Positions 1-64,000 of a stretch of 64,000 bases of DNA are shown here, piece by piece. The notes under the pieces were generated by a model. It searched no databases. It had not been told where the DNA came from and worked only from the letters and a program-made list of their open reading frames with translations. Source of the DNA: Microbacterium sp. BK668. GTDB taxonomy: Bacteria > Actinomycetota > Actinomycetes > Actinomycetales > Microbacteriaceae. Numbering within the stretch: the first letter of the stretch is position 1; each line of letters starts with the position of its first letter. The DNA is taken from assembly GCF_004362195.1 (NCBI RefSeq), contig NZ_SNWG01000001.1, positions 1,302,001 to 1,366,000 on the forward strand. Reading direction: 5' to 3'. Both the position numbers and the translations under genes were made by a program.

Positions 1-635
1 TGCGTCTCCCGCTGCCGGAGAAGACCGTCGGCTCGCGGCTCATCGTCGTCGCACGCGCGCAGCACGCCGAGGACTACGACGCCGCGCTTGAGTCCCTCCT
101 CGACGCGGGCATCCGCAGCGTCGAGCTGACGCTCACGACTCCCGGGACGATCGAGCGGCTCCCGCAGCTGCTCGAGCGCTTCGGCGACCGCGCCGATCTC
201 GGAGTCGGGACCGTCACGAACACCGACCAGGTCGCGAGGGCGGCGGATGCCGGTGCCCGCTACCTCGTGACGCCCATCACGGCGCCCGAGCTTCTCGCGG
301 CGGCGCTGCAGGCCGGCGTGCCGCTCGTGCCCGGCGGCTTCACCCCGACCGAGCTCTTCGCCTCGTGGTCGGCCGGTGCCTCGGCGGTCAAGGTCTTCCC
401 CGCGGGACGCCTCGGCGCCGGCTACGTCAAAGACCTCCGCGGACCGTTCCCCGACATCCAGGTCGTGCCGTCCGGGGGCGTCGATCTCGACAGCGCGCGG
501 CAGTGGCTCGATGCCGGGGCGGCAGCCGTGAGCGTCGGCGGACCTCTGCTGGGCGATGCCTTCGCCGGGGGCGACCTCCTCGCCCTTCGTCAGCGCGCCG
601 AGTCGTTCGTCGCGGTGGCTTCGGACGGCGCATGA
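1..635 (+). CDS. eda: 2-dehydro-3-deoxy-6-phosphogluconate (KDPG) aldolase, at left window edge
   Basis: Class I aldolase that cleaves 2-keto-3-deoxy-6-phosphogluconate to pyruvate and glyceraldehyde-3-phosphate in the cytoplasm. The frame is open from base 3. Bases 1-2 are TG, so the start codon could sit exactly on the window edge, giving about 211 residues, the usual family length. Visible motifs are SVELTLTTPG with the general-base Glu, GVGTVTN, the Schiff-base Lys near residue 131 in AVKVFPAG, and the phosphate loop VVPSGGV. It overlaps the next gene, a sugar kinase, by ATGA. The pair is the lower part of a 2-keto-3-deoxygluconate pathway (hexuronates or sugar acids). The exact sugar substrate is not decidable. 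Confidence 0.93.
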   Translation, partial: RLPLPEKTVGSRLIVVARAQHAEDYDAALESLLDAGIRSVELTLTTPGTIERLPQLLERFGDRADLGVGTVTNTDQVARAADAGARYLVTPITAPELLAAALQAGVPLVPGGFTPTELFASWSAGASAVKVFPAGRLGAGYVKDLRGPFPDIQVVPSGGVDLDSARQWLDAGAAAVSVGGPLLGDAFAGGDLLALRQRAESFVAVASDGA

Positions 636-1597
636 TGTCCGGCTCGTCGGCGCCGCGTGCCGTTACCCTCGGCGAGACGATGGCGCTCGTGCGGACGCGC
701 GAGCTCGGCTCGCTCCGCCACGCCACGGACCTCGCCCTCGGGATCGGCGGGGCCGAGAGCAACGTCGCGATCGGGCTCTCGCGGCTCGGCGTCGACGTCG
801 GGTGGCTGGGCCGCATCGGCGACGACCCGCTCGGCGAGCGCGTGCGGCGTGAGATCCGCGCCGAGGGGGTGGAGGTCCTCGCCGTCGTGGACGGCGAGGC
901 GCCGACGGGCCTCATGCTGAAGGAGCGTCCCCGGGCGACGTCGACGAGAGTCCTCTACTACCGCGCCGGCTCGGCCGGGTCGCGGCTGTCGCCGGCGGAC
1001 GTTCCCCACGGATGGATCGAGGGCGCCGACCTGCTGCACCTCACGGGCATCACGGCGCTCCTCTCCGCCTCGGCCCGGGAGTGCCTGTCGGCCGCGATCG
1101 ACCGCGCCCGGCAGGCCGGCGTGCGCGTGACCTTCGACATCAACTACCGCTCCGCCCTCGCCGACGCCGGCACGGCGGGGCCGTGGCTGCGCGAGCTCGC
1201 CGAGCGCGCCGACATCGTCTTCGGCGGCCCGGAGGAGCTCGAGCTGCTCCATCCGGGAACGGATGCCGCGGCCGCCTGCCGTCGCCTGCTCGAGCGGGGC
1301 GTCGGGGAGGTCGTGCTCAAACGCGGCGCGGACGGCGCCACCGCCTATCTCCCGTCGGGCGGCGTCGACTCGCCCGGATTCCAGATCGACGTCGTCGACA
1401 CGGTCGGCGCCGGCGACGCCTTCGTCGCGGGCTATCTGAGCGGCGTGCTCGACGGCTCTGACGTGGCGGCGCGACTGCACCGCGCCAACGTCTGCGGAGC
1501 GATGCTGTGCATGACGCCGGGGGACTGGGAGTCGAGCCCCACGCTGCGAGAAGTCGAGGCCTTCACCGCGACCGGCGGCGATCCGGTCAGCCGCTGA
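632..1597 (+). CDS. kdgK: PfkB-family sugar kinase, probable 2-keto-3-deoxygluconate kinase
   Basis: Ribokinase-fold kinase of 321 residues. It probably phosphorylates 2-keto-3-deoxygluconate to KDPG for the aldolase just upstream. The N-terminal PfkB signature is GGAESNVAIGLSRLG and the C-terminal one is DTVGAGDAF with catalytic Asp near residue 262. The ATG at 632 is chosen because it makes the 4-base ATGA overlap with the aldolase stop; a second ATG follows at 635. The frame is open further upstream but that part lacks kinase sequence. The kinase fold is clear. The KDG substrate is inferred from the neighbour, and fructokinase or ribokinase would be the alternatives. Confidence 0.9.
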   Translation: MMSGSSAPRAVTLGETMALVRTRELGSLRHATDLALGIGGAESNVAIGLSRLGVDVGWLGRIGDDPLGERVRREIRAEGVEVLAVVDGEAPTGLMLKERPRATSTRVLYYRAGSAGSRLSPADVPHGWIEGADLLHLTGITALLSASARECLSAAIDRARQAGVRVTFDINYRSALADAGTAGPWLRELAERADIVFGGPEELELLHPGTDAAAACRRLLERGVGEVVLKRGADGATAYLPSGGVDSPGFQIDVVDTVGAGDAFVAGYLSGVLDGSDVAARLHRANVCGAMLCMTPGDWESSPTLREVEAFTATGGDPVSR

Positions 1598-1683
1598 CCC
1601 TGATCCCCGCGGCGCCCTGAGCGGCCGTTCGCGTCCGGGTCCCTGACGTGCCACCCTCGAAGCACACAGATCGAGGAGTGCCC

Positions 1684-2961
1684 ATGGCCGGCTGGCGAAT
1701 CCGCGACTACCACCCCGACGATGTCGACGGCATCCTGCGCCTCTGGGAGCAGGTGCTGGCGGCCGGCGGCGAGCCGGTGTACGGGCTGTCCGACGTCCTC
1801 GCCTCGTGCGCCAAGGACCACGCCGTCGTCGCGGTCGTCGGAGACGAGATCATCGGCGCCGCCGTGGGCCGGGCGGCACACGCGCAGGGGTGGGTCGTGT
1901 TCCTCGCGACCGCGTCCCATATGCGCGGTCAGGGCGTGGGATCGTCGCTGCTGGCGGCGCTCGAATCGCGCATGGCCGCGCACGGCGTGTCGAAGCTGTC
2001 GGCCCTCATGCCGGCGGCGGAGACGCGCGTCGGCGCCTTCCTGCACCAGGGCTTCGAGCTCAAGCGCGATCTGCACTACTTCGAGCGCCACATCCCCGTC
2101 CAGCGCGAGGAGCTCACCAAGCTCGCAGCGCTCGGCGGGCGCGTCATGCCCCGCGGACTGTGGGACTCGGTGGGCGGGATGGCCGCCGAGAAGGATCTCC
2201 TCGAACGCCGCGTCGTCATGCCGCTCGCCAACGCCGAGCTCGCCGATCGCTTCGGGGTCGTGCCGCCGCGATCGATCATCCTCTTCGGCCCGCCCGGAAC
2301 GGGCAAGACGACCTTCGCGAAGGCCATCGCGTCGCGGCTCGAATGGTCGTTCATCGAGGTCTTCCCGTCGCGGCTCGCCGCTCAGGCGGGAGGGCTCGCC
2401 GGTGCCCTGCGCGAGACCTTCACGACCATCGCGGAGCTGGAGCACGCCGTCGTCTTCATCGACGAGGTCGAAGAGATCGCGTCGCACCGGCAGGGCGAGC
2501 CCCCGTCGCCCACCCAGGGCGTCACCAACGAGCTGCTGAAGATCATCCCCGCCTTCCGCGAGCAGCCGGGACGGCTCCTGGTCTGCGCCACGAACTTCAT
2601 CCGGGCGCTGGATGCCGCATTCCTCCGCCACGGCCGCTTCGACTACGTCATTCCGATCGGCCTGCCCGACGCCGAGGCGCGTACGGCGATCTGGGAGCGC
2701 TACGTGCCGTCCGCCTCGGTCGGCGTCGACATCCCCGCCCTCGTCACCATGACCGAGAGCTTCTCCCCGGCCGACATCGAATTCGCGGCGAGGAAGGCGT
2801 CGCAGGCGGCGCTCGAGAAGGCGGTGCTCTCGGAGACCGGCGAGGCCCGGGGTCCCTTCATGGTCGATTACATCGCGGCGATCTCGACGACGCGGGCGAC
2901 GGTATCGCCCGAGGTCGCCGCCGCGTTCCTCGAGGACATCGAGACAGTCGGCCGCACCTGA
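1684..2961 (+). CDS. GNAT acetyltransferase domain fused to an AAA+ ATPase
   Basis: A 425-residue two-domain protein. Residues 1-145 have a GNAT acetyltransferase pattern (hydrophobic strands, then the acetyl-CoA loop RGQGVGSSLL). Residues 160-400 are a classical AAA+ module: Walker A GPPGTGKT at 202-209, Walker B VVFIDE with D260/E261, sensor-1 Asn near 304 (CATNF) and an HGRFDYVIPIGLPD region like FtsH/Cdc48 ATPases. The ATG at 1684 follows GAGGAG by five bases. An upstream GTG at 1648 is in frame but has no ribosome-binding site. The agmatinase gene converges on it 15 bases downstream. Substrate is unknown. The fusion suggests ATP-driven remodelling of an acetylated target, which is inference. 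Confidence 0.85.
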   Translation: MAGWRIRDYHPDDVDGILRLWEQVLAAGGEPVYGLSDVLASCAKDHAVVAVVGDEIIGAAVGRAAHAQGWVVFLATASHMRGQGVGSSLLAALESRMAAHGVSKLSALMPAAETRVGAFLHQGFELKRDLHYFERHIPVQREELTKLAALGGRVMPRGLWDSVGGMAAEKDLLERRVVMPLANAELADRFGVVPPRSIILFGPPGTGKTTFAKAIASRLEWSFIEVFPSRLAAQAGGLAGALRETFTTIAELEHAVVFIDEVEEIASHRQGEPPSPTQGVTNELLKIIPAFREQPGRLLVCATNFIRALDAAFLRHGRFDYVIPIGLPDAEARTAIWERYVPSASVGVDIPALVTMTESFSPADIEFAARKASQAALEKAVLSETGEARGPFMVDYIAAISTTRATVSPEVAAAFLEDIETVGRT

Positions 2962-2976
2962 TCGAGCCCCGGCCGG

Positions 2977-3921
2977 TCACCCTGCCAGAGTCATGAGGGT
3001 GATGAGCTCCCAGGCCGTGTGCGCCGCGGCGAGTCCCGTGATGCCCGCGTGGTCGTAGGCCGGGGCGACCTCGACGACGTCGCATCCCACGACGGGAAGA
3101 CCCCGCAGGCTGCGCAGCACCGCGAAGAGCTGAGCCGTGCTGATGCCCGCGACCTCGGGCGTACCCGTACCAGGAGCGAAGGCGGGGTCGAGCACGTCGA
3201 TGTCGACCGAGACGTACACGGGCTTCGTGCCGACGCGGGCGCGGATCTGCGCCGCGATGTCGTCGAGCGACCGCTCGAGGAAGGCCTCGCTGCGGATGAT
3301 CGCGAAACCCGAGCGCGCGTCGTCGTCGAGCTCCGACGGGTCGTAGATCCCGCCTCGGACCCCGACGTGCTGGCAGCGTACGAGGTCGAGGAGCCCCTCT
3401 TCCGCCGCGCGCCGGAACGGCGACCCGTGCCAGACGGAGGCCCCGTGGAGCGTGTCCCACGTGTCGAGGTGGGCGTCGAAGTGCACGACCGCGAGCGGCC
3501 CATGCCGGAGCGCGGCGGCCCGCAGGAGCGGAAGGGCGATCGTGTGGTCGCCGCCGAGCGCGACCAGGCGAGTACCGCGCTGGCTCAGCTGGGAGGCGGC
3601 CGTCGTGATCGCCTCGACCGCCCGCGGGATGTCGTAAGGCCCCACCCCGATGTCGCCCGCGTCGACGACCTGCGAGGTGCGGAACGGGTGGGTGTCATGA
3701 ACGGCGTGATACGGATGCAGCTGGCGCGAGTTCTCGCGGATGTGCGCCGGGCCGAACCGCGCGCCGGGGCGGAAGCTCGTTCCGGAGTCGAACGGTATGC
3801 CGACCACGGCGATGTCGGCGTGCTCGACTGCGGACAGCATCGGCAGCAGTGCGAACGTCGCGAGACCGGCGTATCGCGGCATCCCGGGTTCGTCACGCGG
3901 ACCGACGGCCGATTCCACCAC
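2977..3921 (-). CDS. speB: Agmatinase-family ureohydrolase
   Basis: Arginase/agmatinase fold, 314 residues. It hydrolyses agmatine, or a related guanidino compound, to urea and an amine with a binuclear Mn centre. The metal-ligand motifs are intact: GGDHT, DAHLD and the late DIDVLDPAFAPG. The N-terminal IGIPFDSG-like segment is VVGIPFDSGTSFRPGARFGP. Start chosen at the GTG pair 3921/3918, because the family-conserved stretch VGPRDEPGMPRYAG lies upstream of the first ATG (3882). The open frame continues far upstream but is antisense to the GGDEF gene. Substrate could be agmatine, guanidinobutyrate or guanidinopropionate. No polyamine gene is adjacent. Confidence 0.88.
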   Translation of the reverse strand: MVESAVGPRDEPGMPRYAGLATFALLPMLSAVEHADIAVVGIPFDSGTSFRPGARFGPAHIRENSRQLHPYHAVHDTHPFRTSQVVDAGDIGVGPYDIPRAVEAITTAASQLSQRGTRLVALGGDHTIALPLLRAAALRHGPLAVVHFDAHLDTWDTLHGASVWHGSPFRRAAEEGLLDLVRCQHVGVRGGIYDPSELDDDARSGFAIIRSEAFLERSLDDIAAQIRARVGTKPVYVSVDIDVLDPAFAPGTGTPEVAGISTAQLFAVLRSLRGLPVVGCDVVEVAPAYDHAGITGLAAAHTAWELITLMTLAG

Positions 3922-4140
3922 GGTGCCAGCCTGCCAGGCCGGCGGCCTCGCAGACGAGAGGCGGCCGACGTCGGCGCCGCGATCGGCGTGCGCGAGGAAG
4001 GCGGCAGCGAGCGCTGCTTGCGAGGTCGGCGCGCGCAATGCGAACCTCGGTTTCGGGAAGAGGTCTCGCGCACGGCGGCGCCGGACGGCTCGGGATAGGC
4101 TTTCCGGGACCGGCTCGTGCGACGGAAGCGATAGGTGCAC

Positions 4141-5481
4141 ATGAGCGGAGCGAATGCGCTTCCGGTGGGCGTCGTCCACGTCGACCAGACAGGTCGCATC
4201 TCCGACGTCAATCCGTGGTTCGCGGAGTGGGCCTCGTCCACACCGGATGCGATCATCGGGCGTCCGATCGAGGAGTTCCTCGTCCACGCCGACGACGACC
4301 TCTTTCCCAGCCCGGACGGACCCGGGCCGTGGGTCATGGTGCCGCCTGGGCACCCCGGACGTGCCGTCATGGTGGCCCGCCACAGCGAGGGCTCCGATGA
4401 GGTCCTGGTCGTCTCCGAGGCATCCGAGCGATTCCGTGCGCTGCGCGATCTCCGCCGGCGCTATGCCCTCGCGGATCGCACCCGGACCCGCCTCGAGCTG
4501 ATCATGGACTCGTCGGTCGCGTTCGCGACCGCGACGACAGAGGAACGCCTGGCCCAGGTGCTCGCCGACGCGACCCAGCGGGCCTACCGCGCGGAGGAGT
4601 CCACGGTCTACCTTCACGAGCCGGACGGGACGAGCGTCGTCGCCGCCGGCCCGGACCCCCTCCAGGGCCGGATCGGCGCCGAGACGCTGATCGATCTCGT
4701 GAGCGCCCCGCGCCGGATCATCAAGGTGGTCGACCCCGAGGAGGGGGAGCGCCTCCTGCCCGGACTCGGTGACGCGATGCGGGCCTCCGGCGTGCACGCG
4801 CTGATCGGCGCTCCGCTGCATCACGAGGAGAGCGACTTCGGCGCCTTCATCAGCTGGTTCCACCACACCCGCACGTTCGATGCGGAGGCCGCTCCGCTCG
4901 CCGGTGCGCTCGCGGGTCAGGCCGCGCAGGCGCTCGCCACCCTGCGGCTTCAGGCGCGTCTCGCGCACGCGGCGATGCACGACGAGGTGACGGGTCTTCC
5001 CAATCGACGCCTGCTCGAGGCGCAGATGGAGGAGATCGTCGGATCGGCCGGCTTCGCCGTGCTGTTCATCGACCTCGATGGCTTCAAGGGGGTGAACGAT
5101 CTTCTGGGCCACCATGCCGGCGATCGGATGCTGCATGAAGCCGCCGACCGGCTCCTCGCGGGTGTGCGATCGGAGGACCTCGTCGCGCGGTACGGGGGCG
5201 ACGAGTTCGTGATCGTCGCGCGGGACGTCGACAATCCGGCTGTCGCGTGGGAGATCGCGGAGCGCGTTCTGGAGGGGCTCCGCAGCGACCCGGGGGCGTC
5301 GCCGGCGGGTCAGCTCCTCAGCGCGAGCATCGGTGTCGCCGTCGCGCCTCCGGGCGCCGCCGTGCTGCCGGAGCAGCTCATGCGTCAGGCTGACGTCGCG
5401 ATGTATCGCGCCAAGGCCGCGGGCGGGAACCGCATCGTCCTCGCGGACGACGACCGCGCCATGACACCTTTCTCCCGCTGA
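4141..5481 (+). CDS. PAS-GAF-GGDEF diguanylate cyclase
   Basis: A 446-residue soluble sensor-cyclase that should make cyclic di-GMP. A PAS-like segment lies at about residues 8-100 (VGVVHVDQTGRISDVNPWF), a GAF-like segment at about 115-275, and a GGDEF domain at 280-446 that starts with HDEVTGLPNRR. The catalytic motif GGDEF is intact (352-356) and an RxxD product-inhibition site (RSED, 343-346) lies five residues before it, so an active, feedback-controlled cyclase is expected. No EAL or HD-GYP domain follows. ATG 4141 is preferred to a GTG six bases earlier. It is divergent from the agmatinase gene and not part of an operon. The input signal is unknown. Confidence 0.92.
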   Translation: MSGANALPVGVVHVDQTGRISDVNPWFAEWASSTPDAIIGRPIEEFLVHADDDLFPSPDGPGPWVMVPPGHPGRAVMVARHSEGSDEVLVVSEASERFRALRDLRRRYALADRTRTRLELIMDSSVAFATATTEERLAQVLADATQRAYRAEESTVYLHEPDGTSVVAAGPDPLQGRIGAETLIDLVSAPRRIIKVVDPEEGERLLPGLGDAMRASGVHALIGAPLHHEESDFGAFISWFHHTRTFDAEAAPLAGALAGQAAQALATLRLQARLAHAAMHDEVTGLPNRRLLEAQMEEIVGSAGFAVLFIDLDGFKGVNDLLGHHAGDRMLHEAADRLLAGVRSEDLVARYGGDEFVIVARDVDNPAVAWEIAERVLEGLRSDPGASPAGQLLSASIGVAVAPPGAAVLPEQLMRQADVAMYRAKAAGGNRIVLADDDRAMTPFSR

Positions 5482-5558
5482 GTCCCGCGCCCGCGGCACG
5501 CCCCGCACGCGCGACGCGACCACTCCGCTCGTGATGCCCGCTCTTGCGTGTCGTCATC

Positions 5559-5573
5559 TGTGACCGCTAACAT
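5559..5573. promoter_or_regulatory. LacI-type operator candidate upstream of first GH43 gene
   Basis: The 15-mer TGTGACCGCTAACAT is an imperfect palindrome (10 of 14 positions symmetric around a central CG, resembling the LacI-family consensus TGTTAGCGCTAACA). It occurs again, base for base, at 14133-14147 before the second GH43 gene. Its position 114 bases before the 5687 start fits a promoter-proximal operator. A further shared 10-mer GATCGATAAA lies at 5591-5600. Binding by the LacI regulator encoded at 12944-14008 is inferred. Confidence 0.7.
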
Positions 5574-5686
5574 CAGGCCGACGGCTCGTGGATCGATAAA
5601 CGTACGACGACTCTCATCGCCCTCGGCCCGCATCACCGATCAGACCGGCGCCCGCCGGTCACCGAGGTACGAAGGAGTACTTGCCG

Positions 5687-8620
5687 ATGGTCCGTCCATC
5701 CCTCACGCGCACCCGACGATCGCGCACCGTCGCCGTGGCGGTGGCCGCGTCGCTGTGCGTCGGTCTTGCGGCCGCCGCCCCCGCGGCCGCCGACTCCGTC
5801 TACGACGACGTGCTCGACGGTCTCGTTCACCGCTTCGCCCTCGACGAGGCATCCGGGACCGTCGTCGCCAACACCGGGTCGGCCGGCGCGGCGGCGAACG
5901 CGACGCTCGTGCACCCCGAGAAGGCGACGCGCGGTGCGGATGGCATCCGGTTCAACCCCGATGCCTATGCCGACGCGCTGACCGGCGCCTACGTCCAGCT
6001 GCCGGACAACCTGACCGCGGGCATGCAGGCTCTGACCGTCGATTACGACATCTGGATCGATCCGGCGAACGTCGGCGAGCACCAGATCTGGAGCCTCGGC
6101 AACAAGGCGTCCTGCGATGCTGCGACCGGGCAGCAGGGACAGCTCTTCTCCTCCAACACCCAGCGGCTCCGCGTCGCCGCGGGCACGGTCAACGTCCAGC
6201 AGAACCGGGTCCGTCTTCCCGAGGGCGTCTGGAAGCACGTCACCTATACGCAGACCCCGAACGCCAACGGCACCTCATGGACGGGAACGCTCTACGTCGA
6301 CGGCGTGCAGCACGCTCAGTCGACGGCCATCACGACAGCTCCGTCGGTCAACGCGGCAGGCACGAACTGCAACTACCTCGCCCGTTCGCAGGCCCCCGGC
6401 AACTATTCGTTCCGCGGCACGCTGTCCGACTTCCGCGTCTATGACCGGGGGCTGTCGGCGGCCGAGGTCTCGACCCGTGCGGCTCAGGGGAACGATGAAG
6501 GAGCGGTAGCGGATGCCGCGGCCATCGATCTCGGCCTGACGAGCGCGATCGTGGAAGACCTCGAGCTGCCCAAGACCGGCTCGATCGCCGGCTCGTCCAT
6601 CACGTGGGCATCGTCCGACCCGTCGGTCATCGAGGTCGTGGTGCCGCCCACCGCGACGAGCGCGCGGAAGGTGCCGATCCGCGGGCTGGTCACGCGTCCG
6701 GCGCTCGGGCAGCCGGATGCGATCGTCGTGCTGACCGCCACCCTCAAGAAGGGGTCGCAGTCCATCGCGACTCGCGAGATCCCCATCACCGTGCCGGCCG
6801 AGTTCGACGTCGACCACTCGGTCGCCCGCGACGCGCTCGACCTGGAGCTCCACGCGACCGACGACGTGCGGGGCAACATCTCCCTGCCGACGACCGGCCG
6901 CTGGGGATCGGAGATCACCTGGGTGTCCGACTCGGATCTCGTCTCGTCGACAGGCGAGGTGAAGCGTCCGTCGTACGGCCACCCGGAGGTCGCCGTGACC
7001 CTGACCGCGACCATCGCGAAAGGCGCGGCCAGCGACGAGAAGGAGTTCGACCTCGTCGTCAAGCCGCTGCCTCGCGAGGAGGAGAAGGAGCGGTACTTCC
7101 TCGGCTACTTCAAGGGCGAGGGTATGGCCGACGGCGAGCAGATCATGTTCGCCACGTCCAACGGCAACACCGCGCTCGACTGGACGGGACTCACCGGCGG
7201 GTGGCCGTCGCTCGTGTCCCAGCTCGGTGACCAGGGGCTGCGCGATCCGCACATCGTGCGCTCGCCCGACGGCGACACGTTCTACATGATCGCGACGGAC
7301 CTCAACTGGTACGACCAAGGCGGGTACGCGATCAACGACACGCAGTACATCGAGGTCTTCGAGTCGAACGACCTCGTGAACTGGACGCCGCAGCGTCACG
7401 TCAAGGTCGCGCCCGACAACGCCGGCAATGCCTTCGCGCCGGAGTCGCTCTGGGTCGACGAGATCGGCGCATACGCCGTGTTCTGGGCTCAGTCGCTGTG
7501 GAACGATCCCATCAACCGCACCGGACAGGGCAACGCGCAGATGTGGTACAACATCACGCGCGACTTCCAGACGTTCTCCGAGCCGAAGGTCTGGCAGAAC
7601 CCCGCTCCGCAGTCGCGCATCGACACGACCGCCATCAAGGTCGGCGACGAGTACTACCGCGTCACGAAGAACGAGGCCGGCAACGCCGGTTCCGACATCT
7701 TCTCGGAGAAGAACACCGACTTCCTGGACAGCGACATCAACGCCTGGCAGCTCATCGCCCCGGCGCTGGGTCGCACCACGTGGCAGGCCACGGCCGGCTA
7801 CGAGGGTCCGGTCATCTTCAAGGCCAACCCCGGTGACACCGCCTGCCCCGGACAGTTCTACCTCTGGGGCGACCGCTACACCAACGGCGGCGGCTACCAG
7901 GCGGCGTGCGAGGCGAACATCGAGGCGCCCACCTGGCAGCCGAAGACCATCACGATGACGAACGCGGGAGTGCCGCGCCCTCGCCACGGCACGGTGCTGC
8001 CCATCACCCTCCGCGAGTGGAACCACATCCGCGGCATCGCGAACCCCGATGTCGCGACGACCGTCGAGGTCTCCGTCGACGATGTCCGCGAGGGCGCGAC
8101 GGCCGAGGCGACGGCCACGGTCGCTGCCGCCGACGGCTTCCAGACGGGCGGTCAGGTGCGCTTCACGGCCGGCGACTGGTCCGAGACGGTGTACCTCGAG
8201 GACGGAACGGCCAAGGCGGAGATCCCGGCCGGGCTGGGAGTCGGCGCGCACGAGGTGAAGGCCGAGTACCTCGGATTCGAGTACCTCCTCGCCTCGCAGG
8301 CGACCGCCTCCTTCGAGGTTCAGCCGCTCGTGACGGCGTCCGTCGCCGTGACGGGTCGCTGCGTCGCCGGCAAGGAGACGCTCGTCGTCACCGTCACGAA
8401 CGCCGACGACCGCGCTATCCAGGTCGGCATCGCCACGGCGTATGGCCCGAAGCAGATCGCGACGCTCGCCGCCGGCAAGAGTGTCTCGGCCGCCTTCGCC
8501 ACGCGCCTGGTGTCCGTGCCGTCGGGCACGGTGACGGCGACGGTCTCGGCGGGCGAAGGCGCTGAGCGCGAGCAGTCGGTCTACACGACTGCTCATCCCG
8601 CGCTCGGCTGCACGCCGTAG
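5687..8620 (+). CDS. Secreted GH43-family glycosidase with LamG, Ig-like and shared C-terminal module
   Basis: A 977-residue exported enzyme for arabinan or xylan side chains. Signal peptide at 1-35 (Arg-rich, Ala-rich core, cleavage near PAAA-D). A LamG/concanavalin-like lectin domain is at about 48-260 and two atrophied Ig-like (aBig-type) domains at about 275-460. The GH43 five-blade propeller is at about 465-775, with probable catalytic D520 (LRDPH), D646 (SRIDTT) and E706 (YEGPV). An Ig-like repeat at about 785-885 is followed by a Cys-bounded terminal module (888-977) that recurs in two later enzymes. ATG 5687 follows GAAGGAG by nine bases. The specificity (arabinofuranosidase or xylosidase) cannot be settled from sequence. 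Confidence 0.85.
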   Translation: MVRPSLTRTRRSRTVAVAVAASLCVGLAAAAPAAADSVYDDVLDGLVHRFALDEASGTVVANTGSAGAAANATLVHPEKATRGADGIRFNPDAYADALTGAYVQLPDNLTAGMQALTVDYDIWIDPANVGEHQIWSLGNKASCDAATGQQGQLFSSNTQRLRVAAGTVNVQQNRVRLPEGVWKHVTYTQTPNANGTSWTGTLYVDGVQHAQSTAITTAPSVNAAGTNCNYLARSQAPGNYSFRGTLSDFRVYDRGLSAAEVSTRAAQGNDEGAVADAAAIDLGLTSAIVEDLELPKTGSIAGSSITWASSDPSVIEVVVPPTATSARKVPIRGLVTRPALGQPDAIVVLTATLKKGSQSIATREIPITVPAEFDVDHSVARDALDLELHATDDVRGNISLPTTGRWGSEITWVSDSDLVSSTGEVKRPSYGHPEVAVTLTATIAKGAASDEKEFDLVVKPLPREEEKERYFLGYFKGEGMADGEQIMFATSNGNTALDWTGLTGGWPSLVSQLGDQGLRDPHIVRSPDGDTFYMIATDLNWYDQGGYAINDTQYIEVFESNDLVNWTPQRHVKVAPDNAGNAFAPESLWVDEIGAYAVFWAQSLWNDPINRTGQGNAQMWYNITRDFQTFSEPKVWQNPAPQSRIDTTAIKVGDEYYRVTKNEAGNAGSDIFSEKNTDFLDSDINAWQLIAPALGRTTWQATAGYEGPVIFKANPGDTACPGQFYLWGDRYTNGGGYQAACEANIEAPTWQPKTITMTNAGVPRPRHGTVLPITLREWNHIRGIANPDVATTVEVSVDDVREGATAEATATVAAADGFQTGGQVRFTAGDWSETVYLEDGTAKAEIPAGLGVGAHEVKAEYLGFEYLLASQATASFEVQPLVTASVAVTGRCVAGKETLVVTVTNADDRAIQVGIATAYGPKQIATLAAGKSVSAAFATRLVSVPSGTVTATVSAGEGAEREQSVYTTAHPALGCTP

Positions 8621-8633
8621 CGAGAGGCGCAGG

Positions 8634-8671
8634 AAGGACCCGCCGCGTTCCGGGGATCGCGGCGGGTCCTT
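8634..8671 (+). terminator. Hairpin terminator after first GH43 gene
   Basis: Perfect 14-base inverted repeat (8634-8647 with 8658-8671) with a 10-base loop. It begins 13 bases after the stop at 8620. The right arm ends in CCTTCC rather than a T-run, as is common in GC-rich actinobacteria. It lies between convergent genes and could serve both. Confidence 0.8.
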
Positions 8672-8695
8672 CCGCTCAGGCGTTCGGGCACGCGG

Positions 8696-9106
8696 CTACC
8701 GCGAGCCGGCCGACGCGGTGCCGTCCGCCCGCAGCACGAGGACGGTCGTCACGGCGAGCACGACGACGCCGACGGACTCGACGATCACCGTCTCGGGGAC
8801 GAGTGTGAAGTCCCATGTCTGCGTGATCCCGAAGAGGCCCACGGTCAGCGCGAGGAGGATCGCTCCGAGGCTGGCGACGAGGAAGAGCAGCCCCAGCACC
8901 GTCGCCGCCTGCAGCAGCCGGCCGCGGCTCACGAGCATCGCGATCGCCAGGACGAGGCCGGCTATCCCGTTCAGGATGAACAGGACGCCGAGGATGCCGC
9001 CGACCCCGTTCAACGCGAGGTAGAGGTGGATGCCGCCCGCGGCGAGCAGGAGGACGGCGCTGAGGATCCGCAGGATCCAGAGAACGCGGGAACTGGTTTC
9101 GCTCAT
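8696..9106 (-). CDS. Hypothetical four-helix membrane protein
   Basis: A 136-residue small integral membrane protein that I do not recognise by name. Four hydrophobic helices are visible at about 8-30, 34-58, 66-92 and 103-126, with a short polar N-terminus (MSETSSR) and a short charged tail. The start codon at 9106 is an ATG. It converges on the first GH43 gene, with the bidirectional hairpin between them, and is separate from its own upstream neighbours. No catalytic residues are seen. Confidence 0.75.
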   Translation of the reverse strand: MSETSSRVLWILRILSAVLLLAAGGIHLYLALNGVGGILGVLFILNGIAGLVLAIAMLVSRGRLLQAATVLGLLFLVASLGAILLALTVGLFGITQTWDFTLVPETVIVESVGVVVLAVTTVLVLRADGTASAGSR

Positions 9107-9208
9107 GCCGTCACCGACCTCCGGTCGGGCCCCCCGTGGGCCTCCTCGGTTGAAACGAGCCCGGAGCCCGGAAGGTTCACGAACGCCGGCTCGCGCGGAG
9201 ACAGGAGA

Positions 9209-9234
9209 GGGGCCGGTCCGCGTGGACCGGCCCC
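9209..9234 (-). terminator. Hairpin terminator after the DUF7882-like gene
   Basis: Eleven-base perfect stem GGGGCCGGTCC with a four-base loop (9209-9219/9224-9234), 29 bases past the stop of the minus-strand gene ending at 9263. There is no clear T-tract on the minus strand, so termination is inferred from the stem alone. Confidence 0.65.
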
Positions 9235-9262
9235 TTCATCGGTGTCTCAGGTTGCAGCGGGC

Positions 9263-9601
9263 TCAGGCCGCCGTCGGCACGGCTGTCGGCGCGGGCTCCT
9301 GAACCCAGTCGTTCAGGTCGATCGTGAGACCGCCCGTCGAGTTGGCGAGACGGCTGAACTCCTGCAGCACGGCGGGCAAGAGGGTCTCCGGGACCTCGGA
9401 GCTGAAGACGAAGCGCAGCGGAATGGATTCCTGAAGCCAGAGCGCGGACCGGCCGTGCGGATCGGCGACATCGTGCCGCCACGAGAGGGTGAAGCTCTCC
9501 CGGCGGCGTAGCTTGGTCGTGATGACGACCTTCAGATGAGCAAGGAGAGCGTCCGGAATCTCGATACCCCGGTCGCTGTCTCCGTAATACAGGCAGCCCA
9601 T
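9263..9601 (-). CDS. Small soluble protein of the DUF7882-like Microbacteriaceae family
   Basis: A 112-residue protein whose start MGCLYYGDSDRGIEIPDALLAHL and LRRRESFTLSW motif match a small family common in Microbacteriaceae, sometimes misnamed ATP-dependent DNA ligase. Its function is not established. No membrane segment or signal peptide is seen. The ATG at 9601 has a strong ribosome-binding site (AAGGGAGG on the minus strand at 9607-9614). A 168-base divergent region separates it from a MarR gene, so the MarR protein may control it (inference). Confidence 0.8.
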   Translation of the reverse strand: MGCLYYGDSDRGIEIPDALLAHLKVVITTKLRRRESFTLSWRHDVADPHGRSALWLQESIPLRFVFSSEVPETLLPAVLQEFSRLANSTGGLTIDLNDWVQEPAPTAVPTAA

Positions 9602-9769
9602 GAGGGCCTCCCTTCTCGGAACGGGGGTTCAGTGACGCCGGCGGAGTCACTGGTTCCGATTCCGCCCAGCGTAGCAAGAAACTTCACCGGTTTAAATAGC
9701 TCAGTGAAATATTCAGGCGTCTAAAGAAAGGAGTAGACTGCGGCGAGTCCGCGGTCTCGGGGAGTCCTC

Positions 9770-10210
9770 ATGTCTGAAGAAGCAGTGGTGCCGGGCCTGA
9801 GGCGAGCCCTCACGGACTACATCCGTGCACGGTCCACCGCCTTCTCGGCCGCGCGCCGCGAGCTCGGCATCGGTGAGGGCGACGCGAACGCCCTCCTTCA
9901 CATCGCGGCGCATCCCGGCATCCGTCCGACGCAGCTTCGCGAGTACCTGGGCATCACAGCCGCCGGCGTGACCGCCCTCATCGACCGGCTGGTCGATCGC
10001 GGTGCGGTGCGCCGTGACATCGATCCCGGTGATCGCCGCGTGAACCGCATCAGCCTGACCATCGATCTGGCCCAGGAGCCGTGGGTGCTGCTCACGCGAT
10101 TCGACGACGACTTCGACACGGCCCTGCTCGATGCCGACGAGGTCGAGACCGCGCGGTTCGCGGAACTCCTCGACTCGCTGATCGCGATCACCGTGAGCCG
10201 CCGCGCCTGA
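9770..10210 (+). CDS. MarR-family transcriptional regulator
   Basis: A 146-residue winged-helix regulator. The recognition region is TQLREYLGITAAGVTALIDRL, followed by the wing with a DPGDRRVNR motif, the typical MarR DxRxxR wing. ATG 9770 has GGGGAG eight bases upstream. The 9668-9740 stretch before it is unusually AT-rich for this genome (TTTAAA, AAATATT), as expected for a promoter and operator. It is divergent from the DUF7882-like gene, which is a plausible target. The ligand is unknown. Confidence 0.88.
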   Translation: MSEEAVVPGLRRALTDYIRARSTAFSAARRELGIGEGDANALLHIAAHPGIRPTQLREYLGITAAGVTALIDRLVDRGAVRRDIDPGDRRVNRISLTIDLAQEPWVLLTRFDDDFDTALLDADEVETARFAELLDSLIAITVSRRA

Positions 10211-10259
10211 CACGCGCGGGACTGCCTCGGACGGGCGAAGCGCAGGGTCTTGCCGGCGC

Positions 10260-10604
10260 TCAGGGCGTGTCGAGTCCCGAGTAGCCCGCCGACTTCGTCT
10301 CGAGGAACTCGCACAGCGCCGAGACGGTCGCGAGCTCGTCGGACAGCGCCCGCACTCCGTCCGAGTCGAGTGTGATCGCCTCGTCGCGCGCCTCCATCGT
10401 CACGACCCACCTGGTGGCGAACGCCGCCTCCGGCTGGATGTACATGACCGTCGAGGCATTGGCCAGTTGCACGCCGACGAGCCCCGTGTTGGCGCCGTCC
10501 TCGCCGTCCTGGTGCATCACCTTGAACGTGCCGTCGATGCGATGCCCCTGCTCTTGGAACTCGGTGAGCCACGACTCGAGCGTCAGCTGACTGCGGAACG
10601 GCAT
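10260..10604 (-). CDS. Hypothetical 114-residue protein
   Basis: I do not recognise this family. From ATG 10604 it begins MPFRSQLTLESWLTEFQEQG and ends near ETKSAGYSGLDTP. It looks like a compact soluble alpha/beta protein without Cys, signal peptide or membrane helix. A longer form from a TTG at 10646 would add 14 residues with a CSSC pair, but no ribosome-binding site supports it. Codon use is normal for the window. It converges on the MarR gene 49 bases away. Confidence 0.65.
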   Translation of the reverse strand: MPFRSQLTLESWLTEFQEQGHRIDGTFKVMHQDGEDGANTGLVGVQLANASTVMYIQPEAAFATRWVVTMEARDEAITLDSDGVRALSDELATVSALCEFLETKSAGYSGLDTP

Positions 10605-10691
10605 CACCCGCACGTCCCGTCCGCACGATGAACACACACGGAGCAAATCTACGCGGTGGTCAGGAGCGATGTCGCCTCCCGATACGAATGA

Positions 10692-10738
10692 CGCAGAACG
10701 GGCACGTCAAGCGGGGGCGGGATCCTCTTCGTTCTGCG
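10692..10738. repeat. Nine-base inverted repeat in a divergent intergenic region
   Basis: CGCAGAACG at 10692-10700 is repeated inverted as CGTTCTGCG at 10730-10738. It lies between the hypothetical gene (start 10604, minus) and the PAP2 gene (start 10782, plus). The spacing of 29 bases would put both arms on similar helix faces. It may be an operator pair; no regulator can be assigned. Confidence 0.4.
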
Positions 10739-10781
10739 ACGATTTGAGCATGGGTCAGCACCACACCCCGCCCGCAGAAGC

Positions 10782-11474
10782 ATGACGACCGACGCGCAGG
10801 AGCAGACCGCGGAGCTCGAGGCCATCCGCCACGTCGACGCGCGGCGCATGCTCGTCCTCACGATCGCGATCGTCGCGACCGTCGCGTTCGTGATCCTGAG
10901 ACTCGTCGTCGCGCTCAGCGATCACTACCCGCTACCGATGGACGAGTGGTGGGACGATCTGATGCACGCGACGCTCACCGATGCCGGCGTGATCATCGCC
11001 TGGGTGCCCGCCATCGTGGGCGGCACGATCGGCATGATCGTGATCGGCCTCCTGCTCGTCCTCGTCCTGTGGTGGCGAAGGGGGCGGGGGGATGCCGCCA
11101 ACATGGCCGCCGCGATCGTGCTCGTCGTCGCGATCGGCGCGCCCATGGCCGCGATCATCGCCCGCGCCAGGCCGGATGACTCCCTCGCGGAGCGCATGGC
11201 GACGTCGTTCCCGTCGGGTCACACCGCCGTGGCCACGACGGTCGTCGTGACGCTCGGCCTGCTGCTGCGCCGGTGGTACGTGTGGCTGGCGGGCGCCGTC
11301 TGGGTGGTGTTCATGATGTGGAGCCGGACCTACCTGCACGCGCACTGGCTGAGCGATGTCATCGCCGGGATGCTCGAAGGCATCGTCGTGGCGAGCCTCG
11401 TGTGGTGCGCGGTGGAGGCGCTGCGCGACCGCAGAGCGCAACGGTCCGACGAACCGGCGCCGACAGAGTCCTGA
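10782..11474 (+). CDS. PAP2-family membrane phosphatase
   Basis: A 230-residue membrane lipid phosphatase (phosphatidic acid phosphatase type 2, or undecaprenyl-diphosphate phosphatase-like). The three catalytic motifs are visible: ARARPDD (motif 1), PSGH (motif 2) and SRTYLHAHWLSD (motif 3 with nucleophilic His). About five to six transmembrane helices surround them. ATG 10782 is the first in frame; upstream is GC-rich with GCAGAAGC just before it. The substrate lipid is unknown. The next gene, a DUF1206 protein, follows 80 bases later on the same strand. Confidence 0.9.
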   Translation: MTTDAQEQTAELEAIRHVDARRMLVLTIAIVATVAFVILRLVVALSDHYPLPMDEWWDDLMHATLTDAGVIIAWVPAIVGGTIGMIVIGLLLVLVLWWRRGRGDAANMAAAIVLVVAIGAPMAAIIARARPDDSLAERMATSFPSGHTAVATTVVVTLGLLLRRWYVWLAGAVWVVFMMWSRTYLHAHWLSDVIAGMLEGIVVASLVWCAVEALRDRRAQRSDEPAPTES

Positions 11475-11554
11475 CTCCGCGCTCTGGCCGGGAGCACGCC
11501 GCGCCGTCTCGTCAAGCCATACCCTGCCGCGGCCCGGCTCGATACTCTCCCCGC

Positions 11555-12358
11555 ATGGACAACACCCCCCAAGCCGCTGCCCGGGCGGCACAGGATTCGA
11601 CCGCGTTCAGAGTCGCGGCGCGGATCGGCTACATCGTTCTCGGCATCCTCCACCTCGTCATCGGCGGCATCGCCATCTCGATCGCCACCGGCGGCGGGGG
11701 AGAAGCCGACCAGGGCGGCGCCATGGAGCAGATCGGGAAGGCCCCCTTGGGAGTCTTCGTGCTCTGGCTCATCGTGCTGGGACTCGTCGCGCTCGCGGGA
11801 TGGCAGGTCGCCGAGGCGCTGCTGGAGCGCGACCCCGACACCAAGAAGAAGTGGGGACACCGCGCCAAGTACATCGGCACGGCCCTCATCTACCTCGCGA
11901 TCGCGGGCACGGCGCTGGTCTACGCCCTCGGTGGGCAGTCGGACTCCTCGGAGTCGACGCAGACGTTCAGCGCGCAGCTCATGTCGACGGGCCCCGGCGT
12001 CGTGCTGGTCGCGGTGATCGGCCTCGGAGTCGCGGCGATCGGCGTCGCGTTCATCTTCCGCGGGGCGACGCGGGCGTTCGAGAAGCACCTCGATCTCCCG
12101 GACAACCCGGCCCGGCGGGGAATCGTCACCTTCGGCGTCGTCGGCTACATCGCCAAGGGGATCGCAGTCGGAATCACCGGAATCCTCTTCATCGCCGCCG
12201 CCCTCACTCACGACCCCGAGACCGCGGGCGGCCTCGACGCCGCCCTGCACACGCTCGCCGAACTGCCGTTCGGGCCCGTGATCCTCTGGATCGTGGGCGC
12301 CGGCCTCGCGCTGTACGGCGTGTTCTGCTTCGCGCGGGCGCGCTACGCGCGCATGTGA
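11555..12358 (+). CDS. DUF1206-domain membrane protein
   Basis: A 267-residue protein built from three repeats of a two-helix unit, the DUF1206 pattern. Each unit carries a Gly-rich first helix (ARIGYIVLGILHLVIGG, HRAKYIGTALIYLAIAGTAL, VGYIAKGIAVGITGILF) and a second helix ending in an Arg/Lys-rich loop. Six transmembrane segments are expected. Function is unknown for the family. ATG 11555 opens the first helix unit directly. The open frame upstream belongs to the antisense or neighbouring gene region. Confidence 0.88.
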   Translation: MDNTPQAAARAAQDSTAFRVAARIGYIVLGILHLVIGGIAISIATGGGGEADQGGAMEQIGKAPLGVFVLWLIVLGLVALAGWQVAEALLERDPDTKKKWGHRAKYIGTALIYLAIAGTALVYALGGQSDSSESTQTFSAQLMSTGPGVVLVAVIGLGVAAIGVAFIFRGATRAFEKHLDLPDNPARRGIVTFGVVGYIAKGIAVGITGILFIAAALTHDPETAGGLDAALHTLAELPFGPVILWIVGAGLALYGVFCFARARYARM

Positions 12359-12526
12359 GAGGATGCCTCAGCCGGAAAGCGCCGCACTATAGCGCGTCAA
12401 GAGCCTGCTGTACAGGGATGAAGCCGATATGCGCGGGAAATCGCCAGCCACGATAGCTTGGCTCCACCCCCCGCGCCGGACCCGCCGGCGCCGACCAACC
12501 TCGTAACACGGAGGAAGGAAAGCATC

Positions 12527-12805
12527 ATGCTCTGGACCATTCTCGGACTCATCGTCATCGGGCTCATCGCCGGTCTGATCGCTCGCGCAGTCATTCCCGG
12601 CAAGCAGAGCATCGGCATCCTGATGACGATCGTCCTCGGCATCGTCGGCTCGTTCGTCGGAGGTTTCCTCGGATTCCTCATCTTCGGCGCCGACCCGCAG
12701 GGCGGCTTCCTGCAGCCCTCGGGCATCATCGGCTCGATCATCGGAGCCATCATCGTCCTCGGCATCTACGTCGCGGTCACGCGTCGTCGCAGCGTGACCC
12801 GCTGA
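12527..12805 (+). CDS. GlsB/YeaQ/YmgE-family stress-associated membrane protein
   Basis: A 92-residue protein with three hydrophobic helices and Gly-zipper texture (GLIAGLIARAVIPGK, GIVGSFVGGFLGFLIFG, GSIIGAIIVLGIYV). This is the transglycosylase-associated/GlsB pattern, linked in other bacteria to envelope stress. ATG 12527 has a strong GGAGGAAGG site upstream. A strong hairpin follows at 12839. It stands alone. The 168-base region before it (12359-12526) shows no gene. Confidence 0.88.
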   Translation: MLWTILGLIVIGLIAGLIARAVIPGKQSIGILMTIVLGIVGSFVGGFLGFLIFGADPQGGFLQPSGIIGSIIGAIIVLGIYVAVTRRRSVTR

Positions 12806-12838
12806 CGCGGCACGCGGCTCCTCTGCCGACGCTGACAG

Positions 12839-12884
12839 GACCTCGCCCGCCGGGCGTCCTTCGGGACACCCGGCGGGCGAGGTC
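12839..12884 (+). terminator. Strong hairpin terminator after the GlsB-like gene
   Basis: Sixteen-base perfect inverted repeat (12839-12854 with 12869-12884) closed by a loop that itself contains GTCCTTCGGGAC, a small UUCG hairpin. It is followed by TTCTG. It lies between the GlsB-like gene and the convergent LacI gene and may serve both directions. Confidence 0.88.
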
Positions 12885-12943
12885 TTCTGCATACGGCGCG
12901 CCCGAGGCCGATGCGGGCGGCCCCTCGGCGCGCACGAACGCAG

Positions 12944-14008
12944 TCAGCGGGTCGACGCGCGCAGGACGACGCTGGCCGCGGCGGTGATGCGCCGCGGGGC
13001 CCCCCGGCCGATCCCCGCGAGGCGGCGGAGCATCAAGGCGACGATCGCGTCGGCCATCTCGTCGTTGCCCGGCTCGATCGTCGAGAGCGGCGGTGTCAGG
13101 AATCGCCCCGACTTCACGTTGTCGAACCCTATGACCTGCACCTGTCCCGGAATGTCCCGGCCATTCTCGTGGAGCGCGCGGACGGCGCCCATGGCGCAGG
13201 AATCCGTGAGCGCGAAGACGGCGTCGAACTCGCGCGCTTCGTCGAGGAGGGCTCGGATGGTGCGGTAGCCGGCGGCGATGCCGAGGCTGCTCGGGACGAT
13301 GAGCTCGGCCCGCGGACGCAGCCCTCGGGCCTCATGCGCATCGAGGTACCCCTGCGTGCGGAGGGTCTCGACGGAGTCGCCCTCGTCCGTCGAGCCGCCC
13401 AGCACGACGATGGAGCGAGCGCCTCGCTCCATCAGCGCCTCGGTCGCCATGCGCCCGCCGCCCCGGTTGTCCATCACGACGTGGTCGAGGCGCGCTGACA
13501 GCGCCCTCTCGCCGAGGAGGATGATCGGCTTCGACGGCGTGATGACGTCGAGATCGGTCGCCTCGCTCGCCGCGACCGCGAGGATGAAACCGTCATAGGT
13601 CTCGAGGTGGGACGCGGCGAGAGACTCGACCTCGGCCGAGATCGCACCGCCGGTGATCTCGGTCACCATGCGGACGCCCTGGGCCGCGAAGCGCCTAGAC
13701 AGCCGGTCGGCGAGCTCGCCGTAGTATTCCTGCGCGAGGGCGGGCAGCCCCAGACCCACCATTCCCGTCCGGCCCCGGCGCAACGAGCGGGCACTCTGAT
13801 TCAGGCGGTAGCCGAGCGCCTGGATCGCCTCGACGACGCGCTGCGTCGTCTCCGGGCCCACGTGATCCCGTCGCCCGTTGACGACGTTCGAGACGGTCTG
13901 GGCCGACACGCCGGCGCGCTGCGCAACATCCTGCATGGTGACGTGCGCTGTGAGATCAGGAGGCCGGGGCTCGTCGCTCAATCGGGAGGGAATCGCTTCG
14001 GGGGACAT
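12944..14008 (-). CDS. LacI-family repressor of the GH43 locus
   Basis: A 354-residue regulator. The LacI-type HTH lies at about residues 24-45 (MQDVAQRAGVSAQTVSNVVNG), with a hinge region and then a periplasmic-binding-protein-like sugar sensor ending VIGFDNVKSGRFLTPPLSTIEP. ATG 14008 is chosen; the open frame extends 39 codons upstream without family sequence and through the operator. It is divergent from a GH43 gene, and the 15-mer TGTGACCGCTAACAT lies between them and again before the 5687 gene. It should therefore repress both hemicellulase genes until an arabinose- or xylose-containing sugar binds (inference). Confidence 0.88.
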   Translation of the reverse strand: MSPEAIPSRLSDEPRPPDLTAHVTMQDVAQRAGVSAQTVSNVVNGRRDHVGPETTQRVVEAIQALGYRLNQSARSLRRGRTGMVGLGLPALAQEYYGELADRLSRRFAAQGVRMVTEITGGAISAEVESLAASHLETYDGFILAVAASEATDLDVITPSKPIILLGERALSARLDHVVMDNRGGGRMATEALMERGARSIVVLGGSTDEGDSVETLRTQGYLDAHEARGLRPRAELIVPSSLGIAAGYRTIRALLDEAREFDAVFALTDSCAMGAVRALHENGRDIPGQVQVIGFDNVKSGRFLTPPLSTIEPGNDEMADAIVALMLRRLAGIGRGAPRRITAAASVVLRASTR

Positions 14009-14092
14009 CCCGACTCTACCGGCCCTTTCGCCCGTCGTCCGCGACGTCCTCGTCGCCGCGCCGACGGCCACGAGTGAGCATGTGGCGGTTGT

Positions 14093-14105
14093 TCGATCAA
14101 CGAAT
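14093..14105. promoter_or_regulatory. GATC-centred palindrome near the LacI start
   Basis: TTCGATCAACGAA is an approximate palindrome 85 bases upstream of the LacI gene start. A related sequence TTGATCGATAAA occurs at 14269-14280 just before the GH43 ribosome-binding site, and GGATCGATAAA at 5590-5600. It could be an autoregulatory or second-regulator site. The evidence is only sequence similarity. Confidence 0.35.
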
Positions 14106-14132
14106 TCATCCGGATGCCTTGCCATCAGTATG

Positions 14133-14147
14133 TGTGACCGCTAACAT
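14133..14147. promoter_or_regulatory. LacI-type operator candidate upstream of second GH43 gene
   Basis: Exact copy of the 15-mer at 5559-5573. It lies in the 283-base divergent region between the LacI gene and the GH43 gene at 14292, so one site could control both directions. The flanking bases differ from those of the first copy, which argues that the 15-mer itself is selected. Confidence 0.72.
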
Positions 14148-14291
14148 CCGAATACCGCCAATCGGGCGCACCGCACAGAGCAGTGAGCCGGACCTCGACG
14201 CCGCTGTCATGTCGCCCAGCCTCGCGGTTCCTTCGGCGTGCCTTCGACGCGCCGTCGGGAGGTCGATGTTGATCGATAAAGGAGACGCGAA

Positions 14292-17279
14292 GTGAAGGCA
14301 TCCATCCCTCTCGCCAGCAGGCAGCCGCGCGGCCGACGCCCCTCGCGGCTCGGCACGTACGGGAGGACGCTCCGGCCGATCGCGGCCCTCAGTGCAGCGC
14401 TCGTGGCCGGCGCGCTGCTGCTGGCCCCGGGCGGCGCGACGGCGGCCGATCCCTGGAACCCGGACTCGGGCTACACCTCCACCGACAAGGGCGACGGCAC
14501 CTACACGGTGCCGCTGCTCAACGCGGATGTGCCCGACGTGTCGGTGGAGCGGATCCCCGCGTCGGAGAACGGGGAGGGTCGGGACATCTACTACATGATC
14601 AGCACCACGATGCACCTCAGCCCGGGTGCCCCGATCATGAAGTCCTACGACCTCGTCAACTGGGAGATCGTCAACTACGTCTTCGACCGCGCCGACATCA
14701 GCGACTCCTTCTCGCTGCGCAACGGACAGACCTCGTACGGCCAGGGCCAGTGGGCCTCGTCGATCCGCTACCACGCCGGCAAGTGGTACGTCGCCTTCAA
14801 CACCAACAACCTCGGCGGCTCGTACCTCTACGTGACCGACGACATCGACGACGGCTCGTGGGAGCGGATCCCGCTCGGGCGGGCGTACCACGACCCGTCG
14901 CTGTTCTTCGACATCGACGGCACGCCCTACATCTTCTACGGGTCGGGTTCGACCAGCGCGGTCAAGCTCTCCAGCGACCTCAAGACCGTCGTCGCGGAGT
15001 ATCCGCAGATCCTCCGCACCTCGGACTATCCCGGAGCGTCGTTCATCGGAGGCCTCTTCGAGGGCGCGCAGGTGCAGTACATCGACGGCAAGTACTACAT
15101 CGTCATCATCACGTGGCCGTCCGGGCAGGGGCGTCAGGTGGCGCTCTTCCGCTCCGACTCGCTCCTCGGCCGGTATGCGACGGCCGACGGCAGCAACCCC
15201 TACGAGGCGAGGGGAGTGCTCAACTCGAACGGCTTCGCGCAGGGCAGCCTCGTTCCGATCGCGCGCGACGGCGGTGGCACGGACTGGTGGGGCATGTTCT
15301 TCCGCGACACCTTCCCGATCGGCCGCATCCCGGCGCTCATCCCGGCCACGTGGTCGAACGGCTGGCCGACGTTCGGCAACAACGGCTCGGTGCCGGTCAA
15401 CGGCTCGTTCGCCAAGCCCATCGAGCTGTCGCCCGAGGAGGCGCTGTACGAGCGGCAGAAGAGCATCGTGGTCTCGGACGACTTCGACAACGATGCGCCC
15501 GAACGGGCCTACATGAACGAGGACTGGACGATCCCCGCCCCGCCGAGCGTCGACCAGTCGCTCCTCGGCGTCGAGCTGCTCGCGAACCCCGGCTTCGAGA
15601 ACGGCACGACGGGGTGGACGGTCAACGACACCGCGACGATCGCTGCGTCGACGGATGCCGCATCCGGCGCCGGCGCCCTGCAGGTGACGGCTCGCCAGAC
15701 GACCGGCTCGGGCCCCGCCCAGGACGTCTCGGGGAAGGTGCAGCACAACGTCACGTACGACATCTCGGCGAAGATCAAGTACGAGAACCCCAACAGCCCG
15801 GCGACGAAGCAGTTCTTCGTCACCGCCCGCTACGGGAGCACCTTCACCAACCTCGCGAGCGTCACGGCGACGCGCGGTCAGTGGGCGACGCTGTCGGGCA
15901 GCTTCACGGTGCCGACGACGCAGAGCCTGTCGTCGATGCGGATCTTCATCGAGACGCCCTGGACGAGCAACGCCAACGCGCTGGCCGCGCCCGACACGCA
16001 CCTCATGGACTTCACGGTCGACGACGTCTCGCTCAAGGGCCGTCCGCTCACGACCGAGCTCCCGGTCGAGGCCGAGATCGCGCCGAACGGCTCCCGACTC
16101 GCGCTGCCCTGGGAGTGGAACCACGCTCCCGACAACCGCTACTGGTCGCTGACCGACCGCGACGGATGGCTGCGCCTGACGACGGGCAAGGTCGTCACGG
16201 GCAACACGCGGCACTACAAGCTCGCCAACGACGACGAGGCGACCTTCCTCGAGGAGGCACGCAACACCCTGTCGCAGCGCACCTTCGGCCCGCGCCAGTC
16301 GGCCGAGACGAAGCTCGACATCTCGGGTATGAAGAACGGCGACGTCGCAGGCCTCGCCGCGTACAACCGGGGGTTCTCGTACGTCGCGGTCAAGCGCGTG
16401 AACGGCGTCAACACGGTGGGCGTGGTCAACCGGGTGCAGCCGTTCACGGCGACGATCGACCAGGCAGCGGTCGAGAGTTTCCTGCCCGGCACGACGGCGG
16501 CGCTGGGCTCGGCCACGCAGGTGCACCTCAAGGCGGACCTCGACTTCGCGTCGCCGACGGGTCAGCTGTGGACGACCTTCTACTACAGCCTCGACGGCGG
16601 CACCTGGAACCAGCTCGGGACCCGCGTCGGGCCGCAGACGCTCGACGGCGCCCTGACGCACTTCATGGGTCATCGTGTGGGGCTGTTCACCTACGCGACC
16701 TCCGAGGCGGGCGGTCATGTCGATTTCGACCACTACCTGCTGAGCGACACGCTCACTGCGCAGAACCTCGCGCTCGACACCAGCGACCTCGATGCCGCGA
16801 TCGCGCATGCCGCGACGCTTCGCGAGGCCGACTACCCCGCGGCGGAGTGGGCTGAGATGCGCAGGCTCCTCGCGCAGGCCCAGGCCGCGCGCGCCGGCAC
16901 CTTCGGCACGCAGAACCAGATCGACGCCCCCGAGCGTGCGCTGAGCCTCCAGCTCGCGAAGCTCGGCGTGGTGAAGGTCGACGCGCCGTCGCTGGATGTG
17001 TCGGTGCTGGCGTCGACGCGGTGCGTGGCGGGCAAGGCGGTCGTGGCGGTGCAGGCGACGAACGGTGAGGCGGTGCCGGTGGCGCTGTCGATCTCGTCGG
17101 CGTACGGGTCGAAGACGGTCGCTGAGCTGGCGGCGGGCAAGACCACGGCGCAGGCGTTTACGTCGCGTCTGGTGTCGGTGCCGGAGGGTTCGGCGTCGGT
17201 GCAGGCTTCGGCCACGGTCGAGGGGAAGGCGGTGTCGGTGACGCTCGATGCACCGTACGCCGCGCGTTCCTGCGGCTGA
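14292..17279 (+). CDS. Secreted GH43 (probable GH43_12-type) beta-xylosidase/arabinofuranosidase, multidomain
   Basis: A 995-residue exported hemicellulase. The signal peptide has a long basic n-region (cleavage near residue 52). The GH43 catalytic domain is at about 70-385, with probable D82 (DVPDVSV), D201 (YHDPSLFF) and E257 (LFEGAQ). The TTMHLSPGAPIMKSYDLVNW segment resembles GH43_12 enzymes. A CBM4/9-like module follows at about 430-590 (ANPGFENGTTGW), then a beta-xylosidase C-terminal sandwich at about 600-830 and a FIVAR-like helical stretch at about 835-895. Last is the Cys-bounded module (about 898-995) whose DNA nearly equals that of the next enzyme. ATG 14292 follows AAAGGAGA. Confidence 0.86.
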   Translation: MKASIPLASRQPRGRRPSRLGTYGRTLRPIAALSAALVAGALLLAPGGATAADPWNPDSGYTSTDKGDGTYTVPLLNADVPDVSVERIPASENGEGRDIYYMISTTMHLSPGAPIMKSYDLVNWEIVNYVFDRADISDSFSLRNGQTSYGQGQWASSIRYHAGKWYVAFNTNNLGGSYLYVTDDIDDGSWERIPLGRAYHDPSLFFDIDGTPYIFYGSGSTSAVKLSSDLKTVVAEYPQILRTSDYPGASFIGGLFEGAQVQYIDGKYYIVIITWPSGQGRQVALFRSDSLLGRYATADGSNPYEARGVLNSNGFAQGSLVPIARDGGGTDWWGMFFRDTFPIGRIPALIPATWSNGWPTFGNNGSVPVNGSFAKPIELSPEEALYERQKSIVVSDDFDNDAPERAYMNEDWTIPAPPSVDQSLLGVELLANPGFENGTTGWTVNDTATIAASTDAASGAGALQVTARQTTGSGPAQDVSGKVQHNVTYDISAKIKYENPNSPATKQFFVTARYGSTFTNLASVTATRGQWATLSGSFTVPTTQSLSSMRIFIETPWTSNANALAAPDTHLMDFTVDDVSLKGRPLTTELPVEAEIAPNGSRLALPWEWNHAPDNRYWSLTDRDGWLRLTTGKVVTGNTRHYKLANDDEATFLEEARNTLSQRTFGPRQSAETKLDISGMKNGDVAGLAAYNRGFSYVAVKRVNGVNTVGVVNRVQPFTATIDQAAVESFLPGTTAALGSATQVHLKADLDFASPTGQLWTTFYYSLDGGTWNQLGTRVGPQTLDGALTHFMGHRVGLFTYATSEAGGHVDFDHYLLSDTLTAQNLALDTSDLDAAIAHAATLREADYPAAEWAEMRRLLAQAQAARAGTFGTQNQIDAPERALSLQLAKLGVVKVDAPSLDVSVLASTRCVAGKAVVAVQATNGEAVPVALSISSAYGSKTVAELAAGKTTAQAFTSRLVSVPEGSASVQASATVEGKAVSVTLDAPYAARSCG

Positions 17280-17280
17280 G
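16985..17280 (+). repeat. 296-base direct repeat, copy 1 (C-terminal module)
   Basis: Encodes the terminal module of the GH43 enzyme, from PSLDVSVLASTRCVAGK to ARSCG and stop. It matches copy 2 at 19564-19859 at all but two positions by eye (an ACG/GCG codon giving Thr/Ala, and TTT/TTC synonymous). Its codons favour a G third base (CTG, GTG, GCG, TCG) more than the surrounding gene. Confidence 0.93.
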
Positions 17281-17286
17281 CGAACC

Positions 17287-17317
17287 GGCGGCCCGGGGTG
17301 CGGTGCCCCGGGCCGCC
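17287..17317 (+). terminator. Hairpin terminator between GH43 genes
   Basis: Twelve-base perfect stem GGCGGCCCGGGG/CCCCGGGCCGCC with a seven-base loop, followed by TTCCCCCCC. It starts eight bases after the stop at 17279. The third GH43 gene begins 124 bases later, so it needs read-through or its own promoter. Confidence 0.82.
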
Positions 17318-17440
17318 TTCCCCCCCGCGCAGGCGAGGCACCTCGCCTTCCGCGCCAGAGACTCCCGGGCCGGGGATCGGCTGACACGACCCGGCCCGGG
17401 ACTGCAAGAAATCGCAGAACAAGGAGGATATCTCTTGGAG

Positions 17441-19858
17441 ATGAGACTGGAGAGGCGAACCCGGCAACGGTTCGCCGCGATGGCGGCGGCAGGGCTGCTG
17501 CTCGTCGCCGGACTGGCCATGGCCGGCCCCGCATCGGCCGCCGACGAGGAGCTGATCACCAACGGCGGCTTCGAGAACGGCGCCACCGGCTGGTTCGCGA
17601 ACAACGGCAACGCGGCCGACGGAGCGACGCTCACCGTGACGAGCGACGCGTACGCGGGCACGAACGCGCTGCGCGCCTCGGCCCGCAAGACGACGGGGTC
17701 GGGCCCCATGCAGGACCTGTCGGGCAAGCTGCAGGCGGGCAGCACCTACACCGTCAAGGCCCGGGTCAAGTACGACAACCCGAACAGCCCCGCGACGAAG
17801 CAGTTCTTCATCACGATGCACTACGGCGGCGGCACCTACACGAACCTCGGTTCGGTCACTCCGCAGCGCGGGCAGTGGGGGGCCATCAACGCCACCTTCA
17901 CGATCCCCGCGTCGCAGAGCGTCGCAACGACCCGCATCTTCATCGAGACGCCGTGGGTCGACTCGGCGACCGCGGCCGCGGCGCCCGACACGCACCTGAT
18001 GGACTTCACGGTCGACGACGTGTCGCTCGTGGGCACGCCTCCGCCCCCGCCGCCCTCCAAGACGATCGAGGTCGTGGGCAAGCTCCCGGGCGAGCACAAC
18101 CCGCTCATCGGCCACAAGTTCGGCGCCGACGGCTTCGGCTTCGTCGACAAGGGCCGCGTGTACATGTACATGACCAATGACACGCAGGGCTACGCACCCA
18201 ACCCGCTCACGGGCGTCTCGCCGTCGATCAACTACGGCAACATCAACCAGATCACCCTGATCTCGTCGACCGACCTCGTGAACTGGGTCGACCACGGCGA
18301 GATCCAGGTCGCGGGGCCGACCGGCGTCGCCCCGTTCACGAACAACTCGTGGGCTCCGGGCATGGCCAAGAAGGTGGTGAACGGCAAGGAGAAGTACTTC
18401 CTCTACTACGCCAACGGCGGCGGCTCGAGCAATGTCCTCACGGGCGATTCCCCGGTCGGGCCGTGGGTGAGCGAGCGCACGAGCACGCTCATCAACAGCA
18501 GCACCCCCGGCGCCCAGGGCGTCAGCTGGCTGTTCGACCCCGCGCCGCTCGTGGACGACGACGGCAAGAGCTACCTCTACTTCGGCGGTGGCCCCGCTTC
18601 GACGAGCTTCCCGGCCGCCGAGCGGTTCAACAACCCGAAGAACATCCGCGTGATCCAGCTCGGCGACGACATGGTGTCCACGCAGGGCACGGCTGCGGTC
18701 GTGGACGCTCCGGTGGCCTTCGAGGCTGCCCAGGTGTTCAAGCGCGGCGACAAGTACTACCTCTCGTACTCGTCGCACTTCGGCGGCACCGACTTCGGCG
18801 GCAACCAGACGCCGCTGCCGGGCTACCCGGGTGGCGGCCAGATCGGCTACATGATCTCGGACGACCCGATGTCGTGGCCGAAGGAGAAGTACGCCGGAGT
18901 GCTGTTCCCGAACCAGTCGCAGTTCTTCGGAGCCGGCACGGGTGGCAACAACCACCAGTCCGTGTTCGAGTACGAGGGCAAGTACTACTTCACGTACCAC
19001 GCTCCGACGCTCAACAAGCGGATCAACGGAAACACCACCCAGGGCTACCGCAGCCCGCACATCGAGGAGCTGAGCTTCAATGCAGACGGCACCGCGAAGC
19101 AGGTCGTCGGCACGTACCAGGGCGTCCAGCAGGTGCGTGACTTCGACCCGTACCGCGTGTTCGAGGCGGAGACCTTCGGCTGGAGCAAGGGCGTCGCGAC
19201 GGCGAAGACCTCGGGCGCAAGCACCGAGTTCGGTGCGACCGCGCCGAACCTCGCCGTGACGGATATCGACAACGGCGACTGGACGGGCCTCTCGTCGGTC
19301 GCGCTCGGCGAGAGCGGCGCAGCGTCGGTGACGGTCAAGGTCAAGCCGCTCCAGTCGGGCGGTTCCATCCAGGTGCGCGCCGGCAGCGAGACCGGTGCGG
19401 TTCTCGGGACGATCCCCGTCACCGGGAGCGCCGGCCAGTGGACCGAGCTCTCGGCGCCGCTCGAGGGCGCCGCAGGCACCCAGGACGTGTTCTTCACGTA
19501 CTCGGGTCCGGCCGGCGACCTGTTCGAGCTCGACACCTATGCGTTCACGGCTGCTCCGGAGGAGCCGTCGCTGGATGTGTCGGTGCTGGCGTCGACGCGG
19601 TGCGTGGCGGGCAAGGCGGTCGTGGCGGTGCAGGCGACGAACGGTGAGGCGGTGCCGGTGGCGCTGTCGATCTCGTCGGCGTACGGGTCGAAGGCGGTCG
19701 CTGAGCTGGCGGCGGGCAAGACCACGGCGCAGGCGTTCACGTCGCGTCTGGTGTCGGTGCCGGAGGGTTCGGCGTCGGTGCAGGCTTCGGCCACGGTCGA
19801 GGGGAAGGCGGTGTCGGTGACGCTCGATGCACCGTACGCCGCGCGTTCCTGCGGCTGA
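17441..19858 (+). CDS. Secreted GH43 arabinofuranohydrolase-like enzyme with CBM4/9 and CBM6-like domains
   Basis: An 805-residue exported enzyme. Signal peptide at 1-34 (ends PASA-ADEE). A CBM4/9-like module is at about 38-198, closely similar to the internal module of the preceding enzyme. The GH43 propeller is at about 205-560 with probable D230 (FGADGF), D366 (LFDPAP) and E428 (FEAAQ). A CBM6-like sandwich at about 570-705 starts at YRVFEAETFG, then the shared Cys-bounded module to the end. ATG 17441 lies 13 bases after AAGGAGG; a TTG at 17435 is better spaced and is the alternative start. No copy of the LacI 15-mer is visible upstream. Arabinoxylan debranching is likely, inferred from domain order. 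Confidence 0.85.
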   Translation: MRLERRTRQRFAAMAAAGLLLVAGLAMAGPASAADEELITNGGFENGATGWFANNGNAADGATLTVTSDAYAGTNALRASARKTTGSGPMQDLSGKLQAGSTYTVKARVKYDNPNSPATKQFFITMHYGGGTYTNLGSVTPQRGQWGAINATFTIPASQSVATTRIFIETPWVDSATAAAAPDTHLMDFTVDDVSLVGTPPPPPPSKTIEVVGKLPGEHNPLIGHKFGADGFGFVDKGRVYMYMTNDTQGYAPNPLTGVSPSINYGNINQITLISSTDLVNWVDHGEIQVAGPTGVAPFTNNSWAPGMAKKVVNGKEKYFLYYANGGGSSNVLTGDSPVGPWVSERTSTLINSSTPGAQGVSWLFDPAPLVDDDGKSYLYFGGGPASTSFPAAERFNNPKNIRVIQLGDDMVSTQGTAAVVDAPVAFEAAQVFKRGDKYYLSYSSHFGGTDFGGNQTPLPGYPGGGQIGYMISDDPMSWPKEKYAGVLFPNQSQFFGAGTGGNNHQSVFEYEGKYYFTYHAPTLNKRINGNTTQGYRSPHIEELSFNADGTAKQVVGTYQGVQQVRDFDPYRVFEAETFGWSKGVATAKTSGASTEFGATAPNLAVTDIDNGDWTGLSSVALGESGAASVTVKVKPLQSGGSIQVRAGSETGAVLGTIPVTGSAGQWTELSAPLEGAAGTQDVFFTYSGPAGDLFELDTYAFTAAPEEPSLDVSVLASTRCVAGKAVVAVQATNGEAVPVALSISSAYGSKAVAELAAGKTTAQAFTSRLVSVPEGSASVQASATVEGKAVSVTLDAPYAARSCG

Positions 19859-19859
19859 G
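19564..19859 (+). repeat. 296-base direct repeat, copy 2 (C-terminal module)
   Basis: Second near-identical copy of 16985-17280, at the end of the third GH43 gene. Similarity continues past the stop into GAACCGG and the first arm of the terminator hairpin, so the duplicated unit includes the 3' end of the transcript. The related module of the first GH43 enzyme (end at 8620) is diverged. Confidence 0.93.
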
Positions 19860-19865
19860 TGAACC

Positions 19866-19931
19866 GGTGGCCCGGGGCACAGCGCCCGTCCCGGGCCACC
19901 TCTCCCTCCCCGGGGGCTGCGGCCCCCGGGG
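19866..19931 (+). terminator. Two hairpins after the third GH43 gene
   Basis: First hairpin: an 11-base stem GGTGGCCCGGG/CCCGGGCCACC at 19866-19876 and 19890-19900, followed by TCTCCCTCCCC. Second hairpin: a 10-base stem at 19908-19917 and 19922-19931. The second ends 15 bases before the SDR start codon at 19947, so it could also sit in that gene's leader. Confidence 0.78.
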
Positions 19932-19946
19932 TGGAAGGATGGACGG

Positions 19947-20648
19947 ATGCCTCACATCCACCTCCTCACCGGCGCCGGATCCGGCATCGGCCGGGCCATC
20001 GCACTCCGGCTCGCCCATCGCGGCGACCGGCTCATCCTCGTCGCCCGTGACGCCGAGCGCGCGGCGCAGCTCGGGGACGAGTTCGACGCCGTCGCCACCA
20101 TCGCGGCCGACCTGAGGCATCCCGATTCGCTCGCCCGGGCATTCGCCCGCGCAGACCTGCCCGACCTCGTCGACTCGGTCGTCCACGCGGCGGGCATCGT
20201 CGAGCTCGGGGGCGTCGGCGACCTTCCCGTCGACGCCTGGTCGTCGCAACTGGCGGTGAATCTCATCTCGGCGGCCGAGATCACGCGGCTGCTGCTGCCC
20301 GCGGTGCGGGCGGCGCAGGGCCAGATCGTCTTCCTGAACTCCGGCGCGGGCCTGACGGCTCACCCCTCGTGGGCGGCGTACGCGGCATCCAAGCACGGTC
20401 TGAAGGCCCTCGCCGACGCGCTCCGCGGCGAGGAGGCCGCGCACGGCGTGCGGGTGACGACGGTGTATCCCGGGCGCGCGGCGACACCGATGCAGGCGAA
20501 GGTGCACGAGCAGGAGGGGCAGGAGTACGACCCGTCGCGCTTCATCGATCCCGAATCGGTCGCGACCGCCGTGCTCACGGCGCTGGACCTGCCTCGTGAC
20601 GCCGTCATCAGCGACCTCACGGTCCGCCCCGGTCCGAGGCCGCGCTAG
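19947..20648 (+). CDS. Short-chain dehydrogenase/reductase (SDR)
   Basis: A 233-residue classical SDR using NAD(P)H. The cofactor motif is TGAGSGIG (residues 8-15), with VVHAAG for NNAG, a catalytic Ser in FLNSGAG, and the YxxxK motif YAASK. The C-terminal part (VTTVYPGRAATPM) is also typical. ATG 19947 follows GGAAGG. The substrate is unknown. It converges on panB 12 bases away. The Arg in VARDAERA after strand 2 suggests NADP preference (inference). Confidence 0.9.
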   Translation: MPHIHLLTGAGSGIGRAIALRLAHRGDRLILVARDAERAAQLGDEFDAVATIAADLRHPDSLARAFARADLPDLVDSVVHAAGIVELGGVGDLPVDAWSSQLAVNLISAAEITRLLLPAVRAAQGQIVFLNSGAGLTAHPSWAAYAASKHGLKALADALRGEEAAHGVRVTTVYPGRAATPMQAKVHEQEGQEYDPSRFIDPESVATAVLTALDLPRDAVISDLTVRPGPRPR

Positions 20649-20660
20649 CGGCCCACGGGC

Positions 20661-21545
20661 TCAGAGCTCGTCGAGCAGCTCCCGATCGAGCAGCTCCCGG
20701 AACCGCGCGGCCTCGCCCGCATCCATCGCATAGCCGTGCTCGGGCTGCGGGTAGGCGCGCGAGCGGACCTCGTCGGCGTAGGCCGACACTCCATCGACCA
20801 TCGCCGATCGGAGGTCCGCGTAGCGCTTGACGAACTTCGCGGGGCGGCCGTCGTAGATCCCGAGCAGATCGTGGAAGACGAGCACCTGACCATCGGTCGC
20901 GCCGCCGGCGCCGATCCCGATGACCGGGATCCGCAGCCGCGGCATGACGGTCTCCGTCACGTCGCCGGGAATGGCCTCGAAGACCACGGCGAAGCAGCCC
21001 GCGTCCTGCAGCGCGAGGGCGCTGCGGCACACGGCCAGGGCGTCGTCGGCCGTACGGCCCTGGGAGCGGTAGCCGCCGATCGCGACGGCCGTCTGCGGCG
21101 TCAGACCCACATGGCCCATGACCGGGATGCCGGCATCCACGATCGCCCGTGCGCGGTCGACCGTCGTGCCGCCGCGCTCGATCTTGACCGCGTCGCAGCC
21201 GGTCGCCTTGACGAAGCGCTGCGCCGTCGCGACGGCCTGCTGGTCGGAGACCTCGTACGAGCCGAACGGCAGATCTGCAATGAGGAGGGGCGTCGACAGC
21301 CCGCGCCGGACGGCCGCGGTGAGCACGAGCATCTCGTCGACCGAGATCGGCACGGTGCTGTCGTAGCCGAGGACGGTCATGGCGCCCGAGTCGCCCACGA
21401 GCACGATGTCGACACCGGCGGCCTCGGCGATCTGGGCGCTGGGGTAGTCGTAGGCGGTGACCATGACGATGGGACGCCGGGCCGCCTTCTGCTCTGCGAG
21501 AGCGGTGAGCGTGATCCTGCGTCGTGCAGTCGGATGGGTGCTCAT
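20661..21545 (-). CDS. panB: 3-methyl-2-oxobutanoate hydroxymethyltransferase
   Basis: Ketopantoate hydroxymethyltransferase, 294 residues, the first committed step of pantothenate synthesis: it adds a hydroxymethyl group from methylene-tetrahydrofolate to 2-oxoisovalerate. Family blocks are MVTAYDYPSAQIAEAAGVD, VGDSGAMTVLGYDST, IADLPFGSY, VKIERGG, MGHVGLTPQ and IGIGAGGATDGQVLVFHDLLG, with metal-binding Asp and catalytic Glu positions retained. The ATG at 21545 overlaps the panC stop by four bases, so panC and panB are translationally coupled. It is last in the DUF2520-panC-panB operon. Confidence 0.96.
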   Translation of the reverse strand: MSTHPTARRRITLTALAEQKAARRPIVMVTAYDYPSAQIAEAAGVDIVLVGDSGAMTVLGYDSTVPISVDEMLVLTAAVRRGLSTPLLIADLPFGSYEVSDQQAVATAQRFVKATGCDAVKIERGGTTVDRARAIVDAGIPVMGHVGLTPQTAVAIGGYRSQGRTADDALAVCRSALALQDAGCFAVVFEAIPGDVTETVMPRLRIPVIGIGAGGATDGQVLVFHDLLGIYDGRPAKFVKRYADLRSAMVDGVSAYADEVRSRAYPQPEHGYAMDAGEAARFRELLDRELLDEL

Positions 21546-22396
21546 GACGAGCGCACCTCCAGTGTCCGGTTGTCGATGAGCCGCGCCGCGCCGACGCGCG
21601 CCGCGACGAGGAGCAGCGCGGCGGAGTCGACGCGGTCGAGCTCGCGCAGATCGTGGGGCGAGCGCAGCTCGAGGTACTCGGGTTCGATTCCGGATGCCGC
21701 GAGCTCTGCCCGGGCCGCGGCGAGAACCTCGTCGGCGCCCGTGCGTCCGTCGTCGACCGCGGCTTCTGCCGCCACGAGCGCGCGATTGAGCGCCGTCGCC
21801 CGCGCGCGCGAGTCGGCGTCGAGATAGACGTTCCGCGAGCTCATCGCCAGACCGTCCGGTTCGCGCACGATGGGGCAGGCGACGATGCGCACCGGCAGGT
21901 CGAGGTCGCGCACGAGCCGGCGGACGACGAGCACCTGCTGAGCGTCCTTCTGCCCGAAGTATGCGGCGTCCGGGGCCACGATGTGGAAGAGCTTCGTCAC
22001 CACGGTCGCCACGCCGTCGAAGTGATGCGCACCGCGCGAGGCGCCGTCGAGTACGTCGGTGAGCCCGGCGACGTGGATGCTCGTCGCGAAGCCATGGGGG
22101 TAGATCTCGTCGACGGGTGGCGCGAAGAGAAGGTCGACGCCTGCGCCCGCCGCCAGTTCGGCGTCCCGCCGCTCGTCGCGCGGGTACGTCGACAGATCCT
22201 CGCCGGCGCCGAACTGCGCGGGGTTGACGAAGAGCGAGACGACGACGAGGCCGCTCTCGTCGCGCGCCCGTCGCATGAGGGAGAGATGACCGTCGTGGAA
22301 CGCCCCCATCGTGGGAACGAGGCCGACCGTCGCGCCTCGGCCACGGGCCTCGGCCACGGCGCGTCGCACGTCGGCGACGGTGCGGAGGATCTTCAC
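21542..22396 (-). CDS. panC: Pantoate--beta-alanine ligase
   Basis: Pantothenate synthetase, 284 residues. It joins pantoate and beta-alanine with ATP. Visible motifs are VPTMGAFHDGHLSLM (the HxGH nucleotidyl-transferase site), SLFVNPAQFG, GQKDAQQVLVVRRLVRDL and the KMSKS-like IVREPDGLAMSSRN. Start is the GTG at 22396, which overlaps the upstream DUF2520 stop by GTGA and has GGAGAGG upstream on the minus strand. The middle gene of the operon. Confidence 0.96.
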   Translation of the reverse strand: MKILRTVADVRRAVAEARGRGATVGLVPTMGAFHDGHLSLMRRARDESGLVVVSLFVNPAQFGAGEDLSTYPRDERRDAELAAGAGVDLLFAPPVDEIYPHGFATSIHVAGLTDVLDGASRGAHHFDGVATVVTKLFHIVAPDAAYFGQKDAQQVLVVRRLVRDLDLPVRIVACPIVREPDGLAMSSRNVYLDADSRARATALNRALVAAEAAVDDGRTGADEVLAAARAELAASGIEPEYLELRSPHDLRELDRVDSAALLLVAARVGAARLIDNRTLEVRSS

Positions 22397-23148
22397 GGGC
22401 GCCTCTCCTTGCCGGCCGCCAGCGCGCGCGTGCGCTCGGCCAGAACGTCGAACAGGGGGAGGAGATCGGGATGCCGCGCAACGGCGTCCCGCTGGCGGGC
22501 GACCGTGACCTCGTCGCCGCGCGCGATCGGCCCGGTGAGGGCTGCCTCTGGTCCGTGCGCCGCCCAGTTGTCGACCGTCGTGCGCACGAGCGGGGCGAGG
22601 AGGCTCCGGGCCTCGGCTCGCGTGAGCCCCGTCGCCGTCGCGATCTCTTCGGCGGCCGCCTGGAGCGTGACGAGGTAGTTCGAGGCGATCGACGCCGCCG
22701 CGTGGTACGCCGGGCGCTCCGAGTCGGCGATCTCGAAGGGCGCGGCGCCGAGCATCGCCGCGAGCGATCTCGCGACCGAGAGCGCCTCGGGGGTGCGGCC
22801 GGCGATGGCGCAGCCGATGCCCCGGAAGGCCTCCGGGCCCTCGTCCCCGGCGAAGGTCTGCAGCGGGTGGAGCCCGAAGTCGACGTCTGCGATCGTCGTG
22901 GCCCCCGATGTGTGGCCGATGTGAGCGGCGGTTGCCGCGGAAGCGCGCGCCGCCTCGGCGATCTGGTGATCCGGTACGCACAGGAGCGCGACCTCGGCCG
23001 GCGCCGGCGGCTCGCCACGCCGGAACGGTCCGCGCACCTCGACGCCGGCTTCGGCCAACGCCCTCGCGAGCGCGGTCCCGAGACGGCCTGCGCCGACGAT
23101 GCTCACCGTCGTGACGGCGCGACGGGAGGGGGCGAAGGCAGGGCTCAT
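22393..23148 (-). CDS. Rossmann-fold / DUF2520 protein, candidate ketopantoate reductase
   Basis: A 251-residue two-domain dehydrogenase-like protein. The N-terminal NAD(P) fold begins VSIVGAGRLGTALARALAEAG with a perfect GxGxxG; the DUF2520 helical domain starts near PLQTFAGDEG and contains AASIASNYLVTL. It is translationally coupled to panC and panB. The pathway step between those two enzymes, ketopantoate reduction, needs an NADPH enzyme and no panE is here, so this protein is the obvious candidate. PanG-type ketopantoate reductases have, as I recall, a similar architecture. Start ATG 23148 is chosen over GTG 23175; neither has a clear ribosome-binding site. Confidence 0.82.
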   Translation of the reverse strand: MSPAFAPSRRAVTTVSIVGAGRLGTALARALAEAGVEVRGPFRRGEPPAPAEVALLCVPDHQIAEAARASAATAAHIGHTSGATTIADVDFGLHPLQTFAGDEGPEAFRGIGCAIAGRTPEALSVARSLAAMLGAAPFEIADSERPAYHAAASIASNYLVTLQAAAEEIATATGLTRAEARSLLAPLVRTTVDNWAAHGPEAALTGPIARGDEVTVARQRDAVARHPDLLPLFDVLAERTRALAAGKERRP

Positions 23149-23221
23149 GGCGTGATCGTGGTCTCGAGCGGACACCCGCGACGAGTGAAGGTTACGCCGT
23201 CGGCGCTCGCGGCCAAAAACG

Positions 23222-24298
23222 TCACCACCCGCTGCGGGTCGGCGTGTGGTCGCGGCGCGCGTCGTCGGGCATCGCCATCTCGAGTCGCACCCCGAGGAGG
23301 CGGAGCGGACGACCCGGCTCGATCCGGCCGACGAGCTCCATCACGCGGGCCAGGATCTCGTCGCGGTCGTCGGACGTCGGGATCTTCTTCGTGAAGGTCT
23401 TGGTGAGAAACGGCGCATAGCGCACCTTCAGCCCGAGACCCACGACGGGGCGATCCTCGGCGCGCACGTCGGCGAGCACCTGCTCGAAGAGCTCGAGGGC
23501 GGCCTGCTCGATCTCGTGGGTCTCGGAGATGTCGTGCTGGAAGGTCGTCTCACGACCGTGTCCCCGGGCGATCCACGGCGTGTCATCCACGGTCGCCGAG
23601 CCGTCGCCGCGCCCGAGCTGCCGATACCACCGTCCCATCTTCGGGCCGAACTCCGCGACGAGCGGACCCTCGTCGGCATGCGCGAGCTCATCGACGGTGT
23701 GGATGCCGAGGCCGGCCAGGCGACGCGACACCTTCGTGCCGACTCCCCACAGCTCGATCGCCGGCCGCGCGCCCATGACCTCGAGCCAGTTGTCCTTCGT
23801 CAGGCGGAAGACCCCGCGCGGCTTCCCGAACCCCGTCGCGATCTTCGCGCGGACGAGCGTGTCGCCGACACCGACGCTGCAGTGCAGCCGCGTCCGCACG
23901 AGCACGGCACGCTGGAGAGCGCGGGCATACCCTTCGGGGTCGTCGGTCGTGACCCCCACGAACGCCTCGTCCCAGCCGAGCACCTGCACGACAGCTCCGG
24001 GCTGCGCGCGCAGCTCTGCCATGACCTCGTCCGACGCCTCCCGGTAGGCATCGGCGTCGACGGGCAGGATGACGGCATCCGGCACCTTGCGAGCGGCGAT
24101 GCGCAGGGGCATCCCGGATCCCACCCCGAACTCGCGCGCCTCGTACGAGGCCGTGGAGACGACGGCGCGCTCGGTCGGGTCTCCCCGGCCGCCGACGATG
24201 ACCGGCCTGCCGGCGAGCTCGGGACGACGGAGCACCTCGACGGCCGCGATGAACTGATCGAGGTCGACGTGCAGCACCCACCCTCGCGCGTCGCTCAT
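23222..24298 (-). CDS. dinB: Y-family DNA polymerase, DinB2-like, with aliphatic steric gate
   Basis: A 358-residue translesion polymerase. Palm carboxylates are in HVDLDQF (D12, D14) and WDEAF; the HhH-type segment AIELWGVGTKVSRRLAGLGI and a little-finger domain follow. In Y-family enzymes the residue after the DxDxF motif is the aromatic steric gate that blocks ribonucleotides. Here it is Ile17 (DLDQFIAAVE). Mycobacterial DinB2 has Leu at this place and readily uses rNTPs, and the overall sequence style (VIVGGRGDPTER, NWLEVMGARP) is DinB2-like. ATG 24298 starts at the first polymerase strand. No beta-clamp motif was identified at the C-terminus. Confidence 0.93.
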   Translation of the reverse strand: MSDARGWVLHVDLDQFIAAVEVLRRPELAGRPVIVGGRGDPTERAVVSTASYEAREFGVGSGMPLRIAARKVPDAVILPVDADAYREASDEVMAELRAQPGAVVQVLGWDEAFVGVTTDDPEGYARALQRAVLVRTRLHCSVGVGDTLVRAKIATGFGKPRGVFRLTKDNWLEVMGARPAIELWGVGTKVSRRLAGLGIHTVDELAHADEGPLVAEFGPKMGRWYRQLGRGDGSATVDDTPWIARGHGRETTFQHDISETHEIEQAALELFEQVLADVRAEDRPVVGLGLKVRYAPFLTKTFTKKIPTSDDRDEILARVMELVGRIEPGRPLRLLGVRLEMAMPDDARRDHTPTRSGW

Positions 24299-24635
24299 GC
24301 GCCCAGTCTGGCCGGGGCCGCCGACGCTCGGGAAGGCCTCGGTGCTTTCGGGAACGCGGCAGCCGTCCGCACGACCGGGATCCGACACGCCGGAGCCGGA
24401 GACCCTGCGCGCGGCGTGCTGCTCGGGCGGTCGTGCGTACGGCGTCCTTGCCCGGGAATGTGAGCGACTCGGCGGGGCGGGGGTCCTGCCGCTGATCGCG
24501 TCACGAACGCCAGGGGCGGTGGGTGCTTCGACTCCGCCGCCCCTGGTTCAACCCGGGCCGCGGTAGTCACCTAGCGACAGCCTCGGCGCGTGTAAACCCC
24601 GTCGCCGCGCCCGCCGGGGAGCGTAGCGTCGGGGC
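24299..24635. other. 337-base region without a gene, containing one hairpin
   Basis: No convincing gene lies between the dinB start (24298) and the next ORF. Short frames on both strands have no family sequence. The main structure is a 10-base stem at 24510-24519/24537-24546 (CCAGGGGCGG with its complement), followed by TTCAACCCGGG. It could be a terminator, but no upstream gene points to it. Confidence 0.6.
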
Positions 24636-24860
24636 ATGGATGCTTCGCACGAGCCGGCCATGGATTCTTCCGCCACCGACGGCATGACCGACGAGGAGAA
24701 GCGGCGCGATCAGCTCCTCGCCGCTCCGGACGCGGTCGAGGAGGACGCCGCGCCCCGCATCGACGTGAGCCATCCCGAGGAGGGCGTGACGCGCATCGAC
24801 ATCCGCGACGACGCCCCGGTGCGTCCCGGCAACCCCGAGGAGCCCCCGAGGCCGAACTGA
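24636..24860 (+). CDS. Small acidic hypothetical protein
   Basis: A 74-residue, very acidic, probably disordered protein (MTDEEKRRDQLLAAPDAVEEDAAP; ends EEPPRPN). No homologous family comes to mind. Third-position G/C is high and there is a start without a strong ribosome-binding site (GCGTCGGGGC before ATG). Internal ATGs at 24660 and 24684 are alternatives. It is kept because it is the only open frame in this interval with a natural amino-acid composition. Confidence 0.55.
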   Translation: MDASHEPAMDSSATDGMTDEEKRRDQLLAAPDAVEEDAAPRIDVSHPEEGVTRIDIRDDAPVRPGNPEEPPRPN

Positions 24861-24935
24861 CCCCGGCGCCCGGGGCGCTGGATCGTGACTTTCGATCGAC
24901 GAATGGATGTCGGTGGCCCGGAGTAGTTTCGCGGC

Positions 24936-26246
24936 ATGGAGGGGATCCTGCGCGAGGCGTCCGGTGACGGGTCGCGGCGCGGCATCCTGACTGCGGAGGA
25001 GTCGTTGCACTTCGCGTTCTGCGGTGTCGAGGAGGAGCAGTACGACCTCAACCGCCGCGCGGCGTCGCGCGCGGAGCGGCTTGCCGACGCGATCGGGTGG
25101 GCGAGGTCGCACCCCGAGATCTACGCGCTGGCCGGTGACGACGATCCGGTGCGGACGGCGGAGCGGTGCGCTGTGCTGGAGGCGTCGGCGCGACTGAACC
25201 TGTCCGAGGCGACCGTGCGGTCGCTCGCGGCGACCGCCGATGCAGCGCGGCTGTCGTTGCCGCTGCTTTGGTCGCGGGCGCGGGAGGGGTTCGCGGCGAT
25301 GACGCAGGTGGACGCGGCGGTGGCGCTGTTGTGTCGGTTCGCCGCGCACGCGGATGCTCTGCCGGAGTTCGACCGCCTGCTGGCCGAGGTGTCGCTGCAC
25401 GCGTCACCGGCCGCGTTCCGGGCGAAGGCGACACGGCTTGTGCGGCGGCTGGCGCCGCTGCCGGAGGCGGAACTGCATGCGGAGGCGTTCACGCGTCGCC
25501 GCGTCGTGGTGCAGGCAGTGGAGGACGGGATGAGCTGGGTCAGCGCGTACGTCGCGACCGTCGATGCGGTCGCGATTCAGCGGAGCCTGACCTCCACCGC
25601 GAAGCACTTCTCGAAGGTGCAACGGGACGGGCGGACGCGGGATCAGCTGCGCGCGGACCTGTTCCGGGACCGGCTCACCGGACGCGGCACTCCGGGCGCG
25701 GTGAAGACGAAGGTGTTCGTCACCGTCCCGCTGGACAAGCTGGCTCCCGCCGAGCGCGCGTCGGTGCGCCGCACGACGCCGCGGGCCGGGGGCGTCGACC
25801 TGAACACCGAGCCGCTGCTGGACACCGGCGGCCCGATCGACGACGCCACCGCGATCCGGCTCCTCCTCGAGGCGGGGACGTTCACCCGCGTGATCACCGA
25901 CCCGGTCACGGGTGTCGTCCTCGACATGGATCGCCGGTCGCGGAAGGTGACCCGGCAGCAGCGGGAATGGCTTTCCCTCCGCCACGCCCACTGCACCAGA
26001 GACGGATGCCGCAGACCCGCCGCCGAAGCCGATATCGACCACTGGATCCCCTACGCCGCACACGGCCCGACCGATGAGGCCAACCTGCACCCGCTGTGCG
26101 ACCCCGACCACGCCCTCCGCGACACCACCCGCCTGCGATTCCGAAGACGCCCCGACGACTCCGTCGAACTCCGCTTCCCTACCGGTCACACGACCCGGCG
26201 ACTCCTCGACTCCCTTCCCCCACCCGGCGGCACCCCGCCGTTCTGA
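24936..26246 (+). CDS. DUF222 (13E12-type) HNH endonuclease-domain protein
   Basis: A 436-residue protein of the actinobacterial DUF222-HNH family. The helical DUF222 region covers about residues 20-300. The C-terminal HNH/zinc-like nuclease part reads CTRDGCRRPAAEADIDHW, then NLHPLCDPDHALRD, retaining Cys-Cys, DxDH and the last His. The family is highly repeated in Mycobacterium and Microbacteriaceae and is related to the REP13E12 element, so copies may have been mobile; its cellular role is unknown. ATG 24936 is the first in frame. No terminal repeats or duplicated flanks were seen here, so I do not call a mobile element. Confidence 0.88.
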   Translation: MEGILREASGDGSRRGILTAEESLHFAFCGVEEEQYDLNRRAASRAERLADAIGWARSHPEIYALAGDDDPVRTAERCAVLEASARLNLSEATVRSLAATADAARLSLPLLWSRAREGFAAMTQVDAAVALLCRFAAHADALPEFDRLLAEVSLHASPAAFRAKATRLVRRLAPLPEAELHAEAFTRRRVVVQAVEDGMSWVSAYVATVDAVAIQRSLTSTAKHFSKVQRDGRTRDQLRADLFRDRLTGRGTPGAVKTKVFVTVPLDKLAPAERASVRRTTPRAGGVDLNTEPLLDTGGPIDDATAIRLLLEAGTFTRVITDPVTGVVLDMDRRSRKVTRQQREWLSLRHAHCTRDGCRRPAAEADIDHWIPYAAHGPTDEANLHPLCDPDHALRDTTRLRFRRRPDDSVELRFPTGHTTRRLLDSLPPPGGTPPF

Positions 26247-26329
26247 TCGAGTGAAGCGGGGCGGGAACACCGAATCGGCGCCGCCCGTGGGCGACGCCGG
26301 TCCGGGAAGCGACAGGCAGCGGGACCCGC

Positions 26330-27472
26330 CTAGAGGGTCGCCGCGAGGGGGTCGAAATCCGCGCCGAGCGAGCCGACCTCATCGAGGGTGCTCTCGACGG
26401 CGACGAACGCCCGCCGCTCCACGGCTTCCTCGATCGACAGGAGGGTGTCGAGCACGTGATAGCCGAAGCGGCCGGTCGCCACATGCGGGCGCCCGGCGCG
26501 GATCGACCGCGCCATGTCGAGCACGCCGAGACCCCTGCCGGCGAGCACTCCCTCCTGCGGCACCTCGATGACCTCCTGCACGACGGGTGCCGGGGGAGTG
26601 ACGGCCTCTTTCAGCGGCCGCGTGATCGTGATCGCGCCGCCCCCGCCGAAGGTGTTGGGATCCGGGATGACCATCGTCCCCTCGGTGCCGGTGATCTCGA
26701 CGACGCCGTGGCGGAAGAGGGGCGAGTCGACGCTGTACAGGCTCTGGGCCTGCGCGCCCTCTTCGAACGAGATCAGCGCCGAGACCGTCGACGGGATCTC
26801 GACCGGGAACTCCTCTCCCGCGAGCGGGCCCACCTGCACCCGGCGGGTCTCGGAGCCCTTCAGGCCGAGGGCCGCGACGGCCGCGACCGGGCCGAAGACG
26901 TGGACGAGCGCCGAGACGTAGTACGGGCCCATGTCCAGCAGCGGTCCGCCGCCGACGGCGTAGAGGAAGCCGGGGTTGGGATGGAAGATCTCGGGACCCT
27001 GCCACTGGAAGCTCGTCGATGCGAAGAGCGGGCGACCGATGTCTCCGCGGGCGATGGCCCGCTTTGCGGTCTGGATGCCGGGGCCCAGCACCGTGTCGGG
27101 TGCGATGCCGACGCGCAGGCCCGCGGCATCCGCCTTCTCGAGCATCCCGAGCGACGACGCCCGGTCGACGCCGATGGGCTTCTCGCTCCACACGTGCTTG
27201 CCGGCCGAGAGGATCGCCTCCGACACTTCGACGTGGGTCGCCGGGATCGTGAGGTTGATGACGATCTCGATGTCGGGGTGGCCGAGCACGACGTCGACGC
27301 CACCGGCCGTCGGCACGCCGTACTTGGCCGCCTGTTCGCGAGCGCGCTCCTCGAGCAGGTCGCCGATCGCGAGCACGTGCACGTCCGGGAAGCTCGTCAG
27401 ATGCGTGAGGTACTGGTCGCTGATGTTCCCCGCGCCGATGAGGCCGACGCCGACGGGCCCCGAGCCGGCCAT
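26330..27472 (-). CDS. Gfo/Idh/MocA-family sugar dehydrogenase
   Basis: A 380-residue NAD(P)-dependent oxidoreductase. The Rossmann start is VGVGLIGAGNISDQYL, the substrate-lid strand carries the EKPIG lysine motif (SEKPIGVD), and the HPNPGFLYAVGGGPLLDMGPYY block is family-typical. It overlaps the upstream isomerase stop by one base (TGATG), so the two form an operon probably controlled by the divergent TetR regulator. The likely role is oxidation of a sugar or cyclitol. A second paralogue is at 33776. Confidence 0.92.
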   Translation of the reverse strand: MAGSGPVGVGLIGAGNISDQYLTHLTSFPDVHVLAIGDLLEERAREQAAKYGVPTAGGVDVVLGHPDIEIVINLTIPATHVEVSEAILSAGKHVWSEKPIGVDRASSLGMLEKADAAGLRVGIAPDTVLGPGIQTAKRAIARGDIGRPLFASTSFQWQGPEIFHPNPGFLYAVGGGPLLDMGPYYVSALVHVFGPVAAVAALGLKGSETRRVQVGPLAGEEFPVEIPSTVSALISFEEGAQAQSLYSVDSPLFRHGVVEITGTEGTMVIPDPNTFGGGGAITITRPLKEAVTPPAPVVQEVIEVPQEGVLAGRGLGVLDMARSIRAGRPHVATGRFGYHVLDTLLSIEEAVERRAFVAVESTLDEVGSLGADFDPLAATL

Positions 27473-28275
27473 CAGCGGAGGATCCCGTCGAGGTGCACGC
27501 GGCTCTTCTCGATCGCATCGAAGAGGTCGCCGTCGTAGTGGTCGAACTCGACGATCGCGAGCTCGAGGGCGGGCGCGGCGGCGATCGCCTCGGCGAGCGG
27601 CACGACGCCCTCGCCGGCGGGCACCTGGTCGGCAGGCGGGTAGGCGGCGAGCGCCCCGGGGTCGAGCGTTCCGTCCTTGGCGTGCACCGCCACGACCCGG
27701 TCGCCGAGCCGCTGCAGGAGCTCGACCGGATCGACGCCGCCCCGCTTCACCCAGTACAGGTCGACCTCGAGCACGACGCGCGGGTCGAGGAGGCTTGCGA
27801 GCACTTCGAGACCGGTGACGCCGTCGAAGCGGGCCTCGAGCTCGTGCGCGTGATTGTGGTAGCCGACGCGGATCCCCTCGCCCTCGCCGATTTCGGCGGC
27901 GGTGTTGAGCAGGCGCGCGGTCTCTTCGATCTGCTCGCGGGTCTCCCACCGTTCGGGCGCGGTGTAGGGGTCGATGACGATCTCCATGCCGAGCGTCTTC
28001 GCGGCCGCGAAGACCTCGGCCGGGGGCGGGACAGGCAGCGTCGTTCCGCTTCCGTCGGGGTTGACGAACGACTCCGACGCGAGGAACGCGTGGCCCGAGG
28101 GCGCCGAGATGCCGTGCGACGACAGCGCGGCGGCGAGGGGCTCGGCGCGGCGGACGAAGTCGTAGGGCTCCGCGGCGGTGAAGCCCCGGGCCGCGACCTT
28201 CGCGAGGGTTCCGTCGAGGTCGCTCTCGAGCGCCTCGCGCAGAGTGAACAGCTGGATGGAGGTACGGGCCGGCAT
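27472..28275 (-). CDS. Sugar phosphate isomerase/epimerase (xylose-isomerase-like TIM barrel)
   Basis: A 267-residue AP-endonuclease-2/xylose-isomerase-fold enzyme. Characteristic pieces are SIQLFTLREAL (strand 1), YHNHAHELE and VLEVDLYWVKRGGVDPVELL with a metal-binding Glu/Asp, HAKDG, and the late FDHYDGD. ATG 28275 has AAGGAG upstream on the minus strand; the frame remains open into the TetR operator, which argues against longer starts. It precedes the Idh/MocA gene in one transcript, a common pairing for isomerisation plus oxidation of sugars or inositols. Confidence 0.88.
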   Translation of the reverse strand: MPARTSIQLFTLREALESDLDGTLAKVAARGFTAAEPYDFVRRAEPLAAALSSHGISAPSGHAFLASESFVNPDGSGTTLPVPPPAEVFAAAKTLGMEIVIDPYTAPERWETREQIEETARLLNTAAEIGEGEGIRVGYHNHAHELEARFDGVTGLEVLASLLDPRVVLEVDLYWVKRGGVDPVELLQRLGDRVVAVHAKDGTLDPGALAAYPPADQVPAGEGVVPLAEAIAAAPALELAIVEFDHYDGDLFDAIEKSRVHLDGILR

Positions 28276-28342
28276 CGGTGAGGACTCCTTGATCGGCGAT
28301 GAAAGGACGAGGCATCCGCTCGTGCCGCTCACGCTAACACAG

Positions 28343-28364
28343 AAAACCTCCGCATGGAGGTTTT
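28343..28364. promoter_or_regulatory. TetR operator candidate
   Basis: Perfect inverted repeat AAAACCTCC-GCAT-GGAGGTTTT in the 107-base divergent region between the isomerase gene and the TetR gene. Nine-base half-sites and the position 18 bases before the TetR start fit autoregulation and control of the isomerase/dehydrogenase operon. Confidence 0.8.
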
Positions 28365-28382
28365 TGGGGATAGGATGCCGCC

Positions 28383-28985
28383 ATGACCGACGAGGAGCCG
28401 CCGGCGCGACCGCGCCGGGCCTACGCGAAAGGCGTCGCGCGGCGCCGGGAGATCCTCGACCGGGCCATCGAGGTGTTCGCGGAGCGGGGCTCAGGCAGGA
28501 CGAGCCTGCGCACCATCGCGCAGGAGGTCGGCGTCACGCACGCCGCTCTCACGCACTACTTCGGTTCGCTCGAGGAGCTGCTCGTCGAGGTGTACCGGGA
28601 GTCGGAGCGCCGCGGGGACGAGCTCGCCCCACACCCGCCCGACGCGACGCCGGTGGAGATCATGCGGGAGTCGGCAAGACGCAACCGCTCGGTCGCGGGC
28701 CTCGTGCAGCTCTACTCGACGCTCGTCGCATCCGCCCTCGAGGAGGGACATCCGGCCGCGCGGGAGTTCGCGACGACGCGCTTCGCGGGCCTCCGCGGCG
28801 ACATCGCGGACCGCGTGCGGCAGAAGCAGCGGGAAGGCGTGCTTCGAGAGGATGCGGATGCCGACGCCGTCGCGGCGCTCGTGATCGCGGCATCCGACGG
28901 TCTGCAGACCCAGTGGCTGCTCGACCCGGAGACTCCGCAGGACGCCGCGTTGGCACTGCTCGAGAAGCTGCTCGCCCGCCCCTGA
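28383..28985 (+). CDS. TetR-family transcriptional regulator
   Basis: A 200-residue regulator. HTH at about residues 37-58 (TSLRTIAQEVGVTHAALTHYF), preceded by REILDRAIEVFAERG. The C-terminal ligand domain looks like the TetR_C_6 type (LYSTLVASALEEGHPAAREF). ATG 28383 follows GGGGATAGG. It is divergent from the isomerase/Idh operon across a perfect palindrome, so that operon is its probable target. The ligand is probably a sugar derivative (inference). Confidence 0.92.
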   Translation: MTDEEPPARPRRAYAKGVARRREILDRAIEVFAERGSGRTSLRTIAQEVGVTHAALTHYFGSLEELLVEVYRESERRGDELAPHPPDATPVEIMRESARRNRSVAGLVQLYSTLVASALEEGHPAAREFATTRFAGLRGDIADRVRQKQREGVLREDADADAVAALVIAASDGLQTQWLLDPETPQDAALALLEKLLARP

Positions 28986-29022
28986 GCGCGTCCCGCCTCC
29001 CCTTCCATTCTACGGACGGGGC

Positions 29023-29059
29023 GGGGGCTTGCGGCAAGGGCCCCCCGAGGGTGCAGAAT
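29023..29059 (+). promoter_or_regulatory. Rifamycin-associated element (RAE)-like promoter of helR
   Basis: GGGGCTTGCGGCAAGG at 29024-29039, extended by GCCCCC, matches the 19-base RAE that I recall from rifamycin-resistance genes of actinobacteria. It overlaps a TTGCGG (-35-like, 29029-29034), with CAGAAT (-10-like, 29054-29059) 19 bases later. It lies 86 bases before the helR start. Rifamycin induction is inferred from the motif. Confidence 0.82.
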
Positions 29060-29130
29060 CGATCCCCGCTTCGCTCTCGCCGCGGCCTCGGGCGTCGTCG
29101 GGAGCGCCTTCTCGAAGTGGAGCCCACGCC

Positions 29131-31278
29131 ATGACGCCCCTCACCACGAGCGCGTTCGACCTCCCCCGGAACCTCGCCGCGAAAGCGGATCCGGCCCTCA
29201 TAGAAGACGACGAGCGGCACTTCGCCGCGATCGCCGCGAGCCTCGCCCAGACGATCGCCGACCTCTCGGGCCGGCTCGACGCCCTCCGCCTGACGCCGGG
29301 CGGCGAGGGCCAGGCGGCGCTCGAGCGCGACCTGGAGATCCACCGGGTGAGCGCGCGCCTGCGCGCGCTGCGCCGCTTCGGCCTCGACCTGTGCCTCGGC
29401 CGGATCGTTCCCGAGGATGGCGAGCCGGTCTACATCGGGCGATTCGGACTGAGGGATGCCGCGGGCCGGCGCCTTCTCGTCGATTGGCGCGCGCCGGCTG
29501 CCGAACCCTTCTTCGCCGCGACGCACGCCGACCCGCGCGGCCTCGCGAGCCGCCGTCGCTACCGCTGGGCGAGCGGACGCGTTCGCGACTACTGGGACGA
29601 GGTCTTCACCCCCGAGGGCCTCGCGTCGAGCGCTGCGCTCGACGATCAGTCCGCCTTCATCGCGAGCCTCGGGAGCGACCGGTCGGCGCGCATGCGCGAC
29701 GTCCTGGGCACGATCCAGTCCGACCAGGACGCCATCATCCGCGCCGGGTCCAAGGGTGCGCTCGTCGTGGACGGCGGGCCGGGCACGGGCAAGACCGTGG
29801 TCGCCCTGCACCGAGCCGCCTATCTCCTCTACGCCGACCCGCGCCTCGGCGAGGGAAGCGGTGGCGTGTTGTTCGTCGGTCCGCACGAGCAGTACCTCGC
29901 GTACGTGTCCGACGTCCTGCCGAGGCTCGGCGAGGAGTCGGTGCAGACCTGCATGATCCGCGACCTCGTCCGCGAAGGGGCGGCCGCGACGCCCGAGCAC
30001 GATCCCGCAGTGGCGCGGCTCAAGACCGACGCCCGGATGATCGACGCCATCGAGCCCGCCGTCGCGCTCTACGAGGAGCCGCCGACGACCCGGCTCGTCG
30101 TCGATACGCCGTGGGCGGAGCTCGAGCTGACCCCGCAGGACTGGGCCGAGGCCTTCGCCTCGGCGGAGCCCGGCACGCCGCACAACGAGGCGCGCGACGA
30201 CGTGTGGGAGACCCTCCTCGAGATCCTCGGCGATCAGATCGACGACGAGGTGCCGCTGCACCAGCTCCGCCGCGTGCTGGCTCGCCACGAGGAGCTGAGC
30301 CGCGTCTGCCAGCGCGCGTGGCCGCTGGTCGAGGCATCCGTCGTCGTCTCCGACCTGTGGTCCGTCCCGGCGTACCTCCGCCGCTGCGCGCCCTGGCTCG
30401 ACCCCGCAGAGGTCCAGCTCCTGCAGCGGGCGGATCCCTCGGCCTGGACCGAGGCCGATCTTCCGCTCCTCGACGCCGCCCGTCGGCGGCTCGGCGACCC
30501 CGGCGCGTCGCGAAGGAAGCAGCGGCGGGACGCGGCGCTCGCCGCCGAGCGGGCGGAGCGCGAGCGCGTCGCGGACGAGCTCATCGCAGCGGACGACTCC
30601 GAGATGCTCGTCATGACGATGCTGCGCGGCCAGGATTTCGTCACCTCTCTCGACGACGAGTCCGCACTTCCCCGTGCCGATGCCGACCTCCTGGCGGGGC
30701 CGTTCGCGCACGTCATCGTCGACGAGGCGCAGGAGCTGACGGATGCCCAGTGGCGGATGCTGCTGAGCCGCTGCCCGTCGCGCAGCTTCACGATCGTCGG
30801 CGACCGCGCGCAGGCGCGCCACGGGTTCACCGAGTCGTGGGAGGAGCGTCTGGCCCGCGTCGGGCTGCGCGACATCTCGCTCGCGTCGCTCACGATCAAC
30901 TACCGCACGCCCGAGGAGGTCATGGCTGTGGCCGAGCCGGTCATCCGCGCCGCGATCCCCGACGCCAACGTGCCGACATCCGTCCGGAGCGCGGGGGTGC
31001 CGGTGCACTACGGCGCCGCGGCCGAGCGCGACGGCCTCCTCCGCGCGTGGCTCGCGGAACACGCGGAAGGGGAGGGCGTCGCGTGCGTGATCGGCGACCC
31101 GACGTTCGCCGGCTCGGCCCGCGTGCGCGCGCTCGACCCCGAGCACGTCAAGGGACTCGAGTTCGACCTCGTCGTGGTCGTCGACCCGGACGGCTTCGGC
31201 GAGGGCATCGAGGGCGCGGTCGACCGGTACGTCGCCATGACGCGCGCGACGCAGCGGCTCGCCGTGCTCACGACCTGA
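29131..31278 (+). CDS. helR: HelR-type RNA polymerase recycling ATPase (HelD/UvrD-like), rifamycin tolerance
   Basis: A 715-residue superfamily-1 helicase-like protein. The start SAFDLPRNLAAKADPALIEDDE is typical of actinobacterial HelR; the protein protects RNA polymerase by displacing bound rifamycin. Walker A GGPGTGKT is near residue 215, Walker B/DEAQ at VIVDEAQELTD, motif III-IV FTIVGDRAQA, motif V HVKGLEFDLVVVVDP and motif VI YVAMTRATQRL. An N-terminal coiled-coil-like arm spans about 20-80. ATG 29131 is chosen because earlier in-frame codons lie in the promoter. It has an RAE-like element upstream and a MarR gene 24 bases downstream. Confidence 0.92.
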   Translation: MTPLTTSAFDLPRNLAAKADPALIEDDERHFAAIAASLAQTIADLSGRLDALRLTPGGEGQAALERDLEIHRVSARLRALRRFGLDLCLGRIVPEDGEPVYIGRFGLRDAAGRRLLVDWRAPAAEPFFAATHADPRGLASRRRYRWASGRVRDYWDEVFTPEGLASSAALDDQSAFIASLGSDRSARMRDVLGTIQSDQDAIIRAGSKGALVVDGGPGTGKTVVALHRAAYLLYADPRLGEGSGGVLFVGPHEQYLAYVSDVLPRLGEESVQTCMIRDLVREGAAATPEHDPAVARLKTDARMIDAIEPAVALYEEPPTTRLVVDTPWAELELTPQDWAEAFASAEPGTPHNEARDDVWETLLEILGDQIDDEVPLHQLRRVLARHEELSRVCQRAWPLVEASVVVSDLWSVPAYLRRCAPWLDPAEVQLLQRADPSAWTEADLPLLDAARRRLGDPGASRRKQRRDAALAAERAERERVADELIAADDSEMLVMTMLRGQDFVTSLDDESALPRADADLLAGPFAHVIVDEAQELTDAQWRMLLSRCPSRSFTIVGDRAQARHGFTESWEERLARVGLRDISLASLTINYRTPEEVMAVAEPVIRAAIPDANVPTSVRSAGVPVHYGAAAERDGLLRAWLAEHAEGEGVACVIGDPTFAGSARVRALDPEHVKGLEFDLVVVVDPDGFGEGIEGAVDRYVAMTRATQRLAVLTT

Positions 31279-31302
31279 CCGCGGAGCAAGTACGGTCGAT
31301 GC

Positions 31303-31842
31303 ATGGCCGTGCGGGATGACGAGGTCGATCTGCTGATCGACGCCTGGTCGCAGCGGCTGCCGGACGTCGACCTGACGCCGCTCGACGTCATGTCGCGGCT
31401 GCGCCGGGTCGCGGCGCGACTCGCGCGGCTGCGCGCGAGCGCATTCCGCACAGCGAAGCTCGCCGCATGGGAGTTCGATGTGCTGGCGGCCCTCCGCCGC
31501 GCCGATCCGCCGCATCAGCTCGCCCCCGCGCAGCTTATCGAGCGCACGATGACCAGCAGCGCGGGGATGTCGGCGCGGCTCGCCAGCCTCATGGAGCGCG
31601 GCCTCATCGAGCGCAAGCGCAACCCGAACGACGGGCGCAGCATCCTCGTCCGCATCACCGACGAGGGCACGATGCGCGTAGACCTCGCCATGCGCGAGCT
31701 CGTGCGGCGCGAGGAGGACGCGCTGTCCGAGCTCTCCCCGCGCGACCGCGCGACCCTCATCGAGCTGCTGCGGGTGCTCATGGACGACGTGCCCGGCGAC
31801 GGCGACGGCGAGGATGCCGGAGCCGAGGCCGACGAGGATTAG
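31303..31842 (+). CDS. MarR-family transcriptional regulator
   Basis: A 179-residue winged-helix protein. The HTH is LIERTMTSSAGMSARLASLMERGLI, with wing motif KRNPNDGRSILVRITDEG (DGR retained). The acidic tail GDGDGEDAGAEADED is unusual in length. It begins 24 bases after helR, with GCGGAGCAAG before ATG, so it may be co-transcribed with helR. The family commonly senses phenolic compounds; no target is evident. Confidence 0.88.
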   Translation: MAVRDDEVDLLIDAWSQRLPDVDLTPLDVMSRLRRVAARLARLRASAFRTAKLAAWEFDVLAALRRADPPHQLAPAQLIERTMTSSAGMSARLASLMERGLIERKRNPNDGRSILVRITDEGTMRVDLAMRELVRREEDALSELSPRDRATLIELLRVLMDDVPGDGDGEDAGAEADED

Positions 31843-31992
31843 CGGCCGGGCCCCCGCGCGCACGCCAGGGCGCACCGGGGGTCCGCTGCTCGGGGTCAGC
31901 TCGTCTTGCGATCCCCGCGACTCAGCTCATCGCCCCCTCGCCTATTCGGGGTGAGAGGTGCGCGCCCGTGGGATGACGCGTCCGGGCCGGCG

Positions 31993-33015
31993 CTAAGGGC
32001 CGAGACTCGCCGTCGAACGGCGGGCGACGAGCTCCGTCGGCAGCTCGACCTGGCGGTTGCCGAGGGGCTCGCCCCGTCCCAGCCGGTCGACGAGTTCGAC
32101 CGCGAGCGCGGCCATGTCGTGGATGGGCTGGCGGATCGTCGACAGCGGCATTCCGCCCGGCGGCCGCGGGTCGTCGTCGAACCCGACGACCCCGATCTCG
32201 TCCGGCACGCGCCGGCCCGCGTGCAGCACCGCCGACACGACCGTGTGCGCGACGGCATCGTTGACGGCGAAGACGCCGAGCCGCGCGTCGACGGAGAGCT
32301 CGACCAGCCGCCGGATGCCGGCGCGAGACACCCCGCCGACCCAGTCGGCGTCGATCAGCTCGACGCGCGCTCGGGGCAGGAGTCGCGCGAGCTCCTCGCG
32401 GAAGCCCTGCTCACGGGCCCGGCCGAAGCGGTAGCGCAGCGCGGTCGTGGCGAAGACGAATCGCTCGTAGCCCTCCGCGACGAGGTGCCGCGCGGCATCC
32501 CTCCCGCCCTGGCGGTTCGTCGCGCCCACCGTGACGACACCCGGCTCGGTATCGGACCGGGGATCGAGCACGACGCTCGGCACCGCGAAGTCCGAGAGGC
32601 GGTCGAGCTGGCGTCGCGTCGGGGTGATGATGGCGAAGACGACCCCCGACGACCGCCGCGCGGCGACGCGGGCGGGCCAGTCGTCCGCCGGGTCGGTGCG
32701 CTCCTTCGTGAGGACGACGTCGTAGCCGAGCGCGAACGCGCGCTCGTGCGCACCGAGGATGACCTGGTGCGTCCAGGGGCCGCCGAGTCCCCCGAGGACG
32801 AGCTCGATGAGCCGCGGATCGGTGTGCGCCCGCCGGCCGCGGTTGGTCGTCGCGCGGTCGTAGCCGAGCGCCGTCGCTGCATCGTGCACGGCGCGCCGGG
32901 TTGCGAGGGAGAAGTCGCCCCGCCGGGACAGGACGCGTGAGACGGTGCCCGCCGAGACGCCCGCGGCAGCCGCGACGTCGGCGAGCGACGCACGGCGGCT
33001 CGCCTCGTCGGTCAC
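31993..33015 (-). CDS. LacI-family transcriptional regulator
   Basis: A 340-residue regulator. HTH at ASLADVAAAAGVSAGTVSRVLS, then a type-1 periplasmic-binding fold ending VVGFDDDPRPPGGMPLSTIRQP. Start is the GTG at 33015, which directly precedes the HTH; no better codon exists. It is divergent from the ThuA/dehydrogenase pair, with a TGCGCA-centred palindrome between, so these are its likely targets. The inducing sugar is unknown. Confidence 0.9.
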   Translation of the reverse strand: MTDEASRRASLADVAAAAGVSAGTVSRVLSRRGDFSLATRRAVHDAATALGYDRATTNRGRRAHTDPRLIELVLGGLGGPWTHQVILGAHERAFALGYDVVLTKERTDPADDWPARVAARRSSGVVFAIITPTRRQLDRLSDFAVPSVVLDPRSDTEPGVVTVGATNRQGGRDAARHLVAEGYERFVFATTALRYRFGRAREQGFREELARLLPRARVELIDADWVGGVSRAGIRRLVELSVDARLGVFAVNDAVAHTVVSAVLHAGRRVPDEIGVVGFDDDPRPPGGMPLSTIRQPIHDMAALAVELVDRLGRGEPLGNRQVELPTELVARRSTASLGP

Positions 33016-33022
33016 CCGTCTA

Positions 33023-33036
33023 TTTTTGCGCAGTAA
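33023..33036. promoter_or_regulatory. LacI operator candidate, TGCGCA-centred
   Basis: TTTTTGCGCAGTAA is a partial palindrome (TT-nn-TGCGCA-nn-AA), eight bases before the divergent LacI start. The central CG step is usual for LacI-family sites. It lies 54 bases before the ThuA start. Confidence 0.6.
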
Positions 33037-33089
33037 TGAGACGGTGGATGCCTCCGCCTGGCATCGTCGTGGGCCGGAGGTGGTGATCG

Positions 33090-33797
33090 ATGACGACGAC
33101 CACGCGGAAGGCGCTCGTGGTGCGCGGGGGATGGGACGGACATCAGCCGGTCGCGGCGACGGAGCGGTTCCTGCCCTTTCTGCGGGAGCGCGGATTCGAC
33201 GTGCGGGTCGAGGAGGCGACGGCTGTCTACGCGGATGCCGGCGCCCTCGCCGAGACGGACCTCATCGTGCAGTCGGTCACGATGTCCGAGATCTCCCGCG
33301 AAGAGCTCGAGGGGCTGCGTGCCGCCGTGGCAGCCGGGACGGGCTTCACCGGATGGCACGGCGGGATCGCCGACTCGTTCCGCGCGTCCTCGGACTACCT
33401 GCAGCTCGTCGGCGGCCAGTTCGCGACGCATCCCGCCGTCGGTCCGGGCATCGAGCGAGCCGAGGGCGAGGAGTACTACCGCGATCACCGCGTGGAGTTC
33501 ACCGACCTCGGGCGGAGGCATCCGATCACCGAGGGGCTCGAGGACTTCACTCTGCGCACAGAGCAGTACTGGGTGCTGTTCGACGAGCTCAACGACGTGC
33601 TCGCGACGACGACCCATCCGTCCGAGCCGGCGCAGCCGTGGCACCGCGCGCATACGTCGCCTGCCGTCTGGACGCGCGAGTGGGGAGCCGGCCGGATCGT
33701 CGTGACGACGCCCGGGCACAGCCTCGACGTGCTCGATCACCCGAGCGTGCGCACCATCATCGAGAGGGGGATGCTGTGGGCAGCGCGCACCGCATAG
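33090..33797 (+). CDS. ThuA-domain protein (trehalose-utilisation-like)
   Basis: A 235-residue ThuA-like, class-I glutamine-amidotransferase-fold protein. Characteristic parts are ALVVRGGWDGHQP, the GTGFTGWHGGIADSFR loop, YYRDHRVEFTDLGRRHPITEGL and VVTTPGHSLDVL. ThuA proteins accompany disaccharide oxidation in other bacteria, possibly acting on 3-keto-sugars. ATG 33090 follows GGAGGTG. The next gene starts inside its 3' end, giving a coupled pair with the dehydrogenase. Confidence 0.9.
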   Translation: MTTTTRKALVVRGGWDGHQPVAATERFLPFLRERGFDVRVEEATAVYADAGALAETDLIVQSVTMSEISREELEGLRAAVAAGTGFTGWHGGIADSFRASSDYLQLVGGQFATHPAVGPGIERAEGEEYYRDHRVEFTDLGRRHPITEGLEDFTLRTEQYWVLFDELNDVLATTTHPSEPAQPWHRAHTSPAVWTREWGAGRIVVTTPGHSLDVLDHPSVRTIIERGMLWAARTA

Positions 33798-34855
33798 GCG
33801 TCGTGGGCCTCGGCTTCATCTCCGCGGTCTACCTCGAGACGCTCGCCGCGGCCCCCGACGTCGAGATCACGGCCGTCGCCGACCTCGACCGGGCAAGGGC
33901 GGATGCCGCGGCCGGCTCGCTTCCGTCGGCGCGGGCCCGATCCGTCGACGCCCTGCTCGCCGCCGACGACGTCGACATCGTGCTCAACCTGACGATCCCC
34001 GCGGCACACGCCGACATCGCGCTCGGCGCGATCGCGCACGGCAAGCACGTGTACGGCGAGAAGCCGCTCGCGGTGACCTTCGCCGACGCAGAGGAGATCC
34101 TGCGCGCCGCGCGCACGGCGGGGGTGCGGGTGGGCTGCGCGCCGGACACGGTGCTCGGGACCGGCATCCAGACGGCGCGCGCCGTCGTCGATGCCGGGGA
34201 GATCGGCCGCCCGATCGCGGCGACGGCGCAGATGGTCACGCCGGGTCACGAGCGCTGGCACCCGAACCCGGACTTCTACTATCGACCGGGCGGCGGTCCG
34301 CTTCTGGACATGGGCCCCTACTACGTGACGGCGCTCGTGCAGCTCCTCGGGCCCGTGACGTCGGTCGTCGGAGCGGGCAGCAGACTCCGCTCCGAGCGCG
34401 TCATCGCGACCGGGGACCGCGCGGGCCAGGCCGTTCGCGTCGAGGTGGATTCGCACGTGACCGGCATCCTCCACCACGCGTCGGGCGCGCTCTCGACGAT
34501 CACGACGACCTTCGACGGCACGGCGACGCAGGCGCCGCCGATCGAGGTGCATGGCGAGAACGGCTCGCTGAGCGTGCCCGACCCCAACCACTTCGACGGG
34601 GAGGCCTCGGTGCACGAGCTCGGCGGGGACGGCTGGGTTCCCGTCCCGCCGCGGGCCGGGATCGCCGGCACCGCTCGGGGTGCCGGTCTGCTCGACCTCC
34701 TCCGCGCGCCCGCCGGGGTGGGGCCGCGCGCGTCAGGAGACATAGCGCTGCACGTGCTCGAGATCATGACGGGGCTGCTCGGCTCCGCGGCATCCGGCTC
34801 CCGGGTGGACATGACGACCACCGTCGAGCGCCCTCCTCTCGTCCCGCTCGCCTGA
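33776..34855 (+). CDS. Gfo/Idh/MocA-family sugar dehydrogenase
   Basis: A 359-residue NAD(P)-dependent oxidoreductase with HRIGVVGLGFISAVYL at the start, EKPLAVTF as the catalytic EKP motif, and HPNPDFYYRPGGGPLLDMGPYY. It is paralogous to the gene at 26330-27472, sharing APDTVLGTGIQTA/APDTVLGPGIQTA. The GTG at 33776 is chosen: GAGAGGGGG precedes it and it overlaps the ThuA gene by 22 bases. With ThuA it likely oxidises a sugar to a keto form. Confidence 0.92.
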   Translation: MGSAHRIGVVGLGFISAVYLETLAAAPDVEITAVADLDRARADAAAGSLPSARARSVDALLAADDVDIVLNLTIPAAHADIALGAIAHGKHVYGEKPLAVTFADAEEILRAARTAGVRVGCAPDTVLGTGIQTARAVVDAGEIGRPIAATAQMVTPGHERWHPNPDFYYRPGGGPLLDMGPYYVTALVQLLGPVTSVVGAGSRLRSERVIATGDRAGQAVRVEVDSHVTGILHHASGALSTITTTFDGTATQAPPIEVHGENGSLSVPDPNHFDGEASVHELGGDGWVPVPPRAGIAGTARGAGLLDLLRAPAGVGPRASGDIALHVLEIMTGLLGSAASGSRVDMTTTVERPPLVPLA

Positions 34856-34912
34856 GCGCGGACGGGGATTGCCGCGGCACCGGGCCCGTGCGGCGGCGCG
34901 CCCGGGGCGTGG

Positions 34913-35671
34913 TCAGTCGCCGAGCTCCAGCGGCCTGCCCGCGAGGCCGTCGCCCTCCCACCCGCGGGCGCGCGCGGTCGTGCGGCGGCGCGCGCGGACG
35001 AGCCAGAGGACGTCCCTGCCGAAGGACTCCAAGAGCAGGGCGAGCGCGATCCCGACGGCGGTCAGATCCGCCCAGAGCGGCAGGAGTCCCGACACGGCGG
35101 CCACCAGTGCGATGCCGGCGACGGCCGTGACCACCTTGCGCCAGTGGCGGTGGGGGAGCGTCGCGTTCATCCAGGGCCACACCCATCCCGCAGCGACGAA
35201 GACGTATCGCAGGGCGCCGATGATCACGACCCACCAGCCGAGCTCGGGCGCCACCGCGACGCTCAGGACGAGGAGGAGGAAGGCGTCGACCTCCATGTCG
35301 AACCGGGCGCCGAGTTCGCTCACCGTCCCGGTCCGCCGCGCGAGCCAGCCGTCGACGGCGTCGAGGGCGAGAGCCGGGGCGGCCAGCCCCGCGAGGAGGA
35401 GCGCCGGCACCTCCTGCGTGAACGAGGTGGCGACGAGGGCCGTCACGATCGCGACGAGCGTCGATCGCGCGAGGGTCGTGGCGTTGGCCGGTCCGAAGCG
35501 GCGGAGCCCGCTGCGGCGCAAGCCCCTCGCCAGAAGGACGTTCGACTCGAGAAGGTAGGCGATACCGGCAGACCAACCGAGGGGCGACAGATGAGTCATC
35601 GCGGCGACCGCGACCAGGCCGACGAGGCCGCCGGCCACAGACCACAGCGGCGAGAGCTGAACGTTTCGCAT
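34913..35671 (-). CDS. CDP-alcohol phosphatidyltransferase-family membrane enzyme
   Basis: A 252-residue integral membrane enzyme that joins a CDP-activated lipid or alcohol to a hydroxyl acceptor. The full signature DG-x2-AR-x8-G-x3-D-x3-D is present as DGWLARRTGTVSELGARF followed by DMEVD, so it should be active. Six or more helices are expected. ATG 35671 is chosen (GGAAGGAGA lies 12 bases upstream); starts at 35707 or 35743 would add residues unlike the family. It is divergent from the MDR-PTPS-GT4 operon across 83 bases, and I place it in that system by position only. Confidence 0.88.
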   Translation of the reverse strand: MRNVQLSPLWSVAGGLVGLVAVAAMTHLSPLGWSAGIAYLLESNVLLARGLRRSGLRRFGPANATTLARSTLVAIVTALVATSFTQEVPALLLAGLAAPALALDAVDGWLARRTGTVSELGARFDMEVDAFLLLVLSVAVAPELGWWVVIIGALRYVFVAAGWVWPWMNATLPHRHWRKVVTAVAGIALVAAVSGLLPLWADLTAVGIALALLLESFGRDVLWLVRARRRTTARARGWEGDGLAGRPLELGD

Positions 35672-35754
35672 CGCGCTGACCGTTCTCCTTCCGTGGTGAC
35701 CATTCATGACACGGAATCCGCCCATCGCGCAGTTCACTTGCAATCGGGGCGCAG

Positions 35755-36735
35755 ATGAGGCAGGCGACCGCGTTCTGGGTGGAGGAGCCGGGCCGGGGAG
35801 CGCTGCGCGTGCAGCGGCTGGCCGAGCCGCGACGCGGTGAGGTCCTGGTGCGCACGCTCTACACGGGCATCAGTCGCGGCACGGAATCGGTCGTGTTCCG
35901 CGGTCAGGTGCCCGACAGCGAGCACTCCCGCATGCGGGCTCCATTCCAGGTCGGAGACTTCCCGGCGCCCGTCGAGTACGGCTACCTCAACGTCGGCGTC
36001 GTCGAGGAGGGTCCGCACGACCTGATCGGCCGCACCGTCTTCACTCTCTTCCCCCACCAGTCCGCCTTCGTCGTGCCGCACGATGCGGTCGCCGTCGTGC
36101 CGCACGACATCCCGGCGCGGCGGGCGGTGCTCGCGGGCGCCGTCGAGACCGCCGTCAACGTCCTGTGGGATGCCGCGCCGCTCGTCGGCGACCGGATCGC
36201 CGTCGTCGGGGCCGGCATGATCGGCTGCGCCATCGCGCGCCTGACGAGCGGGCTTCCGGGCGTCGACATCGTCGTGGTCGACGTCGACCCCGGCAAGGCG
36301 GACGTCTGCGCGCGCCTCGGCGTCCGGTTCGCCCTGCCGGACGACGGCCCCGACGAGCGCGACCTCGTGATCGACACGAGCGGGTCGCAGGCGGGGCTTC
36401 AGCTCGCGCTGCGCTCGGCCGCGACCGAGGGTGAGATCATCGAGGCGAGCTGGTTCGGCGACCGCTCGGTGACGATCGACCTCGGCGGCGCCTTCCATTC
36501 GCGGCGGCTGTCGATCCGCTCCAGCCAGGTCGGGATGGTCGCACCGCGGCGCCGCGGGACGCGCACCCTCGCCGACCGGATGGCACTCGCGGTCGGCCTG
36601 CTGCGCGACGAGGCCTTCGACGCGCTTCTGACCGGCGACTCTTCGTGGCGTGACCTTCCGCACGTCATGGCCGCGATCGCCGACGGCTCGACGCCCGGGC
36701 TGTGCCACACGATCGACTGGAGGGACGCCGCATGA
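35755..36735 (+). CDS. Medium-chain dehydrogenase/reductase without zinc ligands
   Basis: A 326-residue MDR oxidoreductase. [13 protein letters not shown] replaces the usual GICGTD zinc motif and there is no structural Cys cluster, so it should work without zinc, like BchC-type enzymes. The Rossmann motif is [16 protein letters not shown], and [17 protein letters not shown] suggests NAD. It is the first gene of a run of six genes joined by four-base overlaps. Its stop overlaps the PTPS-like start (ATGA). The substrate is unknown; oxidation or reduction of a sugar or pterin side chain is possible. Confidence 0.88.
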
Positions 36736-37127
36736 CCTATTCGCTGACGGTCCGTGACCACATGATGGTCGCGCACAGCTTCACCGGTGAGATGTTCGGC
36801 CCGGCGCAGAGGCTGCACGGGGCGACCTTCGTCGTGGACGCGACGTTTCGCGCCCACGACCTCGACGACGACGGCGTGGTCGTCGACATCGGTCGCGCCG
36901 CCGAGGCGCTGCGCGGCATCCTCTCGGCGCTCTCGTATCGAAACCTCGACGACGAGCCCCAGTTCCAGGGCGTCAACACCACCACCGAGCGGCTGTGCCG
37001 GCACGTCGCGGATCGGCTCGTCGAGCTCGCGCGCGAGGGCGCACTCGGCGGAGGCGCGCTGACCGGCATCGGCGTCACGCTCCACGAGTCGCACATCGCG
37101 TGGGCGTCGTACGAGGTGGCCCTGTGA
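36732..37127 (+). CDS. 6-pyruvoyl-tetrahydropterin synthase-like protein with degenerate active site
   Basis: A 131-residue PTPS/QueD-fold protein. The overall pattern is retained ([40 protein letters not shown] for PT-E, VTLHES with late Glu). However, the zinc triad has only H15 and H29: the third ligand of HGH is Ala31. The catalytic Cys before HGH and the Asp-His pair of LDHxxLN (here LSYRNLDD) are also missing. It may bind a pterin or purine-derived ligand without the normal reaction, or catalyse something new. ATG 36732 overlaps the previous stop, and its own stop overlaps the GT4 start. Confidence 0.84.
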
Positions 37128-38191
37128 CCGCAGGGCCCACCGTCTGGTTCGTCGTCCCCGAGGGGATCGACGATCCTGCGCGCGTGAGCGGCGGCAACCT
37201 CTACGACCTGCACGCGGGGAGGGCGCTCGCCGCTCGGGGGTGGGACGTGCGGCTGATGCCCGTGGCGCCCGACGAGGAGCATCCTCCGGCCGGTTCGGGT
37301 GCGCGGCCGGCGGCCGTCGCATCCCTCCTCGCCGGGATCGACGACGACGACCTCGTGCTCGTCGACGGGCTCGTGGCCGGCCGGTCGGCCGCGGCCGTCG
37401 AGGCCGAGGCGCAGCGGCTGCGGATCGTCGTGCTCGCGCACATGCTGTCGGCGGACTTCCCGGATGCCGAGGCCCGCGTCATCGAGGGCGAGAGGCGGGC
37501 CTTCGCAGCGGCGCGGCTGATCGTGACGCCGAGCGCGTGGACGCGCCGGCGGATCGCGGAGGAGGGACTCGCCGGCGAGGAGGGGATCGTGGTGGCGCAT
37601 CCGGGCACCGACGGCGGCGCGATCGCGGACGGGAGCGCCGCCGGGACCGAGCTCCTGTGTCTCGGCGTAGTGGCCCCGCACAAGGGGCAGGACGTGCTCG
37701 TCGAGGCGCTCGCGAGCCTCGCGGCGGCCCGGGGGTGGAGGTGCACGATCGCGGGCTCCCTCGAGACCGAGCCGGGCTTCGCGCGCGACGTCCGGCAGCG
37801 CGCCCGCACGGCCGGCATCGCCGACCGCGTGCTGTTTCCCGGGGTCCTGACCGGTTCGCGCCTGGAGGAGGCGTTCCGCGCCACGGATCTCGTCGTCGTG
37901 CCGTCGCGGGTCGAGAACTTCGGCATGGTCGTGATCGATGCCCTGAGCCGGGGCATACCCGTCGTCGCGAGCGAGACGGGCGGGGTGCCCGAGGCCACGG
38001 CCTCCACGCGAGCGGCGATCCTGGTGCCGCCCGGCGACAGCGCGGCGCTCGCGCGGACCCTGGCGAACTGGCTCGCCGATCCGGCGCTGCGTGCGCGGCT
38101 CACCGACGCCGCCCGCGGCAGCCGCGGCGATGCGCCGAGCTGGCGCGACACCGCCGAACGCGTCGCACACGCCCTGGAGTCGGCGCGATGA
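37124..38191 (+). CDS. GT4-family glycosyltransferase
   Basis: A 355-residue GT-B glycosyltransferase. The N-lobe has [22 protein letters not shown] for acceptor binding. The C-lobe has the [16 protein letters not shown] segment and nucleotide-sugar site [30 protein letters not shown], where the second Glu of EX7E is Asp. It probably transfers a hexose from a nucleotide sugar onto a lipid or small-molecule acceptor on the cytoplasmic face. Start is GTG 37124, which overlaps the PTPS-like stop (GTGA). Downstream it overlaps the methyltransferase by ATGA. Confidence 0.9.
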
Positions 38192-39000
38192 GCGACGTCA
38201 TTGCCGTGTCGGCCGAATGGCTCACCCTGCGCGAGCAGATCGACGCGGGCTCCCGGTCGGTGCGGCTCGCCCGGGAAGCCGCACGGCTCGTCGAGGGGCC
38301 GGTCGTCGTGCACGACCTCGGCAGCGGCACGGGGTCGATGATGCGCTGGCTCGCGCCGTCCCTGCCGGGGCCGCAGACGTGGGTGCTGCACGACTGGAAC
38401 GCCGAGCTGCTCGCCCGGGCATCGGCGCAGCCCGGCGCCGACGTGCAGGGGCGGTCGGTCGCGGTGGAGGAGAGCGTCGAGCATGCCGAGCACCTGCTTC
38501 CCGAAGACCTCGCCGGCGCGTCGCTGGTCACGGCGTCGGCACTGCTCGACGTGCTGACCCGCGACGAGCTCGATGCCGTGGTGGATGCCTGCGCAGCCGT
38601 CGCCGCCCCCGCCCTCTTCAGCCTGAGCGTGACCGGCCGCGTGCGGCTGGATCCCGCCGACCCCGGCGACGGGGTCTTCGAGGCGGCGTTCAACGATCAT
38701 CAGCGCCGGCTCGCCGGCTCTCGTCATCTCCTCGGGCCGGATGCCCCCGCGGCCGCAGCCGCGGCGTTCCGCCGCGCAGGGTGGGTCGTCCGCCTCGCCG
38801 AATCGCCGTGGCGTCTGACCGCGAACGACCACGCGGTGACCGCTGCGTGGCTCGAGGGATGGGTCGCCGCCGCCATCGAGCAGCGGCCGACCCTCCTGGA
38901 GTGGGGCGACGAATACCTCCTGCGCCGCATGCGGCAGCTGACGCGGGGCGAGCTGCGCGTCGTGGTGCAGCACCTCGACCTCCTGGCGCATCCCGCATGA
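38188..39000 (+). CDS. Class I SAM-dependent methyltransferase
   Basis: A 270-residue Rossmann-like methyltransferase. Motif I is VVVHDLGSGTGSMMRWLA, acidic loop II LHDWNAEL, and motif IV SLVTASALLDVLTRDELD. The C-terminal half carries LESPWRLTANDH-like loops around substrate and has no membrane helix. Target unknown; the operon suggests methylation of the glycosylated intermediate. It overlaps genes on both sides by ATGA. Confidence 0.86.
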   Translation: MSDVIAVSAEWLTLREQIDAGSRSVRLAREAARLVEGPVVVHDLGSGTGSMMRWLAPSLPGPQTWVLHDWNAELLARASAQPGADVQGRSVAVEESVEHAEHLLPEDLAGASLVTASALLDVLTRDELDAVVDACAAVAAPALFSLSVTGRVRLDPADPGDGVFEAAFNDHQRRLAGSRHLLGPDAPAAAAAAFRRAGWVVRLAESPWRLTANDHAVTAAWLEGWVAAAIEQRPTLLEWGDEYLLRRMRQLTRGELRVVVQHLDLLAHPA

Positions 39001-39998
39001 GCCGCTGGACCGCGGCACCGCGGACGCTCGCGATCTCCGCCTCGCCCCTCGTGCGGGCATGGATCAAGCCGGTGGTGGGGTGCGCGATCCTCGTGGCGGT
39101 CATCCTGCACGCCGGCGCGGAGCCGTTCCTCCGCGGGATCACGTCGCTGTCGGTCCTGCCGATCGTCGCCGCCACGGTCCTCGCCGCCATCGCGACGTCG
39201 GCGGCCGCGTGGCGGTGGCGTCTCATCGCCGGAGGCCTCGACATCCCCCTCGCCCAGACAGGCGCCGTCGCGGCCTACTACCGGTCGCAGTTCCTCAACA
39301 CGGTGCTCCCCGGCGGCGTCCTGGGCGACGTGCACCGTGCGATAGCGCACGGTCGCAGCGTGCGACAGGTCGGCGACGCGTCCCGCGCCGTCGTCGCCGA
39401 GCGCACGGCGGGGCAGACCGTGCAGCTGGTCGTCGCCGCCGTCGTACTGGCGTCTCTCGGTGTCTGGGCATACGCTCCCGCTGTGGGCGTGATGGTCCTC
39501 GCAGTCCTCGTCGTCTGCGCCGGCGTCGTCCTCGCAGCGACGCTCAGCCGGCGTGCCCGCACGACGCTGCTGCGCGAACTCCAGCGGATCAGGGCCGCCT
39601 TCGCCGGACCTCGAACCATCGTCGGCGTCGTCGCGGCGTCGGCTGTCGTGGTCGCGTGCCACGTCGCGACGTTCGTCGTCGCGACGGTCGCCGTCGGCGC
39701 GCGGACGTCTCCGCAGGTCCTCGCCGCGGTCGCGCTCATCGCGGTCCTCGCGGGATCGATCCCGCTCAACGTCGGGGGATGGGGACCGCGCGAGGGCGCT
39801 GCGGCGTGGGCCTTCGCCGCCGCGGGCCTGGGCTCTGCGACCGGCATCGCCGCCGCCACGGCGTACGGCGTGCTCGCGATGATCGCCGTCGCTCCCGGAG
39901 CCGCCGTGATCGCGGCATCCGTCCTCCGGCGTCGTCGTGGGGACCCGCTCGATCGCCGCCATGCCGACGCCATGGCCGTCGAGGAGCCGACGGCATGA
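38997..39998 (+). CDS. UPF0104/lysylphosphatidylglycerol-synthase-type membrane protein
   Basis: A 333-residue membrane protein with seven to eight hydrophobic helices. Family landmarks are SQFLNTVLPGGVLGDVHRA in the first half and GSIPLNVGGWGPREGAAAWAF in the second. These match the flippase-like membrane half of MprF and the YbhN proteins, without the aminoacyl-transfer domain. In this operon it may move a lipid-linked product across the membrane (inference). It overlaps the methyltransferase and the RibD-type reductase genes by ATGA. Confidence 0.88.
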   Translation: MSRWTAAPRTLAISASPLVRAWIKPVVGCAILVAVILHAGAEPFLRGITSLSVLPIVAATVLAAIATSAAAWRWRLIAGGLDIPLAQTGAVAAYYRSQFLNTVLPGGVLGDVHRAIAHGRSVRQVGDASRAVVAERTAGQTVQLVVAAVVLASLGVWAYAPAVGVMVLAVLVVCAGVVLAATLSRRARTTLLRELQRIRAAFAGPRTIVGVVAASAVVVACHVATFVVATVAVGARTSPQVLAAVALIAVLAGSIPLNVGGWGPREGAAAWAFAAAGLGSATGIAAATAYGVLAMIAVAPGAAVIAASVLRRRRGDPLDRRHADAMAVEEPTA

Positions 39999-40729
39999 CC
40001 AGGCCCTACGTCACCCTCAGCTGCGCGATGTCGATCGACGGCTACCTCGACAGCGCCGCGCCCCACAAGCTGGCGATGTCGAACAGCGCCGACTTCGATC
40101 GCGTCGACCAGCTCCGCGCCGACAGCGACGCGATCATGGTCGGCGCCTCGACGGTGCGGCGCGACGACCCCCGCCTCCTCGTCCGCAGCCAGGAGCGGCA
40201 GCTCGTGCGGACGGCTGCGGGGCTCCCGTGCTCGCCGGTCAAAGTGACCGTCACCGCGACGGGCGACATCCCCTGCGAGGCGGCCTTCTTCCGCGAGGGG
40301 GATGCCGACAAGCTCGTGTACTGCCCGCGCGACATCGCCCCCCAGCTCGCCGCGCGTCTGGACGGGGCGGCGACGGTCGTGGGTGTCGGGACGGGCGAGG
40401 TGCCGATGGCCGCAGTGCTCGACGACCTCGAGGGGCGGGGCATAGGGCGGCTGATGGTCGAGGGGGGCGGCCACGTCCACACGCAGTTCCTCGTGGATCA
40501 GCTCGCCGACGAGCTCCAGCTCGTGGTGGCGCCGTTCTTCGTCGGGGAGGCGCGGGCGCCCCGGTTCGTCGAGTCGGGCCGCTTCCCCTGGAACGCGAAG
40601 CACCGGGCCACCCTCGCCGAGGTGCGGCAGATCGGCGACGTCGTGCTGCTGCGGTATGCGCTGTCGGAACGGTTCACGCTCGAGGGCGACGAGTCGGCTT
40701 GCGCCCGGCGGCCCCTCACCCGGTCGTAG
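39995..40729 (+). CDS. RibD C-terminal-type (dihydrofolate-reductase-like) pyrimidine reductase
   Basis: A 244-residue reductase of the RibD_C family. Motifs are CAMSIDGYLD, AIMVGASTVRRDDPRLLVR (NADPH-binding loop) and RLMVEGGGHVHTQFL followed by DELQLVVAPFFVGE. Canonical members reduce the ribosyl group of a riboflavin intermediate. No deaminase domain and no other rib gene is present here, so a specialised reductase acting on a GTP-derived intermediate is more likely than riboflavin synthesis itself. It is the last of the overlapping genes; the sulfatase follows 14 bases later. Confidence 0.88.
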   Translation: MTRPYVTLSCAMSIDGYLDSAAPHKLAMSNSADFDRVDQLRADSDAIMVGASTVRRDDPRLLVRSQERQLVRTAAGLPCSPVKVTVTATGDIPCEAAFFREGDADKLVYCPRDIAPQLAARLDGAATVVGVGTGEVPMAAVLDDLEGRGIGRLMVEGGGHVHTQFLVDQLADELQLVVAPFFVGEARAPRFVESGRFPWNAKHRATLAEVRQIGDVVLLRYALSERFTLEGDESACARRPLTRS

Positions 40730-40743
40730 CCCGGGGACGACGG

Positions 40744-42417
40744 ATGCGCCCGACCGCCGCGAAAGGTGCACCCCGCGACCTGCCCTCCCCCCGCGACCCG
40801 TCCTCACCCAGCGACGAGTCCGGGTCCCGGGCCGCGACGGTCGCGGCGTTCGCGACGATCGTCCTCGCCGCGCTCCTGCCGGGCGCCCTCACCGCGGGAG
40901 ACGCGCGGGCGCTCCTCGGCATCCCGTTCGAAGTCGTCGCGCTCCTTCTCCTTCTGCTGGTCCTGCCCTGGCGGGCGGCGCGCACCCTCGTCGCGGTCCT
41001 CTTCGGCGGGTTGGTCGTCGGCGCCATCGTGCTCGGCGGGCTGGACCTGGCCTTCGTCGCGACGATCGACCGGCCCTTCGAGGCGGCGGGGGACTGGCCG
41101 CAGGTGGTGTCGGCCGCGGGCGTCGTCGCCGATGCGACCGGGCCCGTCGGTCTCACGATCGTCCTCGTGCTGGTCGCCGCCGTCGTGGCCGCTCTCGTCT
41201 GGGCGCTCGCGCTCGCGGCGCTCCGCGCGGGCCGCGCCGTCGCGGCAGCCGGCCGCGACGGACGCAGAGCCGTCGCCGTGATCGCGGTCGCCTGGATCGC
41301 CGGTGCACTGCTCGCCGCGCAGGCCGTGCCGGGTGTGCCGCTCGCGTCCGCCGATTCCGCGCGGGCGATCGCCGACACGACCGAGCAGACGGCCGCGGGC
41401 ATCCGCGAGCGGCAGTCCTTCGACCGCGAGATCCGGGTCGACTCCCTCCGGTCGCGCGACGACCTGCTCCAGGCGCTGGCCGGCAAGGACGTCGTCTTCG
41501 CTTTCATCGAGAGTTACGGGCGCGTCGCTGTCGAGGGCTCGACATGGGCGGACGGCGTCGACCGCGCACTCCGTCGGGGCGGTGATCAGCTCGCTCGCGA
41601 CGGATATCTCGCCCGGAGCGCCTTCCTGTCCTCGCCGACGTTCGGGGGAGTCAGCTGGCTCGCGCACGCCACGCTGCAGAGCGGGCTGTGGGTCGACTCG
41701 CCGCAGAAGTACGCGCAGCTCACCGCGAGCGACCGCTTCACGCTCGCTCGCGCCTTCGCCCGAGCCGGATGGACAACCGCCGCCGTCGTGCCCTCGAACA
41801 AGGAGGACTGGGACGCCGGAACCGACTTCTACGGCTTCGAGACGATCCTCGACTCGCGCAACCTCGGATACCGGGGACCGGCGTTCAGCTATGCCCTGGT
41901 TCCGGACCAGTTCACCTGGCGGCAGTTCCACGACCGCGTGCTCACTGCCGCGCCCTCGCCGGTCATGGCCGAGATCGATTTCGTCTCGTCGCATACGCCG
42001 TGGACACCACTGCCCCAGCTGCTGCCCTGGGGCGACCTCGGCGACGGGTCCGCGTTCGAGGCGCAGGCGGCGGCCGGTGACCCGCCCGTCGTGGTCTGGC
42101 AGGACCCGCAGCGCGTGAAGGAGATGTACGCCGCGTCCATCGAGTACTCGCTCGGCGCGCTCTTCTCATACCTCCAGACGTATGACCCGTCGGATCTCGT
42201 CCTGGTCGTACTGGGCGATCATCAGCCGTCGCGGATCGTCAGCGGAGAGGATGCCGATCGCGACGTCCCCGTGACACTCATCTCGAAGGATCCCGCCGTC
42301 ATGGCGCGCATCGACGCGTGGGGCTGGCAGCCGGGGGTGCTCCCGTCCAGCGATGCTCCCGTATGGCGGATGGATGCCTTCCGCGACCGCTTCTTCGACG
42401 CGTTCAGCGGCGGCTGA
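40744..42417 (+). CDS. LtaS-like membrane sulfatase/phosphoglycerol transferase-type protein
   Basis: A 557-residue protein with about five N-terminal transmembrane helices (residues 34-205) and an extracellular alkaline-phosphatase-fold domain (240-557). Metal and catalytic landmarks are FIESYGRVAVEGS (metal Glu), SPTFGGVSWLAHATLQSG (nucleophile Ser/Thr region), SSHTPWTPLP and LVVLGDHQPS (metal DH). The topology equals lipoteichoic acid synthase and phosphoethanolamine transferases, which act on lipid head groups outside the membrane. ATG 40744 follows the reductase by 14 bases in the same transcript. A role in transferring or trimming the head group of the operon's product is inferred. Confidence 0.87.
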   Translation: MRPTAAKGAPRDLPSPRDPSSPSDESGSRAATVAAFATIVLAALLPGALTAGDARALLGIPFEVVALLLLLLVLPWRAARTLVAVLFGGLVVGAIVLGGLDLAFVATIDRPFEAAGDWPQVVSAAGVVADATGPVGLTIVLVLVAAVVAALVWALALAALRAGRAVAAAGRDGRRAVAVIAVAWIAGALLAAQAVPGVPLASADSARAIADTTEQTAAGIRERQSFDREIRVDSLRSRDDLLQALAGKDVVFAFIESYGRVAVEGSTWADGVDRALRRGGDQLARDGYLARSAFLSSPTFGGVSWLAHATLQSGLWVDSPQKYAQLTASDRFTLARAFARAGWTTAAVVPSNKEDWDAGTDFYGFETILDSRNLGYRGPAFSYALVPDQFTWRQFHDRVLTAAPSPVMAEIDFVSSHTPWTPLPQLLPWGDLGDGSAFEAQAAAGDPPVVVWQDPQRVKEMYAASIEYSLGALFSYLQTYDPSDLVLVVLGDHQPSRIVSGEDADRDVPVTLISKDPAVMARIDAWGWQPGVLPSSDAPVWRMDAFRDRFFDAFSGG

Positions 42418-42437
42418 GCCGAGGCATCCGTCCCCTG

Positions 42438-43394
42438 TCAGCGGCGGAGCGTGTCTGACGGGCGCTCGCCGTACTGCTCCGCATAGAGCTGCGCGAACCG
42501 GCCCGCGTGGACGAAGCCCCACCTGCGGGCGATGTCGCGGACGGCGACGCGCGCGTCGGTGGCGTTGCGGAGATCCTCGTGAGCGGCCCGCAGCCGCATC
42601 CGGCGGAGGTAGTGCGACGGCGTCATGCTGAACTGTCGCTGGAACGCCGACTGCAGGGCCCGGGTCGAGACGCCGGCCGCGATCGCGATGTCGGCGATCG
42701 AGAGGGGATCCTGCAGGTGCTGCTCCATGTGCGCGATCGCCCTGCGCACCGCACGAGACGTGGCGGCGGCGGGGCGAGGCGCTGCCATGTCGACGAGCGG
42801 GAAGGCGGCGAGGACGCTCGTCACGGCCTGGTCGATGATCCGGGCCCGCACGAGGGGTGCCTCGCGCAGGCTGGAATCCGCGACGAGCGTCGCCTCGACG
42901 AATCGCAGCGACTCGATCATCAACGCATGATGCCGGGACTCGCCGTTGACGCCGTCGAAGCGCAGCGTCGCCTGCTCCGTCCCGGTGAACCCCTGGACCG
43001 TCCGCCGCACGACGTCGGACTCGATGCGCAAGGTCCGCAGGTGCAGGCCGTTGAACTCGACCCGCAGGTCGCGGCCGGGCGGCACGAGGAAGGGCACCGC
43101 GCCCGGGCCGGATTCCCGCCCCGCGCGCCAGCGGTGTCGCCCCGCCGGGGCGTGGGCGACGATGAGGTCGGGGAAGGACTCCGTGCCCGACCGGCAGGCG
43201 CCCGAGAAGCGGAGTGTCGCCGCGGAGAAGCCGTCGTCGGTCACCGCCGCGGCCTCGTACCGGAAGTCGGCGGGAGGGTCGGCCACGAGCGCCATCGTCG
43301 TGCCGTACAGCTCGCGAATCGAGTGGCGTGCCTCGTCGAGGCTCGTGCTGCGTGCCATCCGCCGCGTGTACGGCGCCTCGAGGTCAGTGGACAC
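42438..43394 (-). CDS. AraC-family transcriptional regulator
   Basis: A 318-residue regulator. The C-terminal double HTH (about 215-318) reads DPLSIADIAIAAGVSTRALQSAFQRQ and ends ARRWGFVHAGRFAQLYAEQYGERPS. The N-terminal part looks like the AraC-binding-2 type. Start GTG 43394 has GGGAG at good spacing; GTG 43403 is an alternative nine bases upstream. It converges on the sulfatase gene (20-base gap), and its target is not evident. Confidence 0.88.
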   Translation of the reverse strand: MSTDLEAPYTRRMARSTSLDEARHSIRELYGTTMALVADPPADFRYEAAAVTDDGFSAATLRFSGACRSGTESFPDLIVAHAPAGRHRWRAGRESGPGAVPFLVPPGRDLRVEFNGLHLRTLRIESDVVRRTVQGFTGTEQATLRFDGVNGESRHHALMIESLRFVEATLVADSSLREAPLVRARIIDQAVTSVLAAFPLVDMAAPRPAAATSRAVRRAIAHMEQHLQDPLSIADIAIAAGVSTRALQSAFQRQFSMTPSHYLRRMRLRAAHEDLRNATDARVAVRDIARRWGFVHAGRFAQLYAEQYGERPSDTLRR

Positions 43395-43602
43395 CGGCGT
43401 CACTCTCCCAGGGTCTGCTGGCCGTTCTCACTCGGAATTCCCCATGCCGGCTCCTCGATCCGCTCGCCGGCACGCCGGCTCCGCCCGGAACCAACCCTCG
43501 CCGACGAGCCGCAGCATGGCGGCGGCTCTGTCCCGTACCCGAATGCGGCGTCCTCTGTGCGCATCCTGTGCGGAGGATGGGCACCCACGACGCTCCCCGC
43601 GC

Positions 43603-44172
43603 TCAGAGCAGTCGCACGATCCGGCGCACGACGGTCACGGCTCCCACGAGCGCGAGCACCCACGGACCCACGACGATGAGCGGGTCCAGCCACATGTGCG
43701 TGAGGTCGGCCCGATGACGCCCGAAGCGCGAAGCCAGCGGTCGGCGTCCGCGCTCGCCCAGCACGCCGGTCTGCGTGACGGGGTTGTCGGGGCGGAGCGT
43801 GGCGAAGGAGCGCACGTGCGCGCCGATCGCCTCGACCCGGTCGCCGAGGACGAGGAGCAGCCAATGGGCCGCGCGACCCTCGCTGTAGCGGGCGTACGCG
43901 AGCCGCCTGATCGCCCCAGACACTCCGTGCAGAGGCTGGGCCGTCCCGAAGACGGGAGTCAGGCGCGTGTGCTCGAGCGAGCGTTCGCGGCCGAACGGGT
44001 CCGGCTGGCTCTCGGGCAGGTCCCAGTGCGCGCCGGTCTCCTCGGGGGCGAAGCGCTCCTTCGGATACGAGGGCCGGTCGGCGGGATCGAGATCGGCGCC
44101 CCACCCCGGGATGCGTGCGCGCAGCTGATCGCTCGACTCGGCGAGCGCGGGCTTGTCGGAGGTGTACGGCAT
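43603..44172 (-). CDS. Uncharacterised protein with C-terminal membrane anchor
   Basis: A 189-residue protein that I do not recognise. Residues 1-150 are soluble and rich in Pro, Arg and Asp (PGWGADLDPADRPSYPKERF, TGAHWDLPESQPDPFGRERS). Residues 160-185 form one transmembrane helix (DPLIVVGPWVLALVGAVTVVRRIV). ATG 44172 has AAGGAG upstream on the minus strand. It lies 16 bases after the Zn dehydrogenase gene, so they are co-transcribed and probably functionally linked. Confidence 0.75.
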   Translation of the reverse strand: MPYTSDKPALAESSDQLRARIPGWGADLDPADRPSYPKERFAPEETGAHWDLPESQPDPFGRERSLEHTRLTPVFGTAQPLHGVSGAIRRLAYARYSEGRAAHWLLLVLGDRVEAIGAHVRSFATLRPDNPVTQTGVLGERGRRPLASRFGRHRADLTHMWLDPLIVVGPWVLALVGAVTVVRRIVRLL

Positions 44173-44188
44173 GACTTCTCCTTCCCGG

Positions 44189-45337
44189 TCAGGCGGCGGT
44201 CGGCCGCACGACCGTCTTGATGCAGTCGTCGAGCTTGGACGAGAACATGTGGTACCCCTCGGCGATCTCGTCGAGGGGGATGCGGTGGGTGATCAGGTCG
44301 CTGGGCTTGAGGTATCCGGCCTGGATGTGCTCGAGCAGGCGCGGCCACTGGCGCTTGACGGGTGCCTGGTTGGTGCGGATGGTGAGGCCCTTGTTCATCG
44401 CGTCGCCGAACTTCACGGCGCTGAACAGGGGCCCGTACGCGCCCACCACCGAGACGTTGCCGCCCTTGCGCACGGAGTCGATCGCCCAGTTCAGCGCGAC
44501 GGGCGAGCCGCCCTGCAGCTTGAGCTTGGCCGAGGTGATGTGCTGCGTGAGATTGCCGTCGGCCTCCGCGCCCACCGCGTCGATCACGACGTCCGCTCCG
44601 AGCCCTTCCGTCGCCTTCTTCAGGAGCACGACGATGTCGTCGACCTGCGCGAAGTTGTGCGTCTCGGCGAACGCGAAGGTCTTCGCCTTCTCGAGTCGGT
44701 AGTCGAGGTGATCAACGACGACGACGCGCCCGGCGCCCATCAGCCAGGAAGACCGCGCCGCCGCCAGGCCGACGGGTCCTGCGCCGAACACCACGACCGT
44801 GTCGCCCTCGACGATGTCGCCGAGCTGCGCGCCGAAGTAGCCCGTCGAGAAGGCGTCGGTGAGCAGGAGGGCATCCTCGTCGTCGAGCCACTCCGGGATG
44901 ATCGACGGGCCGACGTCGGCGAAGGGCACGCGAACGAGCTCGGCCTGCCCGCCGTCGTAGCCGCCCGTCGTATGGGAGTAGCCGTAGATGCCGCCCACTG
45001 CGGTGGCGTTGGGGTTGACGTTGTGGCAGTTCGAGTAGAGGCCGCGGGCGCAGAAGAAGCACGAGCCGCAGTAGATGTTGAACGGCACCATTACCCGGTC
45101 GCCGACCTTGAGGTTCTGCACGGACGAGCCGATCTGCTCGACGCGGCCGATGAACTCGTGGCCGAACGTGTGCCCGATGCGCAGGTCCGGCATCATGCCG
45201 TGGAACAGGTGCAGGTCGGAGCCGCAGATCGCCGCGAGCTCGACTCGCACGATCGCGTCGTTCGGATGCTCGATCCTCGGGTCGGGCTTCTCCTCCACCC
45301 GCACCTTGTAGGGGCCGCGGTACGTCATCGCTTTCAT
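44189..45337 (-). CDS. Zinc-dependent dehydrogenase, formaldehyde-dehydrogenase-like
   Basis: A 382-residue MDR enzyme with both zinc sites: catalytic CGSDLHLFHG and GHEF, structural CGSCFFCARGLYSNC. The Rossmann motif is VVFGAGPVGLAAARSS and VVVDHLDYRLEKA indicates NAD. Long inserts and ATAVGGIYGYSHTTGGYDGGQAE resemble glutathione-independent formaldehyde dehydrogenases. ATG 45337 has GAAGGAAGG upstream. It is followed by the membrane-anchored partner gene. Aldehyde or alcohol detoxification is likely; the exact substrate is open. Confidence 0.92.
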   Translation of the reverse strand: MKAMTYRGPYKVRVEEKPDPRIEHPNDAIVRVELAAICGSDLHLFHGMMPDLRIGHTFGHEFIGRVEQIGSSVQNLKVGDRVMVPFNIYCGSCFFCARGLYSNCHNVNPNATAVGGIYGYSHTTGGYDGGQAELVRVPFADVGPSIIPEWLDDEDALLLTDAFSTGYFGAQLGDIVEGDTVVVFGAGPVGLAAARSSWLMGAGRVVVVDHLDYRLEKAKTFAFAETHNFAQVDDIVVLLKKATEGLGADVVIDAVGAEADGNLTQHITSAKLKLQGGSPVALNWAIDSVRKGGNVSVVGAYGPLFSAVKFGDAMNKGLTIRTNQAPVKRQWPRLLEHIQAGYLKPSDLITHRIPLDEIAEGYHMFSSKLDDCIKTVVRPTAA

Positions 45338-45466
45338 GTGACACCTTCCTTCGGTGTCGTCAGCCTGCGTGACGGTTCGCCGCCGCCTGAGGGGGTTGCA
45401 TCCGACGGGCGCCCCGAGTAAGGCGCGCGCCGGACAGCCCGAAAGCGGATGCCGCGCTGCCCGGTT

Positions 45467-46189
45467 TCACACGGTGAAGCGCGGCGGCGGCACGTCGGGA
45501 GGCCGGTGCTTCCGCGTCGCGTTCGGCGCCGACGTCCCGAGGACCGCCTCGCCGCCCGGCTCCGGCCCCCGCGTGCGCATGCCGTCCAGCGCGATCGTCA
45601 CGACGTCGTGGGCGAGGCGTTCGCGGTCGATCGGCCCCGTCGGGCGGTACCACTCCACGACGGAGTTGATCATGCCGAACACGAGGCGGGTCGTCACGGC
45701 GCCGTCGATGTCGGCGCGCACGAGGCCGGCATCCTGCGCGGAGCGCACGAGCTCCGTCACGCGCTGGTCGAACAGGCGCCGGCGCTCGAGCGCCTCGCGC
45801 TCGGTCGCGCTGTTGCCTCGCACGCGCAGCAGCAGCGTGACCGACGGCAGCCGGTCGATGAGGACCTCGACGGCCGCCCGCAGCACGAAGTCGAGGCGCT
45901 CGGCAGGCGTTCCGGTGGTCGCCCCCGTCTGATCCAGCACGCCTTCGAGCGCGCCGAGCGCGTCGTCGAGCGCCTCGGCGAGGAGCTGCTCCTTGGAGTC
46001 GAAATGGTGATACAGCGCGGACTTCGTCAGCTGCAGGCGGGCGGCGAGGTCGGCGACGGATGTCGCGTCGTATCCCTGCTCGTTGAACACGGCGACCGCC
46101 ACCTCGAGGATCTGCGCGCGGTCGTAGCCGGGCCTGCCGCGCCGGACGGGGACCGCTGCGGCCGCTCCTGTCGCCGGTGTCGCGGTCAT
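45467..46189 (-). CDS. TetR-family regulator of phenylacetate degradation (PaaR-like)
   Basis: A 240-residue TetR protein. HTH at TSVADLAARLQLTKSALYHHFDSKEQLL after QILEVAVAVFNEQGYD. It is divergent from the paa gene cluster. A near-palindrome ACT-n-AACGATCG-n-T occurs in the shared promoter (46264) and again before paaA (50483), so it should repress both transcripts and release with phenylacetyl-CoA, as known for TetR-type PaaR. ATG 46189 follows the conserved spacing; a start nine codons upstream is possible. Confidence 0.88.
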   Translation of the reverse strand: MTATPATGAAAAVPVRRGRPGYDRAQILEVAVAVFNEQGYDATSVADLAARLQLTKSALYHHFDSKEQLLAEALDDALGALEGVLDQTGATTGTPAERLDFVLRAAVEVLIDRLPSVTLLLRVRGNSATEREALERRRLFDQRVTELVRSAQDAGLVRADIDGAVTTRLVFGMINSVVEWYRPTGPIDRERLAHDVVTIALDGMRTRGPEPGGEAVLGTSAPNATRKHRPPDVPPPRFTV

Positions 46190-46263
46190 GGCCTCAGTCT
46201 CCCATCCGGTGGGCACGCCTCTGCGCGGCTGCTTGGCGATCCCTCCGCGAGTCTGCCATCATT

Positions 46264-46281
46264 ACTGAACGATCGGTTGGA
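46264..46281. promoter_or_regulatory. PaaR-type operator candidate 1
   Basis: ACTGAACGATCGGTTGGA, centred on ATCG, in the 120-base region between the TetR gene and the enoyl-CoA hydratase gene. It shares ACT-n-AACGATCG-n-T with the site before paaA. Confidence 0.75.
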
Positions 46282-46309
46282 AATTCCTCGACGACGCGGA
46301 GCGCATTCG

Positions 46310-47059
46310 ATGACGGACGACATCCGGCCTCCCCTCACAGTCGAGCGCGGCGGCGACCGGGTGGTGGCGACCCTCGATCGTCCCCACACACGCAACGCCA
46401 TCGACCTCGCCACGGTCGACGCCCTGCACGCGCTCTGCGTCGAGCTCGAGCAGGAGCCGCGCATCCTCATCCTCACGGGCGCGGGCGGCGTCTTCGCGTC
46501 CGGAGCCGACATCGCCCAGCTGCGCGACCGCCGGGCGCCCGACGCGCGGCAGGGGATCAACACCCACGCCTTCGCCCGCATCGCGGCACTTCCGATGCCG
46601 GTCATCGCGGCCGTCGACGGCTTCGCGCTCGGCGGTGGCGCCGAGCTCGCGTACGCCGCCGACATCCGGATCGGCACCTCGCGCACGCGGCTCGGAAACC
46701 CCGAGACCGGCCTCGGCATCCTCGCCGCCGCCGGGGCGAGCTGGCGACTGCCGCAGATCGTCGGGCCCGCCCGCGCCGCCGAGCTGCTTCTCACGGGGCG
46801 CATCCTCGAGGCGGACGAGGCGCTCGCGTGGGGCCTGCTGTCGTCGCTCCACGACCCCGGCGACCTGATGAGCGCGGCTCATGCGCTCGCCGATCGCATC
46901 GCCGCGAACGACGCCCTCGCGACACGCCACACCAAGACCGCGCTCCGCGCCCCGCTCGAGGCGCACCCGCACATCGACCTCGAGCTGCAGGCCGAGCTGT
47001 TCGAGCGTCCCGAGAAGCGCGAGCGCATGACGGCTTTCCTCGAGCGGAGGAAGAGATGA
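46310..47059 (+). CDS. paaF: Enoyl-CoA hydratase (PaaF-like)
   Basis: A 249-residue crotonase. Oxyanion-hole segments are GGVFASGADIAQL and GFALGGGAELAYAADIRIG; both catalytic Glu are present (GAEL and GNPETGLGI), as expected for a hydratase rather than an isomerase. It likely hydrates 2,3-dehydroadipyl-CoA in phenylacetate breakdown. ATG 46310 is the first codon after the operator region, and its stop overlaps the dehydrogenase start (ATGA). Assignment as PaaF comes from context. Confidence 0.88.
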   Translation: MTDDIRPPLTVERGGDRVVATLDRPHTRNAIDLATVDALHALCVELEQEPRILILTGAGGVFASGADIAQLRDRRAPDARQGINTHAFARIAALPMPVIAAVDGFALGGGAELAYAADIRIGTSRTRLGNPETGLGILAAAGASWRLPQIVGPARAAELLLTGRILEADEALAWGLLSSLHDPGDLMSAAHALADRIAANDALATRHTKTALRAPLEAHPHIDLELQAELFERPEKRERMTAFLERRKR

Positions 47060-47946
47060 CGGATGCCGCACCCCCGCGCCCCGGAACCGCCGGCGCGGTG
47101 CCGGCCCACGTCGGCGTGCTCGGAGGCGGGCGGATGGGTTCGGGCATCGCCCACGCCTTCGCGCTCGCCGGCTCCCGCGTCGTCGTCGTCGAGGCCGACG
47201 CCGTCGCGGCAGACGCCGCTGCGTCCCGCATCGCCCAGGCGCTGGCCCGGTCGGTCGAGCGCGGCACGACGGACCGCCCGCTCGATGAGCTTCTCGATGC
47301 GGTGTCGACGGCGACGGATGCCTCCGCCTTCGCCGGCGTCGGGCTCGTCGTCGAGGCCGTCCCCGAAGAGCCCGGCCTCAAGCGCGCGGGGCTCGCCCGG
47401 GTCGAAGGCGCGATCGCCGACGACGCGGTCCTGGCCTCGAACACGAGCTCCCTGTCGATCGACGGTCTCGCTCAGGGCCTCCGCCGCCCCGAGCGCTTCC
47501 TGGGCATGCACTTCTTCAACCCGGTGCCCGCATCGCTCCTCGTCGAGGTCGTCGTGGGGAGCGCGGCATCCGCTCCCGTGGTCGACGCGGCACGCGGCTG
47601 GGTGCGGGCCCTCGGCAAGACGCCGGTGGTCGTGCGCGACGCGCCCGGCTTCGCCTCGAGCCGCCTCGGCGTGGCGCTCGCCCTCGAGGCGATCCGGATG
47701 CTCGAGGAGGGGGTGGCGTCGGCGGAGGACATCGATGCGGCGATGGAGCTGGGCTACCGGCATCCCACGGGGCCCCTGCGCACGACCGACCTCGTCGGCC
47801 TCGACGTGCGGCTCGCGATCGCCGACGAGCTGCACGAGCGGCTCGGGGAGCGGTTCGCTCCGCCGGCGCTCTTGCGGCGGATGGTCGCCGAGGGGCGCCT
47901 CGGCCGCAAGACGGGCCGAGGGTTCTACGAATGGAGTGATGCATGA
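47056..47946 (+). CDS. paaH: 3-hydroxyacyl-CoA dehydrogenase (PaaH-like)
   Basis: A 296-residue NAD-dependent enzyme. The start VGVLGGGRMGSGIAHAFALAG has GxGxxG; the catalytic His is in LGMHFFNPVP, with SNTSSLSIDGLA before it, and the dimer domain has APGFASSRLGVAL. It oxidises 3-hydroxyadipyl-CoA in the paa pathway (inferred from neighbours). Overlaps on both sides are four bases. Confidence 0.9.
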   Translation: MTDAAPPRPGTAGAVPAHVGVLGGGRMGSGIAHAFALAGSRVVVVEADAVAADAAASRIAQALARSVERGTTDRPLDELLDAVSTATDASAFAGVGLVVEAVPEEPGLKRAGLARVEGAIADDAVLASNTSSLSIDGLAQGLRRPERFLGMHFFNPVPASLLVEVVVGSAASAPVVDAARGWVRALGKTPVVVRDAPGFASSRLGVALALEAIRMLEEGVASAEDIDAAMELGYRHPTGPLRTTDLVGLDVRLAIADELHERLGERFAPPALLRRMVAEGRLGRKTGRGFYEWSDA

Positions 47947-50006
47947 CCGACTTCCTGCCGAGCTACCTGCAGGGACAGTGGTGGACGCCCGGCGCCGACG
48001 CCGGCGCACAGGGAGCCGCCGTACGCGACCCGTCGACGGGAGAGCTCATCGCGACGGTCGGTGCAGAGGGCGCCGACCTCGCCGGTGCGCTCCAGTACGC
48101 GCGGACGGTCGGACAGGCATCCCTCGGCGCCTTGACGTTCCACCAGCGGGCGCTGCTGCTCAAGGAGTTCGCGCTCGCGCTGACCGATCGCAAGCAGGAG
48201 CTCTACGACTTGTCCAAGCGTGCGGGCGCGACGCAGCGCGACTCGCTGAGCGACGTCGACGGGGGGATCGGAGTGCTCTTCACGTACTCGTCGAAGGGGC
48301 GCCGGGAGCTGCCGAACGGCATGGTCTACCTCGACGGACCGGTCGAGCCGCTCTCGAAGGACGGATCGTTCCTCGGCCGCCACGTCTACACGCGCCTCCC
48401 CGGCGTCGCCGTGCAGATCAACGCCTTCAACTTCCCCGTCTGGGGCGCCCTGGAGAAGTTCGCGCCCGCGTTCCTCGCGGGTGTTCCCACTCTGGTGAAG
48501 CCGGCGACGCCGACGGCCTATCTCGCGGAGGCGTGGGTGCGCATGCTGGTCGAGACGGGGCGGCTTCCCGAGGGATCGCTGCAGCTCGTGAGCGGCAGCA
48601 TCCCCGGAATCTTCGATCACCTCGGGCTCGGTGACGCCGTCTCCTTCACGGGCAGCGCGTCGACGGCCGAGCGCCTGCGGGCGCAGGCGGCGCCGGGCGT
48701 CCGGTTCACCAGCGAGACCGACTCCATCAACGCCTCGGTGCTCGGCCCCGACGCGGTGCGGGGCACGCCGGAGTTCGACGCGTACGTGAAGCAGCTCCTC
48801 GTGGAGCTCACGACGAAGGCCGGGCAGAAGTGCACGGCGATCCGCCGAGCGATCGTGCCCGAGGCATCCGTCGACGACCTCGTCGAGGCGATCCGCGCCA
48901 GCATCTCCGAACGTGTCGTACTCGGCGACCCGCATGCCGAGCGGGTCACCATGGGCCCGCTCGTCTCGACCGCGCAGCGCGACGAGGTGCTCGCCGCGGT
49001 CGGTGCCCTCGAGGCCGCCGGTGGGAGGCTGCTGCTCGGCTCGACCGAGGCGCCCGAGGTCGTCCGCGCCGACGGGTCGACGGGCGTCGCGCCGGACGGC
49101 GCCTTCGTCGAGCCGATCCTCGTGGGGTTCCGGGATGCCGCGGCCCCCGCCGTCCACGAGGTCGAGGTGTTCGGACCCGTCGCGAGCGTGCTGGCCTATC
49201 GCACGCTCGACGAGGCCGCCGCCCTGGTCGACCTCGGCGGCGGGTCGCTCGTGACCAGCGTCGCGACCAACGAGCCGGGGGTCGCCACGGAGCTCCTGAG
49301 CCGCATCGCCGCGTTCAACGGCCGGATCCTCTTCCTCAGCCGCGACAGCGCCCGCTCATCGACCGGCCACGGGGCGCCCGTCCCCCATCTCGTGCACGGG
49401 GGACCCGGCCGGGCGGGGGGAGGCGAGGAGCTCGGCGGCATCCGGGCGGTGCTGCATTACATGCAGCGCACCGCCGTGCAGGGATCGCCCGAGATGCTGA
49501 CGGCACTCACGGGCGTGTGGCACCAGGGCGCCGCGGTGCATCAGGACCGGCATCCCTTCCGCAAGTCCCTGTCGGAGCTGCGCCTGGGCGATCAGGTCCT
49601 GTCGGACTCGCGAGAGGTGACGCTCGACGACATCGAGACCTTCGCGCGCTTCACCGGCGACACCTTCTACGCGCACATGGATGAGGCGGCCGCCGAGGCG
49701 AACCCCTTCTTCCCCGGGCGCGTCGCCCACGGCTACCTCCTCGTCTCGTGGGCGGCGGGCCTCTTCGTCGATCCCGACCCGGGCCCGGTGCTCGCGAACT
49801 ACGGGCTCGAGAACCTCCGGTTCGTCACTCCGGTGTCGCCCGGCGACACGATCCGGGTCATCCTCACGGCGAAGCAGATCACTCCGCGGGAGACCGACGA
49901 GTACGGCGAGGTGCGGTGGGATGCCGTCATCCTGAACCAGCACGACGAGATCGTCGCGACCTACGACGTCCTGACCCTCGTCGCGAAGGAGAGCGTGCCC
50001 GCATGA
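47943..50006 (+). CDS. paaZ: Bifunctional oxepin-CoA hydrolase / 3-oxo-5,6-dehydrosuberyl-CoA semialdehyde dehydrogenase
   Basis: A 687-residue two-domain enzyme that opens the oxepin ring and oxidises the aldehyde. The aldehyde dehydrogenase domain (1-525) has catalytic Glu in SETDSINASVLG and catalytic Cys in KAGQKCTAIRR. The MaoC-like hydratase domain (535-687) has DTFYAHMDEAAA and FFPGRVAHGYLLVS with the catalytic Asp/His pair. Length equals that of the family. ATG 47943 and the stop both overlap neighbours by four bases, so paaF-paaH-paaZ-paaI is one unit. Confidence 0.96.
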   Translation: MTDFLPSYLQGQWWTPGADAGAQGAAVRDPSTGELIATVGAEGADLAGALQYARTVGQASLGALTFHQRALLLKEFALALTDRKQELYDLSKRAGATQRDSLSDVDGGIGVLFTYSSKGRRELPNGMVYLDGPVEPLSKDGSFLGRHVYTRLPGVAVQINAFNFPVWGALEKFAPAFLAGVPTLVKPATPTAYLAEAWVRMLVETGRLPEGSLQLVSGSIPGIFDHLGLGDAVSFTGSASTAERLRAQAAPGVRFTSETDSINASVLGPDAVRGTPEFDAYVKQLLVELTTKAGQKCTAIRRAIVPEASVDDLVEAIRASISERVVLGDPHAERVTMGPLVSTAQRDEVLAAVGALEAAGGRLLLGSTEAPEVVRADGSTGVAPDGAFVEPILVGFRDAAAPAVHEVEVFGPVASVLAYRTLDEAAALVDLGGGSLVTSVATNEPGVATELLSRIAAFNGRILFLSRDSARSSTGHGAPVPHLVHGGPGRAGGGEELGGIRAVLHYMQRTAVQGSPEMLTALTGVWHQGAAVHQDRHPFRKSLSELRLGDQVLSDSREVTLDDIETFARFTGDTFYAHMDEAAAEANPFFPGRVAHGYLLVSWAAGLFVDPDPGPVLANYGLENLRFVTPVSPGDTIRVILTAKQITPRETDEYGEVRWDAVILNQHDEIVATYDVLTLVAKESVPA

Positions 50007-50488
50007 CGCACCCTGACCCCTCGGTCGTCGAGCGAGCGAAGCGAGACGAAACGCCCGAGCCCGGCGCGCACCCCGCGCCCGCAGCGCACTTCGCGGGTCA
50101 GCGCGAAATGCTCCAGCGCGACAAGGCATCGGCGGCCCTCGGGATGCGCGTGGAGGTCGACGAGCCCGGACATGCGATCGTGTCGATGGCCGTGCGCGAA
50201 GACATGACGAACGGGTTCGGAATCACGCATGGCGGATTCGTGTTCGCCCTCGCCGACACGACGTTCGCGATCTGCTGCAACGAGGACGCGACGGTCACGG
50301 TCGCGGCGGGCGCCGACATCACGTTCCTCAAGGCCACCTCGGCCGGTTCGGTGCTGAGGGCCGAGGCGCGGCGACGCACACGGTCGGGTCGGACGGGAGT
50401 CTACGACGTGACCGTGACCGACGAGACCGGCGATGTCGTCGCCGAGTTCCGTGGACGGTCGGTGACGACCCGCGATACACTTACTTAA
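50003..50488 (+). CDS. paaI: Phenylacetyl-CoA thioesterase PaaI
   Basis: A 161-residue hotdog-fold thioesterase that clears dead-end CoA esters of the paa pathway. Family core: LGMRVEVDEPGHAIVSMAVREDM, then NGFGITHGGFVFALADTTFAICCN with the catalytic Asp. The N-terminus (residues 7-18, VVERAKRDETP) is not family sequence: it is translated from a REP-like repeat at 50023-50053. Its stop lies inside the second PaaR-type operator. Confidence 0.93.
   Translation: MTHPDPSVVERAKRDETPEPGAHPAPAAHFAGQREMLQRDKASAALGMRVEVDEPGHAIVSMAVREDMTNGFGITHGGFVFALADTTFAICCNEDATVTVAAGADITFLKATSAGSVLRAEARRRTRSGRTGVYDVTVTDETGDVVAEFRGRSVTTRDTLT
50023..50053 (+). repeat. REP-like repeat unit inside paaI
   Basis: 31-base unit beginning GGTCGTCGAGCGAGCGAAGC and ending GACGAAACG, in frame with paaI. 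The same family occurs at 51465, 51851-51934 and 62000-62138. Confidence 0.85.
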
Positions 50489-50500
50489 CGATCGTTCTGT
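50483..50500. promoter_or_regulatory. PaaR-type operator candidate 2
   Basis: ACTTAACGATCGTTCTGT, with the perfect 10-base palindrome AACGATCGTT at 50487-50496. It overlaps the paaI stop and ends 15 bases before the paaA start, inside the paaA promoter region. Confidence 0.8.
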
Positions 50501-50515
50501 TATTAGGAGTCGACG

Positions 50516-51523
50516 ATGACGACCGAGATGCTGATCGACTCGTCCCCGATCGATGAGGCAGCCGAGCAGGAGGCTTTCGACGCGCTCATCGCGGCCGAGC
50601 AGCGCATCGAGCCGCGCGACTGGATGCCCGAGGCGTACCGCAAGACGCTCATCCGCCAGATCTCGCAGCACGCCCACTCCGAGATCATCGGCATGCAGCC
50701 GGAGGGCAACTGGATCACACGGGCGCCGAGCCTCAAGCGCAAAGCCATCCTCATGGCGAAGGTGCAGGACGAGGCGGGGCACGGGCTGTACCTCTACTCG
50801 GCAGCCCAGACGCTCGGCAGCACCCGCGATGAGATGACCGAGCAGCTGATCGCCGGCAGGGCGAAGTACTCCTCGATCTTCAACTACCCGACCCCGACGT
50901 GGGCCGACATGGGGGCGATCGGCTGGCTCGTCGACGGGGCGGCGATCTGCAACCAGGTGCCGCTGTGCCGCGCTTCGTACGGCCCGTACGGCCGCGCGAT
51001 GGTGCGCATCTGCAAGGAGGAGTCGTTCCACCAGCGCCAGGGCTTCGAGATCCTACTGGCCCTCATGCAGGGGTCCCCGGCGCAGCGCGAGATGGCTCAG
51101 GATGCCGTGAACCGCTGGTACTGGCCCTCGCTCATGATGTTCGGCCCGCCCGACGACGCCTCGCCCAATTCGGCGCAGTCGATGCAGTGGAAGATCAAGC
51201 GCTTCTCGAACGACGAGCTGCGGCAGCGGTTCGTGGGCATGCTCGTGCCGCAGGCCGAGGTGCTCGGCGTGACGCTTCCCGACCCGGAGCTGCGCTGGAA
51301 CGACGAGACCGGTCGCTGGGACATGAGCGAGATCGACTGGGAGGAGTTCCGCGAGGTGCTGTCGGGGCGCGGGCCGTGCAATGCCGAGCGGCTGCGCAAC
51401 CGCCGTACGGCGCACGAGGAGGGCGCATGGGTGCGTGAGGCCGCCGCCGCGTACGCCGCCCGCCGGTCGTCGAGCGAGCGAAGCGATACGAATCGCGCCG
51501 AACCGACGAGGGCAGCCTCATGA
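50516..51523 (+). CDS. paaA: Phenylacetyl-CoA epoxidase catalytic subunit A
   Basis: A 335-residue di-iron oxygenase subunit of the 1,2-phenylacetyl-CoA epoxidase. Ferritin-like helices carry the iron motifs: E-x2-H in [22 protein letters not shown] and [14 protein letters not shown]. The core ends near residue 310 at [21 protein letters not shown]. The last 20 residues ([18 protein letters not shown]) derive from a REP-like repeat at 51465-51495. TTAGGAG lies before ATG 50516. The stop overlaps paaB by four bases. Confidence 0.97.
51465..51495 (+). repeat. REP-like repeat unit at the 3' end of paaA
   Basis: Variant of the 50023 unit (GATACGAATCG in place of GAGACGAAACG), read in frame as the C-terminal tail of PaaA. 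Confidence 0.82.
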
Positions 51524-51825
51524 GCGCGCCCGGCGGCTCCGACCGCGAGGCCTGGCCCCTCTTCGAGGTGTTCGTGCGCGCCAACCGCGGGCTCTCGCAC
51601 GTGCACGCGGGATCGCTGCACGCTCCGGATGCGGAGATGGCGGTGCGCAACGCCCGCGACCTGTACACGCGCCGCGGCGAGGGCACGTCGGTGTGGGTCG
51701 TCCCCGCCGACGCCATCACGACGAGCGACCCCGACGCGAAGGGCGCGTTCTTCGAGTCGCCCGCCGGCAAGAACTACCGCCACGCCCGCTACTACACGGC
51801 GTCGGAGGGGGTGCCGCACCTGTGA
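51520..51825 (+). CDS. paaB: Phenylacetyl-CoA epoxidase subunit B
   Basis: A 101-residue structural bridge subunit of the epoxidase. Family sequence: [43 protein letters not shown] and [10 protein letters not shown]. It has the usual length. ATG 51520 is inside the paaA stop overlap, and the stop overlaps the paaC start (GTGA). Confidence 0.96.
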
Positions 51826-52757
51826 CCGAGCCTTCTTCGCCGGCTGCGGGCGTTTCGTCTCGCTCCGCTCGCTCGACGACCGGATCTTCCATCCCGGTCG
51901 CCCCGCGAGGGAGCGAAGCGACCGAGACGAAACGCGCCGACGCGCACGGCGACGTCACGGTCGACGAGGTCGCGCTGTCCGCCGAGCTCGCGGGCGGCGA
52001 CGCCCGCCCCGCCTCCGCCGAGATCGCGGAGTACGCGCTGTGGCTCGGCGACGACGCGCTCATCCTCGCGCAGCAGCTGAGCGCCTGGATCTCGCGCGCA
52101 CCCGAGCTCGAGGAGGACGTCGCGCTCGCCAACATCGCCCTCGACCTCCTCGGTCATGCCCGGTCGCTCCTGCGCTATGCCGGCGCGTGGGACGGGCGCA
52201 GCGAGGACGATCTCGCCTACTGGCGGGACGAGCCCGAGTTCCGCAGCGCCTGGCTCTTCGAGCAGCCCAACGGCGACTTCGCCCAGACGATCGCGCGGCA
52301 GCTCGCGGCATCCGTCTACTGGTTCGAGCTCTACTCCGCGCTGCAGGATTCCTCCGACGCGACGATCGCCGCCGTCGCCGCGAAGGCCGTCAAAGAGGTC
52401 GAGTATCACCGCGATCACGCCGTGCAGTGGACGCTGCGCCTCGCGGGCGGCACCGAGGAGTCGAGGCGACGGATGCTGCGGGCCGTCGCCGACGTGTGGC
52501 CCTACGTCGGGGAGCTCTTCAGGGACGAGCCGCTGACCGACGCCCTCGCGGACGCCGGCGTCGCGGTGCGCCCCTCGGAGCTCCGACCGGCGTTCGACCA
52601 GGTCATCTCCGCCGTCTTCGCCGAGGCCGACATCGATCTGCCGACGGCCTTCGACTCCGCAGGCGGCGGCCGCCACGGCAGTCACGCCGCGCCGCTCGGC
52701 TACCTCCTCGCCGAGATGCAGGTGCTCGCGCGCAAGCATCCGGGGGCGACATGGTGA
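51822..52757 (+). CDS. paaC: Phenylacetyl-CoA epoxidase subunit C
   Basis: A 311-residue ferritin-like, catalytically inert partner of PaaA. Family core: EYALWLGDDALILAQQLSAW, ELEEDVALANIALDLLGHAR, QPNGDFAQTIARQL and VEYHRDHAVQWTLRLAGGTEE. It starts at GTG 51822. Residues 10-40 (GVSSRSARSTTG, then ATETKRA) are not family sequence but come from an inverted pair of REP-like units at 51851-51934, so PaaC is about 40 residues longer than usual. Confidence 0.95.
   Translation: MTEPSSPAAGVSSRSARSTTGSSIPVAPRGSEATETKRADAHGDVTVDEVALSAELAGGDARPASAEIAEYALWLGDDALILAQQLSAWISRAPELEEDVALANIALDLLGHARSLLRYAGAWDGRSEDDLAYWRDEPEFRSAWLFEQPNGDFAQTIARQLAASVYWFELYSALQDSSDATIAAVAAKAVKEVEYHRDHAVQWTLRLAGGTEESRRRMLRAVADVWPYVGELFRDEPLTDALADAGVAVRPSELRPAFDQVISAVFAEADIDLPTAFDSAGGGRHGSHAAPLGYLLAEMQVLARKHPGATW
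51851..51934. repeat. Inverted pair of REP-like units in the 5' part of paaC
   Basis: Left arm 51851-51883 begins CGTTTCGTCTCGCTCCGCTC; right arm 51901-51934 is its near reverse complement, ending GAGACGAAACG. The pair could form a long hairpin in DNA or RNA and is read through in frame. Confidence 0.85.
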
Positions 52758-53245
52758 CGGCGGCGCTCGACCTCGACCTCGCTCGCCGGGTTGCGGCATC
52801 CGTTCCCGATCCCGAGGTTCCGGTTCTCACGATCGAGGATCTCGGCATCCTGCGCTCGGTGGAGCTCGAAGGCGAACGCGTCGTCGCCACGATCACGCCG
52901 ACGTACTCGGGATGCCCGGCCGTCGACGCGATCCGCGACGACCTCGAGCTGGCCCTGTCGAGCGCGGGATTCCCGGACGTCGACGTGCGGCTCACCCTGG
53001 CGCCGGCGTGGACGACCGACTGGATGACCGCGGCCGGCAAGCGCAAGCTCGCGGACTTCGGGATCGCGCCCCCCACCGGGCGGGCGGCCGTCAGGGGTCC
53101 GATCCCCGTGCGCTTGAGCGTCCGGTGCCCGCGGTGCGGATCGCTCGACACGAGGGAGGTCGCGCGCTTCGGGTCCACCTCGTGCAAAGCCCTCTACGAG
53201 TGCCGCAGCTGCCTCGAGCCCTTCGACCACTTCAAGGCGCACTGA
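52751..53245 (+). CDS. paaD: Phenylacetate degradation protein PaaD (Fe-S assembly-like)
   Basis: A 164-residue protein. The MIP18/DUF59 domain carries PDPEVPVLTIEDLGILRSV and TPTYSGCPAVDAIRDDLE; the C-terminal zinc-ribbon-like part has CPRCGS and CRSCLEPFDHFK. It is needed for maturation of the epoxidase system, presumably for the PaaE cluster. ATG 52751 overlaps paaC by seven bases; the stop overlaps the paaE start by one base (TGATG). Confidence 0.95.
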   Translation: MVTAALDLDLARRVAASVPDPEVPVLTIEDLGILRSVELEGERVVATITPTYSGCPAVDAIRDDLELALSSAGFPDVDVRLTLAPAWTTDWMTAAGKRKLADFGIAPPTGRAAVRGPIPVRLSVRCPRCGSLDTREVARFGSTSCKALYECRSCLEPFDHFKAH

Positions 53246-54438
53246 TGACGCGCCGGCGCGGCGACGCCGAGGCCGAGCGCGTCGCGGAGAGCTTCCTCGC
53301 CAGCGCCGTCGGGGGTCCGCGCGGCAGCCGGCACCGCGCCCGCTTCCACACGCTGCGCGTGGCCGCTGTGCGGCCGTTGACGGACGCCTCGATCGAGGTC
53401 ACCTTCGCGATCCCCGAGGAGCTGCGCGGCGAGTACGACTACCTCGCGGGGCAGCACGTGGCGCTGCGCACCGAGCTCGACGGGCACGAGGTGCGGCGGT
53501 CGTACTCACTGTGCCGCGCGATGGAGTCGGGCGGCGGCGGTGATGGACCGCAGACGATCAGCGTCGCGATCAAGCGCGACATCGGCGGCCGATTCTCCAC
53601 GTGGGCGCAGACCGAGCTGAAGGTGGGCGATCCGCTGGATGTCATGAGCCCGCAGGGCAGCTTCACCTCGGCGCTCGCCGATCTCGACGGCCGGCACGTG
53701 ACGGGCATCGCGGCGGGATCAGGCATCACCCCGCTCATGGCGCTGGCGGCGACCGTGCTCGCCCGCTCGGAGACCTCCCGCTTCACGCTCGTCTACACGA
53801 ATCGCTCGACGACCGACGTCATGTTCGTCGAGGAGCTGTCGGAGCTCAAAGACCGGTATCCGACGCGGCTCGCGCTGCACCACGTGCTCTCCCGGGAGCA
53901 GCGCACGGCGCCTCTGCTCTCGGGGCGGATCGACGAGGAGCGCCTGCGCCGCATCCTCGATGAGCTCGTCTTCCCCGAGACCGTCGACGAGTGGTTCCTC
54001 TGCGGGCCGTTCGACCTCGTGCAGCTGTGCCGTGACACCCTCGAGGACGTCGGAGTCGACCCCGGCCACATCCGGTACGAGCTGTTCACGACGGGGGAGC
54101 CGGGAGCGGCCGCGCCGTCCACCGGGCGCCCCGTCGTGCTCCGCGAGGACGCTGAGGTCTATCGCCTCGAGTTCACGCTCGACGGCCAGTCCTCGACGGT
54201 CGCAAGCCCCGTCGACGCTCACGAGTCGATTCTCAACGCGGCTCTGCGTGTGCGCCCTGACGTGCCCTTCGCCTGTGCGGGGGGCGTCTGCGGCACGTGC
54301 CGCGCCCGGCTCGTCGAGGGGTCGGTCGCGATGACCGAGAACTACGCGCTCGAGCCCGACGAGCTCGAGCGGGGGTACGTCCTCACCTGCCAGTCGCACC
54401 CGAAGACGGGCCGCGTCGTGGTCGACTACGACGTCTGA
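53245..54438 (+). CDS. paaE: Phenylacetyl-CoA epoxidase reductase
   Basis: A 397-residue flavin/2Fe-2S reductase that passes electrons from NADPH to PaaA. The FAD-binding RRSYSLCRA motif, the NAD(P) part ITGIAAGSGITPLMAL-like (GIAAGSGITPLMALAATVLA) and WFLCGPFDL follow in order. The plant-type ferredoxin domain at the end has CAGGVCGTCRARL and a distal Cys (LTCQSHP). The N-terminal 30 residues are extra relative to the family. Its stop codon lies 12 bases inside the convergent SDR gene. Confidence 0.95.
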   Translation: MTRRRGDAEAERVAESFLASAVGGPRGSRHRARFHTLRVAAVRPLTDASIEVTFAIPEELRGEYDYLAGQHVALRTELDGHEVRRSYSLCRAMESGGGGDGPQTISVAIKRDIGGRFSTWAQTELKVGDPLDVMSPQGSFTSALADLDGRHVTGIAAGSGITPLMALAATVLARSETSRFTLVYTNRSTTDVMFVEELSELKDRYPTRLALHHVLSREQRTAPLLSGRIDEERLRRILDELVFPETVDEWFLCGPFDLVQLCRDTLEDVGVDPGHIRYELFTTGEPGAAAPSTGRPVVLREDAEVYRLEFTLDGQSSTVASPVDAHESILNAALRVRPDVPFACAGGVCGTCRARLVEGSVAMTENYALEPDELERGYVLTCQSHPKTGRVVVDYDV

Positions 54439-55436
54439 CCGGAGCTGCGCAGGCCGGCCGGCCGGTCCCGCGGCGCGTCGTCGGCACGGGCTTGCGAGAG
54501 GGCGTCCTCGAGCCATTCCCACAGCACCGCTTGCCTTGCCTCGTCGAAGGTGACCGGCTCCGCCTGAGTCAGCCGCCCCATCTCGATGTAGCCGTCGACG
54601 ACGTCGCCGTGCGCATCGCCGAGGGCCAGGGCGACGGCACGGCGCGCCGTGCGGTGCGGGGTCGTCGCGCCCGGAAGCACCGACATCGCGGGCATCACGT
54701 TGCGCCACACCCAGTCCATGTAGCCGGGCATGCCGCGCACGAGGTCCGTGCCGGCGACGAGGCCCGGATCGTAGACGTTCAGCCGGCGACCGGAACGGGC
54801 GAGCCGCCGCGCCCAGGAGTGTGAGAGGGTCACGAGGGCGCGTTTGCCGGTGGCGTACGCGACGCCGCCGCGCTCCCGCTCGGCGCGGAAGGTTCCGACC
54901 GGGAGGAACGTGTCGGGACGGGCCAGGTCTCGCGGGCTCTGCCAGACGGGGTCGGGCACGAGGTGGAACGACTGCCTCTTCCCCCGGTGGGTCGACGACC
55001 CGAGCAGCACGACGTGACCGTGCGTGGCGAGGAGCGGCTCGAGACCGGCGACGAGCGCATGCTGGGCCAGCACATCGACCGCGAACGTCAGCTCGTACCC
55101 CTCCATGCTCGTGTGCCGGCGGTCGAGGAACTGCGCGCCGGCGTTGAGGATCGCGGCGTCGACCGGCGCGACGACGCCTTCGTCCACGAGGCCCGACAGG
55201 CGCGTCAGCGCGTTGCCCACCGATCGCAGGCTCGCCAGGTCGACCGGGATGCCGACGGCGTCGAGCCCGGCTGCTCTGGACGACGCGACGGCTTGGGCGA
55301 GGGCACCCTCGTCACGGGCGAGGAGGACGAGCGCAGGACGGGACGGATGCTGATGCAGCCGCTCGAGCATCGCGCGTCCGATGCCGCGAGTCGGTCCGGT
55401 CACGAGGATGGTCGGCGTGATGTCAGTTTGTGTCAT
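54426..55436 (-). CDS. Short-chain dehydrogenase/reductase (SDR)
   Basis: A 336-residue atypical-length SDR. Cofactor motif VTGPTRGIGRAML, AILNAGAQ (NAG), catalytic VLLGSSTHRG, and YATGKRAL (YxxxK). It resembles light-dependent-protochlorophyllide-reductase-like/retinol-dehydrogenase-like SDRs with a long C-terminus. ATG 55436 lies inside the first of two 31-base operator-like repeats shared with the divergent TetR gene, its likely repressor. The 3' end overlaps paaE in antisense by 13 bases. Confidence 0.88.
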   Translation of the reverse strand: MTQTDITPTILVTGPTRGIGRAMLERLHQHPSRPALVLLARDEGALAQAVASSRAAGLDAVGIPVDLASLRSVGNALTRLSGLVDEGVVAPVDAAILNAGAQFLDRRHTSMEGYELTFAVDVLAQHALVAGLEPLLATHGHVVLLGSSTHRGKRQSFHLVPDPVWQSPRDLARPDTFLPVGTFRAERERGGVAYATGKRALVTLSHSWARRLARSGRRLNVYDPGLVAGTDLVRGMPGYMDWVWRNVMPAMSVLPGATTPHRTARRAVALALGDAHGDVVDGYIEMGRLTQAEPVTFDEARQAVLWEWLEDALSQARADDAPRDRPAGLRSSGQTS

Positions 55437-55480
55437 GGCGGTAGGATAAGTGATGTCACTTTGTGACGCAAGGGTAGGAT
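55417..55480. promoter_or_regulatory. Tandem 31-base operator-like direct repeats between SDR and TetR genes
   Basis: Two copies, 55417-55447 and 55450-55480, match at 24 of 31 positions. Each begins GTGATGTCA and ends GGTAGGAT. Copy 2 holds the palindrome GTCACTTTGTGAC. They cover the start of the SDR gene and the promoter of the TetR gene, as expected for autorepression. Confidence 0.78.
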
Positions 55481-55486
55481 GCGGGT

Positions 55487-56062
55487 ATGCCGAGATGGCC
55501 GGAGGACTCGCGCGAGCGACTCGTGAACGCCGCCGTCGCGCTCTTCTCGGAGCAGGGCTTCTCGCATACGACGGTCGAGCAGATCGCTGCGGCCGCCGGC
55601 GTCACGCCGCGCACCTTCTTCCGGCACTTCCGCGACAAGGAGGAGGTGCTCTTCTCCGACGACGACCGGCTGCTGCCCCTCCTCCTCGCGGCGATCGCCG
55701 AGCCCGACCCTCCCCTCACCGCCGAGTCCCTGATGCGTCACGCCCTCGGGGTTCTCGCCGACGGACTGGAACCCGACCGCGAACGACTGCGGCAGCGGCA
55801 CCGGATCATCCAGACCGATGTCGCGCTGACGGGCAGAGAGCTCGCCAAGCAGGCGGCCTGGCAGCCCGCGATCGCGGCCCGCATCGCCGAGCGGGGCTTC
55901 GCCGCCCCGGATGCCGAGCTCCTCGCCGCCATGGGGTTCGCCCTGTTCCGCGCTGCCTTCGTCGGCTGGCTCGAGGACCGACGGCCGGCGACGCTGCGCG
56001 CGAGGGTCGCCAGGGCGATCCCCAGCGCCCGCACAGTCCTCGACGCGCGCGTCCAGGACTGA
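55487..56062 (+). CDS. TetR-family transcriptional regulator
   Basis: A 191-residue TetR protein. HTH at TTVEQIAAAAGVTPRTFFRHFRDKEEVL after RLVNAAVALFSEQGF. ATG 55487 lies six bases after the second operator-like repeat. It is divergent from the SDR gene and probably controls it. The ligand domain is not classifiable by eye. Confidence 0.92.
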   Translation: MPRWPEDSRERLVNAAVALFSEQGFSHTTVEQIAAAAGVTPRTFFRHFRDKEEVLFSDDDRLLPLLLAAIAEPDPPLTAESLMRHALGVLADGLEPDRERLRQRHRIIQTDVALTGRELAKQAAWQPAIAARIAERGFAAPDAELLAAMGFALFRAAFVGWLEDRRPATLRARVARAIPSARTVLDARVQD

Positions 56063-56064
56063 CG

Positions 56065-56556
56065 TCAGAGCCCTGCGATCAGGGCGTCGATGCGCTTGCG
56101 CCGCGTCGCCTCGGTGGCCGCGGCATCCAGTGGCACCATCTTCCGCCGCCGGGTCGTCGGGGGGAGCGCCTCCCACTCGTCCAGACGCCCTGCATCCTCC
56201 AGCGCCTCGGCGAGATCCGCCGCGAGCGGCACGGAATCGGGGTCGACCGGTGCGAGGCGACCGCTGACCGGGTCCCCGACCTCCACGCGCAGTCGACGCA
56301 GGAGAGCCGCTCCCGCCCATACGAAGGTGTCGTCGATCACGGGAGCACGGGTCAGGGCGAAGTTCACCCCGACGCCCTCCAGCTCTCCGCCGACGCGCCG
56401 GGTGCCGGCCGCGGCGGCAGCTGTCACGAGGGCCCCCGGCATCCGGATCACCGTATAGCGCGAGCGGCCCCACTCCATGGGCTCGACGAACGCCTCGATC
56501 GCGAAGCCCGGGCCGACCTCGAACGCCGCCCTCGGGCCGACCTCGAACGCCGCCAT
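56065..56556 (-). CDS. DUF1905/YdeI-OmpD-associated family protein
   Basis: A 163-residue protein. It has a DUF1905-like half (AFEVGPGFAIEAFVEPMEWGRSRYTVIRMPGAL) and a helical C-terminal half typical of YdeI/OmpD-associated proteins (WEALPPTTRRRKMVPLDAAATEATRRKRI). Function is unknown; bacteriocin-protection annotations in the family are weakly founded. The N-terminus carries a tandem duplication of AAFEVGP, so the true start may be the second copy. It is convergent with the TetR gene, two bases apart. Confidence 0.78.
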   Translation of the reverse strand: MAAFEVGPRAAFEVGPGFAIEAFVEPMEWGRSRYTVIRMPGALVTAAAAAGTRRVGGELEGVGVNFALTRAPVIDDTFVWAGAALLRRLRVEVGDPVSGRLAPVDPDSVPLAADLAEALEDAGRLDEWEALPPTTRRRKMVPLDAAATEATRRKRIDALIAGL

Positions 56557-56653
56557 GTTCGCAGGGTAGCGGCCCGCCGGGATGCCCAGGCGCGCTTTCC
56601 CGACCTTCCGCGCGACGGCATACTCTCCCCATGACCGTCGAAGGAGACCACGC

Positions 56654-57424
56654 ATGATCGACCTGTCTATCCAGGACGACGTCGCCCACGTCGTGCTCGA
56701 TGATCCGTCGAAGCTCAACGCCCTCGACGAGGACGCGATCGGGCAGTTGGATGCCGCGTACGCCGAGGCCGAGGCATCCGGCGTCCGCGCCCTCGTCCTG
56801 CGCGGCGAGGGCCGCGCCTTCTGCGCGGGTCGCGACATCTCCCGCGTCGATCCCCGCGACGACGACGTGCTCGGCTACCTCGGCGGCCTCGTGACGCCGC
56901 TCCTGCGGCGCATGTCGGCCTTCCCCGCACCGACGTTCGCCGCCGCGCACGGCGCGTGCCTCGGCGTCGGCCTCGGGCTGCTCATCGCTACCGACGTCGT
57001 CTACGTCGCGGAATCCGCCAAGATCGGATCGCCGTTCGCCGCTCTCGGCGCCACGCTCGACTCCGGCGGGCATGCGCTGTTCTTCGAGCGCCTCGGTGCG
57101 CACAAGACCCTGGACCTCATCTTCACCGGCCGGCTCATGACCGGCGCGGAGGCGGTGCAGTCCGGGCTCTTCTCGCAGGTCTTCCCGGCCGACGACGTCG
57201 TCGCCGCGACGGTCGCCGCCGCGCACCGGGCGGCGACGGGCGCCACGGGCGCGTTCCTCGCAAGCAAGGAGCTCGTGCGGCGACTGCGCGACGAGCGGCT
57301 CGGGCTCTGGGAGTCGGTCGAGGTCGAGAACGCCGCCCAGGCGGCCCTGTGCGACAGCGACGACTACCGCGAGGGGTTCGCGGCGTTCCAGCAGAAGCGC
57401 ACGCCGCAGTTCACGGGACGCTAG
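56654..57424 (+). CDS. Enoyl-CoA hydratase/isomerase, PaaG-like
   Basis: A 256-residue crotonase. Oxyanion segments are GRAFCAGRDISR and GACLGVGLGLLIATD. The general-acid position has Asp in GATLDSGGHALF, as in PaaG isomerases, and the end DYREGFAAFQQKRTPQFTGR closely resembles E. coli PaaG. It could supply the 1,2-epoxide-to-oxepin isomerase missing from the paa cluster 2 kb upstream. ATG 56654 has AAGGAG upstream. It overlaps the convergent lipase gene by 14 bases. Confidence 0.82.
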   Translation: MIDLSIQDDVAHVVLDDPSKLNALDEDAIGQLDAAYAEAEASGVRALVLRGEGRAFCAGRDISRVDPRDDDVLGYLGGLVTPLLRRMSAFPAPTFAAAHGACLGVGLGLLIATDVVYVAESAKIGSPFAALGATLDSGGHALFFERLGAHKTLDLIFTGRLMTGAEAVQSGLFSQVFPADDVVAATVAAAHRAATGATGAFLASKELVRRLRDERLGLWESVEVENAAQAALCDSDDYREGFAAFQQKRTPQFTGR

Positions 57425-58229
57425 GAGTCCCCGGCGTGCCGCCACGTTCGACTTCGGCGTCGGGTGGGAGCGGGATGCCCGGGGTGTCGGCGTCGGGCGG
57501 GACGGCGTCCGCCGCCGCGGCGAGTGTCTCGTCCACGATCTGCTCCTGGACGACGGCCGGACGTCCCGCGACCTCGACGACGATGTCGATGAGCTCGGGG
57601 CGGTCGAGGAGCCGGAAGTGCCCGCCGTCGTCGATCGTGATGTTCGTCGCGCCCTCGAGGGCCACGATGCGGGGGATGTGCGGATCGAAGACGCCCGTGA
57701 TCGTCGTGATGCGCGCGTTGACCTCGAGGTTCTCCTGCATGCGGAGGGTGGTCGGATCGTCGGGCGAGAACGCGCGCAGCGTGCGCGTCATCATGAAGCG
57801 CGCGTAATCCGAGCCGGCGAACGGCGTGCAGATCGCGACCATGCTCGTGATGCGCTCCTGCGGGTCGAGCTCGCTCATGACGAACTTCCCGATCAGCCCG
57901 CCCTTGCTGTGCGCGACGATCACGACGTCGCGCAGGTCGTGGTCGTCGAGGAAGCCGGCGACGGTGTGCGCGGAGTCCTCCACGGGACGGCTGTTGCGGC
58001 CGAGAGCCGGAATGACGTGCACGGGATGCCCCGCCTCGTGGAGCGCCGAGATCACCGGCCCGAGGAATCCCCACGGTTCCCAGACTCCGGGGACGATGAC
58101 GACCGGCCGCTGCCCGCCCGAGAGGAGGGCGTCCTTCTTCCCAGGACGAAGCGTGCCGCGCACCTGCCAGTAGGCGGCGTACGCGTAGTCCTGCCCCCAC
58201 CACGAGAGGATCCGGCCCAGGGTAGCCAT
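57411..58229 (-). CDS. Alpha/beta-hydrolase, lipase-like
   Basis: A 272-residue hydrolase without an obvious signal peptide. The oxyanion region is VVIVPGVWEPWGFLGPVI; the nucleophile elbow VAHSKGGLIGKF holds the catalytic Ser, Asp is probably in TGVFDPHIP, and His in DDGGHFRLLDRPEL. It resembles PGAP1/lipase class 2 enzymes. A Pro/Asp-rich tail follows residue 245. It is divergent from the epimerase gene across 20 bases, so promoters overlap. Confidence 0.85.
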   Translation of the reverse strand: MATLGRILSWWGQDYAYAAYWQVRGTLRPGKKDALLSGGQRPVVIVPGVWEPWGFLGPVISALHEAGHPVHVIPALGRNSRPVEDSAHTVAGFLDDHDLRDVVIVAHSKGGLIGKFVMSELDPQERITSMVAICTPFAGSDYARFMMTRTLRAFSPDDPTTLRMQENLEVNARITTITGVFDPHIPRIVALEGATNITIDDGGHFRLLDRPELIDIVVEVAGRPAVVQEQIVDETLAAAADAVPPDADTPGIPLPPDAEVERGGTPGTPSVP

Positions 58230-58249
58230 GAGACGGAAGAATACTTTGC

Positions 58250-59245
58250 ATGACTGCTCAGCGGGTGCTCTTCATCGGCGGGACCGGAACCATCAGTGCG
58301 TCGTGCGTTGCCGACGCTGTGCGGGCCGGGCACGACGTCACGGTGCTCAACCGCGGCTCCGGCCGGCGGGATCTGCCGGACGGAGTGCGCGAGATCGTCG
58401 GCAACGTGCGCGATGCCGAGTCGCTGCGCGCGGCGATCGGGAATGCGGAGTTCGACGTCGTCGCCGAGTTCCTCGCCTTCACGACCGACCACGTCTCGCT
58501 CGACCTCGACACGTTCGACGGCCGGATCGGCCAGTACATCTTCATCAGCTCTGCATCGGCCTACGACAAGCCACCGCGCTCGGTGCCGATCACGGAGTCG
58601 ACGCCCCTTCGCAATCCCTTCTGGCGGTACTCGCGCGACAAGATCGCGTGCGAGGACCTCCTCGTCGAGGCGTACCGCGACCGCGGCTTCCCGGTGACGA
58701 TCGTGCGCCCGTCGCACACCTACGACAAAGGGCTCTTCCCCAACATGGGCGGCTGGACCGACATCGCTCGCATGCGTGCGGGCAAGCCGGTCGTGATCCA
58801 CGGCGACGGAACGAGCCTGTGGACGCTGACCCATTCGCGCGACTTCGCCGTGGGATTCACCGGGCTGCTCGGCAACCCGCTCGCGATCGGCGAGGCCTAC
58901 ACGATCACGGGCGACCACGCACCGAGCTGGAACCAGATCTACCGGTGGCTGGCCGACGCCGCCGGGGTCGAGCACCCGGACTTCGTCCACATCGCGTCCG
59001 AGACGATCGCCGTGTTCGCTCCCGAGGAGGGCCCGGGCCTTCTCGGGGACAAAGCCCACACGGCGCTGTTCGACAATTCCAAGATCAAGCGGCTCGTGCC
59101 GGCCTTCGGCACGACGACCGGGTTCGACAAGGGCGCGCGCGAGATCCTGGAGCACCACGACGCGGACCCCGACCGCCAGAAGGCGGACGCCGACCTCGAC
59201 GCCGCGTTCGATCGCATGGTCGCCCACGCCCGCTCCGCAGGCTGA
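58250..59245 (+). CDS. NAD-dependent epimerase/dehydratase (extended SDR)
   Basis: A 331-residue extended SDR. Cofactor motif VLFIGGTGTISASCV, VVAEFLAF, ISSASAY with catalytic Ser, and YSRDKIACEDLL with YxxxK. Extended C-terminal substrate domain contains TITGDHAPSWNQIYRWLADAAG. It resembles nucleotide-sugar or UDP-sugar epimerase relatives. ATG 58250 lies 20 bases from the divergent hydrolase. The flavoenzyme gene follows 11 bases downstream, so they form an operon. Confidence 0.88.
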   Translation: MTAQRVLFIGGTGTISASCVADAVRAGHDVTVLNRGSGRRDLPDGVREIVGNVRDAESLRAAIGNAEFDVVAEFLAFTTDHVSLDLDTFDGRIGQYIFISSASAYDKPPRSVPITESTPLRNPFWRYSRDKIACEDLLVEAYRDRGFPVTIVRPSHTYDKGLFPNMGGWTDIARMRAGKPVVIHGDGTSLWTLTHSRDFAVGFTGLLGNPLAIGEAYTITGDHAPSWNQIYRWLADAAGVEHPDFVHIASETIAVFAPEEGPGLLGDKAHTALFDNSKIKRLVPAFGTTTGFDKGAREILEHHDADPDRQKADADLDAAFDRMVAHARSAG

Positions 59246-59256
59246 GGAGGTCCCGG

Positions 59257-60507
59257 ATGCTGCGCAACTGGGCCGGGACGTACGAATACGCCGCTCCGCG
59301 CATCGTGGAAGCGGCGACCGAGGAGCACGTGCAGCGCCTCGTCCGCGAGGGCGGCCGCGTGCACGCGCTCGGGACCCGCCACTCCTTCACCGACCTCCCC
59401 GACACGGAGGGCACGCTCATCGACGTGTCGGGTCTCGTCGGGGAGTTCTCGATCGATCCCGGCGCACGAGCCGTCACCGTCGCGGCCGGAACGCGCTACG
59501 GCATCGTCGCGAGGGCGCTCGACGAGCAGGGCTGGGCTCTGCACAACCTCGGCTCGCTCCCGCACATCTCGGTCGGCGGCGCCACGGCGACGGGGACCCA
59601 CGGTTCGGGGGACGGCAACGGCGTGCTGACGACCGCCGTCCGCGCCCTGCGCTACGTCGGAGCCGACGGCGAGGTGCACGAAGTGCGTCGCGGCGACGAC
59701 GACTTCGCGGCGCTCGCGGTCGGTGTCGGCGCCTTCGGCATCGCGACGGCGGTGACCCTCGACATCCAGCCGTCGTTCCGCGTCCGCCAGGACCTCTACA
59801 GCGGAATCACCTGGGACGCTCTGCTCGCCGACCTCCCGGCCGTGACGGGAGCGGGCTACAGCGTGTCGATCTTCACCACGTGGGAACCCGGGACGGCGGG
59901 CTTCGTGTGGGTGAAGACGAGGCTCGACTCGGATGACGACGCCGTGCCCGGCACGCTGCTGAACGGCCGCCGTGCGGAGGGCAAGGACTCCCCGCTCGGC
60001 ATGGGCGACAACATCACCGAGGTCGGGGGAGTGCCGGGGCCCTGGATGCTGCGCCTGCCCCACTTCCGCCTCGACAGCGAGCCGTCGCTCGGCGAGGAGA
60101 TCCAGACGGAGTACTTCGCGCCCCGCGAGCACGGCGCTGCGGCACTGGAGGCGGTCCGGCGGCTGGGGGACAGCATCCGTCCCCACCTCGCCGTGAGCGA
60201 GATCCGCACGGCGGCGCGCGACGATCTGTGGCTGAGCGGCGCCTACGAACAGGACGTCGTGATCATCCACTTCACGTGGTACGACCACCCCGACGAGGTC
60301 GGCGCCCTCCTGCCGCGCATCGAGGAGGCGCTGCACCCGTTCGCGGCCCGGCCGCACTGGGGCAAGGTGCACCGGTACGACGCCGCCGCGGTCGAGCGCG
60401 TGCATCCGCGCCTGGCCGATGCGCGGGCCGTCTTCGAGCGCCTCGATCCCGAGGGCCGGTTCGTCAACGCGCACCTTCAGCGGGTCGGGCTGCGCGAACC
60501 GCGCTGA
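59257..60507 (+). CDS. FAD-linked oxidase, alditol oxidase-like
   Basis: A 416-residue VAO-family flavoenzyme close to alditol/xylitol oxidase (AldO). The His for covalent FAD attachment is in HALGTRHSFTDLPDT, followed by YGIVARALDEQGWALHNLGSLPHISVGGATATGTHGSG. Its C-terminus HWGKVHRYDAAAVERVHPRLAD and FVNAHLQRV complete the family pattern. It oxidises a polyol hydroxyl with oxygen as electron acceptor. ATG 59257 follows GAGGAGG. Together with the epimerase it suggests polyol or sugar metabolism. Confidence 0.9.
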   Translation: MLRNWAGTYEYAAPRIVEAATEEHVQRLVREGGRVHALGTRHSFTDLPDTEGTLIDVSGLVGEFSIDPGARAVTVAAGTRYGIVARALDEQGWALHNLGSLPHISVGGATATGTHGSGDGNGVLTTAVRALRYVGADGEVHEVRRGDDDFAALAVGVGAFGIATAVTLDIQPSFRVRQDLYSGITWDALLADLPAVTGAGYSVSIFTTWEPGTAGFVWVKTRLDSDDDAVPGTLLNGRRAEGKDSPLGMGDNITEVGGVPGPWMLRLPHFRLDSEPSLGEEIQTEYFAPREHGAAALEAVRRLGDSIRPHLAVSEIRTAARDDLWLSGAYEQDVVIIHFTWYDHPDEVGALLPRIEEALHPFAARPHWGKVHRYDAAAVERVHPRLADARAVFERLDPEGRFVNAHLQRVGLREPR

Positions 60508-60596
60508 GCGTCTGCGCGGCCAGACCCGTTCGCCCAGCGCACTCGGTCAGCGGGGCGTCGGGGCTCCACAATGGGAGTCGACACCGGGAGGATCCA

Positions 60597-61982
60597 GTGA
60601 CCGACGCCCCATCACCCGAACGCATGCACGCCATCTCGGAGGAGACGCGCGCGACCGTCGACGTCGTGCTCGACTACGCCCGCCGCCGGGCGCTCTACCA
60701 GGACATCCCGCTCGACAAGCCGCTGTCGCCGCGCGACCTCGCGCGCCTCGCGTCGGGGTCGATCACGCCCGACGGCATCGGCGCGCGACGGGCGACGGCG
60801 CTCTTCGAGAACGTCCTGGCCCCCGCCTGCGTGTCGACCGATCACCCCGGCTACCTGTCGTTCATCCCCTCGGCGCCGACGAAGGCCGCGATCGCGTTCG
60901 ACCTCATCGTGTCGGCCTCCGCGATCTACGGCGGGTCGTGGCTGGAGGGCTCGGGCGCCGTCTTCGCCGAGAACGAGGTGCTGCACTGGCTCGCCGGAGA
61001 GTTCGGCCTGCCGCCCGGCTCCGGTGGGGTCTTCGTCCAGGGCGGGACGGTCGGCAACCTCTCGGCGCTCGTGGCGGCGAGGGACGCGGCGCGCCGGCGA
61101 CACGCGCAGGAGGGCCGCCCCGACCCCGCGCGCTGGGTCGTCGTCTGCAGCGCCGAGGCGCACTCGTCGATCGCCTCGGCGGCGGCGGTGATGGACGTGG
61201 ACGTGGTCAAGGCGGCCGTGGACGCCGACGGGCGCCTGCACGGCGAGTCGGTCGAGCGGATGCTGGACGCCTACGGCGACGCCGTGTTCGCCGTCGTCGC
61301 CACCGGCGGCACGACGAACTTCGGCATCGTCGACGACATCGCCTCGGTCGCGGCGGTGACGAAGGAGCGCGGCATCTGGCTGCACATCGACGGGGCGTAC
61401 GGGCTGGCCGCGATGCTCGTGGAGCGCATGCGGCCCGCCTTCGCCGGGGTCGAGCTCGCGGACTCCGTCATCGTCGACCCGCACAAGTGGCTCTTCGCGC
61501 CGTTCGACGCGTGCGCGCTCATCTACCGGGAGCCGTCGCAGGCCCTCCTCGCGCACACGCAGAAGGCCGAGTACCTCGACACGCTGACCGACACGGCGGA
61601 CTGGAATCCGTCGGATCTCGCGGTGCAGCTCACGCGCCGGGCCCGCGGGCTTCCGCTGTGGTACTCGCTCGCGACCTACGGCACGGATGAGTACCGTGCG
61701 GCCATCGAGTACGGCATCGACCTGGCGCGCCGCGTCGCCGACGAGATCGAGGCGCGGGAGGGGCTGTCGCTCGTGCGGGACCCGCAGCTGTCGGTCGTCG
61801 TGTTCCGGCGCGAGGGCTGGTCGCTCGCCGACTACCAGGCGTGGTCGGACCGCCTCCTCGACGAGCAGACGGCCTTCGTCGTGCCGAGCTCCCACGCCGG
61901 GGAGCCCGTGCTCCGCTTCGCGATCATCTCGCCGCTCACGACGTACGAGCTGCTGACGGGCATCCTCGACACGCTGGCCTGA
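60597..61982 (+). CDS. Pyridoxal-phosphate-dependent (group II) decarboxylase
   Basis: A 461-residue amino-acid decarboxylase. The PLP lysine is in SVIVDPHKWLFAPFDAC; other family blocks are HPGYLSFIPSAPT, GGVFVQGGTVGNLSALVAARDAA, SAEAHSSIASAAAVM and HIDGAYGLAA with the PLP-binding Asp. It looks like aromatic-L-amino-acid or glutamate-type enzymes; the substrate is not decided. GTG 60597 is preceded by GGGAGGATCC. A REP-like array follows its stop. Confidence 0.92.
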   Translation: MTDAPSPERMHAISEETRATVDVVLDYARRRALYQDIPLDKPLSPRDLARLASGSITPDGIGARRATALFENVLAPACVSTDHPGYLSFIPSAPTKAAIAFDLIVSASAIYGGSWLEGSGAVFAENEVLHWLAGEFGLPPGSGGVFVQGGTVGNLSALVAARDAARRRHAQEGRPDPARWVVVCSAEAHSSIASAAAVMDVDVVKAAVDADGRLHGESVERMLDAYGDAVFAVVATGGTTNFGIVDDIASVAAVTKERGIWLHIDGAYGLAAMLVERMRPAFAGVELADSVIVDPHKWLFAPFDACALIYREPSQALLAHTQKAEYLDTLTDTADWNPSDLAVQLTRRARGLPLWYSLATYGTDEYRAAIEYGIDLARRVADEIEAREGLSLVRDPQLSVVVFRREGWSLADYQAWSDRLLDEQTAFVVPSSHAGEPVLRFAIISPLTTYELLTGILDTLA

Positions 61983-61999
61983 CCGCCTCCCGCGGCCCG

Positions 62000-62138
62000 G
62001 GTCGTTTCGTCTCGCTTCGCTCGCTCGACGACCGGGGGGCGTCTCGTCTCGCTTCGCTCGCTCGACGACCGGAGTAGCGGCTACGACTGCCCGGTCCCCG
62101 AGCGAGCGGAGCGGGAGGAGGGGACGACCCCGGGCCGC
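62000..62138. repeat. Array of three REP-like units between convergent genes
   Basis: Two units in one orientation (62000-62034 and 62041-62072, each with TCTCGCTTCGCTCGCTCGAC), then a related unit in the opposite orientation near 62089-62128 (CCCCGAGCGAGCGGAGCGGG). They fill the 164 bases between the decarboxylase and YbaK stops. The units are 30-36 bases and can fold as hairpins with opposite copies. Confidence 0.85.
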
Positions 62139-62146
62139 CGAGCGAC

Positions 62147-62695
62147 TCAACCCGCGCGGAACTCGCGGGCGAGCCCCTCGAGCACCTGCGCGTTCGGGAG
62201 GGCGGCGAGAACCCTTCCCGGCACCGAGAGCTTGGCCCCGCGGATGCCGGCGCCCACGATGGCGGCGGGCAGTGCCGCGACACGGGCATCGACGAGGATC
62301 ACCCAGTCCTCGGGGAGTCCGATCGGGGTGATGCCGCCGTACTCCATGCCGGTGAGTGCCACCGCGTCATCGATCGGCGCGAAGCTCGCGCGGCGCGCAC
62401 CGAGGTGCTTGCGCACCACGCCGTTGACATCGGCGCGGGTCGTGCCGAGCACGAGGCACGCGGCATACGTCGTCACCTCGCCGCGCGTCCCGGCGACGAC
62501 GATGCAGTTCGCGCCCTCGTCCATGCCGACGCCGTAGGCCGCACAGAACGCCGCCGTGTCGGCGAGCGACGCATCGATCGGCGTCACGCGAACCTCGGCC
62601 GCCAGCGCGGGAGCCAGGCGCTCGAGTCCTTCCCGCACCGGCTCGGCGAGCAGCTCAGGGCGATCCAGGGCGGCGGAGAACGTCAACGACGGCAC
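62147..62695 (-). CDS. YbaK/EbsC-family aminoacyl-tRNA deacylase-like protein
   Basis: A 182-residue protein of the prolyl-tRNA-editing domain family. It is recognised by VGMDEGANCIVVAGTRGEVTTYAACLVLGTTRADVNGVVRKHLG, the SFAPIDDAVALTGMEYGGITPIGLP block with the conserved Gly-Gly-(I/V)-(T/S)-P loop, and ILVDARVAALP. It probably hydrolyses mischarged tRNA or a similar ester. Start is the GTG at 62695. Downstream of the amidase on the same strand, 132 bases apart. Confidence 0.9.
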   Translation of the reverse strand: MPSLTFSAALDRPELLAEPVREGLERLAPALAAEVRVTPIDASLADTAAFCAAYGVGMDEGANCIVVAGTRGEVTTYAACLVLGTTRADVNGVVRKHLGARRASFAPIDDAVALTGMEYGGITPIGLPEDWVILVDARVAALPAAIVGAGIRGAKLSVPGRVLAALPNAQVLEGLAREFRAG

Positions 62696-62757
62696 GACTC
62701 GACGCTACGGCACGCCTCGACCCTCGAGTCGAGGTCCCGCGTGCGAGTCGAGCGCTC

Positions 62758-62814
62758 CGAGGCCCCGACTCGCCCCCGAGGCCCCGGCTCGCTCCCGAGG
62801 CCTCGGCCCGCTCA
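62758..62814. repeat. Three tandem 19-base repeats
   Basis: Units starting at 62758, 62777 and 62796, of the form CGAGGCCCCGACTCGCCCC with two to four changes between copies. They lie in the 132-base gap between the amidase stop and the YbaK start. Confidence 0.8.
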
Positions 62815-62827
62815 ACGCCGGCGGCGC

Positions 62828-64000
62828 TCAGCCGTGGAGCCTGGGCGTGCGCGGCGGCTCGGTGCGCCGCGCGCCGGTGGCCTCGAACGCGGCGGCGAGC
62901 CGCAGCAGCGCCGTGTCGTCGTACGCCCGTCCGGCGAAGGTCAGGCCCACCGGCATCCCGATGTCGGCCATCGTCCCCATGGGCACCGTGACCGTCGGGA
63001 TGCCGAGGTGCCGGATCGCGAGGTTGCCGTTGGCGACCCACACCCCGTTGCGCCAGCCGAGATCTGCGGATGCCTCGACCCGGTCCATGTCGGCGGGCCC
63101 GACGTCGGCCACCGCCGGGAAGACGACGGCGTCGAGGCCGAGGCCGTCCATCCACTCCTCGAGGTCGACGCGCCGCGTCTTCTCGAGGCCGTGCAGACCC
63201 TCCTCGAGCTCGGGCATGTCGCTCCACGGCGACGCGCCCGCGTGGGTGCGCACCCACGCGGGGTACTCCGCGATGTCGTCGTCGAAGCCGGTGTAGCGAT
63301 CGAGCTCCGCTCCGGGCGGGCGCGGGAAGATCCGGGCGCCGTCCACGTCGGCGAGCGTCGAGAGGCCGGGGTCGCCGTTCGCCGCGAGGAAGTCCTCCCA
63401 CGACCATGCGGACAGGTCGACGATCTCGCGCTTCAGGTACTCCGGTGTCACGAAGCCGCGCGTCGAGATCGTCGGCGCTCCCGCCCGGTCGCTCTCGTAG
63501 TTGGAGACGACGGGGAAGTCGACCTCGACGACGGTGGCGCCGGCGGCCTCCAGGTCGCGTTGCGCCGCCTGCCACAGCACGATGACGGAGTCCCGCGTCT
63601 GGATGCGCTCGCCGGTCGGCCCGCCGATGCCCGTGCCGGTTCCCGCGTCGGGATCGGCGTTTATGTACATGCGGGGGATGCCGATGCGGCGGCCGGAGAG
63701 GACGGCGGCGGCGGCCGAGGCATCCGTCACCGCGAGAGCGGGGTACGACGCGGGCCGCACGTCGGAGGCGGCCGGCAATCCGATCCACGGCTGCGCGCGC
63801 CAGAAGTCGCCGCGTGTCTCGTCGTCGTCGGCGACGATGACGTCGAGGACTTCGAGCAGGTCGGCCATCGTCCGCGTCTGCGGGACCACGACGTCCATCG
63901 TGGGGACGAGCGGCCAGTTGCCGCGGGTCGAGACGACGCCGCGCGAGGGCGTGTACGCGCACAGGGCGTTGTTGGTCGCGGGGCCGCGGCCGCTCGACCA
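62828..64000 (-). CDS. Amidase-signature family protein, 5' end beyond window
   Basis: The last 390 residues of an amidase. The visible part opens at the right edge with WSSGRGPATNNALCAYTPSR; the probable nucleophilic Ser is in TPSRG, where most family members have DTGGS. It then runs RGNWPLVPTMDVVVPQTRTMADLLEVLDVI and RGDFWRAQPWIGLP. The start codon, catalytic Lys and cis-Ser region lie outside. A start at ATG 63896-63898 would cut a conserved stretch and is rejected. Substrate unknown. Confidence 0.9.
   Translation of the reverse strand, partial: WSSGRGPATNNALCAYTPSRGVVSTRGNWPLVPTMDVVVPQTRTMADLLEVLDVIVADDDETRGDFWRAQPWIGLPAASDVRPASYPALAVTDASAAAAVLSGRRIGIPRMYINADPDAGTGTGIGGPTGERIQTRDSVIVLWQAAQRDLEAAGATVVEVDFPVVSNYESDRAGAPTISTRGFVTPEYLKREIVDLSAWSWEDFLAANGDPGLSTLADVDGARIFPRPPGAELDRYTGFDDDIAEYPAWVRTHAGASPWSDMPELEEGLHGLEKTRRVDLEEWMDGLGLDAVVFPAVADVGPADMDRVEASADLGWRNGVWVANGNLAIRHLGIPTVTVPMGTMADIGMPVGLTFAGRAYDDTALLRLAAAFEATGARRTEPPRTPRLHG

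Follow-up and report, generated by a model that had tools for sequence, protein, structure and literature searches.

The described system closest to the locus analysed here is the SCO6650-SCO6655 region of Streptomyces coelicolor. SCO6655 has reportedly been characterised as a GTP cyclohydrolase II (GCHII); the S. coelicolor GCHII is said to halt at a formylated product and the PTPS homologue is said to be inactive. The gene set described below offers a setting for both of these long-standing puzzles. In Streptomyces loci such as L097 the gene order is PTPS, GT4, methyltransferase, UPF0104, creatininase and GCHII. This order agrees with the SCO numbers, among which SCO6655 carries a GCHII annotation; by analogy, SCO6651-SCO6654 would be GT4, methyltransferase, UPF0104 and creatininase. 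The PTPS-like protein of the window, i.e. of the whole stretch of 64,000 nucleotides analysed, is the orthologue of SCO6650, and its MDR, GT4, methyltransferase and UPF0104 neighbours are alike. In contrast to the S. coelicolor region, the window cluster has neither GCHII nor creatininase and includes a RibD_C and an LtaS-like gene. Expression of SCO6655 and SCO2687 in S. coelicolor runs counter to the predicted riboflavin flux, according to PMC2853524.

Three other systems share parts of the chemistry or of the folds. In the archaeal riboflavin front end (ArfB, ArfC) and in the bacterial BrbF route, GTP is likewise opened to a formylated pyrimidine and then deformylated, and BrbF, a creatininase homologue, removes the formyl group from the same formylated GTP-derived intermediate (PMC9478397). 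Unlike this route, the cluster has no riboflavin or lumazine synthase and is joined to GT4, methyltransferase, PTPS-like and membrane genes. The PTPS/QueD family (COG0720) has the T-fold in common with the window protein, which however lacks the catalytic Cys and the DH pair and has no third His at HGH. This family has been divided into subfamilies I-VI in PMC5041015, and the terms ‘RibD’ and ‘glycosyltransferase’ are absent from the main text of that paper. The 8-azaguanine cluster of Streptomyces is also a natural-product route, for which a GCHII-type pyrimidine was used as substrate precursor by the authors; it differs in that its triazole is made via nitric oxide, and neither ‘QueD’ nor ‘pyruvoyl’ appears in the main text (PMC7109123).

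In the preliminary description the cluster had been called a candidate undescribed system. This is right in part: a full-text literature search, with most subscription papers outside its coverage, listed no paper on the cluster, but the structure of SCO6650 has been solved and SCO6655 reportedly characterised. The locus consists of the following genes:

34913..35743, minus strand: CDP-alcohol phosphatidyltransferase family membrane protein (PF01066, E 1.4e-14; start perhaps 35671)
35755..36735, plus strand: MDR-type NAD(P)-dependent oxidoreductase (PF00107 below cut-off)
36732..37127, plus strand: PTPS-like T-fold protein, SCO6650 orthologue (PF01242, E 4.8e-22)
37124..38191, plus strand: GT4 glycosyltransferase (PF00534, E 4.9e-31)
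38188..39000, plus strand: SAM-dependent methyltransferase-like protein (PF13649, Methyltransf_25, score of 28.6 and so barely over the cut-off, which is 27)
38997..39998, plus strand: UPF0104/LPG_synthase_TM flippase-like membrane protein (PF03706, E 1.4e-29)
39995..40729, plus strand: RibD_C-type reductase (PF01872, E 1.4e-39)
40744..42417, plus strand: LtaS-like alkaline-phosphatase-superfamily membrane protein, probably of the phosphoglycerol-transferase type (motifs, low-confidence model)

An ORF check confirmed the layout first proposed: the six genes from 35755 to 40729 are joined by 4-base overlaps at every junction (five in all), the sulfatase-type, LtaS-like gene starts 14 bases past the RibD_C gene, and the CDP-alcohol transferase gene is divergent. 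Ten proteins were scanned with Pfam, and none of them is a riboflavin or lumazine synthase or a deaminase.

The PTPS-like protein shows T-fold sequence homology to PTPS/QueD, and its best structure-database match was PDB 3d7j (E 1.5e-66), which is SCO6650. In the alignment, the catalytic Cys preceding HGH is replaced by Ala, HGH itself reads HGA, so that the third His is gone, and the catalytic Asp-His pair (DH.LN) has given way to YRNLD. Ala occupies the Cys position in 93 of the 96 readable loci out of 100 (L097, L103, L111 and L132 were left out), the remaining three being outgroups with Cys (L127, L128, L130). Cys is also found in an outgroup adjoining QueC (L031, the same genome place as L132), and HGH is kept in nine Rubrobacteraceae-type loci. 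Glu119, which we take to be the pterin anchor position, is kept and is nearly invariant across the alignment, QueD-like outgroups included. The QueD equivalog model of NCBIfam gave 40.6 bits against a cut-off of 89.25. Judged by these residues, the window protein is not a working PTPS.

To see the locus in a wider frame, 394 genomes of the class were sampled, of which 64 were positive for the PTPS-like protein (21 of 121 genera) and 330 negative. In every one of the 64 positive genomes, homologues of MDR and GT4 were found no more than about 9 kb away from the PTPS-like gene, and therefore the association goes beyond chance. Also near this gene were the methyltransferase (56/64), the CDP-alcohol transferase (56/64), UPF0104 (52/64) and the LtaS-like gene (15/64), while GCHII was inside the cluster stretch in 52 and RibD_C in 20 of the 64; absences are soft where a stretch ends at a contig end (e.g. 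G586, G524, G598, G339). The 100-locus and 64-genome sets share at least eight genomes, so their counts are not independent. A related gene set occurs in Rubrobacteraceae. Thus the genes are not scattered in relatives, and the idea that pyrimidine/pterin-type enzymes form one co-inherited cluster with GT4 and methyltransferase is supported. The relatives moreover extend the gene set by GCHII, and in one branch by creatininase.

The GCHIIs and the creatininase-family genes follow a common pattern. The switch tyrosine, determined by alignment in the 100-locus set and by pattern reading in the 64-genome set, is missing from the GCHII of 42 genomes, and all 42 have a creatininase-family gene near (41 within the stretch, one separated from the PTPS gene by about 13 kb). 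None was seen beside the ten Tyr-type GCHIIs (including G632, read as Tyr separately), nor in the 12 cluster stretches devoid of GCHII. In the tree, to which a long-branch warning applies, the cluster GCHIIs come from distant GCHII lineages. All non-Tyr GCHIIs fall into a single clade (support 93/76), and the creatininase link may therefore reflect one event. The best NCBIfam model for the creatininase was mycofactocin MftE (127 bits, below the cut-off of 172); the archaeal deformylase model matched weakly (36 bits against 180). In G436, G496 and G595 neither GCHII nor creatininase was found within the stretch. Four genomes of one family, f2, keep MDR-PTPS-GT4, but their stretches show neither GCHII nor RibD_C, and at E <= 1e-42 they have no RibD_C; in two of the four another GCHII lies elsewhere. 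In the case of the window genome, neither a creatininase nor a dedicated GCHII was found; its single GCHII lies at a riboflavin-type locus on another contig (C3), which also holds the best RibD_C match.

Archaeal-type reductases of the ArfC kind work ahead of deamination. Among the NCBIfam models listed, the best for the window RibD_C was TIGR01508, the archaeal 2,5-diamino-6-ribosylamino-4(3H)-pyrimidinone 5'-phosphate reductase (ArfC), at 138.7 bits and below its cut-off of 186.45. In two clusters (L201, L202) GCHII and RibD_C are fused. Counting RibD_C in the cluster (20) or a close homologue outside it at E <= 1e-42 (40), 60 of the 64 PTPS-positive genomes have RibD_C, compared to 42 of the 330 negative ones at the same threshold (Fisher test, kinship ignored). 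In genus g8, which is probably Streptomyces, five genomes lacking a close RibD_C carry RibD_C of a second type within the cluster. In one comparison, an unlinked RibD_C of 50-52% identity was present in six of six cluster-bearing g8 genomes; as one of three cluster-free genomes has it too, this test alone is weak. Streptomyces-type genomes have their unlinked RibD_C joined to a deaminase in both loci scanned (2 of 7), and so it could serve another pathway. Two further loci have no close RibD_C match: in L095 a RibD_C-like ORF, seen by eye, overlaps the creatininase gene, and in L108 a weak RibD_C match lies near the cluster. A route with creatininase in place of RibD_C was considered and rejected as the main reading: non-Tyr GCHII, creatininase and RibD_C occur side by side in three Lentzea loci (L102, L104, L110), a close RibD_C lies elsewhere in other genomes with creatininase, and five genomes have the second RibD_C type beside creatininase.

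Regarding the MDR protein, ADH_zinc_N (PF00107) scored 27, below the cut-off of 31.8, and the top NCBIfam model, BchC, reached 50.9 bits, far under its cut-off of 291. Profile and model show an MDR-fold oxidoreductase whose nearest matches are alcohol, polyol and threonine dehydrogenases; many of these act on secondary alcohols as oxidants. In L201, GT4 is fused to a methyltransferase part (E 8.3e-05, under its cut-off).

The translation of the CDP-alcohol transferase shows DxxDGxxARx8Gx3Dx3D, the active-site motif of CDP-alcohol phosphatidyltransferases. Neither Pfam nor NCBIfam gave a match for the LtaS-like protein at E 0.01. Two of its relatives match Sulfatase, one of them below cut-off, and ESYGR, SPT, SSHTPW and GDHQP-type motifs are common to the window protein and six relatives, SPT varying in L105 and others. 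The structure model of the window protein has low confidence, with a mean pLDDT of 58; its best fold match was LtaS (4uoo; E 7.9e-07, TM 0.31/0.40). An LtaS-like homologue is present at 35 of 80 named loci. The arrangement of the three membrane genes varies between clusters. BLAST with the window proteins, which distant members could escape, detected none of them near the Rubrobacteraceae clusters or in one family of the window's order; a Pfam scan of the Rubrobacteraceae flanks covered part of the flanking ORFs. The lipid head-group theme of the preliminary description is thus weakened: membrane genes are frequent, but because some small clusters have no detected membrane gene, the emphasis on lipids becomes secondary.

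As a whole, the cluster is probably the local form of a widespread actinobacterial pathway leading from GTP to a glycosylated, probably methylated small molecule. In step one, going by precedents for these enzymes, GCHII would open GTP, yielding a deformylated aminopyrimidine nucleotide where the switch tyrosine is present and a formylated one where it is missing; in the latter branch the creatininase-family enzyme would remove the formyl group. As the window genome has a single GCHII, step one would there have to use the enzyme of the riboflavin-type locus. In step two, RibD_C would turn the ribosyl into a ribityl chain by reduction. Comparison across relatives makes these two steps likely. 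In step three the MDR enzyme may oxidise the product, and the rebuilt PTPS-like protein may bind the pyrimidine or pterin and drive ring closure or a side-chain change; step four would be glycosylation by GT4 and methylation by the methyltransferase. For steps three and four we slightly favour this outline over its being wrong. In step five the CDP-alcohol transferase, UPF0104 and sometimes the LtaS-like protein might tie the product to the membrane or move it across, and such attachment, relevant for most clusters of the class, is put forward tentatively.

A more specific form of step three would have RibD_C make the ribityl chain and MDR re-oxidise its 2'-hydroxyl to a ketone, which would then react with the 5-amino group in ring closure. 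The resulting dihydroneopterin-type phosphate, formed independently of FolE, would be held and processed by the PTPS-like protein. The dehydrogenase neighbours of MDR and the retained Glu119 are consistent with it. However, any MDR protein is apt to have such dehydrogenases among its nearest matches, four genomes have the MDR-PTPS-GT4 trio but no RibD_C, and FolE gives the identical compound directly, so the detour would need a reason; we regard it as unlikely. GCHII and RibD_C, as riboflavin-type enzymes, could also suggest that the cluster boosts or decorates riboflavin-type compounds. Against this, neither of the two synthases (lumazine, riboflavin) nor a deaminase is among the cluster genes scanned, the closest model for RibD_C is the archaeal reductase that acts before deamination, the window genome has its GCHII and best RibD_C match on another contig, and SCO6655 expression opposes the predicted riboflavin flux; a flavin role therefore seems very unlikely.

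The frequency of the membrane genes in the 64 genomes, their varying arrangements and the LtaS fold match of the low-confidence model would agree with a surface pathway for a glycolipid or a teichoic-acid-like polymer, the PTPS-like and RibD_C folds having taken on new and unrelated functions there. Against such a pathway, GCHIIs of distant lineages and creatininase have been recruited to the clusters, and BLAST shows no membrane gene near the Rubrobacteraceae clusters (flanking ORFs partly Pfam-scanned); we consider it quite unlikely. Databases annotate the PTPS-like protein as an ordinary QueD or tetrahydrobiopterin enzyme; this reading, in which its neighbours would be unrelated to it, is scarcely credible given its replaced catalytic residues, a score less than half of the equivalog cut-off and the constant MDR and GT4 neighbours.

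Returning to the GTP-derived pathway, the gene set is present in 64 of 394 class genomes and in Rubrobacteraceae relatives, yet no identification of its product was found by full-text search, most subscription papers being outside its coverage. As a rather unlikely guess, the product could be a membrane-anchored glycosylated, methylated ribityl-pteridine or -pyrimidine, made from specialised GCHII and RibD_C and finished on a repurposed PTPS fold, and would then represent a novel type of lipid-linked molecule, acting as redox cofactor, pigment or surface component and connected with stationary phase and sporulation. The tyrosine/creatininase pattern offers a direct prediction for enzyme assays. 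Source databases label the PTPS-like proteins with names such as 6-carboxytetrahydropterin synthase, and these names are probably wrong for members of this subfamily.

An ORF check of the window recovered every gene claimed in the preliminary description, each in its claimed place. Five 4-base overlaps join the genes for the MDR, PTPS-like, GT4, methyltransferase, UPF0104 and RibD_C proteins (starts at 36732, 37124, 38188, 38997 and 39995), the LtaS-like gene starts at 40744 after a gap of 14 bases, and the CDP-alcohol transferase gene is divergent from the six-gene run. The family assignments were backed by a Pfam scan, in the case of the MDR protein only below cut-off. The LtaS-like protein matched no Pfam family in the scan of window proteins; its assignment relies on motifs shared with six relatives in an alignment, on Sulfatase matches in two relatives, and on LtaS being the top fold match of a low-confidence model.

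To follow the cluster across actinobacteria, a pattern scan of a species-genome collection was used. At least 593 stretches matched, 583 were confirmed as PTPS-like relatives, and the best 80 of these loci were analysed, some of them ending at contig ends. They contained GT4 (79/80), MDR (78/80), UPF0104 (76/80), methyltransferase (72/80), CDP-alcohol transferase (69/80), RibD_C (55/80) and LtaS-like (35/80) genes. Two genes flanking the cluster were identified by Pfam scan:

33803-34855 (as scanned), Gfo/Idh/MocA oxidoreductase
42438-43403, AraC regulator

Among the same best 80 of 583 loci, the former had a match in two and the latter in none. Within window 31993-34855, a LacI-like ORF (31993-33015, by eye), an ORF at 33090-33797 and this oxidoreductase look like a separate sugar-catabolic unit.

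Because these 80 loci were the best matches and thus a biased set, a second, less biased sample of 394 genomes of the class was drawn. The PTPS-like protein had a match at E <= 1e-25 in 64 of them, in 21 of 121 genera. Around these matches, about 9 kb per side (shorter at contig ends) was searched with the cluster proteins at E <= 1e-6, which detected MDR and GT4 in 64/64, methyltransferase and CDP-alcohol transferase each in 56/64, UPF0104 and GTP cyclohydrolase II (GCHII) each in 52/64, a creatininase-family gene in 41/64 and the LtaS-like gene in 15/64. RibD_C lay within the stretch in 20/64 (13 close, five of a second type beside creatininase, two fused to GCHII), and a close homologue (E <= 1e-42) lay outside it in 40 further genomes of the 64. 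Close RibD_C was present in 53/64 PTPS-positive versus 42/330 PTPS-negative genomes, and a homologue at >= 46% identity in 18 of 20 named cluster-bearing genomes. In four genomes of one family, these tests found no RibD_C, and MDR-PTPS-GT4 is retained there. In Streptomyces-type genomes, an unlinked RibD_C is near a Tyr-type GCHII in 5/7 loci, with a deaminase fusion in both of those scanned. These seven are loci L164-L170, Streptomyces by inference, and represent a second small riboflavin-like locus.

Outside the class, Rubrobacteraceae possess the RibD_C-MDR-PTPS-GT4 set, with methyltransferase in the three loci scanned (L121, L124 and L139). None of the three membrane genes (CDP-alcohol transferase, UPF0104, LtaS-like) was detected near these clusters by BLAST, a search that also missed the methyltransferase, and Pfam covered part of the flanking ORFs. 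The PTPS-like gene is patchy inside the window's genus: it was found in 0/12 other genomes listed in the class sample, and it occurs in named Microbacterium species of the pattern scan.

GCHII is found in or near clusters of relatives, in Streptomyces together with creatininase. SCO6655, a GCHII of S. coelicolor, is said to end at a formylated product because Met stands in place of a Tyr; any GCHII lacking this Tyr is then predicted to depend on a deformylase. Across 100 loci that carry a PTPS-family gene, creatininase accompanied 30/30 non-Tyr GCHIIs, 0/42 Tyr GCHIIs and 0/28 loci without GCHII. In the class sample, which overlaps this set, 42/64 genomes had a non-Tyr GCHII (Met 27, Leu 8, His 5, Gln 2); creatininase was inside the stretch in 41 of these and, in the remaining one (G616), some 13 kb away from the PTPS gene, and it accompanied 0/10 Tyr GCHIIs (one Tyr read by eye) and 0/12 genomes without GCHII. 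The non-Tyr GCHIIs form a single clade (support 93/76), and a small number of events may therefore lie behind the pattern. In the tree this clade is widely separated from the Tyr type seen in Micromonospora, Nocardioides and their allies, a distance for which long branches may mislead; still, distant GCHII lineages have joined one cluster. BrbF, a creatininase homologue, is described in PMC9478397 as deformylating the same formylated intermediate.

Gene fusions give further insight. Two GCHII-RibD_C fusions, in loci L201 and L202, argue for consecutive steps of these enzymes, and a reading frame combining GT4 with a weakly matching methyltransferase domain (L201:9414-11318) suggests the same for that pair. 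A HAD-family hydrolase gene (L202:11743-12411, minus strand) overlaps the GCHII-RibD_C fusion gene of that locus, and a histidine-phosphatase-family gene lies behind UPF0104 in Pseudonocardia eucalypti (L105:13232-13858); either could possibly supply a dephosphorylation step.

In the PTPS-like protein of the window, alignment with QueD-like outgroups places Ala at the site of the catalytic Cys, HGA against HGH, and YRNLD against DH.LN-type sequences. Of 96 readable loci out of 100, 84 had Ala...HGA, nine Ala...HGH (all Rubrobacteraceae type) and three Cys...HGH (all outgroups), indicating that loss of the catalytic Cys extends to the whole group, whereas the His is missing in the window's class alone. 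SCO6650, the S. coelicolor orthologue, has reportedly neither zinc nor PTPS activity, yet keeps a pterin-like pocket. Among solved structures the best match is 3d7j, entered as 'Uncharacterized protein SCO6650'.

Altogether, the cluster is a real, widespread and uncharacterised pathway, and calling it a system was well founded; comparison of loci indicates that GCHII, creatininase and RibD_C are linked to the MDR-PTPS-GT4 core. From family chemistry, GTP would be converted to a (formyl)pyrimidine and then a ribityl-pyrimidine. More speculatively, an oxidation by the MDR enzyme might follow, with the ring closing on the PTPS-like protein, then glycosylation and methylation and, in most clusters of the class, membrane linkage. 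The emphasis on lipids in the preliminary description fits less well: BLAST found no membrane genes in the small clusters, so they are probably not needed to finish the core product. Full novelty is likewise less clear-cut, as two proteins of S. coelicolor, SCO6650 (structure 3d7j) and SCO6655, have reportedly been studied before. The open-licence full-text literature, a scope outside which most subscription papers fall, contained no paper on the cluster that we could find.

Expression data suggest that in Streptomyces the product is made late or in connection with sporulation. In PMC2853524, SCO6655 and SCO2687 are among 15 listed genes with expression most opposed to predicted flux (r -0.61 and -0.52, if assigned to riboflavin), and most genes running against flux go up in stationary phase according to its authors. 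SCO6652, by position inferred to be the cluster's methyltransferase, is up by log2 4.3 at 48 h and 4.1 at 72 h in second mycelium (PMC3610822).

The window genome has one PTPS-family gene and, on another contig, one GCHII about 1.4 kb from the best RibD_C match, and a genome search found no creatininase. The window species is therefore expected to obtain the diamino-pyrimidine through its own riboflavin route. Its genome holds nine RibD_C-family matches, including G000:C1:1743134-1744221 and seven other places.
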